Shown piece after piece: positions 1-64,000 of a stretch of 64,000 nucleotides of DNA; within the stretch, counting starts at the first letter, position 1; the number at the start of each line of letters is the position of its first letter. The notes beneath the pieces are model-generated. The model ran no database searches. It saw only the letters and a program-made list of their open reading frames with translations, and was not told the DNA's origin. The stretch is from Paraglaciecola sp. T6c (GTDB lineage Bacteria; Pseudomonadota; Gammaproteobacteria; Enterobacterales; Alteromonadaceae), in assembly GCF_000014225.1 (NCBI RefSeq), contig NC_008228.1, forward strand, positions 2,480,001 to 2,544,000, given 5' to 3'. Position numbers and translations under genes: made by a program.

Positions 1-1
1 G

Positions 2-976
2 CGCCAAGGTCGTATCAGTTTTTATCTAGCGTGCAGCGGCGAAGAAGCATCTACCATAGGGAGTGCAGCAGCCCTGAGTGATAGCGATATGATAATGTCG
101 CAATATCGTGAGCAAGGCGCATTAGCCTATCGAGGTTATCGTACTGAACAATTCATGAATCAGATGTTTAGTAATAAACTTGACCCTAACAAAGGTCGCC
201 AGATGCCGATTCACTATGGTGATAAAGCCCTTAACTTTATGACCATATCATCACCATTAGGTACGCAAATTCCCCAAGCAGCAGGTTATGCCTATGGCCA
301 AAAAATGGCAGGAAATGAAGCCTTAACCATTTGTTATTTTGGCGAGGGCGCCGCTTCTGAAGGGGATTTTCACGCCGGCCTGAACATGGCTTCGGTGTTA
401 AATTGCCCCGTAATCTTCTTTTGCCGAAATAATGGCTACGCGATTTCGACACCGGCCAATGAACAGTTCAGCGGTGATGGTATTGCATCTCGCGGATTAG
501 GTTATGGCATCAAAACGATTCGAGTCGATGGTAATGATGTACTTGCCGTATACCTCGCAACACAAAAAGCCAGGGAAATAGCCCTTAAAGAGCATTGCCC
601 AGTATTAATTGAGGCCATGACGTACAGATTGGCGGCGCACTCTACGTCAGACGATCCAACGGGTTATCGCTCAAAAGAAGAAGAACAAAAATGGCGCGAG
701 AAAGACCCAGTTCAACGCTTCGAAAACTGGATGAAAAGCAAAGATTGGATCGACGAAGCGCAACACAAGCAATTTGTTGAACAAACCCGTCAAGACGTGC
801 TCGCTGCAATGAAAAAAGCGGAGCAAGTCGATATTTGTGACATTGATGATTTGATTAACGATGTGTATGACGCCCCCCCTTGGCATTTAAAGGAGCAATT
901 GAGCCAATTGAAACAACACATCAGTTTGTACCCAGAAGCGTATCCGAAAACAGCTGGGAGGATCCGCCATGACTAA
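2..976 (+). CDS. bkdA1: Branched-chain 2-oxoacid dehydrogenase E1 alpha subunit (5' end outside window)
   Basis: The reading frame is open from the window edge, so the N-terminus is missing; the in-frame ATG at 89 is internal, because conserved E1 alpha sequence ([12 protein letters not shown] and onward) precedes it. This is the thiamine-diphosphate-binding half of the E1 decarboxylase of a 2-oxoacid dehydrogenase complex. The [15 protein letters not shown] stretch followed by CRNNGYAIS is the TPP/Mg-binding region, and the AHSTSDDP segment is typical of the phosphorylation-loop region of BCKDH E1 alpha. The stop overlaps the start of E1 beta by 8 bases, so the two subunits are translationally coupled. 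Branched-chain rather than pyruvate specificity is inferred from the family resemblance and the separate alpha and beta subunits. Confidence 0.9.
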
Positions 977-1946
977 AATGAACATGTTACAGGCGATCAA
1001 TAATGCCTTGATTACGGCCATGTCCGGTGATGAGAAAGTCATGGTATTTGGTGAGGACGTAGGTCACTTCGGTGGTGTATTTAGAGCGACCAGTAATTTA
1101 CAGCACCAATTTGGTAAAGGTCGCTGTTTTAATACACCGTTAACTGAACAGGGGATTATAGGCTTTGCTAATGGCCTGGCATCGCAAGGCTCTGTGCCGG
1201 TGGCTGAAATTCAATTCGGTGATTATATCTTCCCTGCGTTTGATCAAATTGTGAATGAAACTGCTAAATTTCGCTATCGCTCTGGTGGTCAGTTCACCTG
1301 TGGCACCCTGACCATTCGTACTCCATATGGCGGTGGTATTGCTGGTGGCTTATATCACTCACAATCTCCAGAAGCTTTTTTTGCTCACATACCCGGCATG
1401 AAAATCGTTATCCCGCGTAATCCATATCAAGCTAAAGGCTTGCTGTTGGCGTCTATTCGTGACGATAACCCTGTTTTGTTCATGGAGCCTAAGCGTTTAT
1501 ACCGCGCGTCTGTAGGTGACGTACCTGAGGACGATTATGAGCTACCTTTAGGCAAAGCCGAGGTGGTTAGAAAAGGTGAGCATATTACCTTACTGGCCTG
1601 GGGGGCTCAGGTTGAGGTCATCGAAAAAGCAGCTGAAATGGCCGAAAACGATGGCATTTCGTGTGAAATTATCGATTTACGCAGCATTTTGCCTTGGGAT
1701 GCCCAAACGGTGAGCGAGTCGGTGAGAAAGACCGGGCGATTACTTATCAACCATGAAGCACCGCAAACGGGCGGGTTTGCCAGTGAAATATCCGCTACCG
1801 TACAAGAGCGTTGCTTCTTGTATTTAGAGTCACCGATAACCCGAGTGTGCGGATTAGACACGCCATATCCGCTGGCACATGAAAAAGAATACATGCCGGA
1901 TCGTCTTAAAACTTACGAAGCCATTAAGCGCTGCGTGAATTTTTAA
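969..1946 (+). CDS. bkdA2: Branched-chain 2-oxoacid dehydrogenase E1 beta subunit
   Basis: A 325-residue transketolase-type beta subunit, the usual length for BCKDH E1 beta. It has the pyrimidine-binding domain in the first ~180 residues ([48 protein letters not shown]) and a C-terminal transketolase domain. It pairs with the alpha subunit to decarboxylate branched-chain 2-oxoacids derived from Val, Leu and Ile and passes the acyl group to the E2 lipoyl arm. It starts 8 bases inside the alpha gene, with a GGGAGGA ribosome-binding site at 956-962, and is followed after 23 bases by E2, so the three genes form one operon. No E3 (lpd) gene is seen in the window. Confidence 0.92.
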
Positions 1947-1969
1947 TCAACCATATCGAGGAAAATGAA

Positions 1970-3637
1970 ATGAAAGACTTTATTTTGCCAGATATTGGTG
2001 AAGGGATCGTAGAGTGTGAATTGTTAGAATGGCTCGTCTGTGAAGGCGATAGCATAGTAGAAGATCAGCCCGTCGCTGAGGTCATGACAGACAAAGCCAC
2101 AGTGCAAATTCCCGCTATGTACAGTGGCACGGTAAAGAAACTCTACTATCAAGCCGGTGAAATAGCCCAGGTCCACAAACCTTTGTTTGCCATGGATATT
2201 GAAGGGCACGAAAGTAGCCCATCCATCGATTTACACGACACTACAGATAAATGCGCTACTGATCATGCTAACGACAATGACCCCAGTAAAAAAACCAGTA
2301 ACGTTAATCAACAAAATAACAAAAATGGCCAGGCGACAGCGTTTGAAGCAGCTCCAGATGGTCCCTTAGAAACTTTTATTTTGCCAGATATTGGGGAGGG
2401 AATTGTAGAGTGCGAACTCGTCAAGTGGCTGGTAAGCGAAGGTGAAGACGTAATTGAAGATCAGCCCGTGGTGGAAGTCATGACCGACAAGGCATTGGTG
2501 GAAATTCCGGCTAAGCACAGTGGTACGATTGTTAGCCTGTGTTACCAGCGAGGTGATATCGCTAACGTTCATTCAGCACTTTTTACCATGCGTGTGGCTG
2601 GAGTTGACGACAAAGCGCTGCCGCCATTGGCAAGCGCTACGCCATTGACATCAACAACTGAGATAACACAGACGTCAACCCCATTGGCTGGCGTCCAAGC
2701 GAAGCAGGATACTTCGTCTAAGATGTCAAAGGTAAATCACAAAGTTCTGGCTAGCCCAGCGGTTCGTCGTGTGGCCCGAGAGCAAGACATTGATTTATCT
2801 AACGTGCAAGGGTCAGGAGAAAAAGGGCGTATTTTGAAATGCGATTTAACGAAGCAACCATCGAAGGCTAGTGTTGTTAGCGCGCAAACGCAAAGTGATT
2901 CTGTAGGCGTCATCCAGAGTAAAGTACAAGGTGGAACGCGAGTAGAGCGTATTAGCGGGATAAAGGCCGCGATGGCTAGGCAGATGAAGCACAGTGTGTC
3001 GACTATTCCGCATTTTACGGTCAGTGAAGAGATCCAAATGGATGCTTTAATTGCCCTTCGCAGTCAATTGAAAGATGACTTTAGTGAACAGGGTGTAAAA
3101 TTAAGTTTTATGCCGTTTTTCATCAAAGCCTTATCATTGGCATTGAAAGCCTATCCTGTGATCAACAGTCAAGTTAACGATGACTGTACACAGCTAACTT
3201 ATTTCAACGAGCACAATATTGGGTTTGCGGTGGACGGAAAACTCGGTTTGATGGTACCTAACATCAAAGGCGTGCAAGATATGTCGATATTCGATATTGC
3301 CAAGCGTGCTTCTGAGTTGATTGAGCAGGCAAGAGAAGGGCGTTTAAGAACGGCTGATATCTCTGGTGGTACTATTAGTATTTCAAATATCGGTGTACTG
3401 GGTGGCACCGTCGCAACCCCGGTGATCAATCATCCTGAAGCCGCGATTGTGGCCTTAGGGAAAATTCAGCGCTTGCCGCGCTTTGATGAAAACGATCAGG
3501 TGCGAGCTGTGAACATCATGCATGTAAGTTGGTCAGGTGATCATCGCATTATCGATGGCGCCACTATGGTCAGGTTTAATAACCTATGGAAGTCGTATAT
3601 TGAACAACCAATAAAAATGCTAGGCACACTGCGTTAG
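1970..3637 (+). CDS. bkdB: Dihydrolipoyl acyltransferase E2 with two lipoyl domains
   Basis: This is the E2 core of the branched-chain complex, which transfers the acyl group from lipoamide to CoA. Two near-identical lipoyl domains lie at about residues 1-76 and 133-208, with the lipoylated lysines expected at K42 and K174 in MTDKA motifs. They are joined by a Ser/Thr/Asn-rich linker. The E1/E3-binding domain is at about 257-292 (ASPAVRRVARE), followed by the catalytic domain with the DHRIIDG motif near the C-terminus. Most bacterial Bkd E2 proteins have one lipoyl domain; the two copies here share long identical runs, which points to a fairly recent internal duplication or gene conversion. 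A terminator follows at 3682. Confidence 0.93.
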   Translation: MKDFILPDIGEGIVECELLEWLVCEGDSIVEDQPVAEVMTDKATVQIPAMYSGTVKKLYYQAGEIAQVHKPLFAMDIEGHESSPSIDLHDTTDKCATDHANDNDPSKKTSNVNQQNNKNGQATAFEAAPDGPLETFILPDIGEGIVECELVKWLVSEGEDVIEDQPVVEVMTDKALVEIPAKHSGTIVSLCYQRGDIANVHSALFTMRVAGVDDKALPPLASATPLTSTTEITQTSTPLAGVQAKQDTSSKMSKVNHKVLASPAVRRVAREQDIDLSNVQGSGEKGRILKCDLTKQPSKASVVSAQTQSDSVGVIQSKVQGGTRVERISGIKAAMARQMKHSVSTIPHFTVSEEIQMDALIALRSQLKDDFSEQGVKLSFMPFFIKALSLALKAYPVINSQVNDDCTQLTYFNEHNIGFAVDGKLGLMVPNIKGVQDMSIFDIAKRASELIEQAREGRLRTADISGGTISISNIGVLGGTVATPVINHPEAAIVALGKIQRLPRFDENDQVRAVNIMHVSWSGDHRIIDGATMVRFNNLWKSYIEQPIKMLGTLR

Positions 3638-3681
3638 CGTGTACATCAGCGAAGTAAGATACTGAGAAAATGGCCAAACCC

Positions 3682-3708
3682 AAGCCCGCTACATGCGGGT
3701 TTGTTTTT
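3682..3708 (+). terminator. Rho-independent terminator after the bkd operon
   Basis: A stem of eight pairs (3682-3689 with 3695-3702; CCCGC/GCGGG core) with a five-base loop is followed by a G and a run of five T at 3704-3708. It lies 45 bases after the E2 stop. Confidence 0.8.
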
Positions 3709-3804
3709 GCTTAACGTCAATGACAAGGTAAACTAGGCCCTATTGGCTATCACGCCAAAACTATCACGCCAAAAAAAGTATCGAGTTATCAAGGAGTCAA
3801 TCAG

Positions 3805-4686
3805 TTGTTTAGTTATCGCCACGGCTACCATGCAGGTAATCACGCAGATGTGTTGAAACATATTTGCCAGATGTTGATCATCGACAAGTTAAAACAAAAA
3901 GATAAAGGGTTCACTTATATTGATACCCACAGTGGCGCGGGCTTGTACGACTTGTCCTCTGAACAATCTTTAAAGACCAATGAGTTTCAGCAAGGTATTT
4001 CACGGTTAGCTGATTATTCGGGGGCTGAACCAACGGTTTTGGCATATCAAGCGCTTACCAGCAGTTATTTAAAGCATCAGCAATATCCTGGATCACCTGA
4101 AATTGCCCGTGTGTTAATGCGAGATCAAGACCAGCTGCACCTGATGGAGTGGAATAATCAAGAGGTGATTAATCTGAAGCGCCAAATAAAAGGCACGCAT
4201 ATTTCAGTTCATCACAGAGATGGCTACGAAGGCTTGATTGCGTTGACGCCTCCAAAGCTAAAGCGCGGCCTCGTGCTGACAGATCCGTCATACGAAACAT
4301 CAGAAGATTATCAATTAGTGGTTGACGCTATCAGTAAGGCCTATAAACGTTGGCCGACTGCTATTTATGCTATTTGGTATCCTTTGCTATCGAAACGCGA
4401 TGAAGACCAAAATGATGGTTTTGAACGGGCCACGACTAAGCATAAGAAAAGTCAAAAAATGCTCGACGATCTTACTCAGCATGGCTTTAAGAATGTACTG
4501 CAAGTCGAGCTGGCGGTTCAAAACCCTGATACATTTGCCGGAATGTATGGCTCAGGTATGGCGATCATCAATGCGCCGTGGCAGTTAGACGCGCAAATTC
4601 GTGATTGCTTGGGCGAACTAACACCTGTTATGGCTCAACACAAACACGCTTCATTTGTGGTTAACTGGCTGGTGGAAGAGGCCTAA
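3805..4686 (+). CDS. rlmJ: 23S rRNA (adenine2030-N6)-methyltransferase
   Basis: 293 residues, matching the RlmJ (YhiR) family. The N-terminus MFSYRHGYHAGNHADVLKH is the family hallmark, and D160-P-S-Y is the N6-adenine methyltransferase motif IV (usually DPPY in E. coli). It methylates A2030 of 23S rRNA using S-adenosylmethionine in the cytoplasm. The start is TTG at 3805, chosen because the conserved N-terminus begins there and AAGGAG stands at 3791-3796. The Pro-to-Ser change in motif IV is mild. It is followed after 24 bases by the kinase-like gene, so the two may be co-transcribed. Confidence 0.93.
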   Translation: MFSYRHGYHAGNHADVLKHICQMLIIDKLKQKDKGFTYIDTHSGAGLYDLSSEQSLKTNEFQQGISRLADYSGAEPTVLAYQALTSSYLKHQQYPGSPEIARVLMRDQDQLHLMEWNNQEVINLKRQIKGTHISVHHRDGYEGLIALTPPKLKRGLVLTDPSYETSEDYQLVVDAISKAYKRWPTAIYAIWYPLLSKRDEDQNDGFERATTKHKKSQKMLDDLTQHGFKNVLQVELAVQNPDTFAGMYGSGMAIINAPWQLDAQIRDCLGELTPVMAQHKHASFVVNWLVEEA

Positions 4687-4710
4687 GGCGCTCGCAGTCT
4701 CAAGGAATCT

Positions 4711-6561
4711 ATGGTTGCCCAAACAGATCTTAAACACTTTTATATCCCTGATGAACAGTCTATCTATTTGTTATCCCACAAGGACGCGCAAAAGCTAAAA
4801 GATTGGTTCAAGCTGTGCACTGAACAGCTAACACGATTGGGATATCAAGACATAGAGCTTATCGGTAAAGGCGCGTTTGGTTTTGCCTTTGCGGGTAAGC
4901 CAACGCATGATCCGTCAAAACATTATGTGTTTAAGTTCTCCCGGGCCAACTTACCTCAGCACGTTCAAGATCGCCTCGAAGAAGAAGCGTATATGTTGGG
5001 TCATGTTGCCCACGCTCACGTTCCGAGCTTAGTCACTTTCCAGCGTATCAAAAAGCAATCTATCTTAGTGATGCAACGAGCCCAAGGTAAAGATCTGGAA
5101 AAAGTGTCTCTAGAACACGGGCCATTATCCCCAAGGCTGGTAGTAAAAATTGCCGTGCAGTTAGCTGATATTCTGCAAACATTGCGCACGTTTAGCCAAA
5201 ATGGACACCCAAAGCCGATAGTACATGGGGACATAAAACCGTCTAACATTGTGTTTGACCCTACGACCGAAGAAGTGGGTTTAATCGATTGGGGCTCATC
5301 TGTGTTTGCTCAACTAGATGCCCAGGGCAATTATTTGGCAAATAATGTGATGGACCTTATGTCCAATGATATGCAGCAGACCAATGCTAGGTTAGGGGAT
5401 GTATACTTCATCGGACCAGAACAACTGAGCGGTAATTTATCATCCCCTCGATTTGATGAACAAGGTTTGGCAAGTACCTTATACGCGTTGGCGTCTGGTC
5501 AATCTAGTCGTTTTGGGGCACAAGTTATCAGGCCGAACGCGTTGGGATTACCTAAAATGTTGGCTGAGATATTAACCGCCATGCTCAGTGATGATAAGCA
5601 AAAGCGCGCTCAGGGTGGTGATTATTTACTCAACAATATTCAGTATTTAAAAAATCTGGTGTTTAGTCCGCAGGATCCTCCACAATCCACAGCTATGATC
5701 CCAGGTTGGAGTCATCAAAAATCTCGAGAGATAGACACGGTCGTATACAGCTCAAGAAAGTCATTTTTGCGCGCCGAAGCATACCAAAGCACTGAAGAAT
5801 TGCGTTATCTCAACGACGAACAATTTGAACGCTATTATAAGAATTACTTACAAGGGATGGGTGAAACTGAAAAAGCCTTTATTTCAGAGGTCAGTCGCTT
5901 AGGTAAATACCCAGTAGTGGGCGGTTTAGCCGTGCGCTGGACTCCGCAAGGGGTGTATATCGACTCCAGCTTAAACATTTACGACCCACAGCTAAAAAGC
6001 GCATTTGATGCCACGGTGAATAACATTGTGACATTAGCGCGCTCTATTCATCGGGTAGGGGTATTTAAAAGTTGCATGTTCAACGCACGTGATACCTTAC
6101 ATATTGAACGGGATGATGAGAACACGCCCTTTGTCCCAGAGACCAACATGCGTATAGCTTATGAGCTTAACAACATATCAGTGCAAGAAGATGAAAGTCG
6201 CATGCATTCCTATTTCGAAGATGGGGCTGATCCTGATGAGCTGCTAACTTTGCCCGATGAGTTAATGAGAATTATTCACCAGCTAAACGCAATTCATCAC
6301 ACTGGTTGTATCATTTTCGAGGCCTTGCCGACCCACCTTAAAATTCACAGTTATTACACCTTGCTTGATCACACATCAGAAGTCGAATTTGCTCATTTAC
6401 TGAGTGAAATTATTGCCTTAGTACCGACCATTGAAGGGATCGGCATGTCAGGTTTTATGAAGCTACCCTACAAAGATACGCGTTTTTTCGAGCATCAAGC
6501 CCATTTACCTGATAAATTTTATCCACGAAACCCTTACATTGACCGAGCAGCAGGCTCGTGA
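4711..6561 (+). CDS. Serine/threonine protein kinase-like protein with a large unknown C-terminal region
   Basis: 616 residues. The N-terminal ~300 residues contain the eukaryotic-type kinase signatures: glycine loop GKGAFG (52-57), candidate ATP-anchoring lysine K75 in VFKFS, catalytic loop HGDIKPSN (172-179), and IDWGSS (192-197) where DFG is replaced by DWG. All residues needed for catalysis appear present, so it is probably active, though the substrate is unknown. The remaining ~320 residues match no domain I recognise and have no transmembrane segment. The start follows AAGGAAT. The gene sits between rlmJ and tesB; spacing of 24 and 42 bases would allow one transcript. A fructosamine-kinase-like or aminoglycoside-phosphotransferase relation is possible but less likely given the HGDIKPSN loop. 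Confidence 0.75.
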   Translation: MVAQTDLKHFYIPDEQSIYLLSHKDAQKLKDWFKLCTEQLTRLGYQDIELIGKGAFGFAFAGKPTHDPSKHYVFKFSRANLPQHVQDRLEEEAYMLGHVAHAHVPSLVTFQRIKKQSILVMQRAQGKDLEKVSLEHGPLSPRLVVKIAVQLADILQTLRTFSQNGHPKPIVHGDIKPSNIVFDPTTEEVGLIDWGSSVFAQLDAQGNYLANNVMDLMSNDMQQTNARLGDVYFIGPEQLSGNLSSPRFDEQGLASTLYALASGQSSRFGAQVIRPNALGLPKMLAEILTAMLSDDKQKRAQGGDYLLNNIQYLKNLVFSPQDPPQSTAMIPGWSHQKSREIDTVVYSSRKSFLRAEAYQSTEELRYLNDEQFERYYKNYLQGMGETEKAFISEVSRLGKYPVVGGLAVRWTPQGVYIDSSLNIYDPQLKSAFDATVNNIVTLARSIHRVGVFKSCMFNARDTLHIERDDENTPFVPETNMRIAYELNNISVQEDESRMHSYFEDGADPDELLTLPDELMRIIHQLNAIHHTGCIIFEALPTHLKIHSYYTLLDHTSEVEFAHLLSEIIALVPTIEGIGMSGFMKLPYKDTRFFEHQAHLPDKFYPRNPYIDRAAGS

Positions 6562-6603
6562 GTTTGTTAACACAACACACATTATGCATACCTTTGAGAG
6601 ATT

Positions 6604-7458
6604 ATGAGCGATATTAAATTAGTAGATTTACTCACCCTAGAAAAAATAGAAGACGGGTTATTTCGCGGACAAAGCTGGGATCTTGGCTTTCGCGCTTTAT
6701 TTGGCGGCCAAGTGATGGGACAAGCTATAGCAGCGGCGCAATTAACCTTGCCAGAGGGGCGAGTTGCGCATTCATTTCATGCCTATTTTTTGTTACCAGG
6801 GGATGCTAAAAAACCAGTGGTGTTTGATGTGCAAACCGTACGTGACGGGCGCAGTTTCTCGACTCGTCGGGTAAAAGCTATTCAAAATGGTCGCAGTATT
6901 TTTTATATGACAGCGTCTTTTCAGCAACCGGAGCAAGGATTAGAGCACCAGTTTGCCCAAATGCCAGATGTACCCATGCCAGAAGATTTGCCCAGAGACA
7001 CCACATTCGATGATAAGGAATTGGGAAAGTTATCAACACGCATGCGCGAAGCCATTGCCTATCATAAACCCTTAGATATGCGCTCTGTTCAGCAAATTGA
7101 TCCGGTGAATCCAGGTGTGCATGAGCCAAAACGCTATATTTGGATGAAAGCGGAGGAGGCGTTGCTTGGTAATGTTCATTTGAACCAAGCGATGCTGTCA
7201 TATGCGTCAGATTATCATTTTTTGTCTACTGCCATTCAGCCCCACGGTGTGTCCGTTCGAGATAAAAATCTAATTATGGCGACAATCGACCATGCGGTGT
7301 GGTTTCACCATCCATTCGATTTTGATGATTGGGTTTTATATTGCGCTGAAAGCCCGTTTAGCGGCGGTGCACGTGGTTTGGTGCGTGGTCAATTCTTTAA
7401 TCGTCAGGGCAAGCTTGTTGCGTCAAGTATGCAAGAAGGCTTAATGCGCAAAATTTAA
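6604..7458 (+). CDS. tesB: Acyl-CoA thioesterase II
   Basis: 284 residues, a double-hotdog acyl-CoA thioesterase that hydrolyses medium- and long-chain acyl-CoA in the cytosol. The catalytic residues of E. coli TesB (Asp204, Thr228, Gln278) correspond here to D203 in YASDYHFL, T227 in ATIDHAVWFHHPF and Q277 in SMQEGLMR, each off by one position. Length equals the family norm. It is followed after 14 bases by the carbonic anhydrase-like gene with a strong AAGGAGG site, so the two are likely co-transcribed. Confidence 0.95.
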   Translation: MSDIKLVDLLTLEKIEDGLFRGQSWDLGFRALFGGQVMGQAIAAAQLTLPEGRVAHSFHAYFLLPGDAKKPVVFDVQTVRDGRSFSTRRVKAIQNGRSIFYMTASFQQPEQGLEHQFAQMPDVPMPEDLPRDTTFDDKELGKLSTRMREAIAYHKPLDMRSVQQIDPVNPGVHEPKRYIWMKAEEALLGNVHLNQAMLSYASDYHFLSTAIQPHGVSVRDKNLIMATIDHAVWFHHPFDFDDWVLYCAESPFSGGARGLVRGQFFNRQGKLVASSMQEGLMRKI

Positions 7459-7472
7459 TCTAAGGAGGAATC

Positions 7473-8000
7473 ATGTTGTATTCATTAGGAAAGGACACCG
7501 TTAGCGTTGGTAAAGATGTTTTTATCGCGCCTGGTAGTCATGTTATGGGTAAAGTGGTTTTAGCAGACAATGCCAGTGTTTGGTTTAATGCTGTTCTTCG
7601 TGGCGATTGTGACGTTATTTCGATTGGTGAGGGCAGTAATGTGCAAGACGGCAGTGTGCTGCATACCGATTTTGGTGTGCCTCTGATCGTTGGTAAGGGC
7701 GTTACCATTGGTCACAAAGTTATGTTGCATGGTTGCGAAGTAGGTGACTACACGCTCGTAGGTATCAATAGCGTGATTTTAAACGGCGCTAAAATTGGCA
7801 AGCACTGTGTGATTGGTGCCAATAGTCTAGTCACAGAGAATATGGTGATACCCGATGGTTCATTAGTGATGGGCTCGCCAGCCAAAGTAGTAAAGAGTAT
7901 TCCTGATCCTCAGAAAAAGATGCTTGAAGCCTCTGGTCAACATTATGTTGAGAATGCTAAGCGTTTTTTGGTAGACCTAAAAGTACAAGAGCAGGAGTAG
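7473..8000 (+). CDS. Gamma-class carbonic anhydrase family protein (YrdA-like)
   Basis: 175 residues with left-handed beta-helix hexapeptide repeats through most of its length. The three zinc-ligand histidines expected for the family are H64 (VLHTD), H81 (IGHKV) and H86 (MLHGC). It most resembles E. coli YrdA and Pseudomonas PA3753-type proteins, for which carbonic anhydrase activity is weak or unproven; a carnitine-operon-like or acyl-CoA role has also been proposed for relatives. The ribosome-binding site AAGGAGGAAT precedes the ATG. It appears to be the last gene of the tesB pair. Confidence 0.9.
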
Positions 8001-8012
8001 CAGACAAAAAAA

Positions 8013-8041
8013 TGCTCGGATCGTAAGGATAGATCCGAGCA
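8013..8041. terminator. Strong hairpin; U-tract on the minus-strand side
   Basis: Perfect ten-pair stem (8013-8022 with 8032-8041) with a nine-base loop, 12 bases after the stop at 8000. The T-run needed for termination is on the minus strand (A-run 8006-8012 on the plus strand), so as a plus-strand terminator it lacks a U-tract. It probably still stops or protects the 3' end of the tesB transcript. Confidence 0.5.
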
Positions 8042-8369
8042 GAGGGTATGGCTCATATAGAGCCTTGCGCTAACTATATCCAATGTACTTATAGAGTGTA
8101 GAAGAGTTACTGGAATTTACTATTTTATTGCCATTTAACTTATGTACGAGCAAATAAATTTCTCAATGAAGCGCTAATTCACTACCAGTGTGGGTTGACA
8201 CGCCCTCAGCGCTAGAGTGATTTTCATGTTTTTTCGAAGGTATATTCACTGAACGAAACTCTACCTGACAATCTATTCATACTGTTTATGTCGATTATCC
8301 ACCTCTTGTTGCGAACTTATTTATAGGTAACATGGCCTTATACCAACTTATATAAGGCTAAGGATAATC
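8042..8369. other. Intergenic region with an inverted repeat before the next start
   Basis: No coding potential is evident. Close to the downstream gene there is an inverted repeat with 8-base arms, GCCTTATA at 8335-8342 and TATAAGGC at 8351-8358, separated by 8 bases; it could be an operator or an mRNA hairpin just before the ribosome-binding site AAGGA at 8360-8364. Confidence 0.4.
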
Positions 8370-9497
8370 ATGACAGCGCAATTCAATACTTTTATTCCAC
8401 CTGTTAGGACATTAATGGGCCCAGGGCCATCAGATGTCGATCCTCGTATTTTAAACGCACTTTCTCGTCCGACACTTGGGCACCTAGACCCAGCGTTTAT
8501 TCAGTTGATGGACGAAGTTAAATCATTACTGCAATTTGCATTCAAAACCGACAATCAACTCACAATGCCCGTGTCTGCGCCCGGATCAGCAGGTATGGAG
8601 TCCGTCTTTGTAAACTTGCTTGAGCCAGGAGATAAAGTCATTGTGTGTCAAAATGGCGTGTTCGGTGGCCGTATGCAGCAAAATGTTCTACGCTGCGGCG
8701 CGACAGCTGTAATGGTTCAGGATACATGGGGTAAGCAAACCGATTTACACAAGGTCGAAGATGCCCTTAAGGCAAATCCTGATGCAAAAGCTGTGGCATT
8801 CGTTCACGCAGAAACATCCACCGGTGTGCGTAACGATGCCAAGGCAATTTGTGAGCTTGCCAAGCGATACGATTGCTTAACCATAGTCGATGCAGTGACC
8901 TCATTGGGCGGCATTGAGCTGGACGTTGATGGTTGGAATATTGATGCTATTTATTCAGGAACTCAAAAGTGTCTGTCATGTGTACCTGGCCTATCACCTG
9001 TTTCATTCAGCCCGGCTGCCGTAGAAGTGATCAAAAATCGCAAGACACCCGTGCAAAGTTGGTTTTTGGATATGGATTTAGTGATGGGGTACTGGGGCAA
9101 GGGCGGCAAACGCGCGTATCATCACACAGCACCAGTAAATAGTTTATATGCCTTGCACGAATCGTTACGCATTTTACATAACGAAGGGCTTGAGCAGGCA
9201 TGGAAACGCCATGCAGACATGCATCAAGCATTAAAGACAGGCCTTGAAGGCATTGGCCTGGAGTTTGTTGTTGATGAAGCCTATCGTTTACCGCAGCTCA
9301 ACATGGTGAGCATTCCAAGCGGCGTGGACGATGCACAAGTCCGCGGCCAATTGCTAAATGAATTTGGCTTAGAGATTGGTGCCGGGCTAGGGGAGTTGGC
9401 TGGAAAAGTATGGCGTATCGGCCTGATGGGATATGGTAGCAACAAGAAAAACGTTGATTACTGCGTGAGTGCACTCACACGCGTGTTAAACCGATAA
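8370..9497 (+). CDS. Class V aminotransferase, alanine/serine-glyoxylate type
   Basis: 375 residues, a pyridoxal-phosphate enzyme of the alanine-glyoxylate/serine-glyoxylate/serine-pyruvate aminotransferase group. The N-terminal LMGPGPSDVDPRIL motif, ETSTGV, the PLP-contact Asp in TIVDAVTSLGG and the Schiff-base lysine K200 in SGTQKCLS are all visible. It transfers amino groups to glyoxylate or pyruvate. It is a paralogue of the ureidoglycine aminotransferase at 16922-18142 but lacks that neighbourhood; it stands alone with its own 5' region. Exact donor and acceptor cannot be decided from sequence. Confidence 0.85.
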   Translation: MTAQFNTFIPPVRTLMGPGPSDVDPRILNALSRPTLGHLDPAFIQLMDEVKSLLQFAFKTDNQLTMPVSAPGSAGMESVFVNLLEPGDKVIVCQNGVFGGRMQQNVLRCGATAVMVQDTWGKQTDLHKVEDALKANPDAKAVAFVHAETSTGVRNDAKAICELAKRYDCLTIVDAVTSLGGIELDVDGWNIDAIYSGTQKCLSCVPGLSPVSFSPAAVEVIKNRKTPVQSWFLDMDLVMGYWGKGGKRAYHHTAPVNSLYALHESLRILHNEGLEQAWKRHADMHQALKTGLEGIGLEFVVDEAYRLPQLNMVSIPSGVDDAQVRGQLLNEFGLEIGAGLGELAGKVWRIGLMGYGSNKKNVDYCVSALTRVLNR

Positions 9498-9582
9498 ATA
9501 CCCAGACGACTAAATATGCGTGGCCTTACTCAGGGCGCGCATATTCATCATCACTTCCTGCATTTTAATATGCGCTAAAAAA

Positions 9583-10419
9583 TCAATTGGCCAATTGGCG
9601 TTTAAATAATTTCATGTTCACTTTCCATTTTGTTTTTAGCTTGTTTTTCAAACTTCTTGGTTTCCAACTATTATAAGATATGCATTTCTCTGCAAGCCTT
9701 TGTTCTACCTCTGATACTAAGTTAAACGACTTTATACAGCTCCATGGCACATTATCAAACCCCAAGAATGTGTTTACTTTGTTTTCCATATGAATAACTG
9801 ACATCCACATGGGTTTGTTTCGAACAGACTTAAGCGCTTTAACATCGCTCCACTGTCCGTGACGATCTAAAAACCACACTGTTTTTATCTCACCTGCTTT
9901 CTCTATTAAGCTGATGAAAGGGTTATGCACATGTGAGCGTTTTGCAAAACACACTTGCGGTTCAACTTGCAAGGTATAGCCATCTACAATATCAATTGCC
10001 ATAAACGACTGCTGAGCAAAATGACTTTGGACTTCTCTGACATAATCTTGGTGCAAGCTATCGTCGTTATCTAAACGAGATGTGATGACATAAGGTTGTC
10101 TGAGACGTTGTTTAATCTGAACACGAATTTGCGACTGAAACGCATCCATACCATCTATAAAAACGGGCGTAAACTGGGGGAATATCTGTTCGAGTCTTGC
10201 TATTTCACGCCGAAATTTATCAGGGGTCGTAACGTCAAAAAACACAAGCCACGTAAAATTTTGTTGAGTTTGTGCTGTAAGGGAAGAGAAGCAATAATTC
10301 TCAAACAATGCTAGGCGATTGCTCATCCAAGTGTCGGTCAACACAGGGGCGTTGGTTTTCGACAACGTCCAATCTACCTTACGTAAGTTAAATCGCGTAA
10401 TAATAAAATGCTGAAACAT
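9583..10419 (-). CDS. Putative rhamnosyltransferase (glycosyltransferase)
   Basis: 278 residues resembling the putative rhamnosyl transferase family (PF11316), a GT-A-like group. The N-terminal FQHFIITRFN and the segment TSRLDNDDSLHQDYV, with a DxD-like DND, support sugar-nucleotide binding. It would add a deoxysugar to a surface polysaccharide or glycolipid. No other glycan genes surround it, so it looks like an orphan. It is convergent with the aminotransferase; an 8-pair stem (9513-9520 with 9538-9545) sits between the two stops. Confidence 0.7.
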   Translation of the reverse strand: MFQHFIITRFNLRKVDWTLSKTNAPVLTDTWMSNRLALFENYCFSSLTAQTQQNFTWLVFFDVTTPDKFRREIARLEQIFPQFTPVFIDGMDAFQSQIRVQIKQRLRQPYVITSRLDNDDSLHQDYVREVQSHFAQQSFMAIDIVDGYTLQVEPQVCFAKRSHVHNPFISLIEKAGEIKTVWFLDRHGQWSDVKALKSVRNKPMWMSVIHMENKVNTFLGFDNVPWSCIKSFNLVSEVEQRLAEKCISYNSWKPRSLKNKLKTKWKVNMKLFKRQLAN

Positions 10420-10784
10420 TTTTACCCCAGATTATACAGAATGAGTTGTTTTTGAATTATGTCAGAACCCAGATATTCCGCATGAAAATAACGCTAACAG
10501 AATTGAAAGATTACAAATTAAATCAGACATAAAACATTTAATTTACATTTGTATTAAATTTGAAAGCGAGCACTAACTACGGGGTATTGCTTCTAATATA
10601 GCTGGCTATAAGTATCGTTAGCATATTTCTAATCAATCTAAAATATCGCACTGCTGCTAATTTAGTCATTGATATAGAGTTGACTTATACTTGATTGATC
10701 AAGTATTTGTCATTCATCGTTCTTTGTTGTAAAGTATTCGTCTAGGGGTACTCAACGAGTACTTTTTCAATTGGAGAAAACGGC
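10420..10784. other. AT-rich divergent intergenic region
   Basis: It separates the minus-strand glycosyltransferase from the plus-strand marR gene and should hold both promoters. The only clear structure is the palindrome at 10687-10706. No ORF with a ribosome-binding site is seen. Confidence 0.5.
10687..10706. promoter_or_regulatory. Candidate MarR operator, perfect 20-base palindrome
   Basis: Arms ATACTTGAT (10687-10695) and ATCAAGTAT (10698-10706) are perfectly complementary around TG. It lies 78 bases before the marR start, in the size range of MarR-family operators, which fits autorepression. The FNR-like half sites are only two bases apart, so it is not an FNR box. Confidence 0.55.
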
Positions 10785-11207
10785 ATGGAACAACTTCCTT
10801 CCTCTTTAGCGTTACTATTCTCATTGTCGGGAACGGTTGGGAAATTAAGTAAAAAAGCAGACCGTGCGCTTGGTGTACACGGCATTAGTTTGAGTGAATT
10901 TATGGTGCTGCATCATTTACATTATGCTCAGAATCAAGTGATGAGTCGCACCGAGCTTGCTGATGCTGTCAACCTCACTGCGTCTGGGGTGACACGCCTA
11001 TTGATACCGATGGAGAAGATCCATCTCGTTGAAAAAGAAAAAAACAATCGAGATGCACGGGTCAGTTTAGTTAAACTGACTTTCACAGGGCGTGACATAT
11101 ACAAGTACGCATTTCTCAGTTGTAAAAATACGTTTGATGAAGCCGTTAAAGATATCAGCCCTAAGCAGCTATCAACCGTATTAGAGGTGTTGAAAAAACT
11201 TTCTTAA
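10785..11207 (+). CDS. MarR family transcriptional regulator
   Basis: 140 residues, typical MarR length, with the winged helix-turn-helix at about residues 30-95 (SRTELADAVNLTASGVTRLLIPMEK recognition region, and the wing NNRDARVSLVKLT with the conserved D-x-R). It binds DNA as a dimer and normally represses nearby genes until a small ligand binds. The palindrome at 10687-10706 is the likely site. The ATP-binding protein gene starts 72 bases downstream and may be its target. The start follows GGAGAAAACGGC. Confidence 0.9.
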   Translation: MEQLPSSLALLFSLSGTVGKLSKKADRALGVHGISLSEFMVLHHLHYAQNQVMSRTELADAVNLTASGVTRLLIPMEKIHLVEKEKNNRDARVSLVKLTFTGRDIYKYAFLSCKNTFDEAVKDISPKQLSTVLEVLKKLS

Positions 11208-11279
11208 GCAAAAGCGCATCTGTTCGCCAATTTTTGCAAAGATACATTGAATGACAATGGGATAAGAGAAAGGACGTAC

Positions 11280-12755
11280 ATGAGTATCAGTTTATTAAAC
11301 GTTAGCGCCGAGTTTTCATCAACGTTTGGGTTGCATGAAATCAATTGGTCCATTGAAAAAGGTCAACATTGGGTGCTCGTAGGCCATAACGGTGCGGGAA
11401 AGTCCGCCTTAGCTGCGCTGCTTGCAGGCTATGGGGAGCTGCAAGACGGAGCGCTAACTTCAGATTTCAAACGTATCGAGCTCGTGTCCTATGAAAGCCA
11501 ACAAGCGTTGATTGAAAAAGAACGAGAAAAAGACTCTGCTGATATTTTAGATGTCATAGCGGTTCCCACCAAGGTGCATGAACTACTGTGTGCCGCTGAT
11601 GGAAGTGGGTGCAGCAGCTTGCAGTCACCCTTGTGTCTTAGGCTGATTGAACTGTTTAAGTTTAACGGCCTTTTATCAAGAGATTTCGTGGCGTTGTCGA
11701 CTGGAGAAACGCGAAAACTATTGCTTATTAAAGCACTATTGGCCAAACCAGATTTGCTTATTTTGGATGAACCTTTTGATGGTTTAGACGCTGATATGCA
11801 GCTCAGATTACGTCAGTTATTAGATGAGCTTTCAGTGGATATTACCCTAGTTTTTGTCCTCAATTGTTGGTCGGAAATTCCTCAATTTGTCTCTCATTAC
11901 GCACTGGTTTCCCGGGGGGAATTACAGGCGACTATCTCAGCGAAAGATACATCAGCCGTTGGGGATTTATCGCGCTTATTGTCCCTTCAGCAGTCTAATT
12001 TTGTGCTGCCTGAAGCTGATTCTGATGTTACGCGTAACTCTTTCGTACCAGGAGATACAATAGCCTCCCTTAATAAAGTCGCCATCAATTATCCACAAGG
12101 AGCTATAATCGAAGATTTGTCTTGGCAGATAAAATTGGGGCAACATTGGCAGTTAAGTGGCCCTAATGGCTCGGGTAAAACTTGTCTTTTGCAGCTTATT
12201 TCTGGCGATCATCCTCAGTGTTATATAAACGATATTTTTGTGTTCGGTTTTAAACGTGGAAGTGGTGAAAGTATCTGGGACATTAAGAAGCACATAGGGT
12301 TTCTTTCCAATGCGTTTCACCTTTCATACAGAGTAAATTGCAGCTTGGTGCATGTGGTGCTTTCTGGGTTTTATGACAGTATCGGTTTGTATCAACAGCC
12401 GACGAAAAAACAAATACAGTTAGCGCAACAATGGTTAGGCGTGATTGGCTTAGCCGATCACGAAGCCACGCCTTTTCAGCAATTATCATTTGGCGATCAG
12501 CGGTTAGCCCTCATTGTAAGGGCTATGGTCAAACACCCACCTTTGTTGATTTTAGATGAGCCGTGTAATGGTCTTGACGAAATCAATCGTCAACGTATTC
12601 TCGCGGTCATTGAAACTATCGCTAAGTCTACTAGTACATCGGTTATTTACGTCAATCATCACAGTGATGACGTGATTGATGGTATCACTAACCACATTTT
12701 ACTGGATGGCGATTCTCCTGACTGTGAAGTTCGTTATGCCTGCAGTGATGCATAA
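11280..12755 (+). CDS. Tandem ABC ATPase, ModF-like
   Basis: Two ABC nucleotide-binding domains in one chain of 491 residues: Walker A GHNGAGKS (35-42) and GPNGSGKT, signature motifs LSTGE and LSFGD, and two LLILDEP Walker B motifs. Length and arrangement match E. coli ModF (PhrA), a soluble double ATPase linked to molybdate genes but of uncertain role. No transmembrane or binding-protein gene is nearby. I chose ATG 11280 over ATG 11247 because AAAGGA stands five bases before it and the conserved domain starts there. The MarR gene lies directly upstream, which suggests joint control. Confidence 0.8.
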   Translation: MSISLLNVSAEFSSTFGLHEINWSIEKGQHWVLVGHNGAGKSALAALLAGYGELQDGALTSDFKRIELVSYESQQALIEKEREKDSADILDVIAVPTKVHELLCAADGSGCSSLQSPLCLRLIELFKFNGLLSRDFVALSTGETRKLLLIKALLAKPDLLILDEPFDGLDADMQLRLRQLLDELSVDITLVFVLNCWSEIPQFVSHYALVSRGELQATISAKDTSAVGDLSRLLSLQQSNFVLPEADSDVTRNSFVPGDTIASLNKVAINYPQGAIIEDLSWQIKLGQHWQLSGPNGSGKTCLLQLISGDHPQCYINDIFVFGFKRGSGESIWDIKKHIGFLSNAFHLSYRVNCSLVHVVLSGFYDSIGLYQQPTKKQIQLAQQWLGVIGLADHEATPFQQLSFGDQRLALIVRAMVKHPPLLILDEPCNGLDEINRQRILAVIETIAKSTSTSVIYVNHHSDDVIDGITNHILLDGDSPDCEVRYACSDA

Positions 12756-12933
12756 CTAAAGATCTGACCCTAGGAGTTTATACCAATCCGCATTAATAAA
12801 TGCCCCTCAGAATGCGTCCAGCGTTTTTGATTGAGGCGTTACTATGTAGTAATGGTTGTTCCCTTTCAAATAGTGAGAACGCAGAGCAGAAGTCGCTGGA
12901 TAAAGCGCGAATGAACAAAAGAGATAAAGAAAA

Positions 12934-13488
12934 ATGAGCAATATTGAGATCAGAGATGTCAGCGAACAAGATTTTGAGCGAATTGTCGAACTTAACCTTG
13001 CTGAAGTGGCACATACCAGCACCATGAGCATTGAAGACGTAGCGCGTTTGCATGCCATATCAGCCTACCACCGAGTCATAATGTTTGACGATATCATTGC
13101 TGGTTTTTTACTCGCTATGGGGCCTAAGAGCCCCTACATAAATGACAATTATGCATGGTTTAAAGTGCATTATCCTAGCTGTATGTACATCGATCGCATT
13201 GTGCTTGATGCCGAATACCAAGGTAAGCGACTGGGACAACTATTATATCAAGATCTATTTTCATGGACTCAAGAACAAAACGTTATCCATGTCGTGTGCG
13301 AATATAATGTGATGCCACCGAATCTGCCATCAGCCAAATTTCATCAACGATTAGGTTTCAAAGAAGTGGGTTTTCAATGGTTGCCTCTTAATAAGAGCAG
13401 CACGGCGACATTAACGACTGATGATGAGATTAATGTCAAAACATATAAAAAAGTCTCTATGCAATGCTGTGACTTGTCCCGCTGTTGA
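12934..13488 (+). CDS. GNAT family N-acetyltransferase
   Basis: 184 residues with the GNAT fold: an N-terminal IEIRDVSEQDFERIVELN strand-helix and the acetyl-CoA pyrophosphate loop in IVLDAEYQGKRLGQLLYQDLF (motif A, Q-x-x-G-x-G/L). It would acetylate an amine on a small molecule or protein; the substrate is not predictable. Relatives are annotated simply as GNAT acetyltransferases. It has its own 178-base upstream region and no clear operon partner. Confidence 0.8.
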   Translation: MSNIEIRDVSEQDFERIVELNLAEVAHTSTMSIEDVARLHAISAYHRVIMFDDIIAGFLLAMGPKSPYINDNYAWFKVHYPSCMYIDRIVLDAEYQGKRLGQLLYQDLFSWTQEQNVIHVVCEYNVMPPNLPSAKFHQRLGFKEVGFQWLPLNKSSTATLTTDDEINVKTYKKVSMQCCDLSRC

Positions 13489-13649
13489 GGTACCTTGCTC
13501 ATCGGTATGGGATTACTTTACCTAGCGACACATAAAGAAGGCGTAAGCGCGTTTTAACACTACTGCTTACAGGTATGTCAAACACCTGCAATGGCGCGAT
13601 AAAATCGCAATAAAAAAGCAGAATAAAGAGAAAATAAGAAGGGCTATAA

Positions 13650-14570
13650 ATGCAAAATATTGTGGATAGCATTTACCAAGAGATGCGTAGTCGCACGGAT
13701 CGCGGCAAAGTCGCTAATTATATACCGCAACTAGCCTGTGTTGATCCCAACCAATTCGCGCTGACTGTGGTCACTCAAGAAGGAGAGGTGTTTAGTGCTG
13801 GTTGTGCTCAGACTTTGTTTTCTATTCAAAGTATTTCAAAAGTGTTTACCCTAACGATGGCATTAGGCAAACTAGGCGATGCTTTATGGGCACAAGTAGG
13901 AAGAGAGCCCTCTGGTGACCCATTCAACTCCATTGTTCAGCTTGAGCATGAAGGCGGGATCCCGCGAAACCCATTTATTAACGCCGGGGCCATTGCGGTC
14001 GCTGATGCTATTATGGGCCACAATGAACCTAAAGAAACCTTAGCTGAAATCCTGCATTTTGTACGTTTTGTGGCAAATGATGACAGTATCTCAATTGATG
14101 AGAAGGTCGCTCAATCAGAAATGATGACGGGCAGCAGAAATGCCTCTCTAGCGCATTTTATGGCGTCTTTTGAGCGCTTAGAAAACCCAGTAGACAAGGT
14201 ACTGGGCACCTATTTTCATCATTGTTCGATATCCATGACCACAGAACAATTGGCCAGAGCTGGCATGTTTTTAGTGTCAAACGGCACTAATCACTGCACG
14301 GGTATGCGTGTTGTACCTGAGCATCGTGCCAGGCGCATTAATTCATTAATGTTGATGTGTGGTCATTACGATGGTTCAGGGGAGTTTGCTTATCGAGTAG
14401 GCTTACCGGGTAAAAGTGGAGTAGGCGGTGGTATTTTGGCCATTGCCCCTGGCAAAGCGTCTATCGCAGTGTGGTCCCCTGGGTTAGACAAGATTGGTAA
14501 CAGTAAATTAGGTACTGAAGCGTTGGAAATGCTAGTACAAGAAACTGGTTGGTCCATTTTCGGCCACTAA
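13650..14570 (+). CDS. glsA: Glutaminase
   Basis: 306 residues, matching bacterial glutaminases (E. coli YneH/GlsA2, 308 residues), which hydrolyse glutamine to glutamate and ammonia using a beta-lactamase-like serine fold. The catalytic S61-x-x-K64 pair is seen in [10 protein letters not shown], and the [13 protein letters not shown] and [12 protein letters not shown] motifs match the family. It is a single-gene unit with a weak AAGAAGGGC site before ATG. It may feed acid tolerance or nitrogen metabolism. Confidence 0.95.
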
Positions 14571-14674
14571 GACACTACCTTTTCTAAAAATAGTATATAA
14601 AATAAGGAGATACGGCTTTAGGTAGCACTCTAGCTATAACCTGCTTTTTTATTGTGCCTCGTTAGGAAAACTGC

Positions 14675-15292
14675 ATGTCAACCCATCGTCATTTTTATCA
14701 GCCTCATCAAGGGCACGCATTAAAACATGATCCGTTTAATGCGATTGTCGCGCCGCGTCCTATTGGGTGGATTTCTACCAGAGCATCTTCGGGGGAATTA
14801 AACCTCGCTCCTTACAGCTTTTTTAATGCGTTCAACTATCATCCACCTATCATCGGTTTTGCCAGTATCGGTTATAAAGACACCATTAAAAATATCGAAC
14901 AAAGTGGCGAGTTCTGCTGGAACCTAGTGACGGAATCGCTTGCTCAAGCGATGAATCAGACCAGCGCAACCCTGCCAAGCCACGAGAGTGAATTTGACTT
15001 CGCTGGCTTGGCATTAGGTGAATCACATGTGATTGATGTACCTCACGTCGCGGCGAGCCCATCTGTTTTGGAGTGCCGAAAAAGTCAAATCATTCAGTTG
15101 ACTGGTGCCGATGGGAAGTTGGTCGATACATGGATGGTAATGGGTGAAGTAGTCGGTGTACATATTGATACAGCATTCATTGTTGATGGCGATTATAACA
15201 CAGCATTAGCAAAGCCCGTATTACGAGGCGGTGGAGCCGGGGATTATTTTAAAATCGATCCCGCACAGAAATTTACCTTATCTAGGCCATAA
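14675..15292 (+). CDS. Flavin reductase-like FMN-binding split-barrel protein
   Basis: 205 residues with the flavin-reductase-like domain (PF01613): the FNAIVAPRPIGWIST segment and NLAPYSFFNAFNYHPPIIGF are typical FMN-contact regions. It would bind FMN and pass electrons from NAD(P)H or bind flavin in a two-component oxygenase; no monooxygenase partner is seen. A cupin gene starts 36 bases after its stop and may be in the same transcript. Confidence 0.85.
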   Translation: MSTHRHFYQPHQGHALKHDPFNAIVAPRPIGWISTRASSGELNLAPYSFFNAFNYHPPIIGFASIGYKDTIKNIEQSGEFCWNLVTESLAQAMNQTSATLPSHESEFDFAGLALGESHVIDVPHVAASPSVLECRKSQIIQLTGADGKLVDTWMVMGEVVGVHIDTAFIVDGDYNTALAKPVLRGGGAGDYFKIDPAQKFTLSRP

Positions 15293-15328
15293 TAAAGAAG
15301 CTAATGAAATACTTGATATAGAGGAAAT

Positions 15329-15640
15329 ATGGAAATTATCAGAAGTAAAAAATTTACCGCATCACTTCCTTGGGGATCAATGAAAATAGCTAACATGAAC
15401 GGGATAACCACTAAGCTGCATTGGGCAAACGAACCCTATCGCTGGCATGTTAATGAAGGTGAGGAAGTGTTTGCCGTACTCGATGGCATGGTTGAAATGC
15501 AATACATGAAGGACGGGGTGGTGCACACCAGTTTGCTCAATCAAGGTGATATTTTTTATGCCAATGAGGGAACCGAGCATGTCGCCAGCCCGGTGGGAGA
15601 AGCACGTATTTTAGTGGTGGAAACTGAAGGCAGTATTTAA
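15329..15640 (+). CDS. Small cupin domain protein
   Basis: 103 residues forming one cupin barrel, with the two motifs seen in ANEPYRWHVNEGEEVFAVLDG and GDIFYANEGTEHVASP. Metal ligands usually supplied by motif 1 (H-x-H...E) are partly kept: H in RWHVNEGEE and H in TEHVASP. Function is unknown; such short cupins are often sugar or antibiotic-binding proteins or isomerases. It follows the flavin reductase with a GAGGAAA site and is convergent with allC; a near-perfect hairpin at 15663-15688 lies between the stops. Confidence 0.75.
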   Translation: MEIIRSKKFTASLPWGSMKIANMNGITTKLHWANEPYRWHVNEGEEVFAVLDGMVEMQYMKDGVVHTSLLNQGDIFYANEGTEHVASPVGEARILVVETEGSI

Positions 15641-15695
15641 GGTTTATCTAGTGTAATGCTAAGCCCAAGTCGAGGCGACGACTCGGGCGGCTTGC

Positions 15696-16922
15696 TTATG
15701 CATAATTTTGTAAGAATGCAAACATGACTTTCAGTGCGATTTCTATATCTGGCACCTCTATCGCTTCGCCAGGATGATGACTTAATCCTTTTTCGCAGCG
15801 CATAAACAGCATAGCAACGGGGCATACATCAGCCATGGCCATGGTGTCATGCCCAGCACCAGATGCGAGCGTAAAAGGCAGAACTTCACTAGTTTTACAC
15901 GCATCCAACAATTGTTGCTGCAAATTCTCGTCACATTTTACCGCTGGCGCTTGGTGCGTTGGCGCGATATCCATTTTTACACGTCTTTTCTGTGCGATAA
16001 GGTTTAATTCATCAATGATGAGTTTTAAGGTCTCATCCCTTAGGGCGTCATCAATACTGCGTATGTCTAAGCTAAAAGTGGTCGCGCCTGATATAACATT
16101 AACCGCACCTGACAAACATTTTAGATGACCCACAGTCGCCACTATGCCTTTTTCTGTGGCCAAACGCTCAATGGCTAAAATCATTTCACTCGCTGCAGCA
16201 AGTGCATCTTGGCGCATGGGCATGGGGACTGTCCCCGCGTGACCTGCTAAGCCTTTTAGGGTGATAGCAAAACGTTTTGCTCCAGCAATGCCATTGACCA
16301 CACCAACGGCTAAATCGTTGTCTTCAAGTACTGGGCCTTGTTCGATATGAAACTCGAAAAAGTCGCTGACATTAGACTGGCTGCGGGATGCGTTGTGTAC
16401 TTCGGCAATATCAAGCCCAGCATCGAGAAACGCTTGGGTCAACGACACACCATTTTCATCAGTCAAATCGTTCCATTTTTCTTGCCACGTACCGGCGACC
16501 GCACAGCTACCTAATAAGGTTGCTCCAAATCGTGTGCCTTCTTCGTCACCAAACCCCACTAACTCTAGATGAAAAGGTAACTTGATATGATGATCATGTA
16601 GATAATGAATTAAGCTCAATGGCGCCAATACACCTAAGATCCCATCGTATTTTCCGCTATTGGGCACGGTATCTAAGTGGCTACCTATGACTAACGTTTT
16701 GGCATCAGGATGACTACTTGGATAACGCCCCCATTGATTGGCGGCTGCATCTTGCCAGGTTTCCATGCCTGCTTGTTCCATCCATAAAGCCACCTGGCGG
16801 TTAGCTTGTAAATGCTCAGGCGTTAGGTACTGCCGGTCAATACAATCTGGGTCTTGACTAATATGGGCGAGCACATCACAGCGCTCGTATGTTTGAATAG
16901 CGTAGGGGGCTAATGTGGTCAT
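15696..16922 (-). CDS. allC: Allantoate amidohydrolase (M20 family)
   Basis: 408 residues of the M20/amidase (hydantoinase/carbamoylase) group. Metal ligands are seen in VIGSHLDTVPNSGKYDG (His, Asp), GDEEGTRFG (Glu) and FEFHIEQGPVLE (His). The family includes allantoate amidohydrolase, ureidoglycine aminohydrolase and N-carbamoyl-amino-acid hydrolases; the neighbouring ureidoglycine aminotransferase makes allantoate amidohydrolase (HpxK-like) the best call. It would convert allantoate to ureidoglycine, ammonia and CO2. Its ATG shares a base with the stop of the aminotransferase, so the two are tightly coupled. Confidence 0.85.
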   Translation of the reverse strand: MTTLAPYAIQTYERCDVLAHISQDPDCIDRQYLTPEHLQANRQVALWMEQAGMETWQDAAANQWGRYPSSHPDAKTLVIGSHLDTVPNSGKYDGILGVLAPLSLIHYLHDHHIKLPFHLELVGFGDEEGTRFGATLLGSCAVAGTWQEKWNDLTDENGVSLTQAFLDAGLDIAEVHNASRSQSNVSDFFEFHIEQGPVLEDNDLAVGVVNGIAGAKRFAITLKGLAGHAGTVPMPMRQDALAAASEMILAIERLATEKGIVATVGHLKCLSGAVNVISGATTFSLDIRSIDDALRDETLKLIIDELNLIAQKRRVKMDIAPTHQAPAVKCDENLQQQLLDACKTSEVLPFTLASGAGHDTMAMADVCPVAMLFMRCEKGLSHHPGEAIEVPDIEIALKVMFAFLQNYA

Positions 16923-18142
16923 TAACCTTTCCCGCTGTACACAGAGAACGCGCTATCAATGGCTTGGCCAGCCTGTAATGTGTGGCCGGCTCTGCGCAGT
17001 AAGGTTTCAAGGGATTGCAACGTATGCAATACCGTGTCCTGACGAGCGTTATAACCCATGGTGCCGATACGCCAAATCTTACCGTGTAGCGGCCCAAAGC
17101 TCGTGCCGATCTCTATATTAAAATCGTGCAGTAATTGATGACGAATTTGTTCACCATCGACACCCTGTGGAATATAGACCCCGACCACGTTGTTCATCTT
17201 GTGACGTAAGTCCCCAAAAGGTTTTAGGTTCATCCCTTGAATACCAGCCAGCATGGCATTTCCGTGTAATTCATGACGGGCGATGGACGCTTCAACGCCT
17301 TCTTCTAACAAATTTATCGCGCATTCGCGGGCACAATAAAGCATGGACGTTGCTTCGGTGTGATGGTTTAAGCGCTCTTCTCCCCAGTAATCAAGGATCA
17401 TGGGAATATCAAAGTAGTTCGAACGAATGCGGCTGCCATTGCCGGCATTATGATGATCGGCTTTTATGCCGGCCTCAACATGTTGTCGCCCGCGGACTAA
17501 TTCGACGTAACGTTCGCTTAGTGTAATAGGCGCACTTCCACTAGGGCCGCCTAAACATTTTTGTAAACCAACGGACACTGCATCTAATTGCCACTTATCG
17601 GTTTCAAAGGGGTTGCCGCCTATGGAGGCTGTGGCGTCTGAGTAAAAAATGACATCATGGCGACGGCAAATTTCACCTATGTGCTCAAGCGGCTGCAACA
17701 TGGTAGTAGAGGTGTCACCTTGCACTAAAGCGAGGACTTTAGGCTGAACGCGCTTAATCGCCTCTTCAATTTGCTCAGGCTCGAATATTTCGCCCCATGT
17801 GGCTTCAATGCAGTGCACATCTGCGCCTGCTCGTTCGGCAATTTCTTTAAGTAAATGCCCGAAACGACCAAAAATGGGTACCAGAACTTTATCTCCTGGT
17901 TCGATGCATGACACCAAAACAGCTTCAATTCCAGCTCTTGAGGTACCGTCAATCAATAGTGTTGCCTTATTTTTGGTCATAAACACATCACGATATAAAC
18001 TCATGACTTCGTTCATATAACCGGTCATAACTGGGTCGTACTGACCGATCAGTTGCGTAGACATGGCACTCAACACCCGGGGATAACAGTTTATTGGTCC
18101 TGGGCCCATTAGCAGGCGAGGAGGGGGAGTAAGGTGTTTCAC
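16922..18142 (-). CDS. pucG: Ureidoglycine-glyoxylate aminotransferase (PucG/HpxJ-like)
   Basis: 406-residue class V aminotransferase with LMGPGPINCYPRVL at the N-terminus, a PLP-site Asp in FYSDATASIGG and the Schiff-base lysine K195 in VGLQKCLGGPSG. PucG of Bacillus and HpxJ of Klebsiella transfer the amino group of unstable S-ureidoglycine to glyoxylate, giving oxalurate and glycine. Direct coupling to an allantoate amidohydrolase, which makes ureidoglycine, supports this over plain alanine-glyoxylate aminotransferase. It is a distinct paralogue of the gene at 8370. Confidence 0.85.
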   Translation of the reverse strand: MKHLTPPPRLLMGPGPINCYPRVLSAMSTQLIGQYDPVMTGYMNEVMSLYRDVFMTKNKATLLIDGTSRAGIEAVLVSCIEPGDKVLVPIFGRFGHLLKEIAERAGADVHCIEATWGEIFEPEQIEEAIKRVQPKVLALVQGDTSTTMLQPLEHIGEICRRHDVIFYSDATASIGGNPFETDKWQLDAVSVGLQKCLGGPSGSAPITLSERYVELVRGRQHVEAGIKADHHNAGNGSRIRSNYFDIPMILDYWGEERLNHHTEATSMLYCARECAINLLEEGVEASIARHELHGNAMLAGIQGMNLKPFGDLRHKMNNVVGVYIPQGVDGEQIRHQLLHDFNIEIGTSFGPLHGKIWRIGTMGYNARQDTVLHTLQSLETLLRRAGHTLQAGQAIDSAFSVYSGKG

Positions 18143-18205
18143 TATGCGTTGCGCTCCAAGGTAAACATTAAAAGATAAAATTAAAAATGGGTTTTACTCA
18201 CACCG

Positions 18206-19051
18206 TTATATAAATAACTGTGCAAGCATGCGTGTGCCGGTGATGAGTAACACCACGGCGAAGATTTTTTTCAACATATTGGCATCAAGTTTAGAGGCGA
18301 TACCTGCACCGATAGGCGCGCAAATAACGGTTAACGGCACAATGCAAGCGAAGCCTACAAGATTGATGTAACCGAAAGTGCCAAGTGGTGCATCTTGCGG
18401 TGTTTGGCCGAAAATCAGTAAGTAAAGTGCAGCAGGAAACGAGATGATCAGGCCAATCGCAGCGGCCGTGCCCACGGCCTTGTGGGCAGGATAATTAAAA
18501 GCGGTTAAAATCGGCACGGATAACGTACCGCCACCGATGCCCACCATTGAACTGAAAAAACCGATACAACCTGCAATAATAGATTGACCTATACGGCCAG
18601 GTAAGCTATTGGCTAGCGCTGATTTCCCTGTTCTAAACAACATGTTAAGGGCAGATAGCGTCGCTACGATCCCAAATAAGGTTGTTAGGTATCGGCCATC
18701 TACCTTGGTCACAAGCCAACTGCCAATCAGTACGCCAATTAAAATCAATAACCCCCATTGCTTGAGTAAGTCTGCATCAACATTGCCTTTTTTGCGGTGT
18801 GAGCGAATCGAGCTGATCGAGGTCGGAATAATGGTTGCTAAAGAGGTGCCTGTTGCAATATACATGGCACTTTCTGGGCTGACACCGAAGGACTGAAACA
18901 AGAAAAACAACACGGGTACGATCACTATTCCGCCGCCCACACCAAGCAATCCTGCCAGTAAACCCGCGAAAATGCCTGTGCCGATCAATGCGGCGATTGT
19001 TGGCAGGTTGTTTAACACTAATTCCATCATTTTATTATTCGTCTCTATCAA
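18206..19051 (-). CDS. TauE/SafE family anion transporter
   Basis: 281 residues with about eight hydrophobic helices and the two internal repeats typical of TauE/SafE (COG0730): LLAGLLGVGGGIVIVPVL near the N-terminus and SMVGIGGGTLSVPIL in the middle. These proteins carry sulfite, sulfoacetate or other small organic anions across the inner membrane. Lying between the oxamate amidohydrolase-like gene and pucG, it may move a ureide, oxalurate, oxamate or oxalate; that is inference from position. Spacing is 63 bases to pucG and 37 from the gene upstream. Confidence 0.85.
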   Translation of the reverse strand: MIETNNKMMELVLNNLPTIAALIGTGIFAGLLAGLLGVGGGIVIVPVLFFLFQSFGVSPESAMYIATGTSLATIIPTSISSIRSHRKKGNVDADLLKQWGLLILIGVLIGSWLVTKVDGRYLTTLFGIVATLSALNMLFRTGKSALANSLPGRIGQSIIAGCIGFFSSMVGIGGGTLSVPILTAFNYPAHKAVGTAAAIGLIISFPAALYLLIFGQTPQDAPLGTFGYINLVGFACIVPLTVICAPIGAGIASKLDANMLKKIFAVVLLITGTRMLAQLFI

Positions 19052-19088
19052 GTTGTAAAGTATGTTTTCAGTTATGCGTGTAGCGCGA

Positions 19089-20675
19089 TTAGTCTAAAGT
19101 GTGTGCTGCAAATGCGTTTCCGTCACTGCGAGGGTCGGTGGCAGCTGTTACCGTATTATCAGGTCGTTTAACAACCGCGCCAGCGTGACCCATTAACTCA
19201 TTACATGAATCAACCAGCGCAATATCATGACCTTTAGCTATGAGTTCGTTTTGAATAGTCTCTGCTAAGTCTTGCTCAATTTTCAAATTGTGACTCTCAT
19301 CCCCCCAAGTTCTGCCAAGTAACCAGCGACCTAAGCGAATAGATTCAGGCAACGACTTTTGCTGATAAATATAGCGCGCGAACAAGGCGGCTTGTGTTTG
19401 AGGTTGGCCTTCGCCGCCCATGGTGCCATAGCTTAAACGCCGACCGTCTTTCAGCTCAGCAAAGGCAGGGTTTAAGGTATGAAATGGTTTCATGCCTGGG
19501 GCCAGTTCTTGTAAGCTATCAGGGGTTAACGAGAATGATGTGCCACGGTTATTCCACACAATCCCCGTTTGTGGCGAGACAACACCACTACCAAATTCCC
19601 AGTAAATACTTTGGATGTAACTAACCATTCGGCCTTCACCATCACATGCTCCCATCCATATTGTGTCTCCGGGTTTCGCTTGATGTGGCCAAGGTAACGC
19701 GTGTTCAAGGGTGATGTCAGCTAGCATACTATCTAGTGATTCTGCCGATAGCAGGCTTTGCAAATCGACGTTCAAGCGACTGGCATCACCGACAAATTGA
19801 TTGCGCTTGATAAAGGCTTGCTTTGTGCACTCCACTAACAAATGCACAAACTCGGCTTCTGTTGTGGCCAAGTGTTGTACTTTATCGAATAAGGCCAGTA
19901 TTAATAACGAAGCAACGCCTTGAGTAGGGGCCGGTAAGTTGTATAAGGTACCTACGGATGTGGTTACCGAGAGCGGCTCAACAATTTTAGCTTCGTAAGC
20001 GTTAATATCTTCAAGGGTGATAGGGGAGCCCGCTGCGTGCAAATCTTCTGCTAACGCCTGGGCTATTTCGCCTTGGTAAAAATCCTGCAATCCATTTTCT
20101 GCTAATTTGTTCAAGGTTTTTGCGATGGTTGGCAGTTTTAGGATCTTCCCTTTTTTCAAACTCTTACCTTTGATCAAGAATTGTTCAAAGTGAGGGATGG
20201 TTGATAAGTCCTCGAATGTTTTTTCACTGGCGTCTTGCAAACTTTGTGTGACTTCAATACCCCATTCAGCTTGGCCTATCGCTGGGGCGAGTAGTTCACT
20301 CAGCGGCAGAGGTGTTTGCCATGTTTTACTGATCTCCAATGCTTTATGCCAACCTGCGACAGCGCCTGCCATGGTCAACGCGGCTTTAGAACCTCTTGAA
20401 GGAATAGCAGATTGCCCAGCGTAATAACTAAGAGTAGCGTTTTTACACGCCGTACCGCTGGCATCAATCGCTATGGGGGCTTTTCCGGGCTCACTGATTA
20501 ACCAAAAGCCGTCACCGCCCATGCTGTTCATGTGTGGGTAGACCACTGAAATAGACGCAGCAGCAGCCACCATGGCTTCTATGGCGGTACCACCATGTTG
20601 CAAGACGTTTTGTCCAACTTGACTCGCTGCGTAATGTGGCGCTGTAAATGCGACAGGTTTTGATGTGTTACTCAT
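19089..20675 (-). CDS. hpxW: Oxamate amidohydrolase-like Ntn-hydrolase (gamma-glutamyltranspeptidase family)
   Basis: 528 residues of the gamma-glutamyltransferase family, which self-cleaves before a catalytic Thr. T338 in GDTIWMGACD lines up with the nucleophile in the TTHxSVVD motif of classical enzymes; FGSGVV and NNRGTSFS follow as expected. There is no signal peptide, whereas true gamma-glutamyltranspeptidases are periplasmic, so this one is cytoplasmic. Klebsiella HpxW is such a protein and hydrolyses oxamate to oxalate and ammonia in ureide breakdown. The adjacent amidase and PucG/AllC genes make that role likely. It begins 2 bases after the amidase stop. Confidence 0.8.
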   Translation of the reverse strand: MSNTSKPVAFTAPHYAASQVGQNVLQHGGTAIEAMVAAAASISVVYPHMNSMGGDGFWLISEPGKAPIAIDASGTACKNATLSYYAGQSAIPSRGSKAALTMAGAVAGWHKALEISKTWQTPLPLSELLAPAIGQAEWGIEVTQSLQDASEKTFEDLSTIPHFEQFLIKGKSLKKGKILKLPTIAKTLNKLAENGLQDFYQGEIAQALAEDLHAAGSPITLEDINAYEAKIVEPLSVTTSVGTLYNLPAPTQGVASLLILALFDKVQHLATTEAEFVHLLVECTKQAFIKRNQFVGDASRLNVDLQSLLSAESLDSMLADITLEHALPWPHQAKPGDTIWMGACDGEGRMVSYIQSIYWEFGSGVVSPQTGIVWNNRGTSFSLTPDSLQELAPGMKPFHTLNPAFAELKDGRRLSYGTMGGEGQPQTQAALFARYIYQQKSLPESIRLGRWLLGRTWGDESHNLKIEQDLAETIQNELIAKGHDIALVDSCNELMGHAGAVVKRPDNTVTAATDPRSDGNAFAAHTLD

Positions 20676-20677
20676 TA

Positions 20678-21895
20678 TTATTCATTCTCTAAAAGCATGC
20701 GTGCGATTTCGATTAACTGTTTGTCATGATTTTTTTGGCCAATTAATGAAAATCCAATAGGCGCCTGCGGGTTAATGGCTAGCGGAATATGTAACTGAGG
20801 TAGACCACATAGACCTGCAATACAGGTAAGGTTCATCAGGGTATTCCGATAGGTGGCTAATTGTTCACTCGGCGTATTTATCAGTGGCGCGGCGCCGGGC
20901 GTTGTTGGTAAAAATATCACATCGCATTGACTAAATAGATGCTGGATGTGAGAAATAAATTCTTTTTGTTTTTTCTTTGCATTTTGCTGCTGATCTTCAG
21001 TGATAGTGGCACACCATTCGAATCGCTCTTGTATATCAGGAGCAAAGGTAGGTTTTAGCTCTGTTATCCACTGCCCATGGGTTTGCCAGATTTCATAGCC
21101 TTGCAAGATACGAAAGGTTCCGCTGGCCTGAGTTAATAAATCCGAAGATAAACCGGAGGATAAAGTGCACTGGCGCTTAACCATTCTATTGTACGCAGTA
21201 CCCAGTGTGTCAGAGTATTCACATTGGGCGGCTAACTCTTCAGCGAAGCCGATTTTAGCGTCTTTCACTGGGCAAGGTGTTTGGTCGTCGTCCTTGTTAA
21301 GCAATACCTGCGCGACCTTATCTAAGGTCGATAAATCCCGGGTTATCCAACCCACAGTATCAAAACTCGGTGCAAGGCTGACCATATGCTCACAGCTAAC
21401 ACGCCCATGCGTGGGGCGCAAACCAAACAAGCCGTTATAGCTAGCCGGTACACGTATTGAGCCACCGGTATCAGTGCCCAAACCTACTTGTGCGCTGCCT
21501 TCGCGCACAGCCACTGCCGATCCACTTGATGAGCCTCCGGGCAGTCTATCTGGTGCGGATATATTAAATGGCGTTCCGTAATGAATATTCTGGCCATTTA
21601 AGCTATACGCCAATTCGTCGGTGATGGTTTTACCGACTAAAGATGCACCGGCATGTAAAAGAGCGTTAACTGCAGGTGACGTTTGCTGCGGTGCAGGGTG
21701 GCTCGCTAACCAATCAGGATTCCCAGCGGTGGTGGGTAATCCCTTTATATGAAATAAGTCTTTAACCGCTAACGACACACCGTTGAGGGATGCATCGCTG
21801 CTTTGCTTGTCTTGGTCTGATTCTTGGCCTGGTTCTTGGTTTAGTTGTAATACGTATGGTGTCTGACTGATAAAATGCGATGCAGCGTTACTCAT
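20678..21895 (-). CDS. Amidase signature family enzyme (AtzE/HpxY-like)
   Basis: 405 residues with the Ser-cisSer-Lys triad of the amidase signature family: K45 in LAVKD, S122 in the GGSSSGS motif and nucleophile S146 in DTGGSIR. Coupling to the HpxW-like gene recalls the Klebsiella hpxWXYZ operon, where HpxY is an AtzE-type amidase thought to act on oxalurate-derived compounds. No small HpxX/AtzG partner and no HpxZ (DUF3225) gene are present, so the reaction may differ. It is the first gene of the run hpxW-tauE-pucG-allC and has candidate operators upstream at 21912-21944. Confidence 0.8.
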   Translation of the reverse strand: MSNAASHFISQTPYVLQLNQEPGQESDQDKQSSDASLNGVSLAVKDLFHIKGLPTTAGNPDWLASHPAPQQTSPAVNALLHAGASLVGKTITDELAYSLNGQNIHYGTPFNISAPDRLPGGSSSGSAVAVREGSAQVGLGTDTGGSIRVPASYNGLFGLRPTHGRVSCEHMVSLAPSFDTVGWITRDLSTLDKVAQVLLNKDDDQTPCPVKDAKIGFAEELAAQCEYSDTLGTAYNRMVKRQCTLSSGLSSDLLTQASGTFRILQGYEIWQTHGQWITELKPTFAPDIQERFEWCATITEDQQQNAKKKQKEFISHIQHLFSQCDVIFLPTTPGAAPLINTPSEQLATYRNTLMNLTCIAGLCGLPQLHIPLAINPQAPIGFSLIGQKNHDKQLIEIARMLLENE

Positions 21896-22245
21896 ATAAA
21901 CTTAGAAAGTTGACCAAATGGTCCTATATGAAACAAATGTTTCATCAAATAGTCAAGAGAAACATGTGTAATATTTACTATATCGGGATCATTATGCGCT
22001 GCATATAAAATTACCGCGATAAATCAGCGGCTAAAGAGCAATGGACTGAACCGAGAACGAGCCACAAGGCTTGAAACGAAATAGGCATAAATCATCGTTT
22101 ATTAGGTTGAGATCATACTGAGTGCGCGCTGCTCTTAGCGAAGAGGGCTACTCACAAGAGATGGGGACACCGCGCAGGCGCTACTGTGGATTGCGCCGCT
22201 TGAGGAAGGCCTCATTAAACCTGCACGGTTTCGTCGATACGTTAA
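21896..22245. other. Intergenic region upstream of the ureide operon
   Basis: The part next to the amidase (21896-21960) is AT-rich and carries two small inverted repeats. The rest, up to the fumarase stop, shows no convincing gene; a short open stretch at about 22140-22250 reads like protein in one frame but has no start or ribosome-binding site. Confidence 0.4.
21912..21944. promoter_or_regulatory. Two adjacent inverted repeats with AAAT centres, candidate operators
   Basis: GACC-AAAT-GGTC (21912-21923) is followed 5 bases later by TGAAAC-AAAT-GTTTCA (21929-21944), 17 to 49 bases upstream of the amidase start. TGAAA...TTTCA dyads are a known type of RpiR-family site, and an RpiR gene lies at 23799-24617, so it may control the ureide operon from here. 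Confidence 0.45.
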
Positions 22246-23655
22246 TTAAGTCATCGATTTTGGATCGAGTAATTTTTCAAGTTCCTCCCGAGGAATGTCT
22301 GTCATTTGTGCGGCAACATCAATGACTGGGCGTTTTTCCTCATACGCCGCTTTGGCAATCAATGCGCCTTTCTCATAACCCACTCTATTGTTTAATGCTG
22401 TAACTAATATGGGGTTCATGCTGATCGATTCGGCCATACGATCACTGTTGGCCCTCATAGTGACAATCGCTTTATGGGTGAGGGCGTTAATGCCGTTACT
22501 TAAGATGGAAATGCTGGTTAACAAGTTGTACCCAATAAGAGGTAGCATGGTATTTAGTTGAAAATTACCTGACTGGCCTGCAATCGTGATGCTTTGGTGA
22601 TACCCCATGACTTGTGCGCACACCATAGCCAAAGCTTCAGGTATCACGGGGTTCACCTTCCCCGGCATGATGCTACTTCCTGCTTGCAGTTTATCTAGCG
22701 CTATTTCCCCAAGTCCAGTCAGTGGGCCGCTGTTCATCCACCTGAGGTCATTGCATATCTTCATTAAGCTTACTGCCAGCGTATTGAGATGTCCGCTGAC
22801 TTCAACCGCTGTGTCTTGGCTGCTGATGGCAGAAAAATAATTATCCACTGGCATAAAACGCAGGCCAGTTAATTGACTTAAATGGCGACACGCAGTGGCG
22901 GCGAAATCCCGGTGGGTATTGATCCCAGTGCCGACGGCTGTGCCCCCTAATGCCAATGCGGAAATACGCGGTAATACTTCAATTAGACGGCTAATTGATT
23001 GTTGAATTTGCTTGCTCCAACCACTCAATTCTTGGCCCAGCGTAATCGGCATAGCATCCATTAAATGAGTGCGACCTGTTTTCACCGTATCTCGATACAA
23101 AATGCTTTTGGCATCAATGGCTGATTGTAAACTTTGCAATCCAGGTATTAAGTGCTGGCTTAGGGCTAATGTTGCGCTTACATGAATAGCGCTGGGGATA
23201 ACATCGTTTGAACTTTGCCCCATGTTAACATGATCGTTGGGGTGTACATGCCTGCCAAGTTTTCGTTCGGCTAAGGTCGCAATAACTTCGTTGGCGTTCA
23301 TATTGGTGCTGGTGCCAGATCCTGTTTGATACACATCCACCATAAATGCGTTATCGTGATCGCCTTGTGCAACCTCCATAGCAGCGCGCTGTATGTCGAT
23401 GGCTATTTCACTGTCTAAACCAGCCACTTCAGCATTGGCATACGCCGCGCTTGCTTTTAGTAACGCTAACGCATGAATGAACTCACTTGGCATGGGCGTG
23501 CCGCTTATTTTGAAATTATCTAACGCGAGGGAAGTTTGCTCTTTATATAGCATCTCGGGTGCTTGAGAGTCGCCAGATATGGTCTCGGATGATGAACTTA
23601 GTGAAGTTGGATGTTCTGGAGATGAATCAGCGTTCTTGTCACGTGGGCTATGCAT
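22246..23655 (-). CDS. fumC: Class II fumarate hydratase with extended N-terminus
   Basis: 469 residues of the fumarase/aspartase superfamily, with TGSGTSTNMNANEVIA, SSNDVIPSA and the signature GSSIMPGKVNP; the Gly in MPGK fits fumarase, where aspartase has Ala. It would interconvert fumarate and malate. About 35 Ser/Pro-rich residues precede the usual N-terminus. I keep ATG 23655 because AAGGA stands just before it, while the internal ATG at 23553 has only a weak site. It lies between the RpiR regulator and the ureide genes, but a role there is not clear; aspartase-like activity on another substrate is an alternative. Confidence 0.75.
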   Translation of the reverse strand: MHSPRDKNADSSPEHPTSLSSSSETISGDSQAPEMLYKEQTSLALDNFKISGTPMPSEFIHALALLKASAAYANAEVAGLDSEIAIDIQRAAMEVAQGDHDNAFMVDVYQTGSGTSTNMNANEVIATLAERKLGRHVHPNDHVNMGQSSNDVIPSAIHVSATLALSQHLIPGLQSLQSAIDAKSILYRDTVKTGRTHLMDAMPITLGQELSGWSKQIQQSISRLIEVLPRISALALGGTAVGTGINTHRDFAATACRHLSQLTGLRFMPVDNYFSAISSQDTAVEVSGHLNTLAVSLMKICNDLRWMNSGPLTGLGEIALDKLQAGSSIMPGKVNPVIPEALAMVCAQVMGYHQSITIAGQSGNFQLNTMLPLIGYNLLTSISILSNGINALTHKAIVTMRANSDRMAESISMNPILVTALNNRVGYEKGALIAKAAYEEKRPVIDVAAQMTDIPREELEKLLDPKSMT

Positions 23656-23798
23656 AGGTGTTCCTTACAGTACTGTAGGGGAATAAAAATTATCTACAGT
23701 AGACCTTGGTGTGAATAGACGGTTTTCAAGGGAGCAATTACTTATTTACTCATTGTCAGCCTCAAAGCCAAGCCATCATGCAGCCCACCACGTAGTCT

Positions 23799-24617
23799 TT
23801 AGCGCTTTTCTAGCTCGTCTAACTCTTCATACAAAGAAGAGATTTCACTGATGCGACGATCAGCGGTTTTATCAAGCAAGGTGAAGACTTGATTGCAGAT
23901 AATTGATATCACACTCATGGGCGCTGCATAGCTATCTAAGGCTTGCTCTTGCCCTAGTTGACAGATTATCAATTGCTTCACTTGATCAGCATAAATTTGC
24001 CCCGAGGGATCGGCTAATAAGGCCACGTTGTGGTGTTGAATTTTATCCAGTAAGGGTTTAAATATTTTAGGTCGGCGGCGAAAGCCAACCAGAATAACCA
24101 ATTCGTCTTCACTTATATCTCGTAATTCTTCACTTAAAGTTTGCCCTGGTTGGGGTAATAAGCGCACTTTGCTGCGGATCTGCAGCAATTGCTGCCTAAA
24201 ATGCAGTGCAACTGGGTAGCTATTGCGAAAACCAATGAGGGTAATTCGAGACGCCTGGCAAATAGATTGGATCAAGCCATTTAACTGAGTCTGATCAAGA
24301 TTGCTCCACGTCTGCTCTATGCGCTGGATCTCCCGATTAAGTGCTCCTCCCTGATCAGACTCCATATACATGGGGTAACCATTGGCGCGAAACGTGTTCA
24401 GCTCTTGTTTGGCGTCATGATGTGAGTCATAGCCTAATTGGCGAAAAAAACGACTCACCGTGGCTTTAGACGTTTGTGTCTTTTCGGCGATTTGCGCCAC
24501 AGAACAACTAAGAACATCTAACGGGGTATGCTGTAAATGATCGGCAATTAATCGGGCATTTGGAGAAAGGCCTTGATACTGCTGTTCAATGCGCTCAATG
24601 AAGGGTATTTTTGCCAA
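23799..24617 (-). CDS. RpiR family transcriptional regulator
   Basis: 272 residues: an N-terminal HTH_6 domain (about 1-77, with VAQIAEKTQTSKATVSRFFRQLG) and a C-terminal SIS domain (about 115-245, LIGFRNSYPVALHFRQQL and LVGFRRRP). RpiR proteins usually sense a phosphosugar, but in several bacteria they control nucleoside, amino-acid or ureide catabolism. It is the first gene of the minus-strand run fumC, amidase, hpxW, tauE, pucG and allC and is the natural candidate for their regulation. A 12-base palindrome TACAGTACTGTA lies at about 23667-23678, just before fumC. Confidence 0.88.
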   Translation of the reverse strand: MAKIPFIERIEQQYQGLSPNARLIADHLQHTPLDVLSCSVAQIAEKTQTSKATVSRFFRQLGYDSHHDAKQELNTFRANGYPMYMESDQGGALNREIQRIEQTWSNLDQTQLNGLIQSICQASRITLIGFRNSYPVALHFRQQLLQIRSKVRLLPQPGQTLSEELRDISEDELVILVGFRRRPKIFKPLLDKIQHHNVALLADPSGQIYADQVKQLIICQLGQEQALDSYAAPMSVISIICNQVFTLLDKTADRRISEISSLYEELDELEKR

Positions 24618-24904
24618 AATGTCGTGTTCATTATAATAAGTGGCTGTATAGCTTATACCAATTTGTTGTTATAAAGGAACCATTGCTCCACTCAGTTGCT
24701 CTTTGCAGCTTGAAGAATTCGCCCGGTAATTTGATCGATACCCTATAAATGACCATTAGAATTTTTGGTGTATTTGACGGCAATTGTATCCCTAGGTCGA
24801 TAAAACGCAGCTACCCTAACCACGCGATGATAGCGCTAAGAAAGCCATAAGGTTAAAATAGGCCATTGCATTCATATAGATACACCTAATAGAGAGCGTT
24901 CCTA

Positions 24905-25666
24905 GTGTTTGAAAGAGGATCTCAATTTAGCCCTACGATGGCAGCTGAGGGTTGGCCAAAAATCGTTATTTTAACAGGGGCAGGCATTTCAGCGGAATCA
25001 GGTTTGAAGACGTTCCGCGATAATAACGGATTATGGGAAGAGCATTCAGTACATGATGTTGCAACGCCAGAAGCCTTTGTTCGAAACCCTGAATTAGTCT
25101 ATCGATTTTACAACCAGCGCAGAGCGCAATTGCAAAGTGACAATGTAAAGCCGAATGCAGCACATATTGCACTTGCTCAATTAGAATCTGTATTACCTGG
25201 TCAAGTATTGGTGATTACCCAAAACGTTGATGACTTGCATGAGCGGGCAGGAAGTAAACATGTATTGCACATGCACGGTGAGTTATTATCTGCTCGCTGC
25301 TGCCATAGTCAACGCCGCTTTTCGATGAAAAACCAGTTTGATGGCAACAGCCGATGTAAATGTTGTACACCAAGCCAAAATATTAGACCGGATATTGTCT
25401 GGTTTGGTGAAATGCCCTTTTATATGCAGGAGATAGAGCGTTCAGTGCAAGAGGCCGACGTGTTTATATCCATCGGTACGTCAGGCAACGTTTATCCTGC
25501 AGCGAGTTTAGTGCAAATAGCGAATGAATATGGAGCACATACTGTTGAGTTGAACTTAGCGCCAAGTGAGGGGAACGATAATTTTTTAGAGGCGTACTAC
25601 GGTTTAGCCAGTGATGTCGTACCTAACTACATAAAAAATATATTAAGGGTAATTAAATGGAGCTGA
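24905..25666 (+). CDS. cobB: NAD-dependent protein deacylase (sirtuin)
   Basis: 253 residues of the Sir2 family. GAGISAESGLKTFR and TQNVDDLHERAG bind NAD, H124 in LHMHGEL is the catalytic His, and cysteines at 132/133 and 151-154 form a CobB-like zinc site. Y69 and R72 (FYNQRRAQL) match the Tyr/Arg pair that gives E. coli CobB desuccinylase as well as deacetylase activity. The start is uncertain: GTG 24905 has AGAGAG upstream, the ATG at 24938 has no site. The 3' end overlaps the LysE gene by 10 bases. Confidence 0.92.
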   Translation: MFERGSQFSPTMAAEGWPKIVILTGAGISAESGLKTFRDNNGLWEEHSVHDVATPEAFVRNPELVYRFYNQRRAQLQSDNVKPNAAHIALAQLESVLPGQVLVITQNVDDLHERAGSKHVLHMHGELLSARCCHSQRRFSMKNQFDGNSRCKCCTPSQNIRPDIVWFGEMPFYMQEIERSVQEADVFISIGTSGNVYPAASLVQIANEYGAHTVELNLAPSEGNDNFLEAYYGLASDVVPNYIKNILRVIKWS

Positions 25667-26292
25667 GTCTTTATTGGGGCGAGTTCTTAACAATCGCCGG
25701 GGTACACTTGTTGGCAGTGGCAAGTCCAGGTCCAGACTTCGCAATTGTGCTAAAGCACAGCATCAATTATGGTCGGCGCATCTCGATGATCACCAGTGTG
25801 GGCGTCGGCACTGCGATACTCTTGCATGTGACTTACTCTTTGCTGGGTATTGGTCTGCTGCTTAAAACGAACCCTTTGGTTTACACCATATTTAGTTATT
25901 TAGCAGCGGCTTATCTAGTCTATATCGCGATAGGCGCACTTAAAAGTAAGGCGCCAGATAACACTGCACCGGTGTCGGCCAACGTGACACAAAGCACCAT
26001 CAGTGACAAAAAAGCATTTGCTGTGGGATTTTTAACGAACGGATTGAACCCCAAGGCAACGTTGTTCTTTTTATCGGTATTTGCTGTGGCTGTATCAGCC
26101 GAAACGCCAAGCAGTATCAAATTGGTCTATGGATTGTATCTCGCAGTAGCTACAGGCGTATGGTTTTGCTTCTTGTCATATTTACTTGGCACGCGAAAAG
26201 TCCGTGCCTTTATTCGCCAATATAGCCATTGGTTTGACCGCATCATGGGGGGAGTTCTTTTGCTGCTGGCAGCAAAATTAGTCATGACGTAA
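25657..26292 (+). CDS. LysE family amino-acid exporter
   Basis: 211 residues and six predicted transmembrane helices of the LysE/RhtB family, with the hallmark AVASPGPDFAIVLKHSINYGRRI near the N-terminus and NGLNPKATLFFLSVF in the middle. It exports an amino acid or related metabolite from the cytoplasm. It starts inside the sirtuin gene (ATG 25657), so the two are co-translated. Relatives are homoserine/threonine or lysine exporters; the substrate is not readable here. Confidence 0.88.
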   Translation: MELSLYWGEFLTIAGVHLLAVASPGPDFAIVLKHSINYGRRISMITSVGVGTAILLHVTYSLLGIGLLLKTNPLVYTIFSYLAAAYLVYIAIGALKSKAPDNTAPVSANVTQSTISDKKAFAVGFLTNGLNPKATLFFLSVFAVAVSAETPSSIKLVYGLYLAVATGVWFCFLSYLLGTRKVRAFIRQYSHWFDRIMGGVLLLLAAKLVMT

Positions 26293-26392
26293 GTTAGATA
26301 AGCGCGCGTTGGCGTTCATCGTTGACGCGTCTATCTTCGCAACTTTTCTGCATTTCAGATAAAATAATTAAGTCGTAAGAGCAAAAGGCAAT

Positions 26393-27139
26393 TTGGTGGA
26401 ACAAAACAATAAAAACACACTGGGCGGTGACATTAATCAATCGTTGTCTGGCGATACGCAGCTTGATCTCAATGCATGCGTTAAAGAAGGCTGGTTACTG
26501 TCAAAACGTCACTTTTATCGTATTTTGCAAGGGGCATTATTCACCTTAGGCATGATCCTGCTATTACTGATGTTGATAGGTCGATTCGTCAGCATTGAAG
26601 AATTACAAAACCCGTCGGTGTCCCTCAGTTTCGGCCTAAACTTGCTTTTTACACTCATTACCACGCCGCTTATCACTGCGCTAATGATGATGGGGATTGG
26701 CCATAGCGTTGGCCTACAAGTAGCCTTTATGAACTTGGTAAAGCGAATGGCGGGGTCGGCTATGTTGATTTTCTGTGCTTTGATGCTAGGTGCTCTAGTC
26801 AATTTGGGATTGGGCTTATATATTTTGCCTGGGATATATCTGGCTATGTCCACCGGATTTACCCTAATTCTTTTGGTTGAGAAGAAATACCGACCCAGCC
26901 AAGCCATATTGGTATCAATGCGCGTGTTTAATCGCTATTGGTTGCCGTTGAGCCAGTTTTATATTGTTTCTTTTGTCCTCTTTATTGCAGGCCTGTTTAC
27001 CTTTGGTATTGCACTTGTTTGGATTGTGCCTTGGTACCTTCATACTAAAGGCGTGTTGTACCGTACTTTGTTTGGTGTTGAAGTCAGTGGCCAACCTTCG
27101 AATAAAACAGACAATAAAGACTCGGTTTTTTATGCATAA
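26393..27139 (+). CDS. Membrane protein of unknown function
   Basis: 248 residues with a polar N-terminal ~40 residues and about six hydrophobic helices, including LFTLGMILLLLMLIG, LLFTLITTPLITALMMMG, MLIFCALMLGALVNLGLG and FVLFIAGLFTFGIALVWIVPW. I do not recognise a named family, though it resembles integral membrane proteins with a glycerophosphoryl diesterase-type or DUF975-like helical arrangement. The start is TTG 26393 or GTG 26396, after AAAAGGCA. Its last codons overlap the start of bax (8 bases), so it is in the bax operon. Confidence 0.7.
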   Translation: MVEQNNKNTLGGDINQSLSGDTQLDLNACVKEGWLLSKRHFYRILQGALFTLGMILLLLMLIGRFVSIEELQNPSVSLSFGLNLLFTLITTPLITALMMMGIGHSVGLQVAFMNLVKRMAGSAMLIFCALMLGALVNLGLGLYILPGIYLAMSTGFTLILLVEKKYRPSQAILVSMRVFNRYWLPLSQFYIVSFVLFIAGLFTFGIALVWIVPWYLHTKGVLYRTLFGVEVSGQPSNKTDNKDSVFYA

Positions 27140-27992
27140 CACCCATAAAACATATCAAAAATTTCGATATTTTGCAGTCGCATGTGGCCTGTTCGCCATT
27201 ATGTATATTGCCGATGATTATTTTAAAAACCAATTACCTGATACTGCACTGCAACTCAGTGACGATGAGATGCGTATTTTAATTGATGATATTGGCCGGC
27301 AGTCTAAGGCGTCTCCTCATTCCCTTGAGGCCAAAAAAATCCCGAACTTCAAAAAATATGATGACGTCATTGAGAAGAAGCGTGCATTTTTCGCCTATTT
27401 ATTACCTGAAATACAACATCAAAATACGGTAACATTGATTAAGCGCCGCGCGGTCAAAAGCATCGCCCAACAACTTGAAGCGCATCATACTTTAAGCCCC
27501 TTTACTGTTAAATTGCTGAAAAATATGCGACGCGAGTACAAGATTGACAAGGGATTGACAGATCTTCAAGCGACAGCAGTGTTGCTGCATCGGGTAGATA
27601 TGATCCCCCCTGAGCTGGTGCTCATTCAAGCGGCTAACGAATCAGGATGGGGCACATCTCGCTTCGCCAGAAAGGGCTATAACTTCTTTGGCTTGTGGTG
27701 TTTTAAAAAAGGTTGCGGTTTTGTTCCTAAGCGCAGAAATGAAGGCACTGTGCACGAAGTGGCAAAATTTAAAGACTTATCCCACGCAGTTAAAACCTAT
27801 ATCAGAAACCTAAACCGACATTATGCTTATAAGGAACTACGGGATATTCGCGCTGACCTCCGCGCTCAAGATAAAACAATTACCGCTAGCGCGTTAGTGC
27901 ATGGCTTGCAAAGCTATTCAGAGCGCGGCCAAGATTATATCGATGAATTATTAAGCATGATGAGAGTCAATAAAGAGTACATGAATTTATGA
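27132..27992 (+). CDS. bax: Bax family glucosaminidase-domain protein
   Basis: 286 residues from ATG 27132, chosen because the N-terminal signal-anchor (FRYFAVACGLFAIMYIA) starts there and the longer frame from 26964 lies wholly within the upstream gene. The C-terminal glucosaminidase domain carries the catalytic Glu in LIQAANESGWGTSRFA and the NFFGLWCFKKGCG motif of E. coli Bax. It probably cleaves peptidoglycan at the cell surface. It overlaps the upstream membrane protein by 8 bases and the next gene by ATGA, forming a three-gene operon. Confidence 0.9.
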   Translation: MHNTHKTYQKFRYFAVACGLFAIMYIADDYFKNQLPDTALQLSDDEMRILIDDIGRQSKASPHSLEAKKIPNFKKYDDVIEKKRAFFAYLLPEIQHQNTVTLIKRRAVKSIAQQLEAHHTLSPFTVKLLKNMRREYKIDKGLTDLQATAVLLHRVDMIPPELVLIQAANESGWGTSRFARKGYNFFGLWCFKKGCGFVPKRRNEGTVHEVAKFKDLSHAVKTYIRNLNRHYAYKELRDIRADLRAQDKTITASALVHGLQSYSERGQDYIDELLSMMRVNKEYMNL

Positions 27993-28660
27993 AAAAGTGG
28001 TTATTAGCCGCTTGGGTCATACCAAGCTGCTTCGCAGTAGCGCAACAACAAAGTCACAATCAATCATCAATCGCGAAAACGTCTACATTAAATGTTGAGT
28101 ACAGCAGTTTTTACAGTCATGTGCGCAAATTGGATGACAAAGATACCAGTGCTCTACAATTTGCGTTTGGCTTCAAGCACGTGCAGAGCAAAGCGCTTTG
28201 TCATATTACTCAGGCGTATATCCACACTCAGAAGCAGGATATTCCACTCACGGTTACAAACGAACAACGCTTTACTGTACCTAGCGAAAAAGCCTTGAAT
28301 ATGGCGAAAGCCCAAGTCGCGTTAACGTTGACTGAGCCTGCGAATCAATGTGATATGTCAGTGCAGCTTGAAACCAAGCCAGAGTGGCTAAAAAAGCAAT
28401 ATACTGCTGACGAACTAGCAACCTTGTTCACTCAATACCAAACTTTCTTTGATGACATGGGCAGTTTTCTGTCGTTTCTGATGCCCTCTGTCGATGGGCT
28501 AGCCGTGCACTTCTCTGACCTTTCCCTCAACAAAACGCTTGCGGACGGTGCTGTAATCGAACATGGCAGTTTGCACCTTTCTAAGGACTGGTTGAACGAG
28601 AAACACAGCTTGGAATTACCGGTTTTACCGTTACGCATAACCGCTAAGACCACTAAGTAA
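27989..28660 (+). CDS. DUF2987 secreted protein
   Basis: 223 residues with a signal peptide (MKKWLLAAWVIPSCFAVAQQ). It resembles the DUF2987 family of Shewanella and Alteromonas, of unknown function. Two cysteines (in ALCHIT and NQCDMS) may form a disulfide. Its ATG overlaps the bax stop, so it is probably made with Bax and may act with it in the periplasm. I can say nothing firm on mechanism. Confidence 0.7.
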   Translation: MKKWLLAAWVIPSCFAVAQQQSHNQSSIAKTSTLNVEYSSFYSHVRKLDDKDTSALQFAFGFKHVQSKALCHITQAYIHTQKQDIPLTVTNEQRFTVPSEKALNMAKAQVALTLTEPANQCDMSVQLETKPEWLKKQYTADELATLFTQYQTFFDDMGSFLSFLMPSVDGLAVHFSDLSLNKTLADGAVIEHGSLHLSKDWLNEKHSLELPVLPLRITAKTTK

Positions 28661-28879
28661 GCTGGTTTTTACATTAAATGTCTGTTTTATAAAGGTTAGT
28701 GAAGATGCTAGCCTTATAAGCGGATAATCTGTGATGCTATGAAGCAAAAAAGCATACAGTCGACACCATGCTAGGCAACAAAGCTAACATATTTAGTCAT
28801 AAATCGGATGCCAAATTGCTTCAGGTAAACGCGTTAACGCAACCACTGTAAACGGCTCATTAGTAGTGTGTTGTCTGAA

Positions 28880-29863
28880 CTAATCTAAGCGTAATTGATA
28901 GCGAATTTGATCAGCAATACGCTTTACACTGTTTCGACCTTCTTCAATTAGTTCTCCCGCCCGGTAGAACTCCATCATGCCGAAATCACGTAGTTGTGGC
29001 TCTATCAGAATATCAGGGGGATTACCGGCTAAACGTGAACGGGTGACACGTGCTTGTAATATATCTAAAGAGCCAGCCATGACACCTATCATGCTGGGGG
29101 GATGGTTTTTAGCCGCCCGGGGGCGAGCTGCTTCACTGTGAAGCTCCACATCATCTTGATCATCAGGTTTGCTGTCTTCATCAATGTCCTTGTTGTCTTT
29201 GTCTTTCTTATCGCTTTTGAACCATTTTGACAGTGAGTTTTGACTTTTACTGAACATGTCTGAGATTTTTTGTTGATTGCGCTCACGTTCTTTTTCGTTG
29301 TTATCCATAGCTTGTGGCCGAAAATCAGCACTGAGGTTAACGGCAAAAACGATATCTGCACCTAAATGACGACATAAGTTTACGGGGACCGGGTTAACCA
29401 CACCACCGTCGACTAGCCAGCGGTCGTTGAAGGTTGTAGGGGGGAATAAGCCTGGAATAGCACAAGACGCGCGCACCGCATCAACCACAGAGCCAGTTAA
29501 AAAATTGATTTCTCGGCCGCTGTATAAATCGGTTGCGACACAAGCAAACGGTTTACATAGCTCTTCAAACGTTTCTTCACTGAAGTTATCTTGCAATGCT
29601 TTGAAAACTTTCAAACCGCTGACTAAACCGCCGCGGTATAAGCCGACACCCATTAAAGCAAACACTTGCCATTCGGTTAAACTGCGAACCCACTCTTCTA
29701 ATGGGTCTAGTTTGTTCGACGAATAGGCTGCGCCAACGTAAGCACCAATTGAGCAACCGGCAACCACATCAATTTTTATCCCTAGCTCTTCAAGCGCTTG
29801 GATCACACCTATGTGTGCCCAGCCACGAGCGGCTCCACTGCCGAGGGCTATTCCTATCTTCAA
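28880..29863 (-). CDS. Patatin-like phospholipase (RssA/NTE group)
   Basis: 327 residues. The patatin motifs are the oxyanion loop GSGAARGW, the nucleophile S38 in GCSIG and the catalytic Asp in WLVDGGVVNPVPVN, so a serine lipase/phospholipase is expected. A highly charged low-complexity insert (about residues 190-245, rich in Lys, Asp, Glu, Asn) separates the core from the C-terminal ARVTRSRLAGNPPDILIEP segment. It lies 10 bases after ttcA in the same direction and is likely co-transcribed with it. Confidence 0.88.
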   Translation of the reverse strand: MKIGIALGSGAARGWAHIGVIQALEELGIKIDVVAGCSIGAYVGAAYSSNKLDPLEEWVRSLTEWQVFALMGVGLYRGGLVSGLKVFKALQDNFSEETFEELCKPFACVATDLYSGREINFLTGSVVDAVRASCAIPGLFPPTTFNDRWLVDGGVVNPVPVNLCRHLGADIVFAVNLSADFRPQAMDNNEKERERNQQKISDMFSKSQNSLSKWFKSDKKDKDNKDIDEDSKPDDQDDVELHSEAARPRAAKNHPPSMIGVMAGSLDILQARVTRSRLAGNPPDILIEPQLRDFGMMEFYRAGELIEEGRNSVKRIADQIRYQLRLD

Positions 29864-29873
29864 TGTGTGGCTC

Positions 29874-30830
29874 CTAATCTATTCGTGTAATGGGGACTGC
29901 CAAGGTATCCACTTTTGTTACGGGCGTTAATTCAAGGGGATCAAACGCGGTATCGCCTTCAATGCTTGTGCTGTTGCTGTGGTCAAGATCATTGAAATTA
30001 AACGCACCAGGGTCTGCTAGATGTGACGGCACGACATTCTGAAGCGCCTTAAACATGGTCTCAATACGACCAGGAAATTGCGTATTCCATTGCGCTAACA
30101 TTAGTTTGACTTGCTTACGTTGTAAGTTTTCTTGAGAGCCGCATAGGTTACAGGGGATAATAGGGAAGCCTGATAAAATCGAATAATCCGCAATATCTTG
30201 TTCAGCACAATAGGCAAGGGGGCGGATCACCACATTGCGGCCATCATCACTGGTTAACTTGGGTGGCATAGATTTTAAACGTCCATTATGAAACATGTTC
30301 AAGAACAATGTTTCGAGCATATCATCCCGGTGGTGACCCAAAGCGATTTTTGTGACGCCCATTTTAATCGCGTTGGAATACAAAATTCCGCGACGCAAAC
30401 GTGAGCAAAGCGAGCAGGTCGTTTTTCCTTCAGGCACCTTATCTACGACGATTGAGTAAGTATCTTCTTCGATAATGGCGAAGTCTACACCTAGGCCCTC
30501 AAGATAATTTGGTAAAACGTGCTCGGGAAAGCCAGGTTGTTTCTGGTCTAGGTTTACAGCAATAATCGAAAAGCTAATCGGGGCAGCCTTTTGCATATGT
30601 AACAACATGTCGAGCATGGTGTAACTGTCTTTACCTCCTGATAAGCACACCATGACTTTGTCGCCTTCTTCAATCATATTAAAATCAGCGATGGCTTGAC
30701 CGGTTTTACGACGAAGTTTTGTTGTGAGTTTTTTTAGGCGCTTGTTGTTTTGGTCTGTCGCATCAATGTGTGATGAGGTGAGGTGCTTACTTGGCGCGGT
30801 GTCAGGTTTGGTACTAGAAACATGGTTCAT
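29874..30830 (-). CDS. ttcA: tRNA cytidine(32) 2-sulfurtransferase
   Basis: 318 residues with the PP-loop SGGKDS (64-69) that adenylates C32 of tRNA and cysteine pairs C139/C142 (CSLC) and C227/C230 (CNLC) that bind the iron-sulfur cluster. It makes 2-thiocytidine at position 32. A ~30-residue polar N-terminal extension precedes the conserved part ([20 protein letters not shown]). ttcA near uspE and fnr/cco genes is common in gammaproteobacteria. The patatin gene follows at 10 bases. Confidence 0.93.
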
Positions 30831-31183
30831 GGATTAGGCAACTGTTGGATAATAAAAAGAAAATACCAAAGGATTATAGCGAAGTTATTGGTTTAATTTA
30901 AGCGACATTCACTTGCTAAAGCACAAAGCTGCTTGTCGTATCCTCGAATTTTTGAGCACTTTTTCTGAAGAGATCAAATCGATTTCGAAAATTTCAGTTT
31001 CATTAAGTTTAAGCGAAACACGCTTTAATTGACCATTTTACCGAAAGTGCGCTCAAGCGGTACGTGCTAACAGCCGATGACCTAGATAAAACACGCTGGA
31101 CCCCAAGTACAAAGGGTATTCTAATGTAATACTAAGCAACCTTCGCGGCGTCTAAAGAAGTGGACTATCGCTCATTATTCTTT
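30831..31183. other. Intergenic region between ttcA and uspE
   Basis: Both flanking genes are on the minus strand, so this holds the ttcA promoter and the uspE 3' end. In Shewanella-type clusters fnr adjoins uspE; no fnr remnant is seen here. A 7-base inverted repeat (31160-31166 with 31192-31198) spans the uspE stop. Nothing else is evident. Confidence 0.4.
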
Positions 31184-32116
31184 TCAAGAACAGTCCACCG
31201 GGGACTCGTAGCCGTCAGGTTTGATGGCCAGTACGTCACAATTTAGCTTATCAATGACATGTTCAGCAGTATTGCCGATCAATACCCCTGAAATACCTTG
31301 ACGCCCAACAGTGCCAAGGATCACAAGCTCAGCATCAATTTTTTCAGCAAGGGCAGGGATAACGTCTTCTGGTAATCCTTCTTCAATATGACTACATATT
31401 TCAGGAATGGCGTGTTTTTGAGCGTGTCGCGTCATGGCACCTTGATGATGGTCTTTGACTGAATCACTGTACACTTGTGGGTCAAACTCAGGAATTTCGA
31501 TGGCAATGTTAACTGGCGTGCCGGGATACGCATTGACTAAATGCACTTCTGCTGAGAGTAACCCAGCAAACGCTTTGGCAGTGCGTGTTACGCAATCGTT
31601 GAGGGCGGTATGGTCGTCATCTTCAACACCCACGCTAACAGCCGCAAGTACTTTGCCCCCTGTGGGCCAATCATGATCTTTAACCAATAAAACCGGCACC
31701 GGGCTTTTTCGCATAATGTGCCAATCTGTGGGGGTAAAAATAACCGCTTTGAGGGTGTCATTGAGTTGCGTGCCTTTCACGATCAGGTCGTAGTCATGTT
31801 TGATAACACGGCAAATAATGCTTTCCCACGCGCGATTATGCCACTCTACATTCAGATCAATTTTAATTCCATGTTGTTTCTCAATGGGCGCTACCATTTC
31901 AGCGAGCCAAGCGCTCTTGTCTTCAATCACAGCGAAACGCATATTTTCGCGTTCGTCAGTGGACAACATAGTGGTCATTTCGTATGACAAGTCATAAATG
32001 GGTAAAAACGCAGTGATTTTGGCGCGGGTTATTTGCGCGATTTCGATGGCACGCAAAAGCGATTTTTGCTCTTCGTCTTCAGGATCGATAACTGCGAGTA
32101 TTTTTTGATATTTCAT
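31184..32116 (-). CDS. uspE: Universal stress protein E (two Usp domains)
   Basis: 310 residues in two tandem Usp domains. Close similarity to E. coli UspE is seen in AFLPIYDLSYEMTTML, AVIFTPTDWHIMRKSPVPVLLVKD, PVNIAIEIPEFDP and VIPALAEKIDAELVILGTVGRQGISG. The final GTVGRxGISG...GNTAEHVI motif is the ATP-type Usp signature. The start is set at 32116 (MKYQKIL) because GGAGA lies seven bases before it; an extra ATG stands at 32119. A likely FNR-dependent promoter lies at 32164-32207. Confidence 0.93.
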   Translation of the reverse strand: MKYQKILAVIDPEDEEQKSLLRAIEIAQITRAKITAFLPIYDLSYEMTTMLSTDERENMRFAVIEDKSAWLAEMVAPIEKQHGIKIDLNVEWHNRAWESIICRVIKHDYDLIVKGTQLNDTLKAVIFTPTDWHIMRKSPVPVLLVKDHDWPTGGKVLAAVSVGVEDDDHTALNDCVTRTAKAFAGLLSAEVHLVNAYPGTPVNIAIEIPEFDPQVYSDSVKDHHQGAMTRHAQKHAIPEICSHIEEGLPEDVIPALAEKIDAELVILGTVGRQGISGVLIGNTAEHVIDKLNCDVLAIKPDGYESPVDCS

Positions 32117-32163
32117 CATTATTCTCCGTCGCTGATGTGACACTTTGAGTGTATGAGAGTAAC

Positions 32164-32207
32164 GTTATAATTGCCATTTAAGTTACTATTTTACTGATTT
32201 AACGCAA
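32164..32207 (-). promoter_or_regulatory. Candidate FNR-dependent promoter of uspE
   Basis: On the minus strand TTGCG-TTAA-ATCAG (32207-32194) matches seven of ten FNR consensus positions. A -10-like TATAAC (32169-32164) lies downstream so that the box centre would be about 42 bases before the start of transcription, the class II position. Confidence 0.45.
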
Positions 32208-32281
32208 GTTATTTTGATAAAAGGCGATGCGCTAGTTAGAAACGGTAAGTGAAAACGAGTATGGTCATCGGCGTCAACAGA

Positions 32282-32950
32282 TTAGGCATAAGCTTGCCAG
32301 AGCATATATAGCCCGAACACCAGCAAGCATATTGCAACCACTTGACGGGTTTTAGGGGCCGCTAAAATCTGTTTAATCGATTCTACGCCCGCCGCCATAA
32401 CCACTAAAGCCGGTAATGTGCCCAAACCAAAGAACAGCATGACTAAAGCGCCATTTATAAAGCTACCGCTGGCTAAACTCCAAGTTAGTGTCGAGTAGAC
32501 TAAGCCGCAGGGAAGCCAGCCCCAAATAATGCCATAGGGCAGCGCATAAAGCGGGTTTTTAAAAGGTAGTAATGCTTTAGAAAGTGGACGAATGTGAACC
32601 CAAAGTTTTGCGCCAACTCTTTCTACATAATGTAAACCCCGCCACCAGTTTCCCACATAACATGCCATTGCAATTAGAAATAAGGCACTGATGGTGTGTA
32701 GCAGTGGTGTGGCTTTTAATATTTCAGCTCGCTCAACAATACTGCCTAAATAGCCGGTCAGAGCACCTAAAGCGGTATAACTGGCGATACGACCTACATT
32801 ATAGGTTAATACATAAGGCCACTGTTTTGCCCCTTTTGGCACCGCAAAGCTGAAGGCGCTGACAACGCCGCCACACATACCAAAGCAATGCACACTGCCC
32901 GCTAATCCGATTAAAAAGGCTGAAGCAATACTAAGGCTGTTCATTGCCAC
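32282..32950 (-). CDS. SafE-like membrane protein of the cbb3 oxidase cluster (COG2836)
   Basis: 222 residues with about six transmembrane helices of the COG2836 sulfite-exporter TauE/SafE-like group, which usually closes the ccoGHIS cluster. The N-terminal GLAGSVHCFGMCGGVV has a Cys and His pattern suggestive of metal binding, and such proteins have been linked to copper handling for the oxidase. Not the same family as the transporter at 18206. It overlaps ccoS by 20 bases and so belongs to that operon. Confidence 0.85.
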   Translation of the reverse strand: MAMNSLSIASAFLIGLAGSVHCFGMCGGVVSAFSFAVPKGAKQWPYVLTYNVGRIASYTALGALTGYLGSIVERAEILKATPLLHTISALFLIAMACYVGNWWRGLHYVERVGAKLWVHIRPLSKALLPFKNPLYALPYGIIWGWLPCGLVYSTLTWSLASGSFINGALVMLFFGLGTLPALVVMAAGVESIKQILAAPKTRQVVAICLLVFGLYMLWQAYA

Positions 32951-33179
32951 TCTGGGTTTTTTCGCCTTGGGAGCAGTTCTTATGCTCAGTGGTGGCGAGC
33001 GGTTGGCTCGACTGGTTTTTTTGGGTTGATTCGGGTTTTATGTCATCGTCAAAAAGTATGCTGTAGCCATGGCGCTCTAGATCTTCAAACTGATTACTTT
33101 TGACCGCCCAGAAAAAAATTCCGATGGCCAGAGCAACAATAATAATAGCGAGCGGGATTAGGATATAAATGATACTCAT
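32931..33179 (-). CDS. ccoS: cbb3-type cytochrome oxidase assembly protein CcoS
   Basis: 82 residues with one N-terminal transmembrane helix followed by the conserved FFWAVKSNQFEDLERHGYSILFDDD motif of CcoS. It is needed for insertion of haem and copper into the oxidase. A polar Gln/Ser/Thr-rich tail of about 35 residues is longer than in most CcoS proteins. It overlaps the SafE-like gene by 20 bases and follows ccoI after 17 bases. Confidence 0.95.
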   Translation of the reverse strand: MSIIYILIPLAIIIVALAIGIFFWAVKSNQFEDLERHGYSILFDDDIKPESTQKNQSSQPLATTEHKNCSQGEKTQSGNEQP

Positions 33180-33196
33180 GATGAAGCCTTAGGTGT

Positions 33197-35572
33197 TTAT
33201 TTAAGTAACCGCACGGAATTAACCACAACAATAATGGAGCTAAGGGACATACCAATGACTGCCATCCAAGGCGTCAGAGCCCCACTTACTGCTAAGGGAA
33301 GTACCAACACATTGTACCCTAAGGCCCAAGCCATATTTTGTCTGATTTTTTGCTTGCAGCGCTGGGCCACAATGAATACATCAGGCAGCTTACCTAACGC
33401 ATTTTTAAGCAAAATAATATCTGCCGATGATTTTGCTAAATCAGCTCCGGCACCTAAGGTGACAGCTACATCAGCTTGGGCCAATACGGGGGCATCGTTT
33501 ATACCGTCCCCAATCATCAACACGCTATGCTCGTTTGCTTGTAATTTTTGAACGTAAGCTAGTTTATCCTGTGGCGTTTGTTGAGCGAGCCAATTAGAAA
33601 TGCCGATATCTGATGCGATTTGACTTACATTTTTTTGATTGTCGCCGCTTAATAACGTGATGTCCTTGCGGCTCATTCGCAATAGCATGTCAGGTACATC
33701 AGGTCTAAGTGTGTCGCTTAGCTCAAATCCGCAAACTAGCTCACCGTCGATATGCATAAGCACACTGCTAGTTTTTAATGCCGGATCGTTAGGGCGTTCA
33801 TGGCTATGCGCTGCACTTATTTCGACTTGTTGGTGATTAACTATCGCACTTACACCTTCACCCAGGGTAAAGCTGAATGCCTTTACATCAGAGAAAACCG
33901 GATATGCTTCAAACGCTTTAGCAATAGGGTGCTCAGAATATTGCTCTACACTGTGAGCGTACATAAGAAGTGTTTCATCATCGAATGATGAAATATTATG
34001 TATGGCCGCCAATGACACTTCGCCTTCGGTTAAGGTACCGGTTTTATCTAATACAATATGATCGACCTGCGTCAGTTGTTCTAAGACATCGGAGCGCTTC
34101 AACAGCACCCCTTGTTTGTTCAAATTTGCCATAGCAAATGATAACGCCGAGGGCGTTGCTAGGCCTAGCGCACAGGGGCAGGTAGCGATAAGTACCGAAA
34201 TAGCAATCCAAAAAGCATCAGGATCACCTTGTAACCACCAATAAATAAAACTGCCAGATGCAAAAAACAGCACTGCGACAACGAAGTACTGGGAGAATTG
34301 GTCTGCCATGGCGGCAATTCTTGGTTTGTTGGCCATGGCTTGCTCTTGCAAACGGGCAATTTGATTGACTAAAGCGTATTTAAATTGTGAGGTGACTGTT
34401 AAGGTCAAGGTGCCGCTTTTGTTAATAGTGCCGCCGTATGCCGCATCGCCAACAGTTTTATTGACTGGGTAGAATTCTCCCGTCAGCAGTGATTCATCAA
34501 CTTGTGCATGCCCGCTTAGCACCGTGCCATCGATAGGCACGGTTTCGCCAGCCTTAACTAAAATAACATCGTCGAGCTGCAGTGATTTTGCAAGCGTTGG
34601 CTGAATTTCATTTTCTACCATCAAATTTGCAGTGAGGGGAATATATTGCAGCATATTAGCCGAAATTTGTGCTGCTTTGTGCCGCGCCTGATGCTCAATA
34701 AAACGGCTCACGAGTAACAGGAAGATAAACATACAAACGGACTCAAAATACACCTGCCCCTGTTCGAATACTGTCGCCCAAACGCCAGAAAAATAGGTGG
34801 CGAGGAGCGCTATTGACACGGGGACATCCATGTTCACGCTTTTGGCCCTTAGGGCTTTAAAGGCACTTTGATAAAACCCCGCACCCGAATAGAACACCAC
34901 TGGCGTGCTCAACACCAGACTGATCCAATTGAAAAATGAGCTAGTTTCCCTCTCTAAATCGCCAAATAAATCAAAATACACGCCTATTGCAAGCATCATA
35001 ACTTGCATTGTCATCAAGCCAGCGAGCCCAATACGTTTCAATTGTGCTTTGTGAGATTGTTGAAATAGGGCCTCGTGCTGTTCTTGTTGAAAGGGGCTAG
35101 GGTGATAACCAATACGTTCAATGGATGCCATGATCTGGCTTAAGCTTAACGCGTCAGAATACCAACTGACTAATGCGCGGTTCGCCGTAACGTTAACAGA
35201 GACTTGCTTAATGCCGCTGACTTTTGATAACTGCTTTTCAATTAACCAACCACATGCAGCACAGCTGATCCCACTCAAGCTAAGTTGAATTTCGCTGATA
35301 TCACCTTGATGAACAACAAAATCTTGTTGAATACTCTGTTCGTCGAATATGGATAATTGCTCGAGTGTGTCTTGAATATTATCACTGGCTTTTACCCCAG
35401 GCTCGGTACGAAATCGGTAATAATCGTCTAAGCCATTCTCTACGATGGCTTGAGCGACCGCTTGGCAGCCTGGGCAACACATTTGTCGCTCTTGGCCTAA
35501 AACGGAGACGTTATATTTATCGCCATCTACCGCAGGTAGGCCGCAGTGGTAACAAGATACGCTGTCAGTCAT
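33197..35572 (-). CDS. ccoI: Copper-transporting P-type ATPase for cbb3 oxidase assembly
   Basis: 791 residues. The N-terminus has extra cysteine motifs (CYHCGLPA, CCPGCQA), as usual for CcoI, before a heavy-metal domain with CAACGW. Then come the membrane motif [14 protein letters not shown], the phosphorylation motif DKTGTLTEG and [17 protein letters not shown]. It exports Cu(I) to the periplasm for the binuclear centre of the cbb3 oxidase. It differs from the CopA at 56100, which is the detoxification type. Its ATG shares a base with the stop of ccoH. Confidence 0.94.
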   Translation of the reverse strand: MTDSVSCYHCGLPAVDGDKYNVSVLGQERQMCCPGCQAVAQAIVENGLDDYYRFRTEPGVKASDNIQDTLEQLSIFDEQSIQQDFVVHQGDISEIQLSLSGISCAACGWLIEKQLSKVSGIKQVSVNVTANRALVSWYSDALSLSQIMASIERIGYHPSPFQQEQHEALFQQSHKAQLKRIGLAGLMTMQVMMLAIGVYFDLFGDLERETSSFFNWISLVLSTPVVFYSGAGFYQSAFKALRAKSVNMDVPVSIALLATYFSGVWATVFEQGQVYFESVCMFIFLLLVSRFIEHQARHKAAQISANMLQYIPLTANLMVENEIQPTLAKSLQLDDVILVKAGETVPIDGTVLSGHAQVDESLLTGEFYPVNKTVGDAAYGGTINKSGTLTLTVTSQFKYALVNQIARLQEQAMANKPRIAAMADQFSQYFVVAVLFFASGSFIYWWLQGDPDAFWIAISVLIATCPCALGLATPSALSFAMANLNKQGVLLKRSDVLEQLTQVDHIVLDKTGTLTEGEVSLAAIHNISSFDDETLLMYAHSVEQYSEHPIAKAFEAYPVFSDVKAFSFTLGEGVSAIVNHQQVEISAAHSHERPNDPALKTSSVLMHIDGELVCGFELSDTLRPDVPDMLLRMSRKDITLLSGDNQKNVSQIASDIGISNWLAQQTPQDKLAYVQKLQANEHSVLMIGDGINDAPVLAQADVAVTLGAGADLAKSSADIILLKNALGKLPDVFIVAQRCKQKIRQNMAWALGYNVLVLPLAVSGALTPWMAVIGMSLSSIIVVVNSVRLLK

Positions 35573-36081
35573 TAGGGATTAAAAGCTATGCTGTCGTCAC
35601 TTGGAAAAGAAAGCGTCTGTTGAATCTTCCATACTTGATCGTGTGGCATCAATGCTACCTGCCATTTACCGGTCAAGTCATTTTCAGCACTGCCACGATA
35701 GATACCTTGAGCATCGCGAAACAAATCAATGGTTTGATCTTTAGGGGCCTGCGTGACGTGATAAAAGGCTAAGCGCAAAGCTGCACCGGTTTGGGGAGCA
35801 CCGCTGATAAAACGTACACTGACATCTTTTTCAGTGACATTGAGCTCAGTTTGAATGTTAAGGGCTTTTGCGGCTTGAATTTTCTCAAGGCTAATATTGA
35901 TTGCTTTACCTTGTTTATAGTAATCATCGACTACCATGGCGTCTTGTCCGTCAAACGCGAAACGCAGCATATTAAAGCTTAGAATCATGGAGCACACTGG
36001 GATGGTAATAAGAAACCACGGCCAGAATTGTTTATACCATTTTTTGTTATCTGTAATGGACGGCTCAGAAGTAGGGGACAT
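35572..36081 (-). CDS. ccoH: FixH/CcoH family oxidase assembly protein
   Basis: 169 residues with one transmembrane helix (FWPWFLITIPVCSMILSFNMLRFA) and a periplasmic domain of the FixH family. The KKWYKQFWPWFLI motif before the helix and DYYKQGKAIN after it are typical. It associates with the cbb3 oxidase during assembly. It starts downstream of a terminator that separates it from ccoP, and no ccoG gene lies in between, which is the usual place for it. Confidence 0.9.
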   Translation of the reverse strand: MSPTSEPSITDNKKWYKQFWPWFLITIPVCSMILSFNMLRFAFDGQDAMVVDDYYKQGKAINISLEKIQAAKALNIQTELNVTEKDVSVRFISGAPQTGAALRLAFYHVTQAPKDQTIDLFRDAQGIYRGSAENDLTGKWQVALMPHDQVWKIQQTLSFPSDDSIAFNP

Positions 36082-36106
36082 AACAACCTTAAATAAATGA
36101 TGTATA

Positions 36107-36133
36107 TAAAAAAGCCTCGCACAAGCGAGGCTT
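36107..36133 (-). terminator. Rho-independent terminator between ccoP and ccoH
   Basis: On the minus strand a nine-pair stem (36133-36125 with 36120-36112, GCCTCGC core) and a four-base loop are followed by a run of T. It ends ccoNOQP mRNA, with read-through or a separate promoter needed for ccoHIS. Confidence 0.8.
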
Positions 36134-36152
36134 ATTCTAACCGAAAACGGTG

Positions 36153-37106
36153 CTATTTATCTTGCGATAAACTGTAAACATATGCTGCAACCAAGTGAAT
36201 TTTCTCATCGCCCAAGGTTTTCTTGAATGATGGCATTACACCGTTACGACCATAGGTTAAGGTTTCCGTTACCGCTTTGTGGCTGCCGCCATATAACCAA
36301 ATATTATCGGTTAAGTTCGGCGCACCAAGTGCTTGATTACCTTTACCGTCAGGACCATGACACGCTGAACAGATAGCAAAACGAACTTTACCTTTCTCAG
36401 CTAAGTCTGGGTCAACCTGACGTCCGCTTAGGCTCAATGCATACGCAGCAACTTCTTCAATGCCTTTTTCACCCATAGACGCTAGCTGTGCCGGCATCGC
36501 TGCTTGGCGGCCCAAGGTCAAGGTTTCAATAATTTTGGCAGGCGTGCCGCCATATAACCAATCGTGATCCGTTAGGTTAGGGAATCCGCGCTGACCGCGA
36601 GCATCAGAACCGTGGCACTGTGAACAGTTTTGGCTAAACAAGCGCTGACCCACTTTTAACGCTTCAGGATCTTTCGCTAATGTTTCGATAGGTTGCTTTG
36701 CATACGCATCAAAAATAGGTGCGAAACGCTCTTCGGCAAAATCTAATTCGCGGTCGTATTGAACGATGTCGCCATTTTCTTTTGCATCAATGCGAGCTTG
36801 TTCAGACTCCGCCAGTGAACGTATATCTTGGTTAGAACTCTTCCAACCTAGCACACCTTCAAAACTACCTAGCCCAGGGTAAAGTATGAAGTACAAGAAG
36901 CCCCAAACGATGGTGGCGTAAAACATAATTGTCCACCAGCGAGGTAACTGATTGTTGATTTCGATGATGCCATCAAATTCATGATGCATATCTTCACCTT
37001 CAGCAACGCCGGTTTTGTTGCTTAAACACCACCGCAATAACAAAAAACATCCAATAATTGTTCCCAGTGTAATAACTGTGATCCAAATGCTCCAAAAGCT
37101 ACTCAT
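36153..37106 (-). CDS. ccoP: cbb3 oxidase subunit III, dihaem cytochrome c
   Basis: 317 residues from ATG 37106 (MSSFWSIWITV), the family start; the longer frame begins inside ccoQ. One or two N-terminal membrane helices are followed by a proline-tryptophan-rich motif (NQLPRWWTIMFY) and two cytochrome c domains with CSQCHG and CSACHG haem motifs. It brings electrons into the cbb3 oxidase in the inner membrane. It overlaps the 3' end of ccoQ by 8 bases. Confidence 0.95.
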   Translation of the reverse strand: MSSFWSIWITVITLGTIIGCFLLLRWCLSNKTGVAEGEDMHHEFDGIIEINNQLPRWWTIMFYATIVWGFLYFILYPGLGSFEGVLGWKSSNQDIRSLAESEQARIDAKENGDIVQYDRELDFAEERFAPIFDAYAKQPIETLAKDPEALKVGQRLFSQNCSQCHGSDARGQRGFPNLTDHDWLYGGTPAKIIETLTLGRQAAMPAQLASMGEKGIEEVAAYALSLSGRQVDPDLAEKGKVRFAICSACHGPDGKGNQALGAPNLTDNIWLYGGSHKAVTETLTYGRNGVMPSFKKTLGDEKIHLVAAYVYSLSQDK

Positions 37107-37272
37107 GTGTGCCTGACTCCCGCTTTTCTTTTTTGTCCTCATCAGCAAAAATCAAATTGGCGGCTTCGTCGAAGCCGGCCTTAGAACGTTTGCTGTAGGC
37201 CCAAATAACAATACCTATAAATACAACGAATACGATTAGGGTAAATATGGTTCCTGTAATTGCGTAATCCAT
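37099..37272 (-). CDS. ccoQ: cbb3 oxidase subunit IV, CcoQ
   Basis: A 57-residue ORF starting MDYAITGTIFTLIVFVVFIG and ending in a charged tail DEDKKEKRESGTHE. It has one transmembrane helix and the YSKRSKAGFDEAANL segment typical of CcoQ, and lies exactly in the ccoO-ccoQ-ccoP slot. Its ATG is one base after the ccoO stop and its stop lies inside ccoP. CcoQ helps stabilise the oxidase. Confidence 0.93.
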   Translation of the reverse strand: MDYAITGTIFTLIVFVVFIGIVIWAYSKRSKAGFDEAANLIFADEDKKEKRESGTHE

Positions 37273-37273
37273 A

Positions 37274-37879
37274 TTACTTCAACGCAGTTCCAAGAGACTG
37301 TAGGTATGCAACCAACGCATCAATCTCATATTTACCTTCAACCGCAGCTTTCGCCCCTGCAATATCTTCGTCGGTGTAAGGCACACCAAAGTCACGAAAT
37401 ACAGCAAGTTTTTTCGCCGTTAAATCGCCCGAAAGCTGATTTTCAAATAACCACGGAAAACCAGGCATATTCGATTCAGGTACCACATCACGTGGGTTTC
37501 TTAAATGAACACGGTGCCATTCATCACTGTAGCGACCACCCACACGGGCCAAATCAGGACCTGTGCGCTTTGAGCCCCACAGGAATGGGTGTTCCCAAAC
37601 TGACTCACCAGCAACAGAGTAGTGGCCGTAGCGTTCAGTTTCAGCTCGAAAAGGACGGATCATCTGGCTATGACAACCAACACACCCTTCTCGAATGTAA
37701 ATGTCACGACCTTCCATTTCTAGGGCAGTGTACGGCTCAAGACCATCCACTGGTTTCATTGTTTGTTGTTGAAACATTAACGGGGTGATTTCAACCATGG
37801 CGCCAAAACTGATGGCGACCAAAATTAAGATTGTTAATAAACCAACGTTCTTTTCTACTATCTCGTGTGCATTCTTCAT
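37274..37879 (-). CDS. ccoO: cbb3 oxidase subunit II, monohaem cytochrome c
   Basis: 201 residues with an N-terminal membrane anchor ([20 protein letters not shown]) and a periplasmic cytochrome domain with the CVGCHSQ haem motif, [16 protein letters not shown] and the [18 protein letters not shown] motif. All are hallmarks of CcoO. It is part of the electron-entry chain of the cbb3 oxidase. It lies 11 bases after ccoN. Confidence 0.96.
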
Positions 37880-37890
37880 CTATGCGACTC

Positions 37891-39330
37891 CTACGCTGGT
37901 TGAACTTCGGCGTCTGAACGAGCAGTCTCGTCTTCAGACTTAGAACGGATGGTCATGTAGCAGTTGTAAGCCATAATCAGCATACCAACGACAACAAAGA
38001 CACCGCCTAGGAAGCGTACAAAGTAGAAAGGTTTAGACGCTTCAAGCGCTTCAACAAAGCTATAGGTAAGTGTGCCATCAGCATTCACCGCGCGCCACAT
38101 TAGACCTTGTAGAACACCTGACATCCACATCGCTACTATGTATAACACCACGCCAATTGTCGCTAACCAGAAGTGAACGTTGATAAGGTAGATGCTGTGC
38201 ATTTTGGGTTTATTAAATAGCACAGGAATAAGGTGGTAAATAGAGCCGATAGACACCATCGCTACCCAACCTAATGCACCTGAGTGAACATGTCCTATAG
38301 TCCAGTCAGTATAGTGAGACAGTGCATTAACCGTTTTGATTGCCATCATCGGGCCTTCAAACGTAGACATCCCGTAGAATGACAATGAAACCACTAAGAA
38401 GCGCAAAATGGGATCGGTGCGCAGTTTATGCCAAGCGCCTGATAGGGTCATAATACCGTTTATCATGCCGCCCCATGAAGGAACGAACAGGATGATGGAC
38501 ATCACCATACCGACAGATTGGGTCCAATCTGGCAAGGCAGTGTAATGAAGGTGATGAGGACCAGCCCAAATGTAAAGTGAAATCAAAGCCCAGAAGTGAA
38601 CAACTGACAAACGGTAAGAGTACACCGGACGTCCAGCTTGCTTCGGTACGAAGTAGTACATCATCCCTAAGAAACCGGCTGTTAAGAAGAAACCAACAGC
38701 GTTGTGTCCATACCACCACTGCATGATGGCATCTACCGCACCAGCATACATTGAATAAGATTTAAACAACGAAACGGGCACGGCCATACTGTTACCAATG
38801 TGAAGTACAAGCACGGTAAGGATAAATGCACCGAAGAACCAGTTGGCTACATATATATGAGAAACCTTGCGGATAATCATCGTTCCGAAAAAGTTAATCA
38901 TGTATGCGGACCACACTAAGGCGATGAGGATATCGATAGGCCACTCTAATTCAGCGTATTCTTTGGTTGAGGTCAAACCCATAGGTAAGGTGACTACCGC
39001 CGAAAGAATAACCGCTTGCCATCCCCAAAAAGTGAATGCTGCGAGCTTGTCACTGAATATACGTACCTGAGAGGTACGTTGAACCACATAAAATGAGGTT
39101 GCCATCAATGCACACCCACCAAACGCGAAAATAACCGCATTGGTGTGTAAAGGCCTTAAACGTGAAAACGTTAACCATGGTGTGTCAAAATTAAGGGCTG
39201 GCCAATATAACTGGGCCGCAATAAACACGCCTAACGACATGCCAATAATGCCCCAGACGACCGTCATAACTGCAAACTGACGAACAACTTTGTAGTTGTA
39301 GTCAGGGTGTACTTGAATCGCTTCACTCAT
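37891..39330 (-). CDS. ccoN: cbb3 oxidase catalytic subunit I
   Basis: 479 residues, about twelve transmembrane helices, with the histidine motifs of haem-copper oxidase subunit I ([52 protein letters not shown]). It reduces oxygen with high affinity and pumps protons. It opens the ccoNOQP operon and is preceded by a perfect FNR box at 39537-39550, consistent with induction at low oxygen. Confidence 0.97.
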
Positions 39331-39507
39331 TTTAATGAATCTTCCACTTCAATAAGGATGTATGTGTGTCTCGTGTGTGTCTCAAAGCATGTTCGTTTTG
39401 TGTATAAGTACATCATTTAAGGTAAGCAATACCCATACACAAAATTAGCATACTAAAAACCCGCGTATAATAATCAAAATGAGCCCAAAAAGATAGGCTC
39501 AAACACA

Positions 39508-39550
39508 CTTGTAAGCCGTGTTTCTATATTGCAAACTTGATACAAATCAA
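39508..39550 (-). promoter_or_regulatory. FNR-dependent promoter of ccoNOQP
   Basis: A perfect FNR box TTGAT-ACAA-ATCAA (39537-39550) is followed on the minus strand by a -10-like TACAAG (39513-39508). The box centre would sit at about -42, the class II activation position. The leader would be about 170 bases and begins with a hairpin (39481-39500, GAGCC/GGCTC arms). Confidence 0.8.
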
Positions 39551-39569
39551 GTTATTAAAATAGCAGCTC

Positions 39570-40031
39570 GTGAATCGTATGATTATCACTCGTTTTTGGC
39601 CATTTGCATTAATTTTACTCATCATTTGTATTGTTTACGTTAATTCAGTCGTTAATGTGAGTGCGCAAAAGGGAGCTCAGTGTCAGTTAAGCGGCACAAA
39701 CAAGTGCAAAGTAGATCTAAATGGCGTTCAATTTTCTGGGCGTTTTTTACAAAATGCTGAAGTTGAAGAAGAACTGAGCATAGAATTGGTCTACCCAAGT
39801 CAATACGATTTACAGCAGAGTTACGTGCAAGGTGTGAATATGTATATGGGGCAGACTGCATTATTGAATACCAGAGTCGCGACCGTAGACAATAAAACCG
39901 TCTCAGAAAATTTGTTGTTTCTAGGGGCATGCAGTGAACGAGATATGCGCTGGCAACTAGTGTTACTTTTTGTCAATCCAGCCACAGAGGATGAGAAACG
40001 AGTGTTCTTTAACTTTGAAACACATTATTGA
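39570..40031 (+). CDS. Hypothetical secreted or membrane-anchored protein
   Basis: 153 residues, GTG start, with an N-terminal hydrophobic segment (FWPFALILLIICIVYVNSVV) that could be a signal peptide or anchor and a periplasmic domain with three cysteines (QCQLSG, NKCKVD, GACSER). I do not recognise the family. No clear ribosome-binding site is visible and the ATG at 39579 is an alternative start. It is divergent from ccoN, and the ccoN FNR box lies just 20 bases upstream, so low oxygen may repress it. Confidence 0.6.
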   Translation: MNRMIITRFWPFALILLIICIVYVNSVVNVSAQKGAQCQLSGTNKCKVDLNGVQFSGRFLQNAEVEEELSIELVYPSQYDLQQSYVQGVNMYMGQTALLNTRVATVDNKTVSENLLFLGACSERDMRWQLVLLFVNPATEDEKRVFFNFETHY

Positions 40032-40135
40032 GTGGCTATTGATAATGTCGAAGGTTAGTCATTGGGCGGTTCAAGCACGATGATAATGTTAAGTGTAAAG
40101 TAAGCAACCGAGAACTCGTTGTACACGTCAGACTC

Positions 40136-40170
40136 AAAAAAAATGCCTAGACAGGGGCTGACTAGGCATT
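40136..40170 (-). terminator. Rho-independent terminator after the bacterioferritin pair
   Basis: Perfect nine-pair stem (40170-40162 with 40150-40142, ATGCCTAG core) with an eleven-base loop, followed on the minus strand by a run of T (A-run 40136-40143 on the plus strand). Confidence 0.85.
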
Positions 40171-40198
40171 GATGACAGAAATAATTTGCTGCTGTAGT

Positions 40199-40666
40199 TT
40201 ACATCTGAGACTGCAAGTAATTAGACAGACCAATACGTTTAATTAAACCAAGTTGTTGCTCTAGCCAATGGGCATGATCCATTTCCGTGTCATCGAGTAA
40301 AACCATTAACATGTCCCGAGTGACATAATCTTGTTCAGTTTCTGCCAGAGCGATGACTTCTTTTAGTTTGTCACCCACTGCATATTCTACGCGCAAATCA
40401 CTTTCCAGCATCGAAGGAACATCAGTACCAATCACCAAACCGTCACGATCAACCATGTTCGGCGTGCCTTCAAGAAACAACATACGCTCTATCAACTTAG
40501 TTGCATGACCTTTTTCATCATCAAACTCATGATTGATACGTTCATATAATTTGTTTAAGCCCCAGTCTAAGTACATTTGTGAATGTACAAAGTACTGATC
40601 CATCGCAGCTAATTCGTAAGCGAGTAGGGCATTAAGGCCTGAAATAACGTTACTTTTACCTTTCAT
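40199..40666 (-). CDS. bfrB: Bacterioferritin subunit with ferroxidase centre but no haem ligand
   Basis: 155 residues of the bacterioferritin family. Against E. coli Bfr the ferroxidase ligands are kept (E18 in AYELAAMDQY, Glu51 and His54 in DDEKGHAT, Glu127 and His130 in TEMDHAHW), while the haem ligand Met52 is Lys. It should oxidise and store Fe(II) but not bind haem itself. The start overlaps the stop of the upstream bfr gene by one base, so the subunits are made together and probably form mixed shells. Confidence 0.9.
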   Translation of the reverse strand: MKGKSNVISGLNALLAYELAAMDQYFVHSQMYLDWGLNKLYERINHEFDDEKGHATKLIERMLFLEGTPNMVDRDGLVIGTDVPSMLESDLRVEYAVGDKLKEVIALAETEQDYVTRDMLMVLLDDTEMDHAHWLEQQLGLIKRIGLSNYLQSQM

Positions 40667-41145
40667 TAGTCTTCCCCTTCAATCACTTGAGCTTGAAGAT
40701 AGTTTTGCAAGCCCATGTGTTGTATTTGATATTCTTGCGTCTCAATCCAATCTAGATGATCTTCTTCGTACTCTAGAATATCTTCTAATAGTTCGCGCGA
40801 CACATAGTCCTGCTCCTGCTCACATAAACTAATGGCGTCTTTGAGCACAGGGATCTGATGTTTTTGAAACGTTGCATCGCATTGCAACATTTCTTCGGTG
40901 TCTTCACCGATCAACAACTTGCCTAACATTTGCAAGTTGGGTAAGCCTTGTAAGAATAATACGCGCTCGATGATTGCATCCGCTTGTTTCATATCCTTAA
41001 TAGACTTCTTATAGCATTTTTTATCTAGCGCATTTAAGCCCCAGTTTTTATACATTCGAGCATGCAGAAAATACTGGTTAATTGACGTAAGCTCGCCAGT
41101 TAACACATCGTTTAATGCAGAAACAACTTTTTTGCTGCGCAACAT
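40666..41145 (-). CDS. bfrA: Bacterioferritin subunit with haem ligand but degenerate ferroxidase centre
   Basis: 159 residues from ATG 41145 (MLRSKKVV), preferred because AGGTG precedes it and relatives start there. It keeps the haem-binding Met52 (DMKQAD), but Glu51 is Asp and His54 is Gln, so the di-iron site is impaired; E18, Glu127 and His130 remain. It should hold haem and supply electrons for iron release in a heteropolymer with the subunit encoded directly downstream. Confidence 0.9.
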   Translation of the reverse strand: MLRSKKVVSALNDVLTGELTSINQYFLHARMYKNWGLNALDKKCYKKSIKDMKQADAIIERVLFLQGLPNLQMLGKLLIGEDTEEMLQCDATFQKHQIPVLKDAISLCEQEQDYVSRELLEDILEYEEDHLDWIETQEYQIQHMGLQNYLQAQVIEGED

Positions 41146-41486
41146 AATTTCACCTATTGAATCGTGTGATAAGGTGCAAAGCAGCCCTATCTGTAACCGA
41201 ATGCGCGGAGTATAGAATACTATTGCGAGCAAATCAAAAAAAACCTTTTATTTCATATAGATAGATAATAGAAATGAGAATAATTGATGATTGTATCTTG
41301 ATTCTTAACCGCGCAGAAAACGTGGCTAAAATGATACAGTCGACACTCCGTTCAGTGTCGTTAATCAGCAAGTATAATAGCAGTGGTGTCGTAAGACAGC
41401 ATAGTCGGGAATAAAATCACACAACGCCATATTTACTTGCCTTAATGAGTAACTTGCTGATGAGTGCAGAAATTTAAATTAAATGT
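41146..41486. other. Intergenic region upstream of the bacterioferritin and SigX-module genes
   Basis: It holds the divergent promoters. A sequence at 41264-41282 starting GATAAT matches the 19-base Fur consensus at about 12 positions and could bind Fur. A seven-pair hairpin lies at 41341-41360, and ten-base inverted repeats (ATCAGCAAGT 41364-41373, ACTTGCTGAT 41452-41461) bracket 78 bases. No small gene is convincing. Confidence 0.35.
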
Positions 41487-41516
41487 GTGACTTTTTAGCG
41501 TCGCACTTCGTCCAAT
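41487..41516 (+). promoter_or_regulatory. Candidate SigX-type ECF promoter of the cfrX-cmpX-sigX operon
   Basis: GTGACTTTTT (41487-41496) and CGTCCAAT (41509-41516) are separated so that GTGAC and CGTC are 17 bases apart, as in two further copies at 43369 and 43713. CGTC at -10 is typical of ECF sigma factors. It precedes the operon that encodes the sigma factor, implying autoregulation. Confidence 0.65.
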
Positions 41517-41618
41517 ATATAATACATCGCCTCTAGCGCTTATCTGGAAAGTGTTACACGTTCCTAGTTGGGATCTGTTCGGGTGATAAAGTGTACATCT
41601 GCACGTAGGAGAAAATAC

Positions 41619-41852
41619 ATGAGTGATGATGAATATAAAGCACTTGAGCGTCAGCTTGCTAAAGGTGCATTGACCAATCAAGTGCTTCCAGAGCCTGAGG
41701 CCATGGCAGCGAAAGTGGTGAAGCACGATAAATCAAAAGAACTCGTGCGCTTAGGCGTGCATGGTGTTTTCTCTATGTTGTTAACGCTCTTTGCCCCACT
41801 GATGATGAGCCACAGTAAAAAACTATTAAAGAAAAAGGTTAAACCTCAATGA
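41619..41852 (+). CDS. Small protein of the SigX module, CfrX-like
   Basis: 77 residues from ATG 41619 (MSDDEYKALERQLAKGAL), chosen because TAGGAGA stands before it; the longer frame from 41568 lacks a site. A polar N-terminus is followed by one hydrophobic segment (VRLGVHGVFSMLLTLFAPLMM) and a Lys-rich tail. By position it matches CfrX of Pseudomonas (the gene before cmpX-sigX-oprF), a small protein of unknown role. Its stop overlaps the channel gene by four bases (ATGA). Confidence 0.65.
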   Translation: MSDDEYKALERQLAKGALTNQVLPEPEAMAAKVVKHDKSKELVRLGVHGVFSMLLTLFAPLMMSHSKKLLKKKVKPQ

Positions 41853-42679
41853 AAGAGAATATTAGTATTTGGTTTGAAGCGGTGTCGGGCTCCCTTGCAG
41901 CGCTGCTAGAAGAAATCGCCGCATTCATCCCTTCGTTATTTGCAGCACTCGTCATTCTGCTTGTGGGCTATTTTATATCACGGGTTTTGCGCTTCGCAGT
42001 CTTTGCAGTATTGAATAAAGTGGGCCTAGACAAATTAGCGAAGGCCACTGGTATAGATCAGCAGTTGACCAAGTTTGGTAAAGACGTGTCTGTATCTAGC
42101 ACACTCGCCATGTTGGTATTTTGGATTACTTTTTTGGTCTTTATCGTAACCGCCGCAGATTCATTAGGCTTATCACAATTGGGCGAAACGATGGATCAGT
42201 TCCTACGTTTTATTCCTAAAATCATTGCTGCCACGTTAATCCTGCTTTTTGGACTTGCGGCTGCCAACTTAATTAAAAACGCTATTTTCAATGCCGCCAA
42301 AGCCGCAGAGTTTGATTTCGCTCGGCCGTTGTCAAAAGCGGCATATGGATTGGTCGCTATTTTAACCTTGTCTTTGACTATCAATCAGCTTGATATTGAC
42401 ACTGTGATACTGGATACGATCATCGCCATTGCCCTTGCGACGCTAGGGGTTGGTACTGCTATCTCGTTAGGTTTAGGAAGCCGTGAAGCTTCGCAGAACA
42501 TTATTTACTCTTTATATATATCAGACACGGTCAAAGTTGGAGATACCGTCACTACAAAGGACGGTATTAAGGGCAACGTGGTAGAGATTACGGCCGTGGT
42601 CACCATTATTCGTACATCGGACGAAAGCCTAAAAGTAATTGATAACAAAGTGTTTTTGGACGGACTGACCATACATTAA
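41849..42679 (+). CDS. cmpX: Small mechanosensitive channel-like protein, CmpX-like
   Basis: 276 residues with four to five transmembrane segments and repeated conserved-TM-helix motifs (PF05552) around IPSLFAALVILLVGYFISRVL and IPKIIAATLILLFGLAAANLI, ending in an MscS-like domain (ALATLGVGTAISLGLGSREASQNIIYSLYISDTVKVGD). It matches CmpX of Pseudomonas, where it adjoins sigX. It may sense envelope tension and influence SigX activity. It is coupled to the small gene before it, and 23 bases precede sigX. Confidence 0.85.
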   Translation: MKENISIWFEAVSGSLAALLEEIAAFIPSLFAALVILLVGYFISRVLRFAVFAVLNKVGLDKLAKATGIDQQLTKFGKDVSVSSTLAMLVFWITFLVFIVTAADSLGLSQLGETMDQFLRFIPKIIAATLILLFGLAAANLIKNAIFNAAKAAEFDFARPLSKAAYGLVAILTLSLTINQLDIDTVILDTIIAIALATLGVGTAISLGLGSREASQNIIYSLYISDTVKVGDTVTTKDGIKGNVVEITAVVTIIRTSDESLKVIDNKVFLDGLTIH

Positions 42680-42702
42680 GCCTGATGTAGCGGTTAATTA
42701 AT

Positions 42703-43233
42703 GTGCATGACTTAACGGATGTTCAACTAGTAAAACGTACTTTGCAACGCCGCGGCGATGCATCGATGGCCTTTGCTAAGCTGTATGGACGATATCAAGG
42801 GAAAATCGCCGCTTATATTGCAGCGAAGGTTCTGTACAACTCGTCGTTAGTAGACGATGTACTGCAAGACACCTTCATGACTGCATGGCACAAGCTAGAG
42901 CAACTCAAAGAGCATGATAAGTTTTTTCCTTGGGTGGTTACCATCGCGCGTAACACCGCTATGGATGTATTACGTGAAAAAAAGCGCGTAGACGATATCA
43001 GTCATCTGTTAAATCAAGAAGAGTCCGAAACCGAGGAAGAGCTCGACCTTGGAGCAACTGAACAAATGCTCGCAAGCTTGGAGCCCCTAGACCGGGAAAT
43101 AGTGGTCATGAAAGCGATACTAGAGTGCTCATTTGACGAAATAAGCTTGCAGTTAGGTTTAGCGTTAAGTGCCAGTAAGATGCGCTATTATCGCGCACTC
43201 GACAAAGTGAAAAGCGATTTATCCCAGCAGTGA
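42703..43233 (+). CDS. sigX: ECF sigma factor, SigX-like
   Basis: 176 residues of the ECF sigma-70 group: region 2 (AFAKLYGRYQGKIAAYI, VDDVLQDTFMTAWHKL, FPWVVTIARNTAMDVLR) and region 4 (LASLEPLDREIVVMKAI, SFDEISLQLGLALSASKMRYYRALDKVK). The GTG start at 42703 gives the usual N-terminus. There is no anti-sigma gene beside it, which fits SigX of Pseudomonas, where CmpX and membrane state act instead. The same promoter-like motif is found before its operon, before the LapA-domain gene and before the porin. Confidence 0.85.
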   Translation: MHDLTDVQLVKRTLQRRGDASMAFAKLYGRYQGKIAAYIAAKVLYNSSLVDDVLQDTFMTAWHKLEQLKEHDKFFPWVVTIARNTAMDVLREKKRVDDISHLLNQEESETEEELDLGATEQMLASLEPLDREIVVMKAILECSFDEISLQLGLALSASKMRYYRALDKVKSDLSQQ

Positions 43234-43368
43234 CATCTGCCTTCATAAGACCCATCACCATTAAGCAAAGTCATAATATTATGAACATTGATTAATAATT
43301 TTCGCTGTTTATAACTTCCTCCATTAATAACCCCTCTGTTCATAAACCTCTGCATTTACATTGAATTT

Positions 43369-43398
43369 GTGACTTTTTGGTTACAACCAGCGTCTATT
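43369..43398 (+). promoter_or_regulatory. Candidate SigX-type promoter of the LapA-domain gene
   Basis: GTGACTTTTT at 43369-43378 and CGTCTATT at 43391-43398, with 17 bases between GTGAC and CGTC. The element is 95 bases before the gene start counted from CAGCGTCTATT at 43388. Next to the start codon there is also a 7-base-arm hairpin (43437-43443 with 43451-43457). Confidence 0.65.
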
Positions 43399-43482
43399 TC
43401 TCAAAGCAGGTTAACAGCAAGGGTATATAGAAACCTTTGCGCGACGTTAACGCGCAATATTGACTAGCACAGGAGTGATTCA

Positions 43483-43701
43483 GTGAATTTATTCAAAGGC
43501 CATTTTAAACGCAACACTTACATAGTGTTGGTCGTCCTATTTGCCATATTTGTGTTGCAAAATATGCAGTTAGATTATGTATCTTTTCTCTTTTGGGATT
43601 TTGCGATGCCGCGATTACTTTTAATTTTAAGCACGCTGCTTGTCGGCATTATTATAGGGGCCCTCGTTCCATTTAGAAAATTACTGCCCCAGAAAAAATA
43701 A
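43483..43701 (+). CDS. LapA-domain (DUF1049) membrane protein
   Basis: 72 residues with two transmembrane helices and the LapA/DUF1049 pattern (VLVVLFAIFVLQNMQLDYVSFLFWDFAMPRLLLIL...LVGIIIGALVPF). LapA proteins act with LapB in lipopolysaccharide assembly at the inner membrane, but many short relatives have unknown roles. It is a separate gene with its own SigX-type promoter, placed between sigX and the porin where Pseudomonas has no gene. Confidence 0.8.
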   Translation: MNLFKGHFKRNTYIVLVVLFAIFVLQNMQLDYVSFLFWDFAMPRLLLILSTLLVGIIIGALVPFRKLLPQKK

Positions 43702-43712
43702 ACGGCAATTCA

Positions 43713-43741
43713 GTGACTTTTTTGAATAGGCAGCGTCTATT
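43713..43741 (+). promoter_or_regulatory. Candidate SigX-type promoter of the OprF-like porin
   Basis: GTGACTTTTT (43713-43722, six Ts in all) and CGTCTATT (43734-43741), with 16 bases between GTGAC and CGTC. CAGCGTCTATT begins 94 bases before the porin start, almost the same distance as in the previous copy. Confidence 0.65.
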
Positions 43742-43824
43742 CAGCAACTATCTCGCTAATGCAGCCTTAGCTGTGTTGGCGACGTTAAAAAATAAAAATA
43801 TAAACACTTAATGGAGAAATAATA

Positions 43825-44925
43825 ATGAAAAAACACACGCTAGCAGTAGCCATTTCTTGTGCCTTGATTGGCGCAACTGCTCACGCTCAATCATCATCTG
43901 AAAAAGAGATTTGGGGCGGCGTATTTGGTGAGTATTACTCAGTTTATCCTGACAAATTTGAGCCTAACACTGATTATGACAGTGGGTTAGGCTGGGGCGG
44001 CGAAATTGGAGTTAAACTAAATCCAGATTGGGGTTTTCGTTTTGAAGTGGCTAAGTTAGACATAGATGCCGACACAGGTAATGGCAACATAACCGGTGAG
44101 CGTATCGGTGTAGATGCGATGTACTTCATCAATCAGAGCAACTATTACATTTTTGGTGGTCTGAAAAACCAGCGCTTTGACGAAAGCTACCGTATGGCTG
44201 ATCTAGGTTTAGGTGCCCATTGGCAGTTGAACGACAAATGGAAAGTGATCACCGAACTTGCAGGGTACTATGACTTTGGTCAAGGTAACCCTGAGTACAG
44301 CGCCAAACTTGGTTTAGCGTATAGTTTTGGTAAAACCGGTGGTAAGCGAGTCAGTAAAGATTCAGATAACGATGGTGTCATTGACCAACGCGATTTATGC
44401 CCAAATACACCTTATGGAACAAGCGTTGATGTTGATGGTTGCCCGATGACAGCGGTTGATAGCGACAATGATGGTGTAATCGATGCCAAAGATGCGTGTG
44501 CTAACACGCCAATGAACGACAAAGTAGATGACAAAGGTTGCAGTATTTTCACTGAAGAGTCTAAAACAATGTCGCTAAAAATTATGTTCGACAATAATTC
44601 AAGTAAGTTGAAGAATATTGATAGTGCTAGCGTGCAAGAGTTTGTTGATTTTATGCGCCGTTACGGAACAACCAACGCTGTAATAGAAGGTTACGCTTCA
44701 GCGCCAGGCACGGATGCATACAATATGAAATTGTCAGTTGAGCGAGCACAAAATGTTCGTCAATATCTAGTCGCTCAGTACAACATTGCTGGCTCGCGCT
44801 TAGAAGCAGTCGGCTACGGTGAAACGAAATTATTGGACTCGGCCAATACCCGAGAAGCGCATCAGAAAAACCGTCGTATAGAAGCTTATGTCACAGCAAC
44901 GGTCAAGATTGCAGTATCAAAATAA
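43825..44925 (+). CDS. OprF/OmpA family outer-membrane porin
   Basis: 366 residues: signal peptide (MKKHTLAVAISCALIGATAHA), an eight-strand beta-barrel to about residue 170, two calcium-binding thrombospondin type 3-like repeats (DSDNDGVIDQRDLCPNTP and DSDNDGVIDAKDACANTP), and a peptidoglycan-binding OmpA domain (VIEGYASAPGTDAYNMKLSVERAQNVR, VGYGETKLL). It links outer membrane and cell wall. Position downstream of sigX is the same as oprF in Pseudomonas. Confidence 0.93.
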   Translation: MKKHTLAVAISCALIGATAHAQSSSEKEIWGGVFGEYYSVYPDKFEPNTDYDSGLGWGGEIGVKLNPDWGFRFEVAKLDIDADTGNGNITGERIGVDAMYFINQSNYYIFGGLKNQRFDESYRMADLGLGAHWQLNDKWKVITELAGYYDFGQGNPEYSAKLGLAYSFGKTGGKRVSKDSDNDGVIDQRDLCPNTPYGTSVDVDGCPMTAVDSDNDGVIDAKDACANTPMNDKVDDKGCSIFTEESKTMSLKIMFDNNSSKLKNIDSASVQEFVDFMRRYGTTNAVIEGYASAPGTDAYNMKLSVERAQNVRQYLVAQYNIAGSRLEAVGYGETKLLDSANTREAHQKNRRIEAYVTATVKIAVSK

Positions 44926-45002
44926 AACACGTTTGTCTTTTGCTGTGCACTGCATTAACTAATTAGCACTGTAAAAGCAGTCGTGATATGGATATTTATG
45001 CT

Positions 45003-45031
45003 AAAGGCACTCTAATGAGTGCCTTTTTTAT
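45003..45031 (+). terminator. Rho-independent terminator of the porin gene
   Basis: Perfect ten-pair stem (45003-45012 with 45017-45026, AAAGGCACTC/GAGTGCCTTT), four-base loop TAAT, followed by Ts. Confidence 0.9.
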
Positions 45032-45103
45032 GACATACTATTTGCAGAATAAGCATTAACATTGCGAACTGTATAAAACGATAACTCTACACAGGTATTT
45101 ATT

Positions 45104-46099
45104 GTGCAAATCTTTTTAACCTATTCATTTTCCTGCGCTTTAGCGTTAATTCCATGCATAAGCACGGCGCAGCAGCTTGCTTCTGGTGAAAAATCGTTGG
45201 AGCAATGTATGCTCAAACAAATGGAATTATCTGCCGATGAAATAACGCTCGGGGAGATACGAGCACTCTGCTCACAAGACAGCGCCAACCGTGTGCAGAA
45301 ACGAGATCGCCTCGAACATAGAGCGTCACTCAATCCATTTGCGCTCTTACCTCACAAACCGAATTACTTATTACCCGTTACTTTTGCCAATATCAGCAAG
45401 CGGCCCTACGAGGGAGATCCTAAAGCTGAAAAATACCAAGACACAGAAGCAAAATTTCAAATCTCTTTGAAATATTTAGCGGTTGAAGATTTAATGTGGG
45501 ATGGACTTGATGTACAAGTTGCCTTTACGGTCGCTAGCTATTGGCAAGCTTACAATGGGGAGATATCGGCACCATTTCGAGAAACAAATTACGAGCCTGA
45601 AATTATTTTTAACTATAGCCGTCCATGGAGTTTGCTCGGGTTACCGATAGAGCAAACTTTCGTATCGCTAAACCATCAATCTAATGGTCAAACAGGCGAG
45701 TTATCCAGAAGTTGGAATCGTATTATTGGTGGTGTTGTTTTTGCGCAGAATGCGAATGTCACTTGGGGTTTACGAACATGGTGGCGAATACCAGAAGAAG
45801 ATAAGCAGTCTTTTGATGATCCAGACGGAGACGACAACCCGTATATCGAGCGCTACATGGGGTATGGTGAAATTGGCGGAGTATGGAGTATATCTGACAA
45901 TCACACCTTAGAACTCTTGTTGAGAAATAACCTTAGAAGTGATAATCGCGGCGCAGTGCAACTGGGTTGGACCTTTCCAATCACTCGTCATCTCAGAGGG
46001 TATGTGGAGTACTTCAATGGATACGGAGAAAGCTTAATCTATTACAATCAACATACTCAACGCTTGGGTCTTGGGGTTAAACTTACCAACTGGTTATAA
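45104..46099 (+). CDS. pldA: Outer-membrane phospholipase A
   Basis: 331 residues with a signal peptide and the OMPLA beta-barrel. The catalytic triad of E. coli PldA (His142, Ser144, Asn156) corresponds to H191, S193 (NHQSNG) and N205 (SRSWNR), with exact spacing. About 60 extra residues precede the barrel (ending around RASLNPFALLPHKPNYLLPV). It degrades mislocalised phospholipids at the outer leaflet. GTG start with a weak AGGT site; it directly follows the porin terminator. Confidence 0.92.
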   Translation: MQIFLTYSFSCALALIPCISTAQQLASGEKSLEQCMLKQMELSADEITLGEIRALCSQDSANRVQKRDRLEHRASLNPFALLPHKPNYLLPVTFANISKRPYEGDPKAEKYQDTEAKFQISLKYLAVEDLMWDGLDVQVAFTVASYWQAYNGEISAPFRETNYEPEIIFNYSRPWSLLGLPIEQTFVSLNHQSNGQTGELSRSWNRIIGGVVFAQNANVTWGLRTWWRIPEEDKQSFDDPDGDDNPYIERYMGYGEIGGVWSISDNHTLELLLRNNLRSDNRGAVQLGWTFPITRHLRGYVEYFNGYGESLIYYNQHTQRLGLGVKLTNWL

Positions 46100-46183
46100 G
46101 TGAAGTGGGCAAATGGCTCTGCGTGATAAAGTGGGCGGTTAGCTTAAATTCTAAGCATGCTAACGCATTTTGTCCTCACTAGC

Positions 46184-48388
46184 TTAATGTGCAACGCGTA
46201 GAGCTAATTTAATCACGTTGTTCAATTCATGATACATAACGGGTTTCACCAAGTGATAGCTCATGCCAGCTTCCTTTGTTTTTAGTTTGTCTTCTTCGTA
46301 GGCATTGCCGGTAAGCGCTACAATTTCAGTATCCACACCTTGGGCTTTAATGCATCTTGTTGTTTCAATACCACTCATATCGGGCAGGTTAATATCCATT
46401 AAGATTAAGTTGAAAGGTACCGTTGTTGCTAAATGAAGAGCCGCTGCACCAGTCGTTGCCACTTCGACTGTGTGTCCGTTTCGCTCGAGCATTGTTTTAA
46501 CGACCTCTGCATTAATTGGCTCGTCTTCCACAAGAAGTACGCTAGCAGGCTCAAAGGCTTCTGTTTTTAAAGAGCTTTTGTCAGACAGCACTCTGATTGA
46601 GTCAATAAATCGATTTTTATCCATTGGTTTTGCGAAACCTTGCCACATATGTTCGGTATTAAATCGATCATGACGAATGGACTCAGGCGAAGCTGATATG
46701 AAGATAAAGGGCGGGGCACTGGTACCAAACATCGCATGGATAGTTTCCGCTAATTCATAGCCGTTATACCCAGGCATATGAATATCAATAATTAACCCTG
46801 CATAATCTAAAATTTCGTCTTTCATAAGCAAGAATTGGGTAGCGGAGTCAAACAAATCTACCGTGAAACCATCTTCTTGCAGTATATGTGAAATGTGTAA
46901 ACGGCTAGTTTCTAGATCATCAATTACGGCGAACTTCGCTTTAGGATTAAGGTTCAGTGGCGTATTTGACCCAACACACTTTTCACTTCGCCCAAGTGGT
47001 ACAGAAAGTGTAAACGTACTGCCTCTTCCCAAAGTACTGCTTAACGCAAGATCCCCGCCCATTCCTTGTGCAAATTCTTTCGCAATGGTTAATCCCAACC
47101 CCGCACCGCTCATCGCAATGTTTTTTGTTTTGTCGACTTGGAAAAATTTATTAAAAATTTGATCTTGCTTGTCTTGCTCTATACCAACGCCAGTATCATT
47201 TATAAAAACGTCCAGCATGTAATGCTTGTTAACGATACTAAGTTTAACGTTGACTGAAATTCCACCGTTTACCGTAAATTTTACTGCATTATCTAGCAGG
47301 CTCTTTAATGCTTGAGTGAGCCTAAGTGGGTCTCCTATAGCGAATTGAGGAAGGGCGGAAGCCGCATTGTAGGAAAAGGTTAAGCCTTTCGTTTCAGCAC
47401 TAGAAGCAGTAGGGGCGATAACTGAATCTAATACGGTCAGCAGTTCAAAATCAATTTTGTCAAAGGTTAGTACTTTTGCTTCGATGCGTGATATGTCTAA
47501 TAACTCATCCACGAGGGACAAAAGTTGATTGCCCGCTTTTTGCGCTTTTTGAATGTAAGCTTTTTGATTATCTATATCTGTTTCTTGGCTGGCTAGCTCG
47601 AGCATGCCAAACATGCCACTAATAGGAGAGCGTAGTTTGTGGCTCATATTTGACAGAAATTGATTCTTTGTTTGTTGGTCCAATCCGGCATCTCGCTTTA
47701 CTCGATATGCGCGCTTGGTATTAAGAGAAAACCGATTTATCAGTTTAAAAAGCATTTGTTCGATAGGATAGATTAGGGCCACGATCGTTATTGCAAAGAC
47801 AATCAAACTGATAATGCTAGCAAGAATGCTAACGTTAACCATATGTCGACGGGCTTGTTTTTCATTTTCAGTAAATTGTGCTTCTGCTTGATCTAAATGA
47901 TCTACTAGCGGATTATACTTGTTGGATTCAATGGCTTGGTTGTTTCGGGTTTCGATCAATCCTGATGTAATAATTTGTTCAACATAAGCAAAAAACGCTT
48001 TTGACAGGCTATCGATGTTAGCTGAGTTAGAAAAATACAGATCATGAACGGAGTGATTACCTCCTTGAAAGACATTCCGTGGTAAGTCAGCAATTAAAAA
48101 GTAACTGTGATTATCACTAAATTGCTTCATCAAAACGATACTCTGACGTCTCAAAACGCGCTTTTCTTTAATGGCGAGCGGCTGTTCAAAACGATATAAA
48201 TTTAGCGTGATGTCACGAACAAGCAGTGACTGCTGAGAGGATAATTGAACAAACTCACTCGCTTTAGCTCTATCTTGTGCGCTGGAATAAGCATACAACC
48301 AAGGCAGACAAAGTAATATCAAGCTCACGACTGCGTAAATGACATAGCAACGCCTAATCTTTTGTTTAACAATGTGTTCAATATTCAA
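46184..48388 (-). CDS. Hybrid sensor histidine kinase with two receiver domains
   Basis: 734 residues. Two transmembrane helices (about 17-35 and 186-207) enclose a ~150-residue periplasmic domain of no recognised family. A HisKA domain has H250 in FLSNMSHKLRSPISG, then an HATPase with DNAVKF, DTGVGI and GAGLGLTIA, and two receivers (LIIDIHMPGYNG and LILMDINLPDMSG). The residue after the phosphorylated His is Lys where Glu or Asp is usual, so kinase or phosphatase activity may be altered. No partner regulator adjoins it. Confidence 0.88.
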   Translation of the reverse strand: MNIEHIVKQKIRRCYVIYAVVSLILLCLPWLYAYSSAQDRAKASEFVQLSSQQSLLVRDITLNLYRFEQPLAIKEKRVLRRQSIVLMKQFSDNHSYFLIADLPRNVFQGGNHSVHDLYFSNSANIDSLSKAFFAYVEQIITSGLIETRNNQAIESNKYNPLVDHLDQAEAQFTENEKQARRHMVNVSILASIISLIVFAITIVALIYPIEQMLFKLINRFSLNTKRAYRVKRDAGLDQQTKNQFLSNMSHKLRSPISGMFGMLELASQETDIDNQKAYIQKAQKAGNQLLSLVDELLDISRIEAKVLTFDKIDFELLTVLDSVIAPTASSAETKGLTFSYNAASALPQFAIGDPLRLTQALKSLLDNAVKFTVNGGISVNVKLSIVNKHYMLDVFINDTGVGIEQDKQDQIFNKFFQVDKTKNIAMSGAGLGLTIAKEFAQGMGGDLALSSTLGRGSTFTLSVPLGRSEKCVGSNTPLNLNPKAKFAVIDDLETSRLHISHILQEDGFTVDLFDSATQFLLMKDEILDYAGLIIDIHMPGYNGYELAETIHAMFGTSAPPFIFISASPESIRHDRFNTEHMWQGFAKPMDKNRFIDSIRVLSDKSSLKTEAFEPASVLLVEDEPINAEVVKTMLERNGHTVEVATTGAAALHLATTVPFNLILMDINLPDMSGIETTRCIKAQGVDTEIVALTGNAYEEDKLKTKEAGMSYHLVKPVMYHELNNVIKLALRVAH

Positions 48389-48449
48389 AATATGTCATCC
48401 AAGTGGCGTCAGTAGTCGGGTTGTCGAGCTGATTACCGCTCAGTCAGTG

Positions 48450-48965
48450 CTAATAACTGAGCTGCACGTGACGGGGCTGAATAAGTAATCCAATCGCTGT
48501 CTCGGGGGCCAGTGAGGCGCCTAAAAAATTAAAATCAGCCAGCGTGATATCAGGAAAATGCTCCACAATGGTTTGCTCAATCATCTCTACTACTTTGGAA
48601 GATTGACTTACCAGTTCGCTCCTCGCTAGCGCATTGTCGAATAACAGGCCGTTTAAAATTAGCTGTCTATTGATTGGATCAAACACAATATTGCCGGTTA
48701 ATTTAAACGGAATATTAATGCTCTCACCATGGCGCTGAGCAAGCATTGAAAACTCAACGGTCACGTGTTGTTCTAAAACGTTTAATACTAATTTGGGAGC
48801 AAAAAACGCGGCTTTAATGCCATTAAAATCCAATGCAAATGGGAACTGCTGGTTAAGTTGATGACTGATCTGCCTAATTGAAACACGATGCTTACCGTGA
48901 TCATCTGCTGATGCAGGGAAACTCAAAACAATTAAAGCGACACACACTGTTATTAAGCTCTGCAT
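48450..48965 (-). CDS. DUF1439 family exported protein
   Basis: 171 residues with a signal peptide (MQSLITVCVALIVLSFPASA) and a domain resembling DUF1439 (E. coli YceB), including VSIRQISHQLNQQFP near the start. YceB is a lipoprotein, but no lipobox Cys is present here, so the mature protein should be soluble in the periplasm. Function is unknown. It lies 61 bases before the hybrid kinase gene in the same direction, so they could share a transcript. Confidence 0.65.
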   Translation of the reverse strand: MQSLITVCVALIVLSFPASADDHGKHRVSIRQISHQLNQQFPFALDFNGIKAAFFAPKLVLNVLEQHVTVEFSMLAQRHGESINIPFKLTGNIVFDPINRQLILNGLLFDNALARSELVSQSSKVVEMIEQTIVEHFPDITLADFNFLGASLAPETAIGLLIQPRHVQLSY

Positions 48966-49249
48966 AACATTACCTACTCCTATCTACTTACGTTCAGAGT
49001 AATCTTTTACGCAAAATAGTCACTTGTACTTTAGGCGTATGTTTCACGCCTTGGGTTAAGAACACCTGCGCAGTACATATTCAAGCATTAACGGTCTGCG
49101 CATTAAATTGCAGTAAATGAATGGTAAATAAACTTCACCAGGTATAACATTGAACAGACGATTTGTTCAGTATTTGGCATTAAAACGTTGTTTTTATATA
49201 GGTAGAATGCTAACGGGCAGGGGAATGTGTCGTGTCGTTTTACTTTAAG
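48966..49249. other. Intergenic region upstream of glgC
   Basis: It separates the minus-strand DUF1439 gene from glgC. An inverted repeat TGAACA (49151-49156) / TGTTCA (49164-49169) with seven bases between the arms is a possible operator. No other structure is convincing. Confidence 0.35.
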
Positions 49250-49315
49250 ATGAAGAGGCGCATACTGTTGGCTGCTTATTCTGCTATGTGTTTATTGCTC
49301 ATCAAAGGAGGTTAA
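49250..49315 (+). CDS. Possible short leader peptide before glgC
   Basis: A 21-codon ORF (MKRRILLAAYSAMCLLLIKG, then one more Gly) whose stop lies three bases before the glgC start and whose last codons carry the glgC ribosome-binding site AAAGGAGG. It is hydrophobic with a basic N-terminus, but its own ribosome-binding site is weak (TTTAAG). It could couple translation to glgC; chance is also possible. Confidence 0.3.
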   Translation: MKRRILLAAYSAMCLLLIKGG

Positions 49316-49318
49316 ATC

Positions 49319-50638
49319 ATGGTTTATGCCGCATCGAGATATGTTAGTCAGTTAACGAAAGATACGCTTGCATTGGTGCTTGCCGGTGGCAAGGGCACGC
49401 GGTTAAAAGAGTTAACTGAGCATCAGTCAAAACCCGCATTGCATTTTGGGGGCAAATTCCGTGTCATAGATTTCACTTTGTCAAATTGTGTTAACTCAGG
49501 CATTCGGCAAATTGGTATTGCCACCCAATATAAATCGCACTCACTATTACGTCATTTGTCACAAGGCTGGAGCCACCTTAATCGTGATATGGGTGAATTC
49601 GTAGAATTGTTGCCAGCGAGTCAGCAATGTTCATCGCGTTGGTACCAAGGTACTGCAGACGCCTTGTTTCAAAATATTGAATTTATCAAAGAGCAGTCCC
49701 CCAAATATGTATTGGTGCTTGCGGGTGATCATATCTACAAGATGGATTATGCAGACATGTTAGCTCAGCATGTGCAAAGTGGTGCGGACGTTACAATAGG
49801 GGGGATTGAAGTACCTGTCCATGAGGCGGCGAATGCTTTTGGTGTGATGCAAATAAATAAATCAGGGCGTGTTGTGTCTTTTGATGAAAAGCCTGACTCG
49901 CCGTCGCCTTTGCCCGAGGATCCCGCCCTGGCATTGGCGTCAATGGGTATATATGTGTTTAACACTGAATTTCTGCTAAACGAATTACAAAAAGATGCTC
50001 ATTCCTTAACCTCGGAGCATGACTTTGGTAATGATATCGTTCCTCAATGTATTGCCGATTACGAAGTGCATGCGTTTCGCTTCACTGACTCTCTTTACGG
50101 ACTCAAACCTTATTGGAAAGATATTGGTACATTGGATGCTTTCTGGCAGGCAAATATCGATTTAATTGAGGTGACACCGAAATTAGATATTTATGATGAT
50201 TCGTGGCCTATCTGGACTTATCAAAAACAATCCCCCCCAGCAAAATTTGTGTTTAACAATGACAATCGACGAGGTAGTGCAACTGACTCAATGGTCTCGG
50301 GCGGTTGTGTTATCTCGGGGGCGACTATTGACCGCTCTTTGCTTTTTGTAGATGTGCGTGTTCATTCCTACAGCAAAATAACAGAGTCAGTCATCTTGCC
50401 CAACGTAGAGATTGGTCGTGATGTGAATATTCATCGCGCCATTATTGCTGCTAATTGCAGTGTTCCGAGTGGGATGAACATTGGGTTTGATCACGACGAA
50501 GATCAAGCACGTGGCTTTAGGGTAAGTCCGAATGGCATTGTATTGGTTACCCAGAACATGCTTGAAAACCTGCGGGAACAAGCGCCCTGGGAGCATGCGA
50601 TTCAACGTTATTCACAGCCTAAACACCTTCATTCTTAA
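49319..50638 (+). CDS. glgC: Glucose-1-phosphate adenylyltransferase
   Basis: 439 residues of the ADP-glucose pyrophosphorylase family. The nucleotide-binding [13 protein letters not shown] motif, the [25 protein letters not shown] stretch (activator/substrate region) and [22 protein letters not shown] and ERDFG-like [11 protein letters not shown] are clear; the C-terminal half is a beta-helix. It makes ADP-glucose for glycogen. AAAGGAGG precedes the ATG. It is a single gene; no glgA or glgB lies in the window. Confidence 0.95.
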
Positions 50639-50781
50639 GTGATCATTTATGGTCTATAGTAGGCCGAAAGTTGGGCGTGTAATACCTTATAAAATCGAAC
50701 CATGCGGGTTTAAAAGAGTCGTCGCTTGAGTTTATAGGTATAAACCGAAACCGATTACGCACAACACCGCATATCGAATAG

Positions 50782-50820
50782 CTGAGCAGGTGGTTATTAT
50801 AATAAACACTACCTGCTTAG
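50782..50820 (+). promoter_or_regulatory. Hairpin in the leader of fnr
   Basis: CTGAGCAGGT (50782-50791) pairs with ACCTGCTTAG (50811-50820) with one G-T pair, and the loop contains a palindrome TTATTATAATAA. It ends 25 bases before the fnr ATG. It may be an operator or an mRNA structure. Confidence 0.4.
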
Positions 50821-50845
50821 CCAGAACGTTTATAAGGAATTCACT

Positions 50846-51640
50846 ATGACCCAGTCTCATTCTATACAAGGCCCAACGTGTGAACATTGCGCTCTATCAA
50901 GAAACTGTACAGAAAAAGCGGAACAACTAGCAAATAAATCAAATAATCCGGTTTTGACCCACAAAATTTACCATAAGGGTGACAAACTGTTTTGTGCTGG
51001 TGATGCGTTTAACGCTTTATATATTGTGCGCTCTGGCTCAGCTAAAGCGAGTATTTCATCTATGGATGCTGAAGAGCAAATCGTTGACTTCTGCTTTCCG
51101 GGCGATTTAGTAGGTACTGATGGCTTTGCACAACTGCAACACGCGCAAACGGTCACATTTTTAGAAACTAGCAGTGTGTGCTATATCAGTCTGCATTCAG
51201 TGAATGCTTTGCTGGCGAATTCCGAGCAGGGTCGTCAACAGCTTTTGGGTAATATGAGCCGAAGCTTACTGATGCAACAACAACAAACCATGAGCTATCA
51301 CTGTATGACATCTGCACAGCGCGTGGCAGGATTTTTACTAGATCTCTCGGCTCGACTCGCTAAAAGAGGGCTGTCTAGCAACCAGCTAACGTTAAGTATG
51401 ACACGTATCGATATTGCTAATTACCTTGGCATGGCAATCGAAACCATTAGTCGTTTGCTTACGACGATGCAACAACAAGGCCTTATTCAAGTTCAAAGAC
51501 GCCAAGTTACCTTGTTGGATATACCTAAATTACAAGCATTGAGTCGTTTTGAAGTAGAAGAAAACGATTCATTATTTATGCAATCCAATACGGCGTTATT
51601 ACATGCGAATTCGTATACTTCGCAAGCCATGATCCAGTAA
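50846..51640 (+). CDS. fnr: FNR oxygen-responsive regulator
   Basis: 264 residues of the Crp/Fnr family. Cysteines C12, C15 and C21 (spacing C-x2-C-x5-C) and C112 match the four iron-sulfur ligands of FNR (Cys20, 23, 29 and 122), so it should bind an oxygen-labile 4Fe-4S cluster. The DNA-recognition helix lies in RIDIANYLGMAIETISRLLTTMQQQG. It activates genes with TTGAT-N4-ATCAA boxes, several of which are in this window. In many relatives fnr is next to the cco and uspE genes; here it is 12 kb away, between glgC and a rhodanese gene. Confidence 0.93.
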   Translation: MTQSHSIQGPTCEHCALSRNCTEKAEQLANKSNNPVLTHKIYHKGDKLFCAGDAFNALYIVRSGSAKASISSMDAEEQIVDFCFPGDLVGTDGFAQLQHAQTVTFLETSSVCYISLHSVNALLANSEQGRQQLLGNMSRSLLMQQQQTMSYHCMTSAQRVAGFLLDLSARLAKRGLSSNQLTLSMTRIDIANYLGMAIETISRLLTTMQQQGLIQVQRRQVTLLDIPKLQALSRFEVEENDSLFMQSNTALLHANSYTSQAMIQ

Positions 51641-51718
51641 TACCCAAAACCATCAATGACTCACTAAGGACGTTGGGTTAAGCTAATCAGATCATTTTCA
51701 ATGAATTTAAGGTTAGAT

Positions 51719-52066
51719 ATGGCTAAAACATTATTAGAAATAGTTGAAGAAATTAAACAGCATATCCCACATTTTGATTGCGATACGGCTGCAGTTAATC
51801 GAGCAAAAGACAATGGTTTACTGATTGATGTTCGTGAGCCATCAGAGCATGAAACAGAAAGTGTCACAGGAGCAATAAATATTCCTCGTGGCATATTAGA
51901 AATGAAAATGCTCACCTTAGAGCCGAATAGATCCCGGCCTATATATTTACATTGTGCCAGTGCGGTGCGCGCAGCACTGAGTGCGGAGCAATTGCACCGA
52001 GTAGGATATACCCATCTCTATGTAGTGACTGGAGAATTAAAAAATATCATTCAGGCCCATGCTTGA
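51719..52066 (+). CDS. Rhodanese-like protein
   Basis: 115 residues from ATG 51719, where AAGG stands seven bases before it; the ATG at 51701 has no site. The rhodanese domain spans most of the protein, with LLIDVREPSEHETESVTGAINIP and the active-site C79 in HCASAVRA (C-x5-R type loop). It probably carries persulfide sulfur. It lies 78 bases after fnr in the same direction. It is convergent with pfkA. Confidence 0.85.
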   Translation: MAKTLLEIVEEIKQHIPHFDCDTAAVNRAKDNGLLIDVREPSEHETESVTGAINIPRGILEMKMLTLEPNRSRPIYLHCASAVRAALSAEQLHRVGYTHLYVVTGELKNIIQAHA

Positions 52067-52085
52067 TCATTCGAGGAAGAGGCGT

Positions 52086-53204
52086 TTAGTCCAATATTAA
52101 GTCTCGACTTGTGTTGGGTGTCAAGTCCGGGGTGCCGAAGCAAATTCCCATCGCGATAGCGGTTTGAAGTGTTAAGTCATCAACAGGTACATTACGCGTC
52201 TTGTTTGCCACGCTCTCAAGTGCGACGTGGGAAAGTCTATTGCCTTTTTGGATCACAGCGCGGTTGAATTGTTTACTTTCCACTAATTTGGCGGCATAAC
52301 TGCCCAAATTAGTGGCAAATACTCTATCGAAAGATGTAGGGGAGCCGCCACGCTGAATATGGCCTAAGGTAGTTGCTCGTATCTCTGCATCCATAAACTC
52401 GCCTAATTGCACCTTCAATTGTTCTCCGATCCCCCCTAATCGGGAAGGCTCTGGACTATCCACAATATTTTCTCTTACGCTTACTTGGCCATTGACTGGC
52501 CTTGCTCCCTCTGCAACCACCACGATAGAAAAGTGATGGGAGCCCATACGTTCAGTGCACGCTTTGGCAACACGTTGTATATCGTAAGGATATTCAGGTA
52601 TAAGAATGCTGTCTGCACCCCCTGCAACTCCAGCATGAAGGGCTATCCAACCGGCGTTACGTCCCATTGTTTCAACAATCATGATCCGCTTATGAGATTG
52701 TCCTGTGGTGCGTAAACGGTCAATAGCATCGGTAACAATACTAACCGCTGTGTCAAAACCAAATGTTCGCTCAGTACACATCAAGTCGTTATCTATGGTT
52801 TTAGGGACGCCAACGACATTGATGCCTAATTTGCTCAGCTCATAGCCAATACTTAACGTACCATCTCCGCCTATGATAACCAGAGCATCTAATTGCAGTA
52901 GATCGTAATAGGCTTTAACCTCACCAGAGCAGTCTTTGCCTTTATAGTTAAAGGGATCTGCACGGTTACAGGTACCGATTATCGTACCGCCTAACGCAAA
53001 GATTCCACTGCAATCTTGATAGCTTATGGGTCGACTACGACGCTCAATAAAGCCTAAAAATCCATCTTCAATGCCTACGATTTCAGCGTTTGATGTCAGC
53101 ATAAGTGTTTTCGCGACACTACGTATCGCCGCGTTTAGACCAGGACAGTCGCCACCGCCGGTCAATATTCCAACGCGCAGGTTATTGTGGGTTAGTAACG
53201 CCAT
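52086..53204 (-). CDS. pfkA: ATP-dependent 6-phosphofructokinase
   Basis: 372 residues from ATG 53204, preferred because GGAG lies nine bases upstream and the conserved N-terminus (NLRVGILTGGGDCPGLNAAI) is near. The ATP-type Gly in IIGGDGTL contrasts with the PPi-type GGDD; PKTIDND carries the Lys of the long/mixed PFK group, so ATP use is likely but not sure. It phosphorylates fructose 6-phosphate. The start lies 23 bases inside the upstream dehydrogenase gene, so the two are co-translated. Confidence 0.88.
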   Translation of the reverse strand: MALLTHNNLRVGILTGGGDCPGLNAAIRSVAKTLMLTSNAEIVGIEDGFLGFIERRSRPISYQDCSGIFALGGTIIGTCNRADPFNYKGKDCSGEVKAYYDLLQLDALVIIGGDGTLSIGYELSKLGINVVGVPKTIDNDLMCTERTFGFDTAVSIVTDAIDRLRTTGQSHKRIMIVETMGRNAGWIALHAGVAGGADSILIPEYPYDIQRVAKACTERMGSHHFSIVVVAEGARPVNGQVSVRENIVDSPEPSRLGGIGEQLKVQLGEFMDAEIRATTLGHIQRGGSPTSFDRVFATNLGSYAAKLVESKQFNRAVIQKGNRLSHVALESVANKTRNVPVDDLTLQTAIAMGICFGTPDLTPNTSRDLILD

Positions 53205-54180
53205 TAACGACGGCTCCATTGTGTTCAAACTGATCGATATTATCTAAGGTGACCTGTGCGATTTTTGTCATTGCTTCTTTGGTGAAAAAAGCTTGATGAC
53301 AAGTCACGAGTACATTTGGAAAGGTAGTCAAGCGCGAAAACACGTCATCTTGAATGACGCTGTCTGATAAGTCTTCAAAAAAGAGTGCTTCTTCTTCCTC
53401 GTAAACGTCTAATCCTAATAACCCGATCTTGCCTGCTTTAAGCACTTTAATCGCCGCCTTAGTATCAATTAACTTACCACGGCTCGTGTTGATAATCGTT
53501 ACGTTAGGTTTCATTTTTGTTAATGCTGCTTCATCAATCAAATGATGAGTTGAATCATTAAGGGGGCAGTGCAGTGAGATAATATCACTTCGTTGAAACA
53601 GTGTTTCTAGCGACACGTACTCAACGCCGCCATCGATACATGAGTCATTTTTTTGCACATCATAGGCGATAACACGACAGCCAAAGCCAAGCATTATTTT
53701 GCTGAAAATTTGGCCAATTTTGCCTGTACCAATAACGCCTACCGTTTTGCCATGAATGTCATAACCCATTAAATTATTAAGTGAAAAGTCACCTTCTCGG
53801 ACGCGGTTATAGGCTCGATGAACCCGCCGGTTAAGGGTCATCAGTAAGGCGACAGCATGTTCAGCAACGGCGTAAGGTGAGTATGCAGGTACGCGAACCA
53901 CGCTTAAACCCAGCTGTTCTGCAGATGCTAAATCAACGTGGTTAAAGCCCGCAGAGCGAAGAGCTATTAATTGAATGCCTTTGTCTTTTAACGCGCTAAG
54001 CACCTCGGCATTTAGGCAATCGTTAATGAAGGCACACACTGCTACTTCGTCGGTTATCAAGTTTACCGTCTGAGCATTTAAATGCGGTTCAAAATAGCGA
54101 ATGTCGTGATGATGCTCTTTGTTTTCTTGCGTAAAATATTCTCGGTCGTAGGCTTTGGTATTATAAAAAGCAATTTTCAT
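53182..54180 (-). CDS. ldhA: D-lactate dehydrogenase-like 2-hydroxyacid dehydrogenase
   Basis: 332 residues from ATG 54180, where AAGGA stands eight bases before it. It is an NAD-dependent D-2-hydroxyacid dehydrogenase, nearest to fermentative LdhA: GKTVGVIGTGKIGQIF (NAD fold), LRSAGFNHVDL (Arg), INTSRGKLID and VTCHQAFFTKEA (His). It reduces pyruvate to D-lactate when oxygen is low. pfkA overlaps its 3' end. The promoter has an FNR box at a class II position. Confidence 0.9.
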   Translation of the reverse strand: MKIAFYNTKAYDREYFTQENKEHHHDIRYFEPHLNAQTVNLITDEVAVCAFINDCLNAEVLSALKDKGIQLIALRSAGFNHVDLASAEQLGLSVVRVPAYSPYAVAEHAVALLMTLNRRVHRAYNRVREGDFSLNNLMGYDIHGKTVGVIGTGKIGQIFSKIMLGFGCRVIAYDVQKNDSCIDGGVEYVSLETLFQRSDIISLHCPLNDSTHHLIDEAALTKMKPNVTIINTSRGKLIDTKAAIKVLKAGKIGLLGLDVYEEEEALFFEDLSDSVIQDDVFSRLTTFPNVLVTCHQAFFTKEAMTKIAQVTLDNIDQFEHNGAVVNGVTNPQ

Positions 54181-54220
54181 CAATTTGTTCCTTAAGCGTG
54201 ATACCCGTTAGCAAAAAAAT

Positions 54221-54261
54221 ATTGTACTCATTGTCTGTTCGGACAAATTGATAGTGAGCAA
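54221..54261 (-). promoter_or_regulatory. FNR-dependent promoter of ldhA-pfkA
   Basis: TTGAT-AGTG-AGCAA (54248-54261) matches nine of ten FNR positions; a -10 TACAAT (54226-54221) lies downstream on the minus strand. The predicted start, near 54214, is 41 bases from the box centre. A 16-base inverted repeat TTGTC...GACAA (54231-54246) lies between. Confidence 0.75.
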
Positions 54262-54535
54262 TTTTCTCATTTTTTTACTCGTCCTTTTTATTATAATTTT
54301 TTTTAAGATTTATCTATATAATATTTAGATTAACTTACTCAAATAGAGCGTCGACAATATGAATTGCTCGTCGCTTTTAGCATATCTTGTAGTGATTTTT
54401 ATTCAGTTAACGTGATATTTTTTATAAGCCACTGCCGTGTTATTTTGTTCCCAAGTTTAGGAATGGATTTTGCTTAATAATTACTATTGAAAAAGCAGAA
54501 CTGATGTTTTTTATTCACTAGAAAGGAGTTTACTT
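54262..54535. other. Intergenic region before the diguanylate cyclase
   Basis: Very AT-rich and without a gene. It carries the promoter of the diguanylate cyclase; GAAAGGAG (54521-54528) is its ribosome-binding site. Runs of T near 54264-54303 give a curved-DNA look. Confidence 0.4.
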
Positions 54536-55456
54536 TTGAATCAACCCACTACATTCCTGACTAACGACTCGTTAGCGAATGCAAAAATTTTAGTGGTGGA
54601 CGATCAACCTATTAATATTCAGGTGATCAACCAGATACTGGGGGATAGCTACCAATTAAACTTCGCTAAAACGGGCCAAGAAGCGTTAGATATTTGCTTA
54701 CGTGACGCACCGGATCTGATCCTGATGGACGTTATTATGCCGAATTTAGATGGCCTTACCACCTGTAGAATTATTAAGAACGATCCTGAAATAAGTGACA
54801 TTCCTATTGTATTTATTACCTCATTGCAGCGCTCAGAAGAAGAAAACGCGTGCTGGCAAGCCGGTGGCATTGATTATATGACCAAGCCGGTGAATCCGTT
54901 GCCGTTGAAAAACCGTGTTAGGGCGCACCTCACATTAAAATTTCAAGCTGATGTTCTTAAGAAGCTAGCCTACCTTGATGGCCTAACTGGGGTGTACAAC
55001 CGGCGCTATTTGGACGAGTATTTGGCGAAGCAGGTAGCGCAAGCAAAACGGACTAATCAGCCAATTTCTTTACTCATGGTCGACGTTGATCTGTTCAAGC
55101 AGTACAACGACGAATACGGCCATCTAGTGGCCGACGACCAGTTGAAACTTGTGGCCTTAACGGTAAGGAGCAGTTTAAATCGCCCAACTGATATTGCGGC
55201 AAGATATGGTGGTGAAGAATTCACGTGCGTGTTACCTAACACAGACGAACGCGGCGCAAAGCATGTTGCTAAAAAGATTCAACAGGCTGTTGACCAACTT
55301 AAAATCTCTCATCGGCTGTCACCGCATCAAATTTTGACGGTCAGTATAGGTGTATCTACTATCTTGCCAGACCAGAATTATTCTAGTGATCTTATTTCTA
55401 TAGCAGATAAAAACCTATATAAAGCCAAACACACAGGGCGTAACAAGGTCGTATAA
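54536..55456 (+). CDS. Response-regulator diguanylate cyclase (REC-GGDEF)
   Basis: 306 residues: a receiver domain (about 15-135, phosphoacceptor Asp in LILMDVIMP, Lys in MTKPVNPLPL) followed by a GGDEF domain with GGEEF in the active site and the inhibitory I-site RPTD five residues before it. It should make cyclic di-GMP when phosphorylated, with product feedback. The start is TTG at 54536, with a strong AAAGGAG site. No sensor kinase adjoins it. PleD/WspR-like in layout. Confidence 0.92.
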   Translation: MNQPTTFLTNDSLANAKILVVDDQPINIQVINQILGDSYQLNFAKTGQEALDICLRDAPDLILMDVIMPNLDGLTTCRIIKNDPEISDIPIVFITSLQRSEEENACWQAGGIDYMTKPVNPLPLKNRVRAHLTLKFQADVLKKLAYLDGLTGVYNRRYLDEYLAKQVAQAKRTNQPISLLMVDVDLFKQYNDEYGHLVADDQLKLVALTVRSSLNRPTDIAARYGGEEFTCVLPNTDERGAKHVAKKIQQAVDQLKISHRLSPHQILTVSIGVSTILPDQNYSSDLISIADKNLYKAKHTGRNKVV

Positions 55457-55605
55457 GACTTCACCATTTCACTGCTGTTCATTCTCGTTTGTTGTCTCAA
55501 GCATTCTGGCCTGTTAAGTCAAGCACACTCACACTGTCTTACCTTCGAGGGGCTCAGTGCATTAGGCTTCCAGCATAGATCTGATTGTCGTCCAACACTT
55601 TGTAC

Positions 55606-55636
55606 TTGACCTATGAGTGGCACATAGGTTTAACAT
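55606..55636 (+). promoter_or_regulatory. MerR-type promoter with 19-base spacer and dyad
   Basis: -35 TTGACC (55606-55611) and -10 TAACAT (55631-55636) are 19 bases apart, the overlong spacing used by MerR-family activators. A perfect dyad ACCTATG (55609-55615) / CATAGGT (55623-55629) with a seven-base centre fills the spacer. It drives the MerR-copA-cupredoxin genes. Confidence 0.85.
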
Positions 55637-55678
55637 GCATTCACTCGCTCAAAGTCAGCCTACGCAGAGGAGCACAAT

Positions 55679-56110
55679 ATGTTGGTCAAGCAATTAGCAG
55701 ATCTTGTCGGTGTAACATCCGACACAGTGCGCTATTACACTCGGGTGAAGCTACTAAACCCTGTCATTAGTGACACGAATGGCTATCACTCATATGGCGC
55801 TAGCGATCTACGCCGCTTGCGTTTTATTTTAAGTGCAAGGCAATTGGGATTTTCGGTAAAAGACATACACAGCATTATTAGCGAATCGGAGCTGGGCAAT
55901 TGTCCGTGCCCGTTAACAAGAAAGCTCATTACCCAACGACTAGCTGAAACTGAGGTGCTGTTTAACGAAACGTTAGCGCTGCGTAATCGCATGCAATCAG
56001 CTGTAGCACAATGGGACCAGGCACCTGATGGTGCCAGTGCAGAACAGGTGTGTAGTTTGATTGAATCGTTTGTCGACCCCATAGCGATGGAGGCCCAAAA
56101 TGAGCAGTAA
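55679..56110 (+). CDS. MerR family metal-responsive regulator
   Basis: 143 residues: an N-terminal winged helix ([21 protein letters not shown]), the dimerisation helix, and cysteines C75 and C77 (GNCPCP) plus C125 (EQVCSL), likely metal ligands. Position 75 corresponds to the ZntR/CueR metal-binding Cys, so Cu(I) or Zn(II) is plausible; the downstream CopA-type pump favours Cu(I). The gene starts 42 bases after a 19-base-spacer promoter that it should activate. GAGGAGC precedes ATG. Confidence 0.88.
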
Positions 56111-58352
56111 AAGCAAAGTAAAAACACAATCCTTTATGATTGAGGGAGCAAGCTGCGCAAGTTGTGTGAGTAAGATTGAGAAAGCGTTAGCAAGTGTAGA
56201 GGGAGTGACCGGTGTAGAAATGAATTTTGCGCAACGAACCGTCACGATTGACGGCGATGTAAACAGTCATTCATTAATCCATTCTGTGACGGATATTGGT
56301 TATAACGCCACACCGATGAATTCGGGGTCAGAGCAGGATGCATTAGCTGAAAAAGCCCAAGCCGATGAAGCGCATTACAACAATTTGATGCGCAATATGG
56401 TAATTGCTTTGGGCCTCGGTATCCCTTTAATGCTGTATGGCTTATTTATTGGCGATATGAGTGTTAACACGTCTAATCAGCGCATCGGATGGGCGATTGT
56501 AGGGCTTGTTACGTTAAGCGTAATGATAGGCACGGGAAAACACTTTTATATTGGTGCTTGGCAGTCCTTCAAACATCACTCAGCAAATATGGATACCTTG
56601 ATAGCACTTGGGACGGGCACTGCTTGGGCTTACTCTATGTTGGTCATACTAGTACCCAACCTGCTACCTGAAATGGCGAGACACGTCTACTTTGAAGCAT
56701 CAGCAATGATCATAGGGCTTATTAATCTCGGGCTAGCGTTTGAAGTCAAGGCAAGAGGGCGCACATCTGAGGCGATTAAAAGACTGATTGGCTTGCAACC
56801 CAATACCGCACGAGTGGTGAGAAATGGGGAAGAAGAAGACGTTGACATAGCTCAAGTTCAACTTAACGATATCGTGCGCGTGCGACCCGGTGAAAAAATC
56901 CCTGTGGACGGCGAACTGACAGATGGGCAAAGCACAGTGGATGAATCGATGTTAACCGGTGAGCCCATGCCGATTAGCAAGACCGTGGGCGACAAGGTGG
57001 TTGCCGGCAGTATTAATAAGACCGGGAGTATGTTGTTTAGTGCGACCCATGTGGGCAAAGACACCACTCTATCTCATATTATTAATATGGTTAAAAAGGC
57101 GCAAAATTCGAAGCCGTCAATAGGGCGCTTAGCGGACGTGATTTCTGGTTACTTTGTACCAATTGTCATGATTTTAGCAGTGATAACAGGTTTGGCCTGG
57201 CTCAATTTTGGGCCTCAGCCAGCCATTGCCTATGCCATAACGGCTATGACTACCGTGCTGATTATTGCTTGTCCTTGTGCGCTCGGCTTAGCGACACCTA
57301 TGTCTGTTATGGTAGGAATTGGTAAAGCGGCCGAGGCTGGAGTACTGATCAGGAATGGCGAGGCATTACAAAGCGCCTCAAAAATCACCACTATGCTGCT
57401 GGACAAAACAGGAACAATTACCCAAGGCCAGCCCGAAGTAACCGACATATCAACGTTTGAACAACGTCAAGAGTCTTGTGTCATGGCGTTAGTAGCCAGT
57501 TTAGAGAGTCAATCCGAGCACCCCTTAGCCCAAGCAATTGTGGGGTATGCGAAACAGCGCGATTACCCGCTTAATGCAGTCACCAAGTTTGACGCGATCA
57601 CCGGTAAAGGGGTGACAGGCTACCTAAACGGTGAGCATTTGTTATTTGGTAATGAAGCACTAATGCATCAATTTGGGATAGACGTTAGCGTTGCTGTTGA
57701 ACAAGCAGGGACACTAGCAAATGATGCTAAAACGCCTATGTATTTTGCGGTCGACCAAAAACTGAGTGCTTTGATCGCGGTATCAGACCCGATTAAAAGC
57801 GATTCTTTAGCTGCCATAAAACGGTTGCAAAACAAAGGTATTCACCTTGTCATGCTCACCGGTGATAACGAGGCTACAGCGAAAGCAGTAGCAAAACGAG
57901 TGGGCATTGATGATTACATCGCCCAGGTTATGCCCCAAGACAAGGTGGAGGAAGTAATCAAGCGTCAAAAACACGGAGAAGTTGTTGGTATGACAGGGGA
58001 TGGCATCAATGATGCCCCGGCACTTGCGCAAGCTGATGTGGGGTTTGCGATAGGGACAGGCACAGATGTCGCGATTGAAAGTGCAGATGTGACGTTAATG
58101 CGCGGTTCCCTACATGGTTTGGCTGATGCGTTGGCAATAAGTCAAGCCACCATTACCAATATAAAACAAAATCTGGTCGGCGCGTTTATGTATAACGTTG
58201 CTGGAATTCCCATTGCCGCCGGTGTGTTATTTCCATTTTTTGGCATTTTACTTAATCCTGTTGTCGCAGGCGCGGCCATGGCATTGTCGTCGTTAACCGT
58301 GGTGAGTAACGCAAATCGATTACGTTTTTTTAAGGTTAATAAATCAGCTTAG
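56100..58352 (+). CDS. copA: Copper-exporting P-type ATPase
   Basis: 750 residues with one N-terminal heavy-metal domain (CASC, C19/C22), eight helices, the CPC motif in [16 protein letters not shown], the phosphorylation motif [21 protein letters not shown] and [26 protein letters not shown]. It exports Cu(I) from the cytoplasm. It starts 10 bases before the MerR stop, so the two are coupled. Compared with ccoI it lacks the N-terminal cysteine-rich extension and has the detoxification layout. Confidence 0.95.
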
Positions 58353-58387
58353 AGCGTATTTTCTTAAGACATGTTTGGAGTTAACAG

Positions 58388-58741
58388 ATGTTGTTCATCA
58401 ACCTACTAGGTGCACTGCTTATCGCGGCTATCGTGTGGTGGTTTTGGCTTTATACGCCTAAGCGTGCGCAATCTACCAGTAACCAAATTAAGATTTTAGT
58501 CAATAATGGGGTTTACCAACCTAGCAATATAACGGTGAGCGCGGGTACGAAGATAACGTTGGATTTTGACCGTCAGGATCCTGCACCTTGCGCTGAAACA
58601 GTGATCTTCCCCCAATTGGACTTAAGCTTGGCGTTAAAAATGGGACAAAGTAACCGTATTGAGCTACCTGCGCTAAGTGAAGGCCAATACGACTTTCACT
58701 GCCAGATGCAAATGTATAAGGGAAAGCTCATCGCAGAGTGA
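58388..58741 (+). CDS. Membrane-anchored cupredoxin-like protein
   Basis: 117 residues with an N-terminal signal anchor (LGALLIAAIVWWFWLY) and a cupredoxin_1 domain. A Cys in PAPCAETV and the end motif DFHCQMQMYKG (His, Cys, Met) resemble copper ligands. Proteins of this type follow copA and may deliver or buffer copper in the periplasm. It lies 35 bases after copA and is the third gene of the operon. Confidence 0.85.
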   Translation: MLFINLLGALLIAAIVWWFWLYTPKRAQSTSNQIKILVNNGVYQPSNITVSAGTKITLDFDRQDPAPCAETVIFPQLDLSLALKMGQSNRIELPALSEGQYDFHCQMQMYKGKLIAE

Positions 58742-59007
58742 TGTTAAGGGCGAGTTAGAGTTACGTGTAATTATTTCATCTTCATGGTGGCATTTACTTT
58801 CCTAATGCCCTTATGTATATGTTTCCATCTACGAACTTAGCGCTCTTTGCCTTGAATCCTTTGGGATAGGGGCGCTTTGCTGATGACAATAAGGCTGGCA
58901 TATCCATTGCTATCACATTGACAAGACAACTTGTTTTAACAAATGCACGTGATAACGGATAGCAAAAATACGTTACACCACTGATATAGCCAGTAAGGAG
59001 AGTCACA
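58742..59007. other. Intergenic region upstream of a small gene
   Basis: No coding potential; a dyad ACAAG (58921-58925)/CTTGT (58930-58934) follows TTGACA (58918-58923) and may be part of a promoter for the small gene. Confidence 0.3.
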
Positions 59008-59187
59008 ATGAAAACATTCCAAGACAGATACAACCTACACGCAGACATTGAGTCTATCGAAAATTATATTGATGGTACGTTTCGAAAGCTAAACAGAACG
59101 TCTCGCTCTTTGCATAAACCTTTACAGGTCAACAGGTATAAGTCTAAGTGGAATGATGAAGACCAACCTCGTCGCTTCTCGCACTAA
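59008..59187 (+). CDS. Small hypothetical protein
   Basis: 59 residues, starting MKTFQDRYNLHADIESIENY and ending RRFSH, with a strong ribosome-binding site AAGGAG at 58995-59000 before the ATG. It is soluble, rich in charged and aromatic residues, predicted helical at the start. I do not recognise a family. It sits between the copper operon and the FNR-controlled usp gene. Confidence 0.6.
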   Translation: MKTFQDRYNLHADIESIENYIDGTFRKLNRTSRSLHKPLQVNRYKSKWNDEDQPRRFSH

Positions 59188-59495
59188 TAGTGCAAGATTA
59201 GCTTCACCCATGCCGATTTAATAACACCTCACCTTTAAAAAGCGCCTATATCGATGGGTATTGCTCAGCTGACTATACTGATATAGGCGTTGATTAAACA
59301 ACCTCACCGTTCGCGATACGCCAAATTAAGCTTTGATAACTTCTGCGTATCAAGCCTCTCCTTTTACAGCACATTCAAAGTTAGTTAACCCTCATGCTAC
59401 CACGTTATGTTTGTTGGCCTCATTTGCCATGGAGCATGTTCCGATAGTGGTGTTACTTGCGCCTGCTGGCTACGTTCGTTTTATTCGGACTTGGC
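59188..59495. other. Intergenic region with a long-loop hairpin
   Basis: A ten-pair stem (CGCCTATATC 59243-59252 with GATATAGGCG 59280-59289) encloses 27 bases. On the minus strand it is followed by a T-run (A-run 59238-59241 on the plus strand). It could end the small gene's transcript or mark a minus-strand RNA. An ORF at 59333-59578 has no ribosome-binding site and overlaps the next promoter. Confidence 0.4.
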
Positions 59496-59542
59496 TTGAC
59501 ATGGATCAAGCTTCTTTTTCTCAAATCGACTTTAATTATATT
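59496..59542 (+). promoter_or_regulatory. FNR-dependent promoter of the usp gene
   Basis: TTGAC-ATGG-ATCAA (59496-59509) matches nine of ten FNR positions. TTTAAT (59531-59536), or alternatively TATATT (59537-59542), would be the -10, putting the box centre 41 to 47 bases before the start of transcription. Confidence 0.7.
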
Positions 59543-59617
59543 GTGGGATTGGTGTTAATAAATCCATATGCGGAATGAAAATGTCACCTTTGACATTAAT
59601 ATAATGAGGAGAAAACA

Positions 59618-60040
59618 ATGCTCGGTTATCAAAAGATATTGGTTGCGTTAGATATTAACAGTCCTGGGAACTTAGTGATGAGTAAAGCGCTCGCAGTGGC
59701 TGATTCACCCTCGAAGCTGAATCTGTTATATGTCACGTTTGCACAAACGTATTTCGAACCTTATGGTATTGCGTTTGAAAATGACGAACTAATAAATCTG
59801 CAAGCACAATCTGAACGCAGACTAGAAGAAATTGCCGTGACATCAGGAATACCGAAAGAGAACACACACGTTGCGGTGGGCTCTCCTGCTGATGAAATAC
59901 ACCGATATGCAGAGCGCATCGAAGCTGACTTAATTGTTATCGGTACGCATGGCCAAAGTGGGCTAAAACTGCTGTTAGGATCCACCGCTAATGGTGTACT
60001 GCATGGGGTCAAATGTGATGTTTTGGCGGTAAAAGTGTAG
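59618..60040 (+). CDS. Universal stress protein (single Usp domain)
   Basis: 140 residues, one UspA-type domain with the ATP-binding motif GTHGQSGLKLLLGSTANGVL near the C-terminus. GAGGAGAAAAC precedes the ATG. Usp proteins protect against starvation, anaerobiosis and oxidative stress. An FNR box upstream implies induction at low oxygen, as for many Usp genes near FixLJ/FNR loci. The neighbouring fix genes on the other strand share this theme. Confidence 0.9.
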   Translation: MLGYQKILVALDINSPGNLVMSKALAVADSPSKLNLLYVTFAQTYFEPYGIAFENDELINLQAQSERRLEEIAVTSGIPKENTHVAVGSPADEIHRYAERIEADLIVIGTHGQSGLKLLLGSTANGVLHGVKCDVLAVKV

Positions 60041-60219
60041 GGTACTGAACTCAAAAATAGAGCGTAGCGTCATGTTAGAATGGGCACAGCTAAGCGTGGC
60101 GAGGCGTGCTACAACCTTGGCTAGTGCTATTAAGTACTATCAAGTGTATTGAGAAGTGTATTAAGTCATTAGGAATGAAGGATAGTTTATAGCGCTATAT
60201 GTTTTGAATGACGCAAAAC

Positions 60220-60627
60220 TCAATGCGGCTTTGCGCCATTTATTATCTGTTGTACATCATGCACCAATACATGCTCTATAAAGGGTTTTTCAATAAAATC
60301 AGCAGCGCTAGCTCGCATAGCTCTTACCGCAGTGGGTATGTCACTGGAACTTGCCATAACAATAGTCGGTAAATGAAAACCACGTTTGACGAGCGTTTCT
60401 AGTAGCTCTATGCCACTGTCTTTTTTATCCTCGAGATGCGCTTCAATGATCATGCCGATTGCGTCATCACTGATTTGCTGACGCATAAAACTTTCAGCAC
60501 TGGCAAAACATTGAATCGTTACATCCAGGGGAGAAAGTAATTTTGAGAGCGCCGCCCGAGCATCCTTCTGGTGATCTACCAAATAGATGATTGGATGGTG
60601 ATTTTTGGTTACAAGAGTACTAATCAT
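60220..60627 (-). CDS. Receiver-like protein lacking the phosphoacceptor (pseudo-receiver)
   Basis: 135 residues made of one receiver domain like that of the FixJ at 60765. The phosphoacceptor region reads GMIIEAHLEDKKDSGIEL where FixJ has GCIVLDIRMPGMSGME, so Asp is absent (Glu62 or Ala63 in its place); one of the two N-terminal acidic residues is His19 and the Thr is Ala92. The Lys (K114, EKPF) remains. It cannot be phosphorylated normally and may bind a partner constitutively. It follows fixJ in the same direction after 137 bases. Confidence 0.8.
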   Translation of the reverse strand: MISTLVTKNHHPIIYLVDHQKDARAALSKLLSPLDVTIQCFASAESFMRQQISDDAIGMIIEAHLEDKKDSGIELLETLVKRGFHLPTIVMASSSDIPTAVRAMRASAADFIEKPFIEHVLVHDVQQIINGAKPH

Positions 60628-60654
60628 AGAGATATTCGACGCACGATTAAAGAT

Positions 60655-60705
60655 ATTCTAAGTAAAGATATATCCCACGCCAAAAAGGATGTTGCGCTAG
60701 ATCAA
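60655..60705 (-). promoter_or_regulatory. Weak FNR-like box upstream of the pseudo-receiver
   Basis: TTGCG-CTAG-ATCAA (60692-60705) matches eight of ten positions; a -10-like TAGAAT (60660-60655) lies about 50 bases from the centre, not the ideal distance. Confidence 0.35.
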
Positions 60706-60764
60706 ATTACCGCCACATTAAGTGATCTGAATTAAAGATATGAATTAAAGATGATGAGTATTGA

Positions 60765-61403
60765 TTACTCTTTAGCCACCACCAGGGTAACAAGTTCAGC
60801 TAAAGACCTTACCTGCATTTTGTCCATAACATTTGCACGGTGGATCTCAACCGTGCGTTGACTTAAATTTAGCTCACTGGCTATCACTTTATTTGCTTGA
60901 CCGGCAATCACCCTATGCATCACTTCAGTTTCTCGCTCAGTAAGAGATTGGCATCTTTTTTCTACCTCTAATGCGTGCAAGGTACGCTGTTGGTTGTCTC
61001 GATTGACCTGTAAAGCGTGCTGTATGCAGTCGAGCAGAACCTGTTCACGAAATGGCTTCTGAATAAACTCTATCGCGCCTTTTTTCATCGCCTCGACAGC
61101 CATTGGTACATCGCCATGGCCGGTAATAAATATGATGGGTAAAGGACATTTAAGCGCTTCTAAGCGCTGTTGGCATTCCATTCCACTCATACCAGGCATG
61201 CGGATATCCAGTACAATGCAGCCACTTAGCATACTAATATCGTCTGATGAAAAGCTGTTTAAGAATGCTTGTGCGTTAGCATAAATGGCGTTGTGCACAC
61301 CAACGGAATCCAACAACATACTGAGAGAGTCAAGTACTGCCTCGTCATCATCAATAATATGTACGATTTGTTCTGTTTCAAACGACGTGCTTTTATTCTT
61401 CAT
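60765..61403 (-). CDS. fixJ: FixJ-like response regulator
   Basis: 212 residues: a receiver (D18, D19, phosphoacceptor D66, T94, K116) and a C-terminal LuxR-type helix-turn-helix (SLTERETEVMHRVIAGQANKVIASELNLSQRTVEIHRANVMDKM). This is the FixJ layout. When phosphorylated by FixL it should activate low-oxygen genes such as fnr/fixK-type regulators or oxidase operons. It starts 11 bases inside fixL. Confidence 0.93.
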   Translation of the reverse strand: MKNKSTSFETEQIVHIIDDDEAVLDSLSMLLDSVGVHNAIYANAQAFLNSFSSDDISMLSGCIVLDIRMPGMSGMECQQRLEALKCPLPIIFITGHGDVPMAVEAMKKGAIEFIQKPFREQVLLDCIQHALQVNRDNQQRTLHALEVEKRCQSLTERETEVMHRVIAGQANKVIASELNLSQRTVEIHRANVMDKMQVRSLAELVTLVVAKE

Positions 61404-62604
61404 TGTTAGTTACTTCATCGGTTTTGTGATTAACGATAGGTTTAGCGGGCAGGGTAAACGAAAAAACACTTCCTTGAGGGCTACCAGGGCTATGCTTTAG
61501 TTCACCTCCGTGCGACTGTATGATGGACTGACAAATAGGCAGCCCCATGCCCATACCAGACGTTTTAGTAGTGAAAAAAGGGTGAAAGAGTCGCGCCCTA
61601 TTTTCTTCTGTTATGCCATAGCCAGTATCGCAAATAGACACTTCCAGATATTGTTCGTTTATCCATTTTGTGTGGATCATTACAGGCGCCGAGGGTTGAT
61701 CTTCCATGGCGTCAATCGCGTTACGAATAAGGTTAAAGAGGACTTGTTGTAACTGTACTTGGTCTACGAGCAAGCACGGGGCGGGAGCGTTACATAACGT
61801 TAGTTTTATACCATGATCGAGTAGGCGAGTATCAACTTTCGCCAAATCAATAGTGTCTTGAATAAGGTCATTAAAGTTAATGTACTCTCTTTCTGTATTG
61901 CGCTTTTTGACAAATTCTCGTAGGCGCCGAATAACTTCAACGGCTCTTAGGGCTTGGTTACTGATTTTTTCTAGCGTATCAGTTAATTTTTGTTTTTGAG
62001 ATGCATTGGCTAAGCTGTTTTCGCGTTGCAATAAATTCTTGCACGCTTGGGCATAACTACTTACGGCAGATAAGGGTTGATTGATTTCATGGGCAATCCC
62101 TGCAGCCATTTCTCCCATAGTACTAAGCCGGGTTACGTGAGCTAATCTTTCTCGATTAGCAATAGCATCTGAGCGCGCTTGCACTTGATCGGAAATATCA
62201 CGAATAATACCAACAAACTGTTTATGGCTTGACTCTTTTACTTCGCCAACAGAAAGCTCGATAGGAAATATCTCACCGTCTTTCTTGCACGCCTTTACCT
62301 CACGCCCAATACCAATAATCCGAGCTTGATTGGTTCTCATATAGTTGTCTAAATATTGATCATGCTCTTTACGATAGGGTTCAGGCATCAGCATCTTAAT
62401 ATTTTGGCCAATTACCTCTTGCACTGAATAGCCAAACATTCTTTGGGCCGCTGCATTAAATAATTCAATCGTGCCGGTATGGTCGATAATGATCATTGCA
62501 TCGACAGCCGCGTTAAGTAATGCGTTTAATTTGGCGAGGGCATCCGCTTCATCCTGATCAGGGGTAGGTCGCTTATTTATGCTGTCCACAGTGCTCCAAG
62601 GCAA
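61393..62604 (-). CDS. fixL: FixL-like haem oxygen-sensor histidine kinase
   Basis: 403 residues: a PAS domain (about 25-140), then HisKA with H172 in GIAHEINQPLSA and HATPase (NAIDAM, DTGYGI, GMGMGLPI). The PAS segment EPYRKEHDQYL...RIIGIGREV matches FixL, with H81 at the position of the haem-binding His200 and R101 at Arg220 of Bradyrhizobium FixL. Arg206 there is Asn here. It lacks transmembrane helices, so it is a soluble sensor. Oxygen would inhibit its kinase. Confidence 0.9.
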   Translation of the reverse strand: MPWSTVDSINKRPTPDQDEADALAKLNALLNAAVDAMIIIDHTGTIELFNAAAQRMFGYSVQEVIGQNIKMLMPEPYRKEHDQYLDNYMRTNQARIIGIGREVKACKKDGEIFPIELSVGEVKESSHKQFVGIIRDISDQVQARSDAIANRERLAHVTRLSTMGEMAAGIAHEINQPLSAVSSYAQACKNLLQRENSLANASQKQKLTDTLEKISNQALRAVEVIRRLREFVKKRNTEREYINFNDLIQDTIDLAKVDTRLLDHGIKLTLCNAPAPCLLVDQVQLQQVLFNLIRNAIDAMEDQPSAPVMIHTKWINEQYLEVSICDTGYGITEENRARLFHPFFTTKTSGMGMGLPICQSIIQSHGGELKHSPGSPQGSVFSFTLPAKPIVNHKTDEVTNNEE

Positions 62605-62791
62605 TCATGTTAAGCCTAATGCTTAGGTTAAATCTCGCTGCCAAATATTATTCGACAATCATTAGCTCTAGATTTTAAAATACCCAAAATTATTATCTTA
62701 GGAAAGGTAAACTTCTTTTTATCTGCGTATTTTGGGCGTTTATAGACAGGTAAGAGTGCAGCGACTGGGCTTTTCAAAGGGATCATAAGTA

Positions 62792-63649
62792 ATGAACGTG
62801 AAGCGTGTTTTACTAATAGAAGGTTGCGTAAACTTATTTATATGTTGCGTTAAGTTAGCCGTGGGGATCAGCGCTAATTCAGCCGCTGTCATTGCTGATG
62901 CGGTACATTCTTTTACGGATGTGGTGAATAACATCATGGCGTGGATGGCGACCAATATTGCTAATTCGCCTGCCGATAAGGACCACCAATATGGTCATCA
63001 GAAATTTGAACAGTTAGCAGTGTTTGGTCTTGCTTCTTTGTTGAGTATCGTCGCATTTGAAATGTTAATTAATGCATACAACCGCTTCGGTCAGGCGGTG
63101 GAGCAGAACTACTTAGGGCTTATCGTGCTGACCGGTACGCTTGTTGTTAACATCTTGCTAACGATATGGCAGAGGTACTGGGCAAAAAAGTTAGCGTCAG
63201 ACTTGTTACAGGCTGACGCTAGCCATACCTTAAGTGACGTATTAACCACAATTGTAGTAATAGTCGGCTGGCAGCTTGCTGCGCGCGGTTACTATTGGCT
63301 AGATACTGCTTTTGCTATTCTGGTGTCTTTACTCATTTTTTATTTGGCCTTCAAACTTTTTCAGCGCGCTATCCCAATATTGGTCGATTATAGCGATGTA
63401 GACCCTGGCGCTGTTTCAGCTGAAATTAATCGCTTGGATAGCGTCGACTCAGTTATTCGCGTGCGCTCAAGAAAAGTACCGAATGGACGGGTGGCGGATC
63501 TTGTCGTCACAGTTGACCCAGAACTCAGCACGGCAGATTCACATCTCATCGCTGATGAAATTGAACGGGTATTAGCCAAAAAATTTAATATTCAAGATGT
63601 GTTAGTACACATAGAGCCAAGACACAGCGTAACTGATCATGAAACTTGA
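62792..63649 (+). CDS. Cation diffusion facilitator (zinc-type) transporter
   Basis: 285 residues, CDF family, with six transmembrane helices and a cytoplasmic C-terminal domain. The membrane metal site has H39 and D43 (HSFTD) in helix 2 and H and D in the matching SHTLSD of helix 5; such HxxxD pairs favour Zn(II), whereas FieF has DxxxD. It exports divalent metal in exchange for protons. It has its own promoter region; the neighbour on the right is convergent. Confidence 0.88.
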   Translation: MNVKRVLLIEGCVNLFICCVKLAVGISANSAAVIADAVHSFTDVVNNIMAWMATNIANSPADKDHQYGHQKFEQLAVFGLASLLSIVAFEMLINAYNRFGQAVEQNYLGLIVLTGTLVVNILLTIWQRYWAKKLASDLLQADASHTLSDVLTTIVVIVGWQLAARGYYWLDTAFAILVSLLIFYLAFKLFQRAIPILVDYSDVDPGAVSAEINRLDSVDSVIRVRSRKVPNGRVADLVVTVDPELSTADSHLIADEIERVLAKKFNIQDVLVHIEPRHSVTDHET

Positions 63650-63682
63650 TGCTTGATAGCTAATTTTTGCCCTGTAGACTGA

Positions 63683-63988
63683 TTATGTTTCTAAGAATCG
63701 CGCGAGTTGCCGTTGCAGGGCATGGTTTTCATATTCGAGTGCTTCTCGTTGCTTCAAAAGCTCAATCACCATCGCCACACCTACCCAGTCAATTTCTAAC
63801 TGTCGGTTAAGACGAATCGCTTTTTTTAACCAATGCACTGTGGAAGTGTCAAACTTCCAGTCTTGAATTGTATTTCCCTCTACAGGCCGAGCAATGCCAA
63901 ATTCCACCACTTCTATTACCATAGTCTGGTCAATGTCATCACTTTTACATAGCTCTTCAATGGAAACGCTGAGTATTGACTCGTTCAT
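63683..63988 (-). CDS. cbpM: Chaperone modulator CbpM
   Basis: 101 residues, matching E. coli CbpM (TITEFC-like SVSIEELCKSDDI, FDTSTVHWLKKAIRLNRQLEIDWVGVAMVIELL), with a C-terminal coiled-coil. It binds and regulates the DnaJ-like co-chaperone CbpA, whose gene normally lies immediately upstream and would be just past the window edge. The start ATG is at 63988. Confidence 0.9.
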   Translation of the reverse strand: MNESILSVSIEELCKSDDIDQTMVIEVVEFGIARPVEGNTIQDWKFDTSTVHWLKKAIRLNRQLEIDWVGVAMVIELLKQREALEYENHALQRQLARFLET

Positions 63989-64000
63989 ATTGTTAACTCC

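Follow-up and report, generated by a model that had tools for sequence, protein, structure and literature searches.

Candidate SigX-type promoters and a predicted envelope and cation-stress regulon around an ECF sigma module of Paraglaciecola sp. T6c

Genes and promoter-like elements of the module

The window, i.e., the whole stretch of 64,000 nucleotides analysed here, contains an operon of a small gene, cmpX and an ECF sigma gene, followed by lapA and oprF. Three promoter-like elements precede these units, and a degraded fourth points the other way:

41395..41420, - strand: degraded remnant of a putative divergent SigX-type promoter, -35 and -10 each changed
41487..41512, + strand: candidate SigX-type promoter of the small gene-cmpX-sigma operon, GTGACT-N16-CGTC, kept in 8 of 8 loci
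41619..41852, + strand: small protein of 77 aa in the CfrX position (proposed anti-sigma)
41849..42679, + strand: CmpX-like mechanosensitive channel (MS_channel_1st_1, MS_channel_2nd; 35 percent identity to the CmpX of genome G238)
42703..43233, + strand: SigX-like ECF sigma factor (Sigma70_r2, Sigma70_r4_2; region 4.2 LSASKMR)
43369..43394, + strand: candidate SigX-type promoter of lapA, GTGACT-N16-CGTC, conserved in relatives
43483..43701, + strand: LapA-domain membrane protein of 72 aa (PF06305 at 26.6 bits, just below the 28-bit cut-off)
43713..43737, + strand: candidate SigX-type promoter of oprF, spacer N15 in the window vs N16 in 7 relatives
43825..44925, + strand: OprF/OmpA-type outer membrane protein (matches to OprF, OMP_b-brl, TSP_3 and OmpA)

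The initial annotation had reported three copies of one ECF-type motif ahead of the operon, lapA and oprF, and all three lie where it placed them, on the + strand, with GTGACT-to-CGTC spacers of 16, 16 and 15 bases, respectively. The distances it gave for a box in the latter two copies were likewise exact: CAGCGTCTATT is present twice in the window, at 43388, 95 bases upstream of the lapA GTG (43483), and at 43731, 94 bases upstream of the oprF ATG (43825). A -10 of the form CGTC is common among ECF sigmas. The loose pattern GTGAC-N14-20-CGTC matched 5 times in 64 kb vs 1.5 expected, a count attained by 1 of 100 shuffles, and GTGACT-N16-CGTC, which leaves the N15 copy at oprF out of the count, matched twice vs 0.06 expected (0 of 100 shuffles). 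Scanning with the family matrix at a score of at least 13 returned no window sites beyond these three, a partly circular result, as the sites at 41487 and 43369 are among the matrix members.

Alignment of the three promoters over eight loci (the window, L041-L045, L047 and L048) revealed that GTGACT and CGTC are invariant in all 24 orthologous copies, whereas the mean identity across the same copies was 0.52-0.57 in the spacer and 0.37-0.53 in the flanks. The spacer measured 16 bases in 23 of the 24; the window oprF copy is the sole case of N15. Since L042 and L043 are a close pair, as are the window and L041, the independent lineages number fewer than eight. As read from these alignments, the conservation is strong evidence for the reality of the elements.

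Paraglaciecola mesophila KMM 241 is a close relative of the host, with a sigma 98 percent identical. In the P. mesophila locus L041 (5529-6030), about 250 extra bases separate the sigma gene from lapA in comparison with the window; by eye this stretch has the look of an inner inverted repeat and may represent a small repeat or mobile insertion. Locus L043 lies on a contig labelled as an uncultured Colwellia metagenome-assembled genome, but carries the Paraglaciecola module, whose promoters there hardly differ from those of P. chathamensis (L042), and the bin label looks wrong.

The fourth, divergent element is intact in 7 relatives, on the opposite strand ahead of the small gene, and faces a CNNM-type gene in all six relatives examined, a set to which L043 does not belong; the CNNM assignment comes from an HMM run on L041 (PF01595, 122 bits). 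In the window, no CNNM gene is found in this one place, the stretch (41149-41618) that separates the small gene from the two bacterioferritin genes, and the distance from the bacterioferritin genes to the small gene is about 470 bases vs an estimated 1.65-1.9 kb in relatives. A role of the divergent element as a bacterioferritin promoter was ruled out because the CNNM gene intervenes in the six relatives examined.

Distribution of the element across Paraglaciecola

At a threshold of E 1e-20, 7 of 22 Paraglaciecola genomes were positive for the sigma. The strict pattern GTGACTWWW-N12/13-CGTCHA, searched in all 22, matched 5, 5, 6, 5, 8, 5 and 6 times in the sigma-bearing genomes (40 in total; 9 for the reversed-pattern control) vs 0-3 times in each of the 15 genomes without it (19 in total; control 14). 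The two groups differ with p about 1e-4 (Mann-Whitney), and with p 0.0036 when only matches outside the module are counted. Two looser patterns gave 56 and 40 matches in the 7 sigma genomes vs 37 and 21 in the 15 lacking it, while a control with N14/N15 spacing yielded 0-2 matches per genome in both groups.

The 40 strict matches of the sigma-bearing genomes split into 21 in the module and 19 outside it, and the latter fall before mgtE (7), rimK (7) and gss (4), with one within a reading frame. The element points towards the gene in each unit of the module as well as at mgtE, rimK and gss, and at rimK it stands only 28-31 bases from the start. One representative of each kind was checked against family models, the remaining genes being named by evident likeness: RimK scored 458 bits (cut-off 331), MgtE scored 200.6 bits, below the NCBIfam cut-off of 232.75 and above two Pfam cut-offs, and Gss scored 873.7 bits, just below 882, with a sequence that ended at the edge of the fetched stretch. 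A whole-genome search was suggested in the initial annotation; the strict pattern, run here over 22 genomes, brings up mgtE, rimK and gss as recurring candidate targets at a distance.

Of the 7 sigma-bearing genomes, 5 yielded a gss gene, in each case with the element ahead of it; the fifth promoter (G067) carries a C after GTGACTTT and was hence missed by the strict pattern. In contrast, the 7 gss genes of genomes without this sigma gave no match to GTG[AT]C-N15-18-[CT]GTC-N-A within 520 bases. Farther upstream, G068 and G069 have a GTGTC variant ahead of a same-strand gene run that includes gss. Paraglaciecola sp. T6c itself yielded no gss, neither near 3.46 Mb nor genome-wide. Its match at G000:C1:218898, which lies inside a maf-like gene, ends in CGTCTC and has look-alike matches in relatives, was set aside as probably coding.

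We examined 12 of the 19 strict matches in genomes without the sigma: 7 lie inside reading frames, 3 before mgtE-like genes (G060, G068, G074), 1 before an AstE-like gene and 1 is intergenic. Both G060 and G068, which have the mgtE-type motif but not this sigma, carry a sister sigma. The AstE-like gene with the element belongs to G074, where it stands back to back with mgtE, and two back-to-back SigX-type elements occupy the stretch between the two genes (L100 on contig G074:C68, 569-639). Searches of G074 gave no match to the sigma at E 1e-20 or to CmpX at E 1e-8, and the sigma that reads these elements possibly lies in a gap.

Identity of the sigma and SigX loci beyond the module

By its domains the window sigma belongs to the ECF group (PF04542, 46.8 bits; PF08281, 41.6 bits; TIGR02937, 67.9 vs a cut-off of 42.9). 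SigX (NF007222) is its best-scoring NCBIfam model, yet with 89.9 vs a curated cut-off of 194 bits. In the tree it sits on a long branch placed outside SigX (89/87); a constrained tree uniting the two in one clade was not rejected (p 0.36-0.38). When 369 genomes of the class were searched with a profile of the sigma alignment (E 1e-20), the own genome alone matched. The motif LSxxKMR occurs in all 22 rows labelled SigX-A, SigX-B, SigX or SigX-like and in just 2 of 28 other ECF rows, both of which fall within the SigX-B clade. Region 4.2 reads the -35, so that a common LSxxKMR fits the shared GTGAC -35.

As far as domain matches go, cmpX and oprF are linked to the window sigma as expected of Pseudomonas SigX, and the window CmpX is nearest, among those compared, to the CmpX of G238 and G001 (35-36 percent). 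The 77-aa small protein had no match in Pfam or NCBIfam, each at E 0.01. Homology to CfrX was not detectable, with an hhalign probability of 0.5-1 percent; the outcome was the same after removal of a wrongly called frame (L143) and of the G001 protein from the CfrX alignment. This test is a weak one, in that the corresponding small protein of G001 (L123, 5091-6250), which accompanies a curated SigX, reaches just 6 percent, and profile comparison does not identify it as CfrX either. Because even this partner of a curated SigX escapes the CfrX profile, the small partner protein of SigX seems to be fast-changing.

The family of G238 we take to be Pseudomonadaceae, because of scores far above the curated SigX cut-off and the gene order cmaX-cfrX-cmpX-sigX-oprF, read by eye in G238. 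Of 59 genomes searched in this family, 51 matched, and the sigX loci of the best 30 were taken; GTGAC-N16-18-CGTC, mostly N17, stands ahead of cfrX in 29 of these 30, the single exception having TGTC instead of CGTC. The remainder of those loci gave 3 matches in 202 kb on both strands, and shuffled upstream stretches gave 0.24 matches per set of 30. The -35 and -10 of the window equal those at cfrX of the curated sigX loci. The consensus, which the initial annotation had called self-defined, is not confined to this locus: an almost identical element stands before the sigX operon in these 29 loci, and further members of the window's own family have it too. Ahead of oprF, which P. aeruginosa SigX is known to target, no such element was found in the same 30 loci, unlike in the window. 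In one locus (L131, 3276-3301, - strand), the element predicts a start near cfrX, which differs from the -208 reported for P. aeruginosa cfrX in a passage of PMC7641640.

SigX-B modules (Paraglaciecola G060, G068, G069 and G071; G023 and G046 of the same family) share the small protein-CmpX-sigma operon with the window, but their CmpX is just 29-30 percent identical, their small protein can be recognised as CfrX (hhalign 92 percent) and their sigma groups with SigX in the tree. The -10 of the four Paraglaciecola loci is also looser than that of the window. The relaxed pattern GTGACY-N15-17-[CTA]GTC[CT]A matched 19 times in eight loci, with 18 matches in the six family loci (L118-L121, L172-L173), the other two loci (L174, L175) being from distant class members and L175 giving no match. 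All 19 lie outside long reading frames; one, at 3834 of L121, falls on the first base of a called frame. In G046 (L173), the operon and an OmpA-family gene are each preceded by one element, as in the window, and in G068 and G069 one element faces a CNNM gene (HMM run on G069 only). The loci L118-L121 often have two elements pointing apart in one intergenic stretch, with -10 forms TGTC, AGTC and CGTC. Both distant class members have an LSxxKMR sigma next to rimK, and one of them has an element before a CNNM/CorC gene (L174, 15295). The pairing of such a sigma with rimK, noted in two gammaproteobacteria (L125, 2114-3937; L126, 1493-3615), gives the impression that SigX-type control of rimK is ancient.

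Predicted regulon and comparison with known systems

It is highly probable that the SigX-like ECF sigma encoded at 42703-43233 reads the three elements as promoters: the -35 GTGAC(T) and the -10 CGTC are fixed, 16 (rarely 15) bases apart after GTGACT, and the set co-occurs with the sigma. Counting against it are the low SigX score of the sigma and its place in the best tree, the small protein with its undetectable CfrX likeness, the elements at mgtE-like genes of G060, G068 and G074, the missing element ahead of oprF in the G238 family and the additional loose-pattern matches in the sigma-bearing genomes. That they are real ECF promoters read by another ECF sigma, with the local one reading something else, we consider unlikely, even though Paraglaciecola sp. 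T6c has at least one further ECF-like gene (G000:C1:1972957) and the CGTC -10 is widespread in this group. The motif sets track the presence of this sigma across the genus, the sigma gene sits in the operon behind the motif, and its recognition helix matches that of SigX proteins with the same element ahead of their operons. Still less probable is a transcription factor operator in place of a promoter; the evidence here comes from sequence, and two blocks about 16 bases apart would also suit a bound site, but the orientation towards the gene in the module units and at mgtE, rimK and gss, the fixed spacing with a nearly empty N14/N15 control, the resemblance of the blocks to a -35 and a -10 and the short start distance at rimK speak for a promoter. 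Chance or low-complexity resemblance, conceivable in AT-rich intergenic DNA that readily yields GTGAC plus a T-run, deserves next to no weight, as it is already refuted by the footprint (blocks unchanged in all 24 promoters although the flanks have diverged) and disagrees with the excess in the window and with the orthologous distant targets. Operator and chance origins were thus set aside on footprint, spacing and orientation.

With the SigX-like sigma as the reader of the elements, the whole is best read as a divergent SigX-type, autoregulated regulon for envelope and cation stress. The initial annotation had predicted an autoregulated local regulon. On comparative grounds, an ECF-type autoregulated set of a SigX-like module is supported, while "local" is not, given that mgtE, rimK, gss and the CNNM gene of relatives appear to be included. 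In such a scheme, the small protein and CmpX would keep the sigma inactive, and membrane or osmotic stress would free it, as proposed for Pseudomonas SigX. The freed sigma would amplify its own operon and raise the OprF-like porin, LapA, magnesium transport (MgtE, CNNM), RimK (ribosomal S6 glutamylation) and Gss (glutathionylspermidine metabolism). The element would thereby link a mechanosensing SigX module to magnesium, ribosome-modification and polyamine-glutathione genes, and with a footprinted element of exact spacing the direct targets become a short, testable list.

More broadly, and with some caution, we favour the view that a SigX superfamily widespread in Gammaproteobacteria may recognise GTGAC-N17-CGTC, with this specificity tied to the LSxxKMR helix. 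The regulon so defined (own operon, OprF-type porin, magnesium transport of the MgtE/CNNM/CorA type, RimK and Gss) would be a response to membrane tension and cations that was kept while the sigma, its small partner and CmpX diverged beyond easy recognition. For P. aeruginosa, a passage of PMC7641640 calls the SigX-dependent promoter consensus not precisely defined, and at SigX-induced fatty-acid operons no discernible consensus was detected in PMC3875570; hundreds of genes are credited to SigX in PMC4362757, in which a SigX logo was derived and given as a figure, so that the consensus may partly be in print for Pseudomonas already. In the accessible portions of the literature on Paraglaciecola or Alteromonas sigma factors, we found no description for this organism group, and those on ECF102 promoters, SigX motifs, cfrX, and SigX with rimK or mgtE did not describe the consensus or the regulon.

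Among known systems, the SigX system of P. aeruginosa (cmaX-cfrX-cmpX, sigX, oprF; ECF102) shares with the window the order small protein-CmpX-sigma-OprF and autoregulation, which for the window is predicted. Passages on that system report that membrane stiffening raises sigX mRNA (PMC7641640), that SigX controls cfrX-cmpX (PMC10965496) and that all alternative sigmas studied in this species are autoregulated (PMC4362757), and a mechanosensing complex of CfrX, CmpX and OprF was proposed (PMC8999054). The window differs from it by a far diverged sigma, a small protein not recognisable as CfrX and an inserted lapA with its own putative promoter. Acinetobacter SigAb, with an ECF promoter, a CGTT -10 and a small autoregulated regulon, and Bacillus subtilis SigX, with an ECF promoter and a CGWC -10, are similar as outlined in a section of PMC12153292, whereas their -35 elements, GTCAAC and TGTAAC, respectively, differ from the GTGAC found here.
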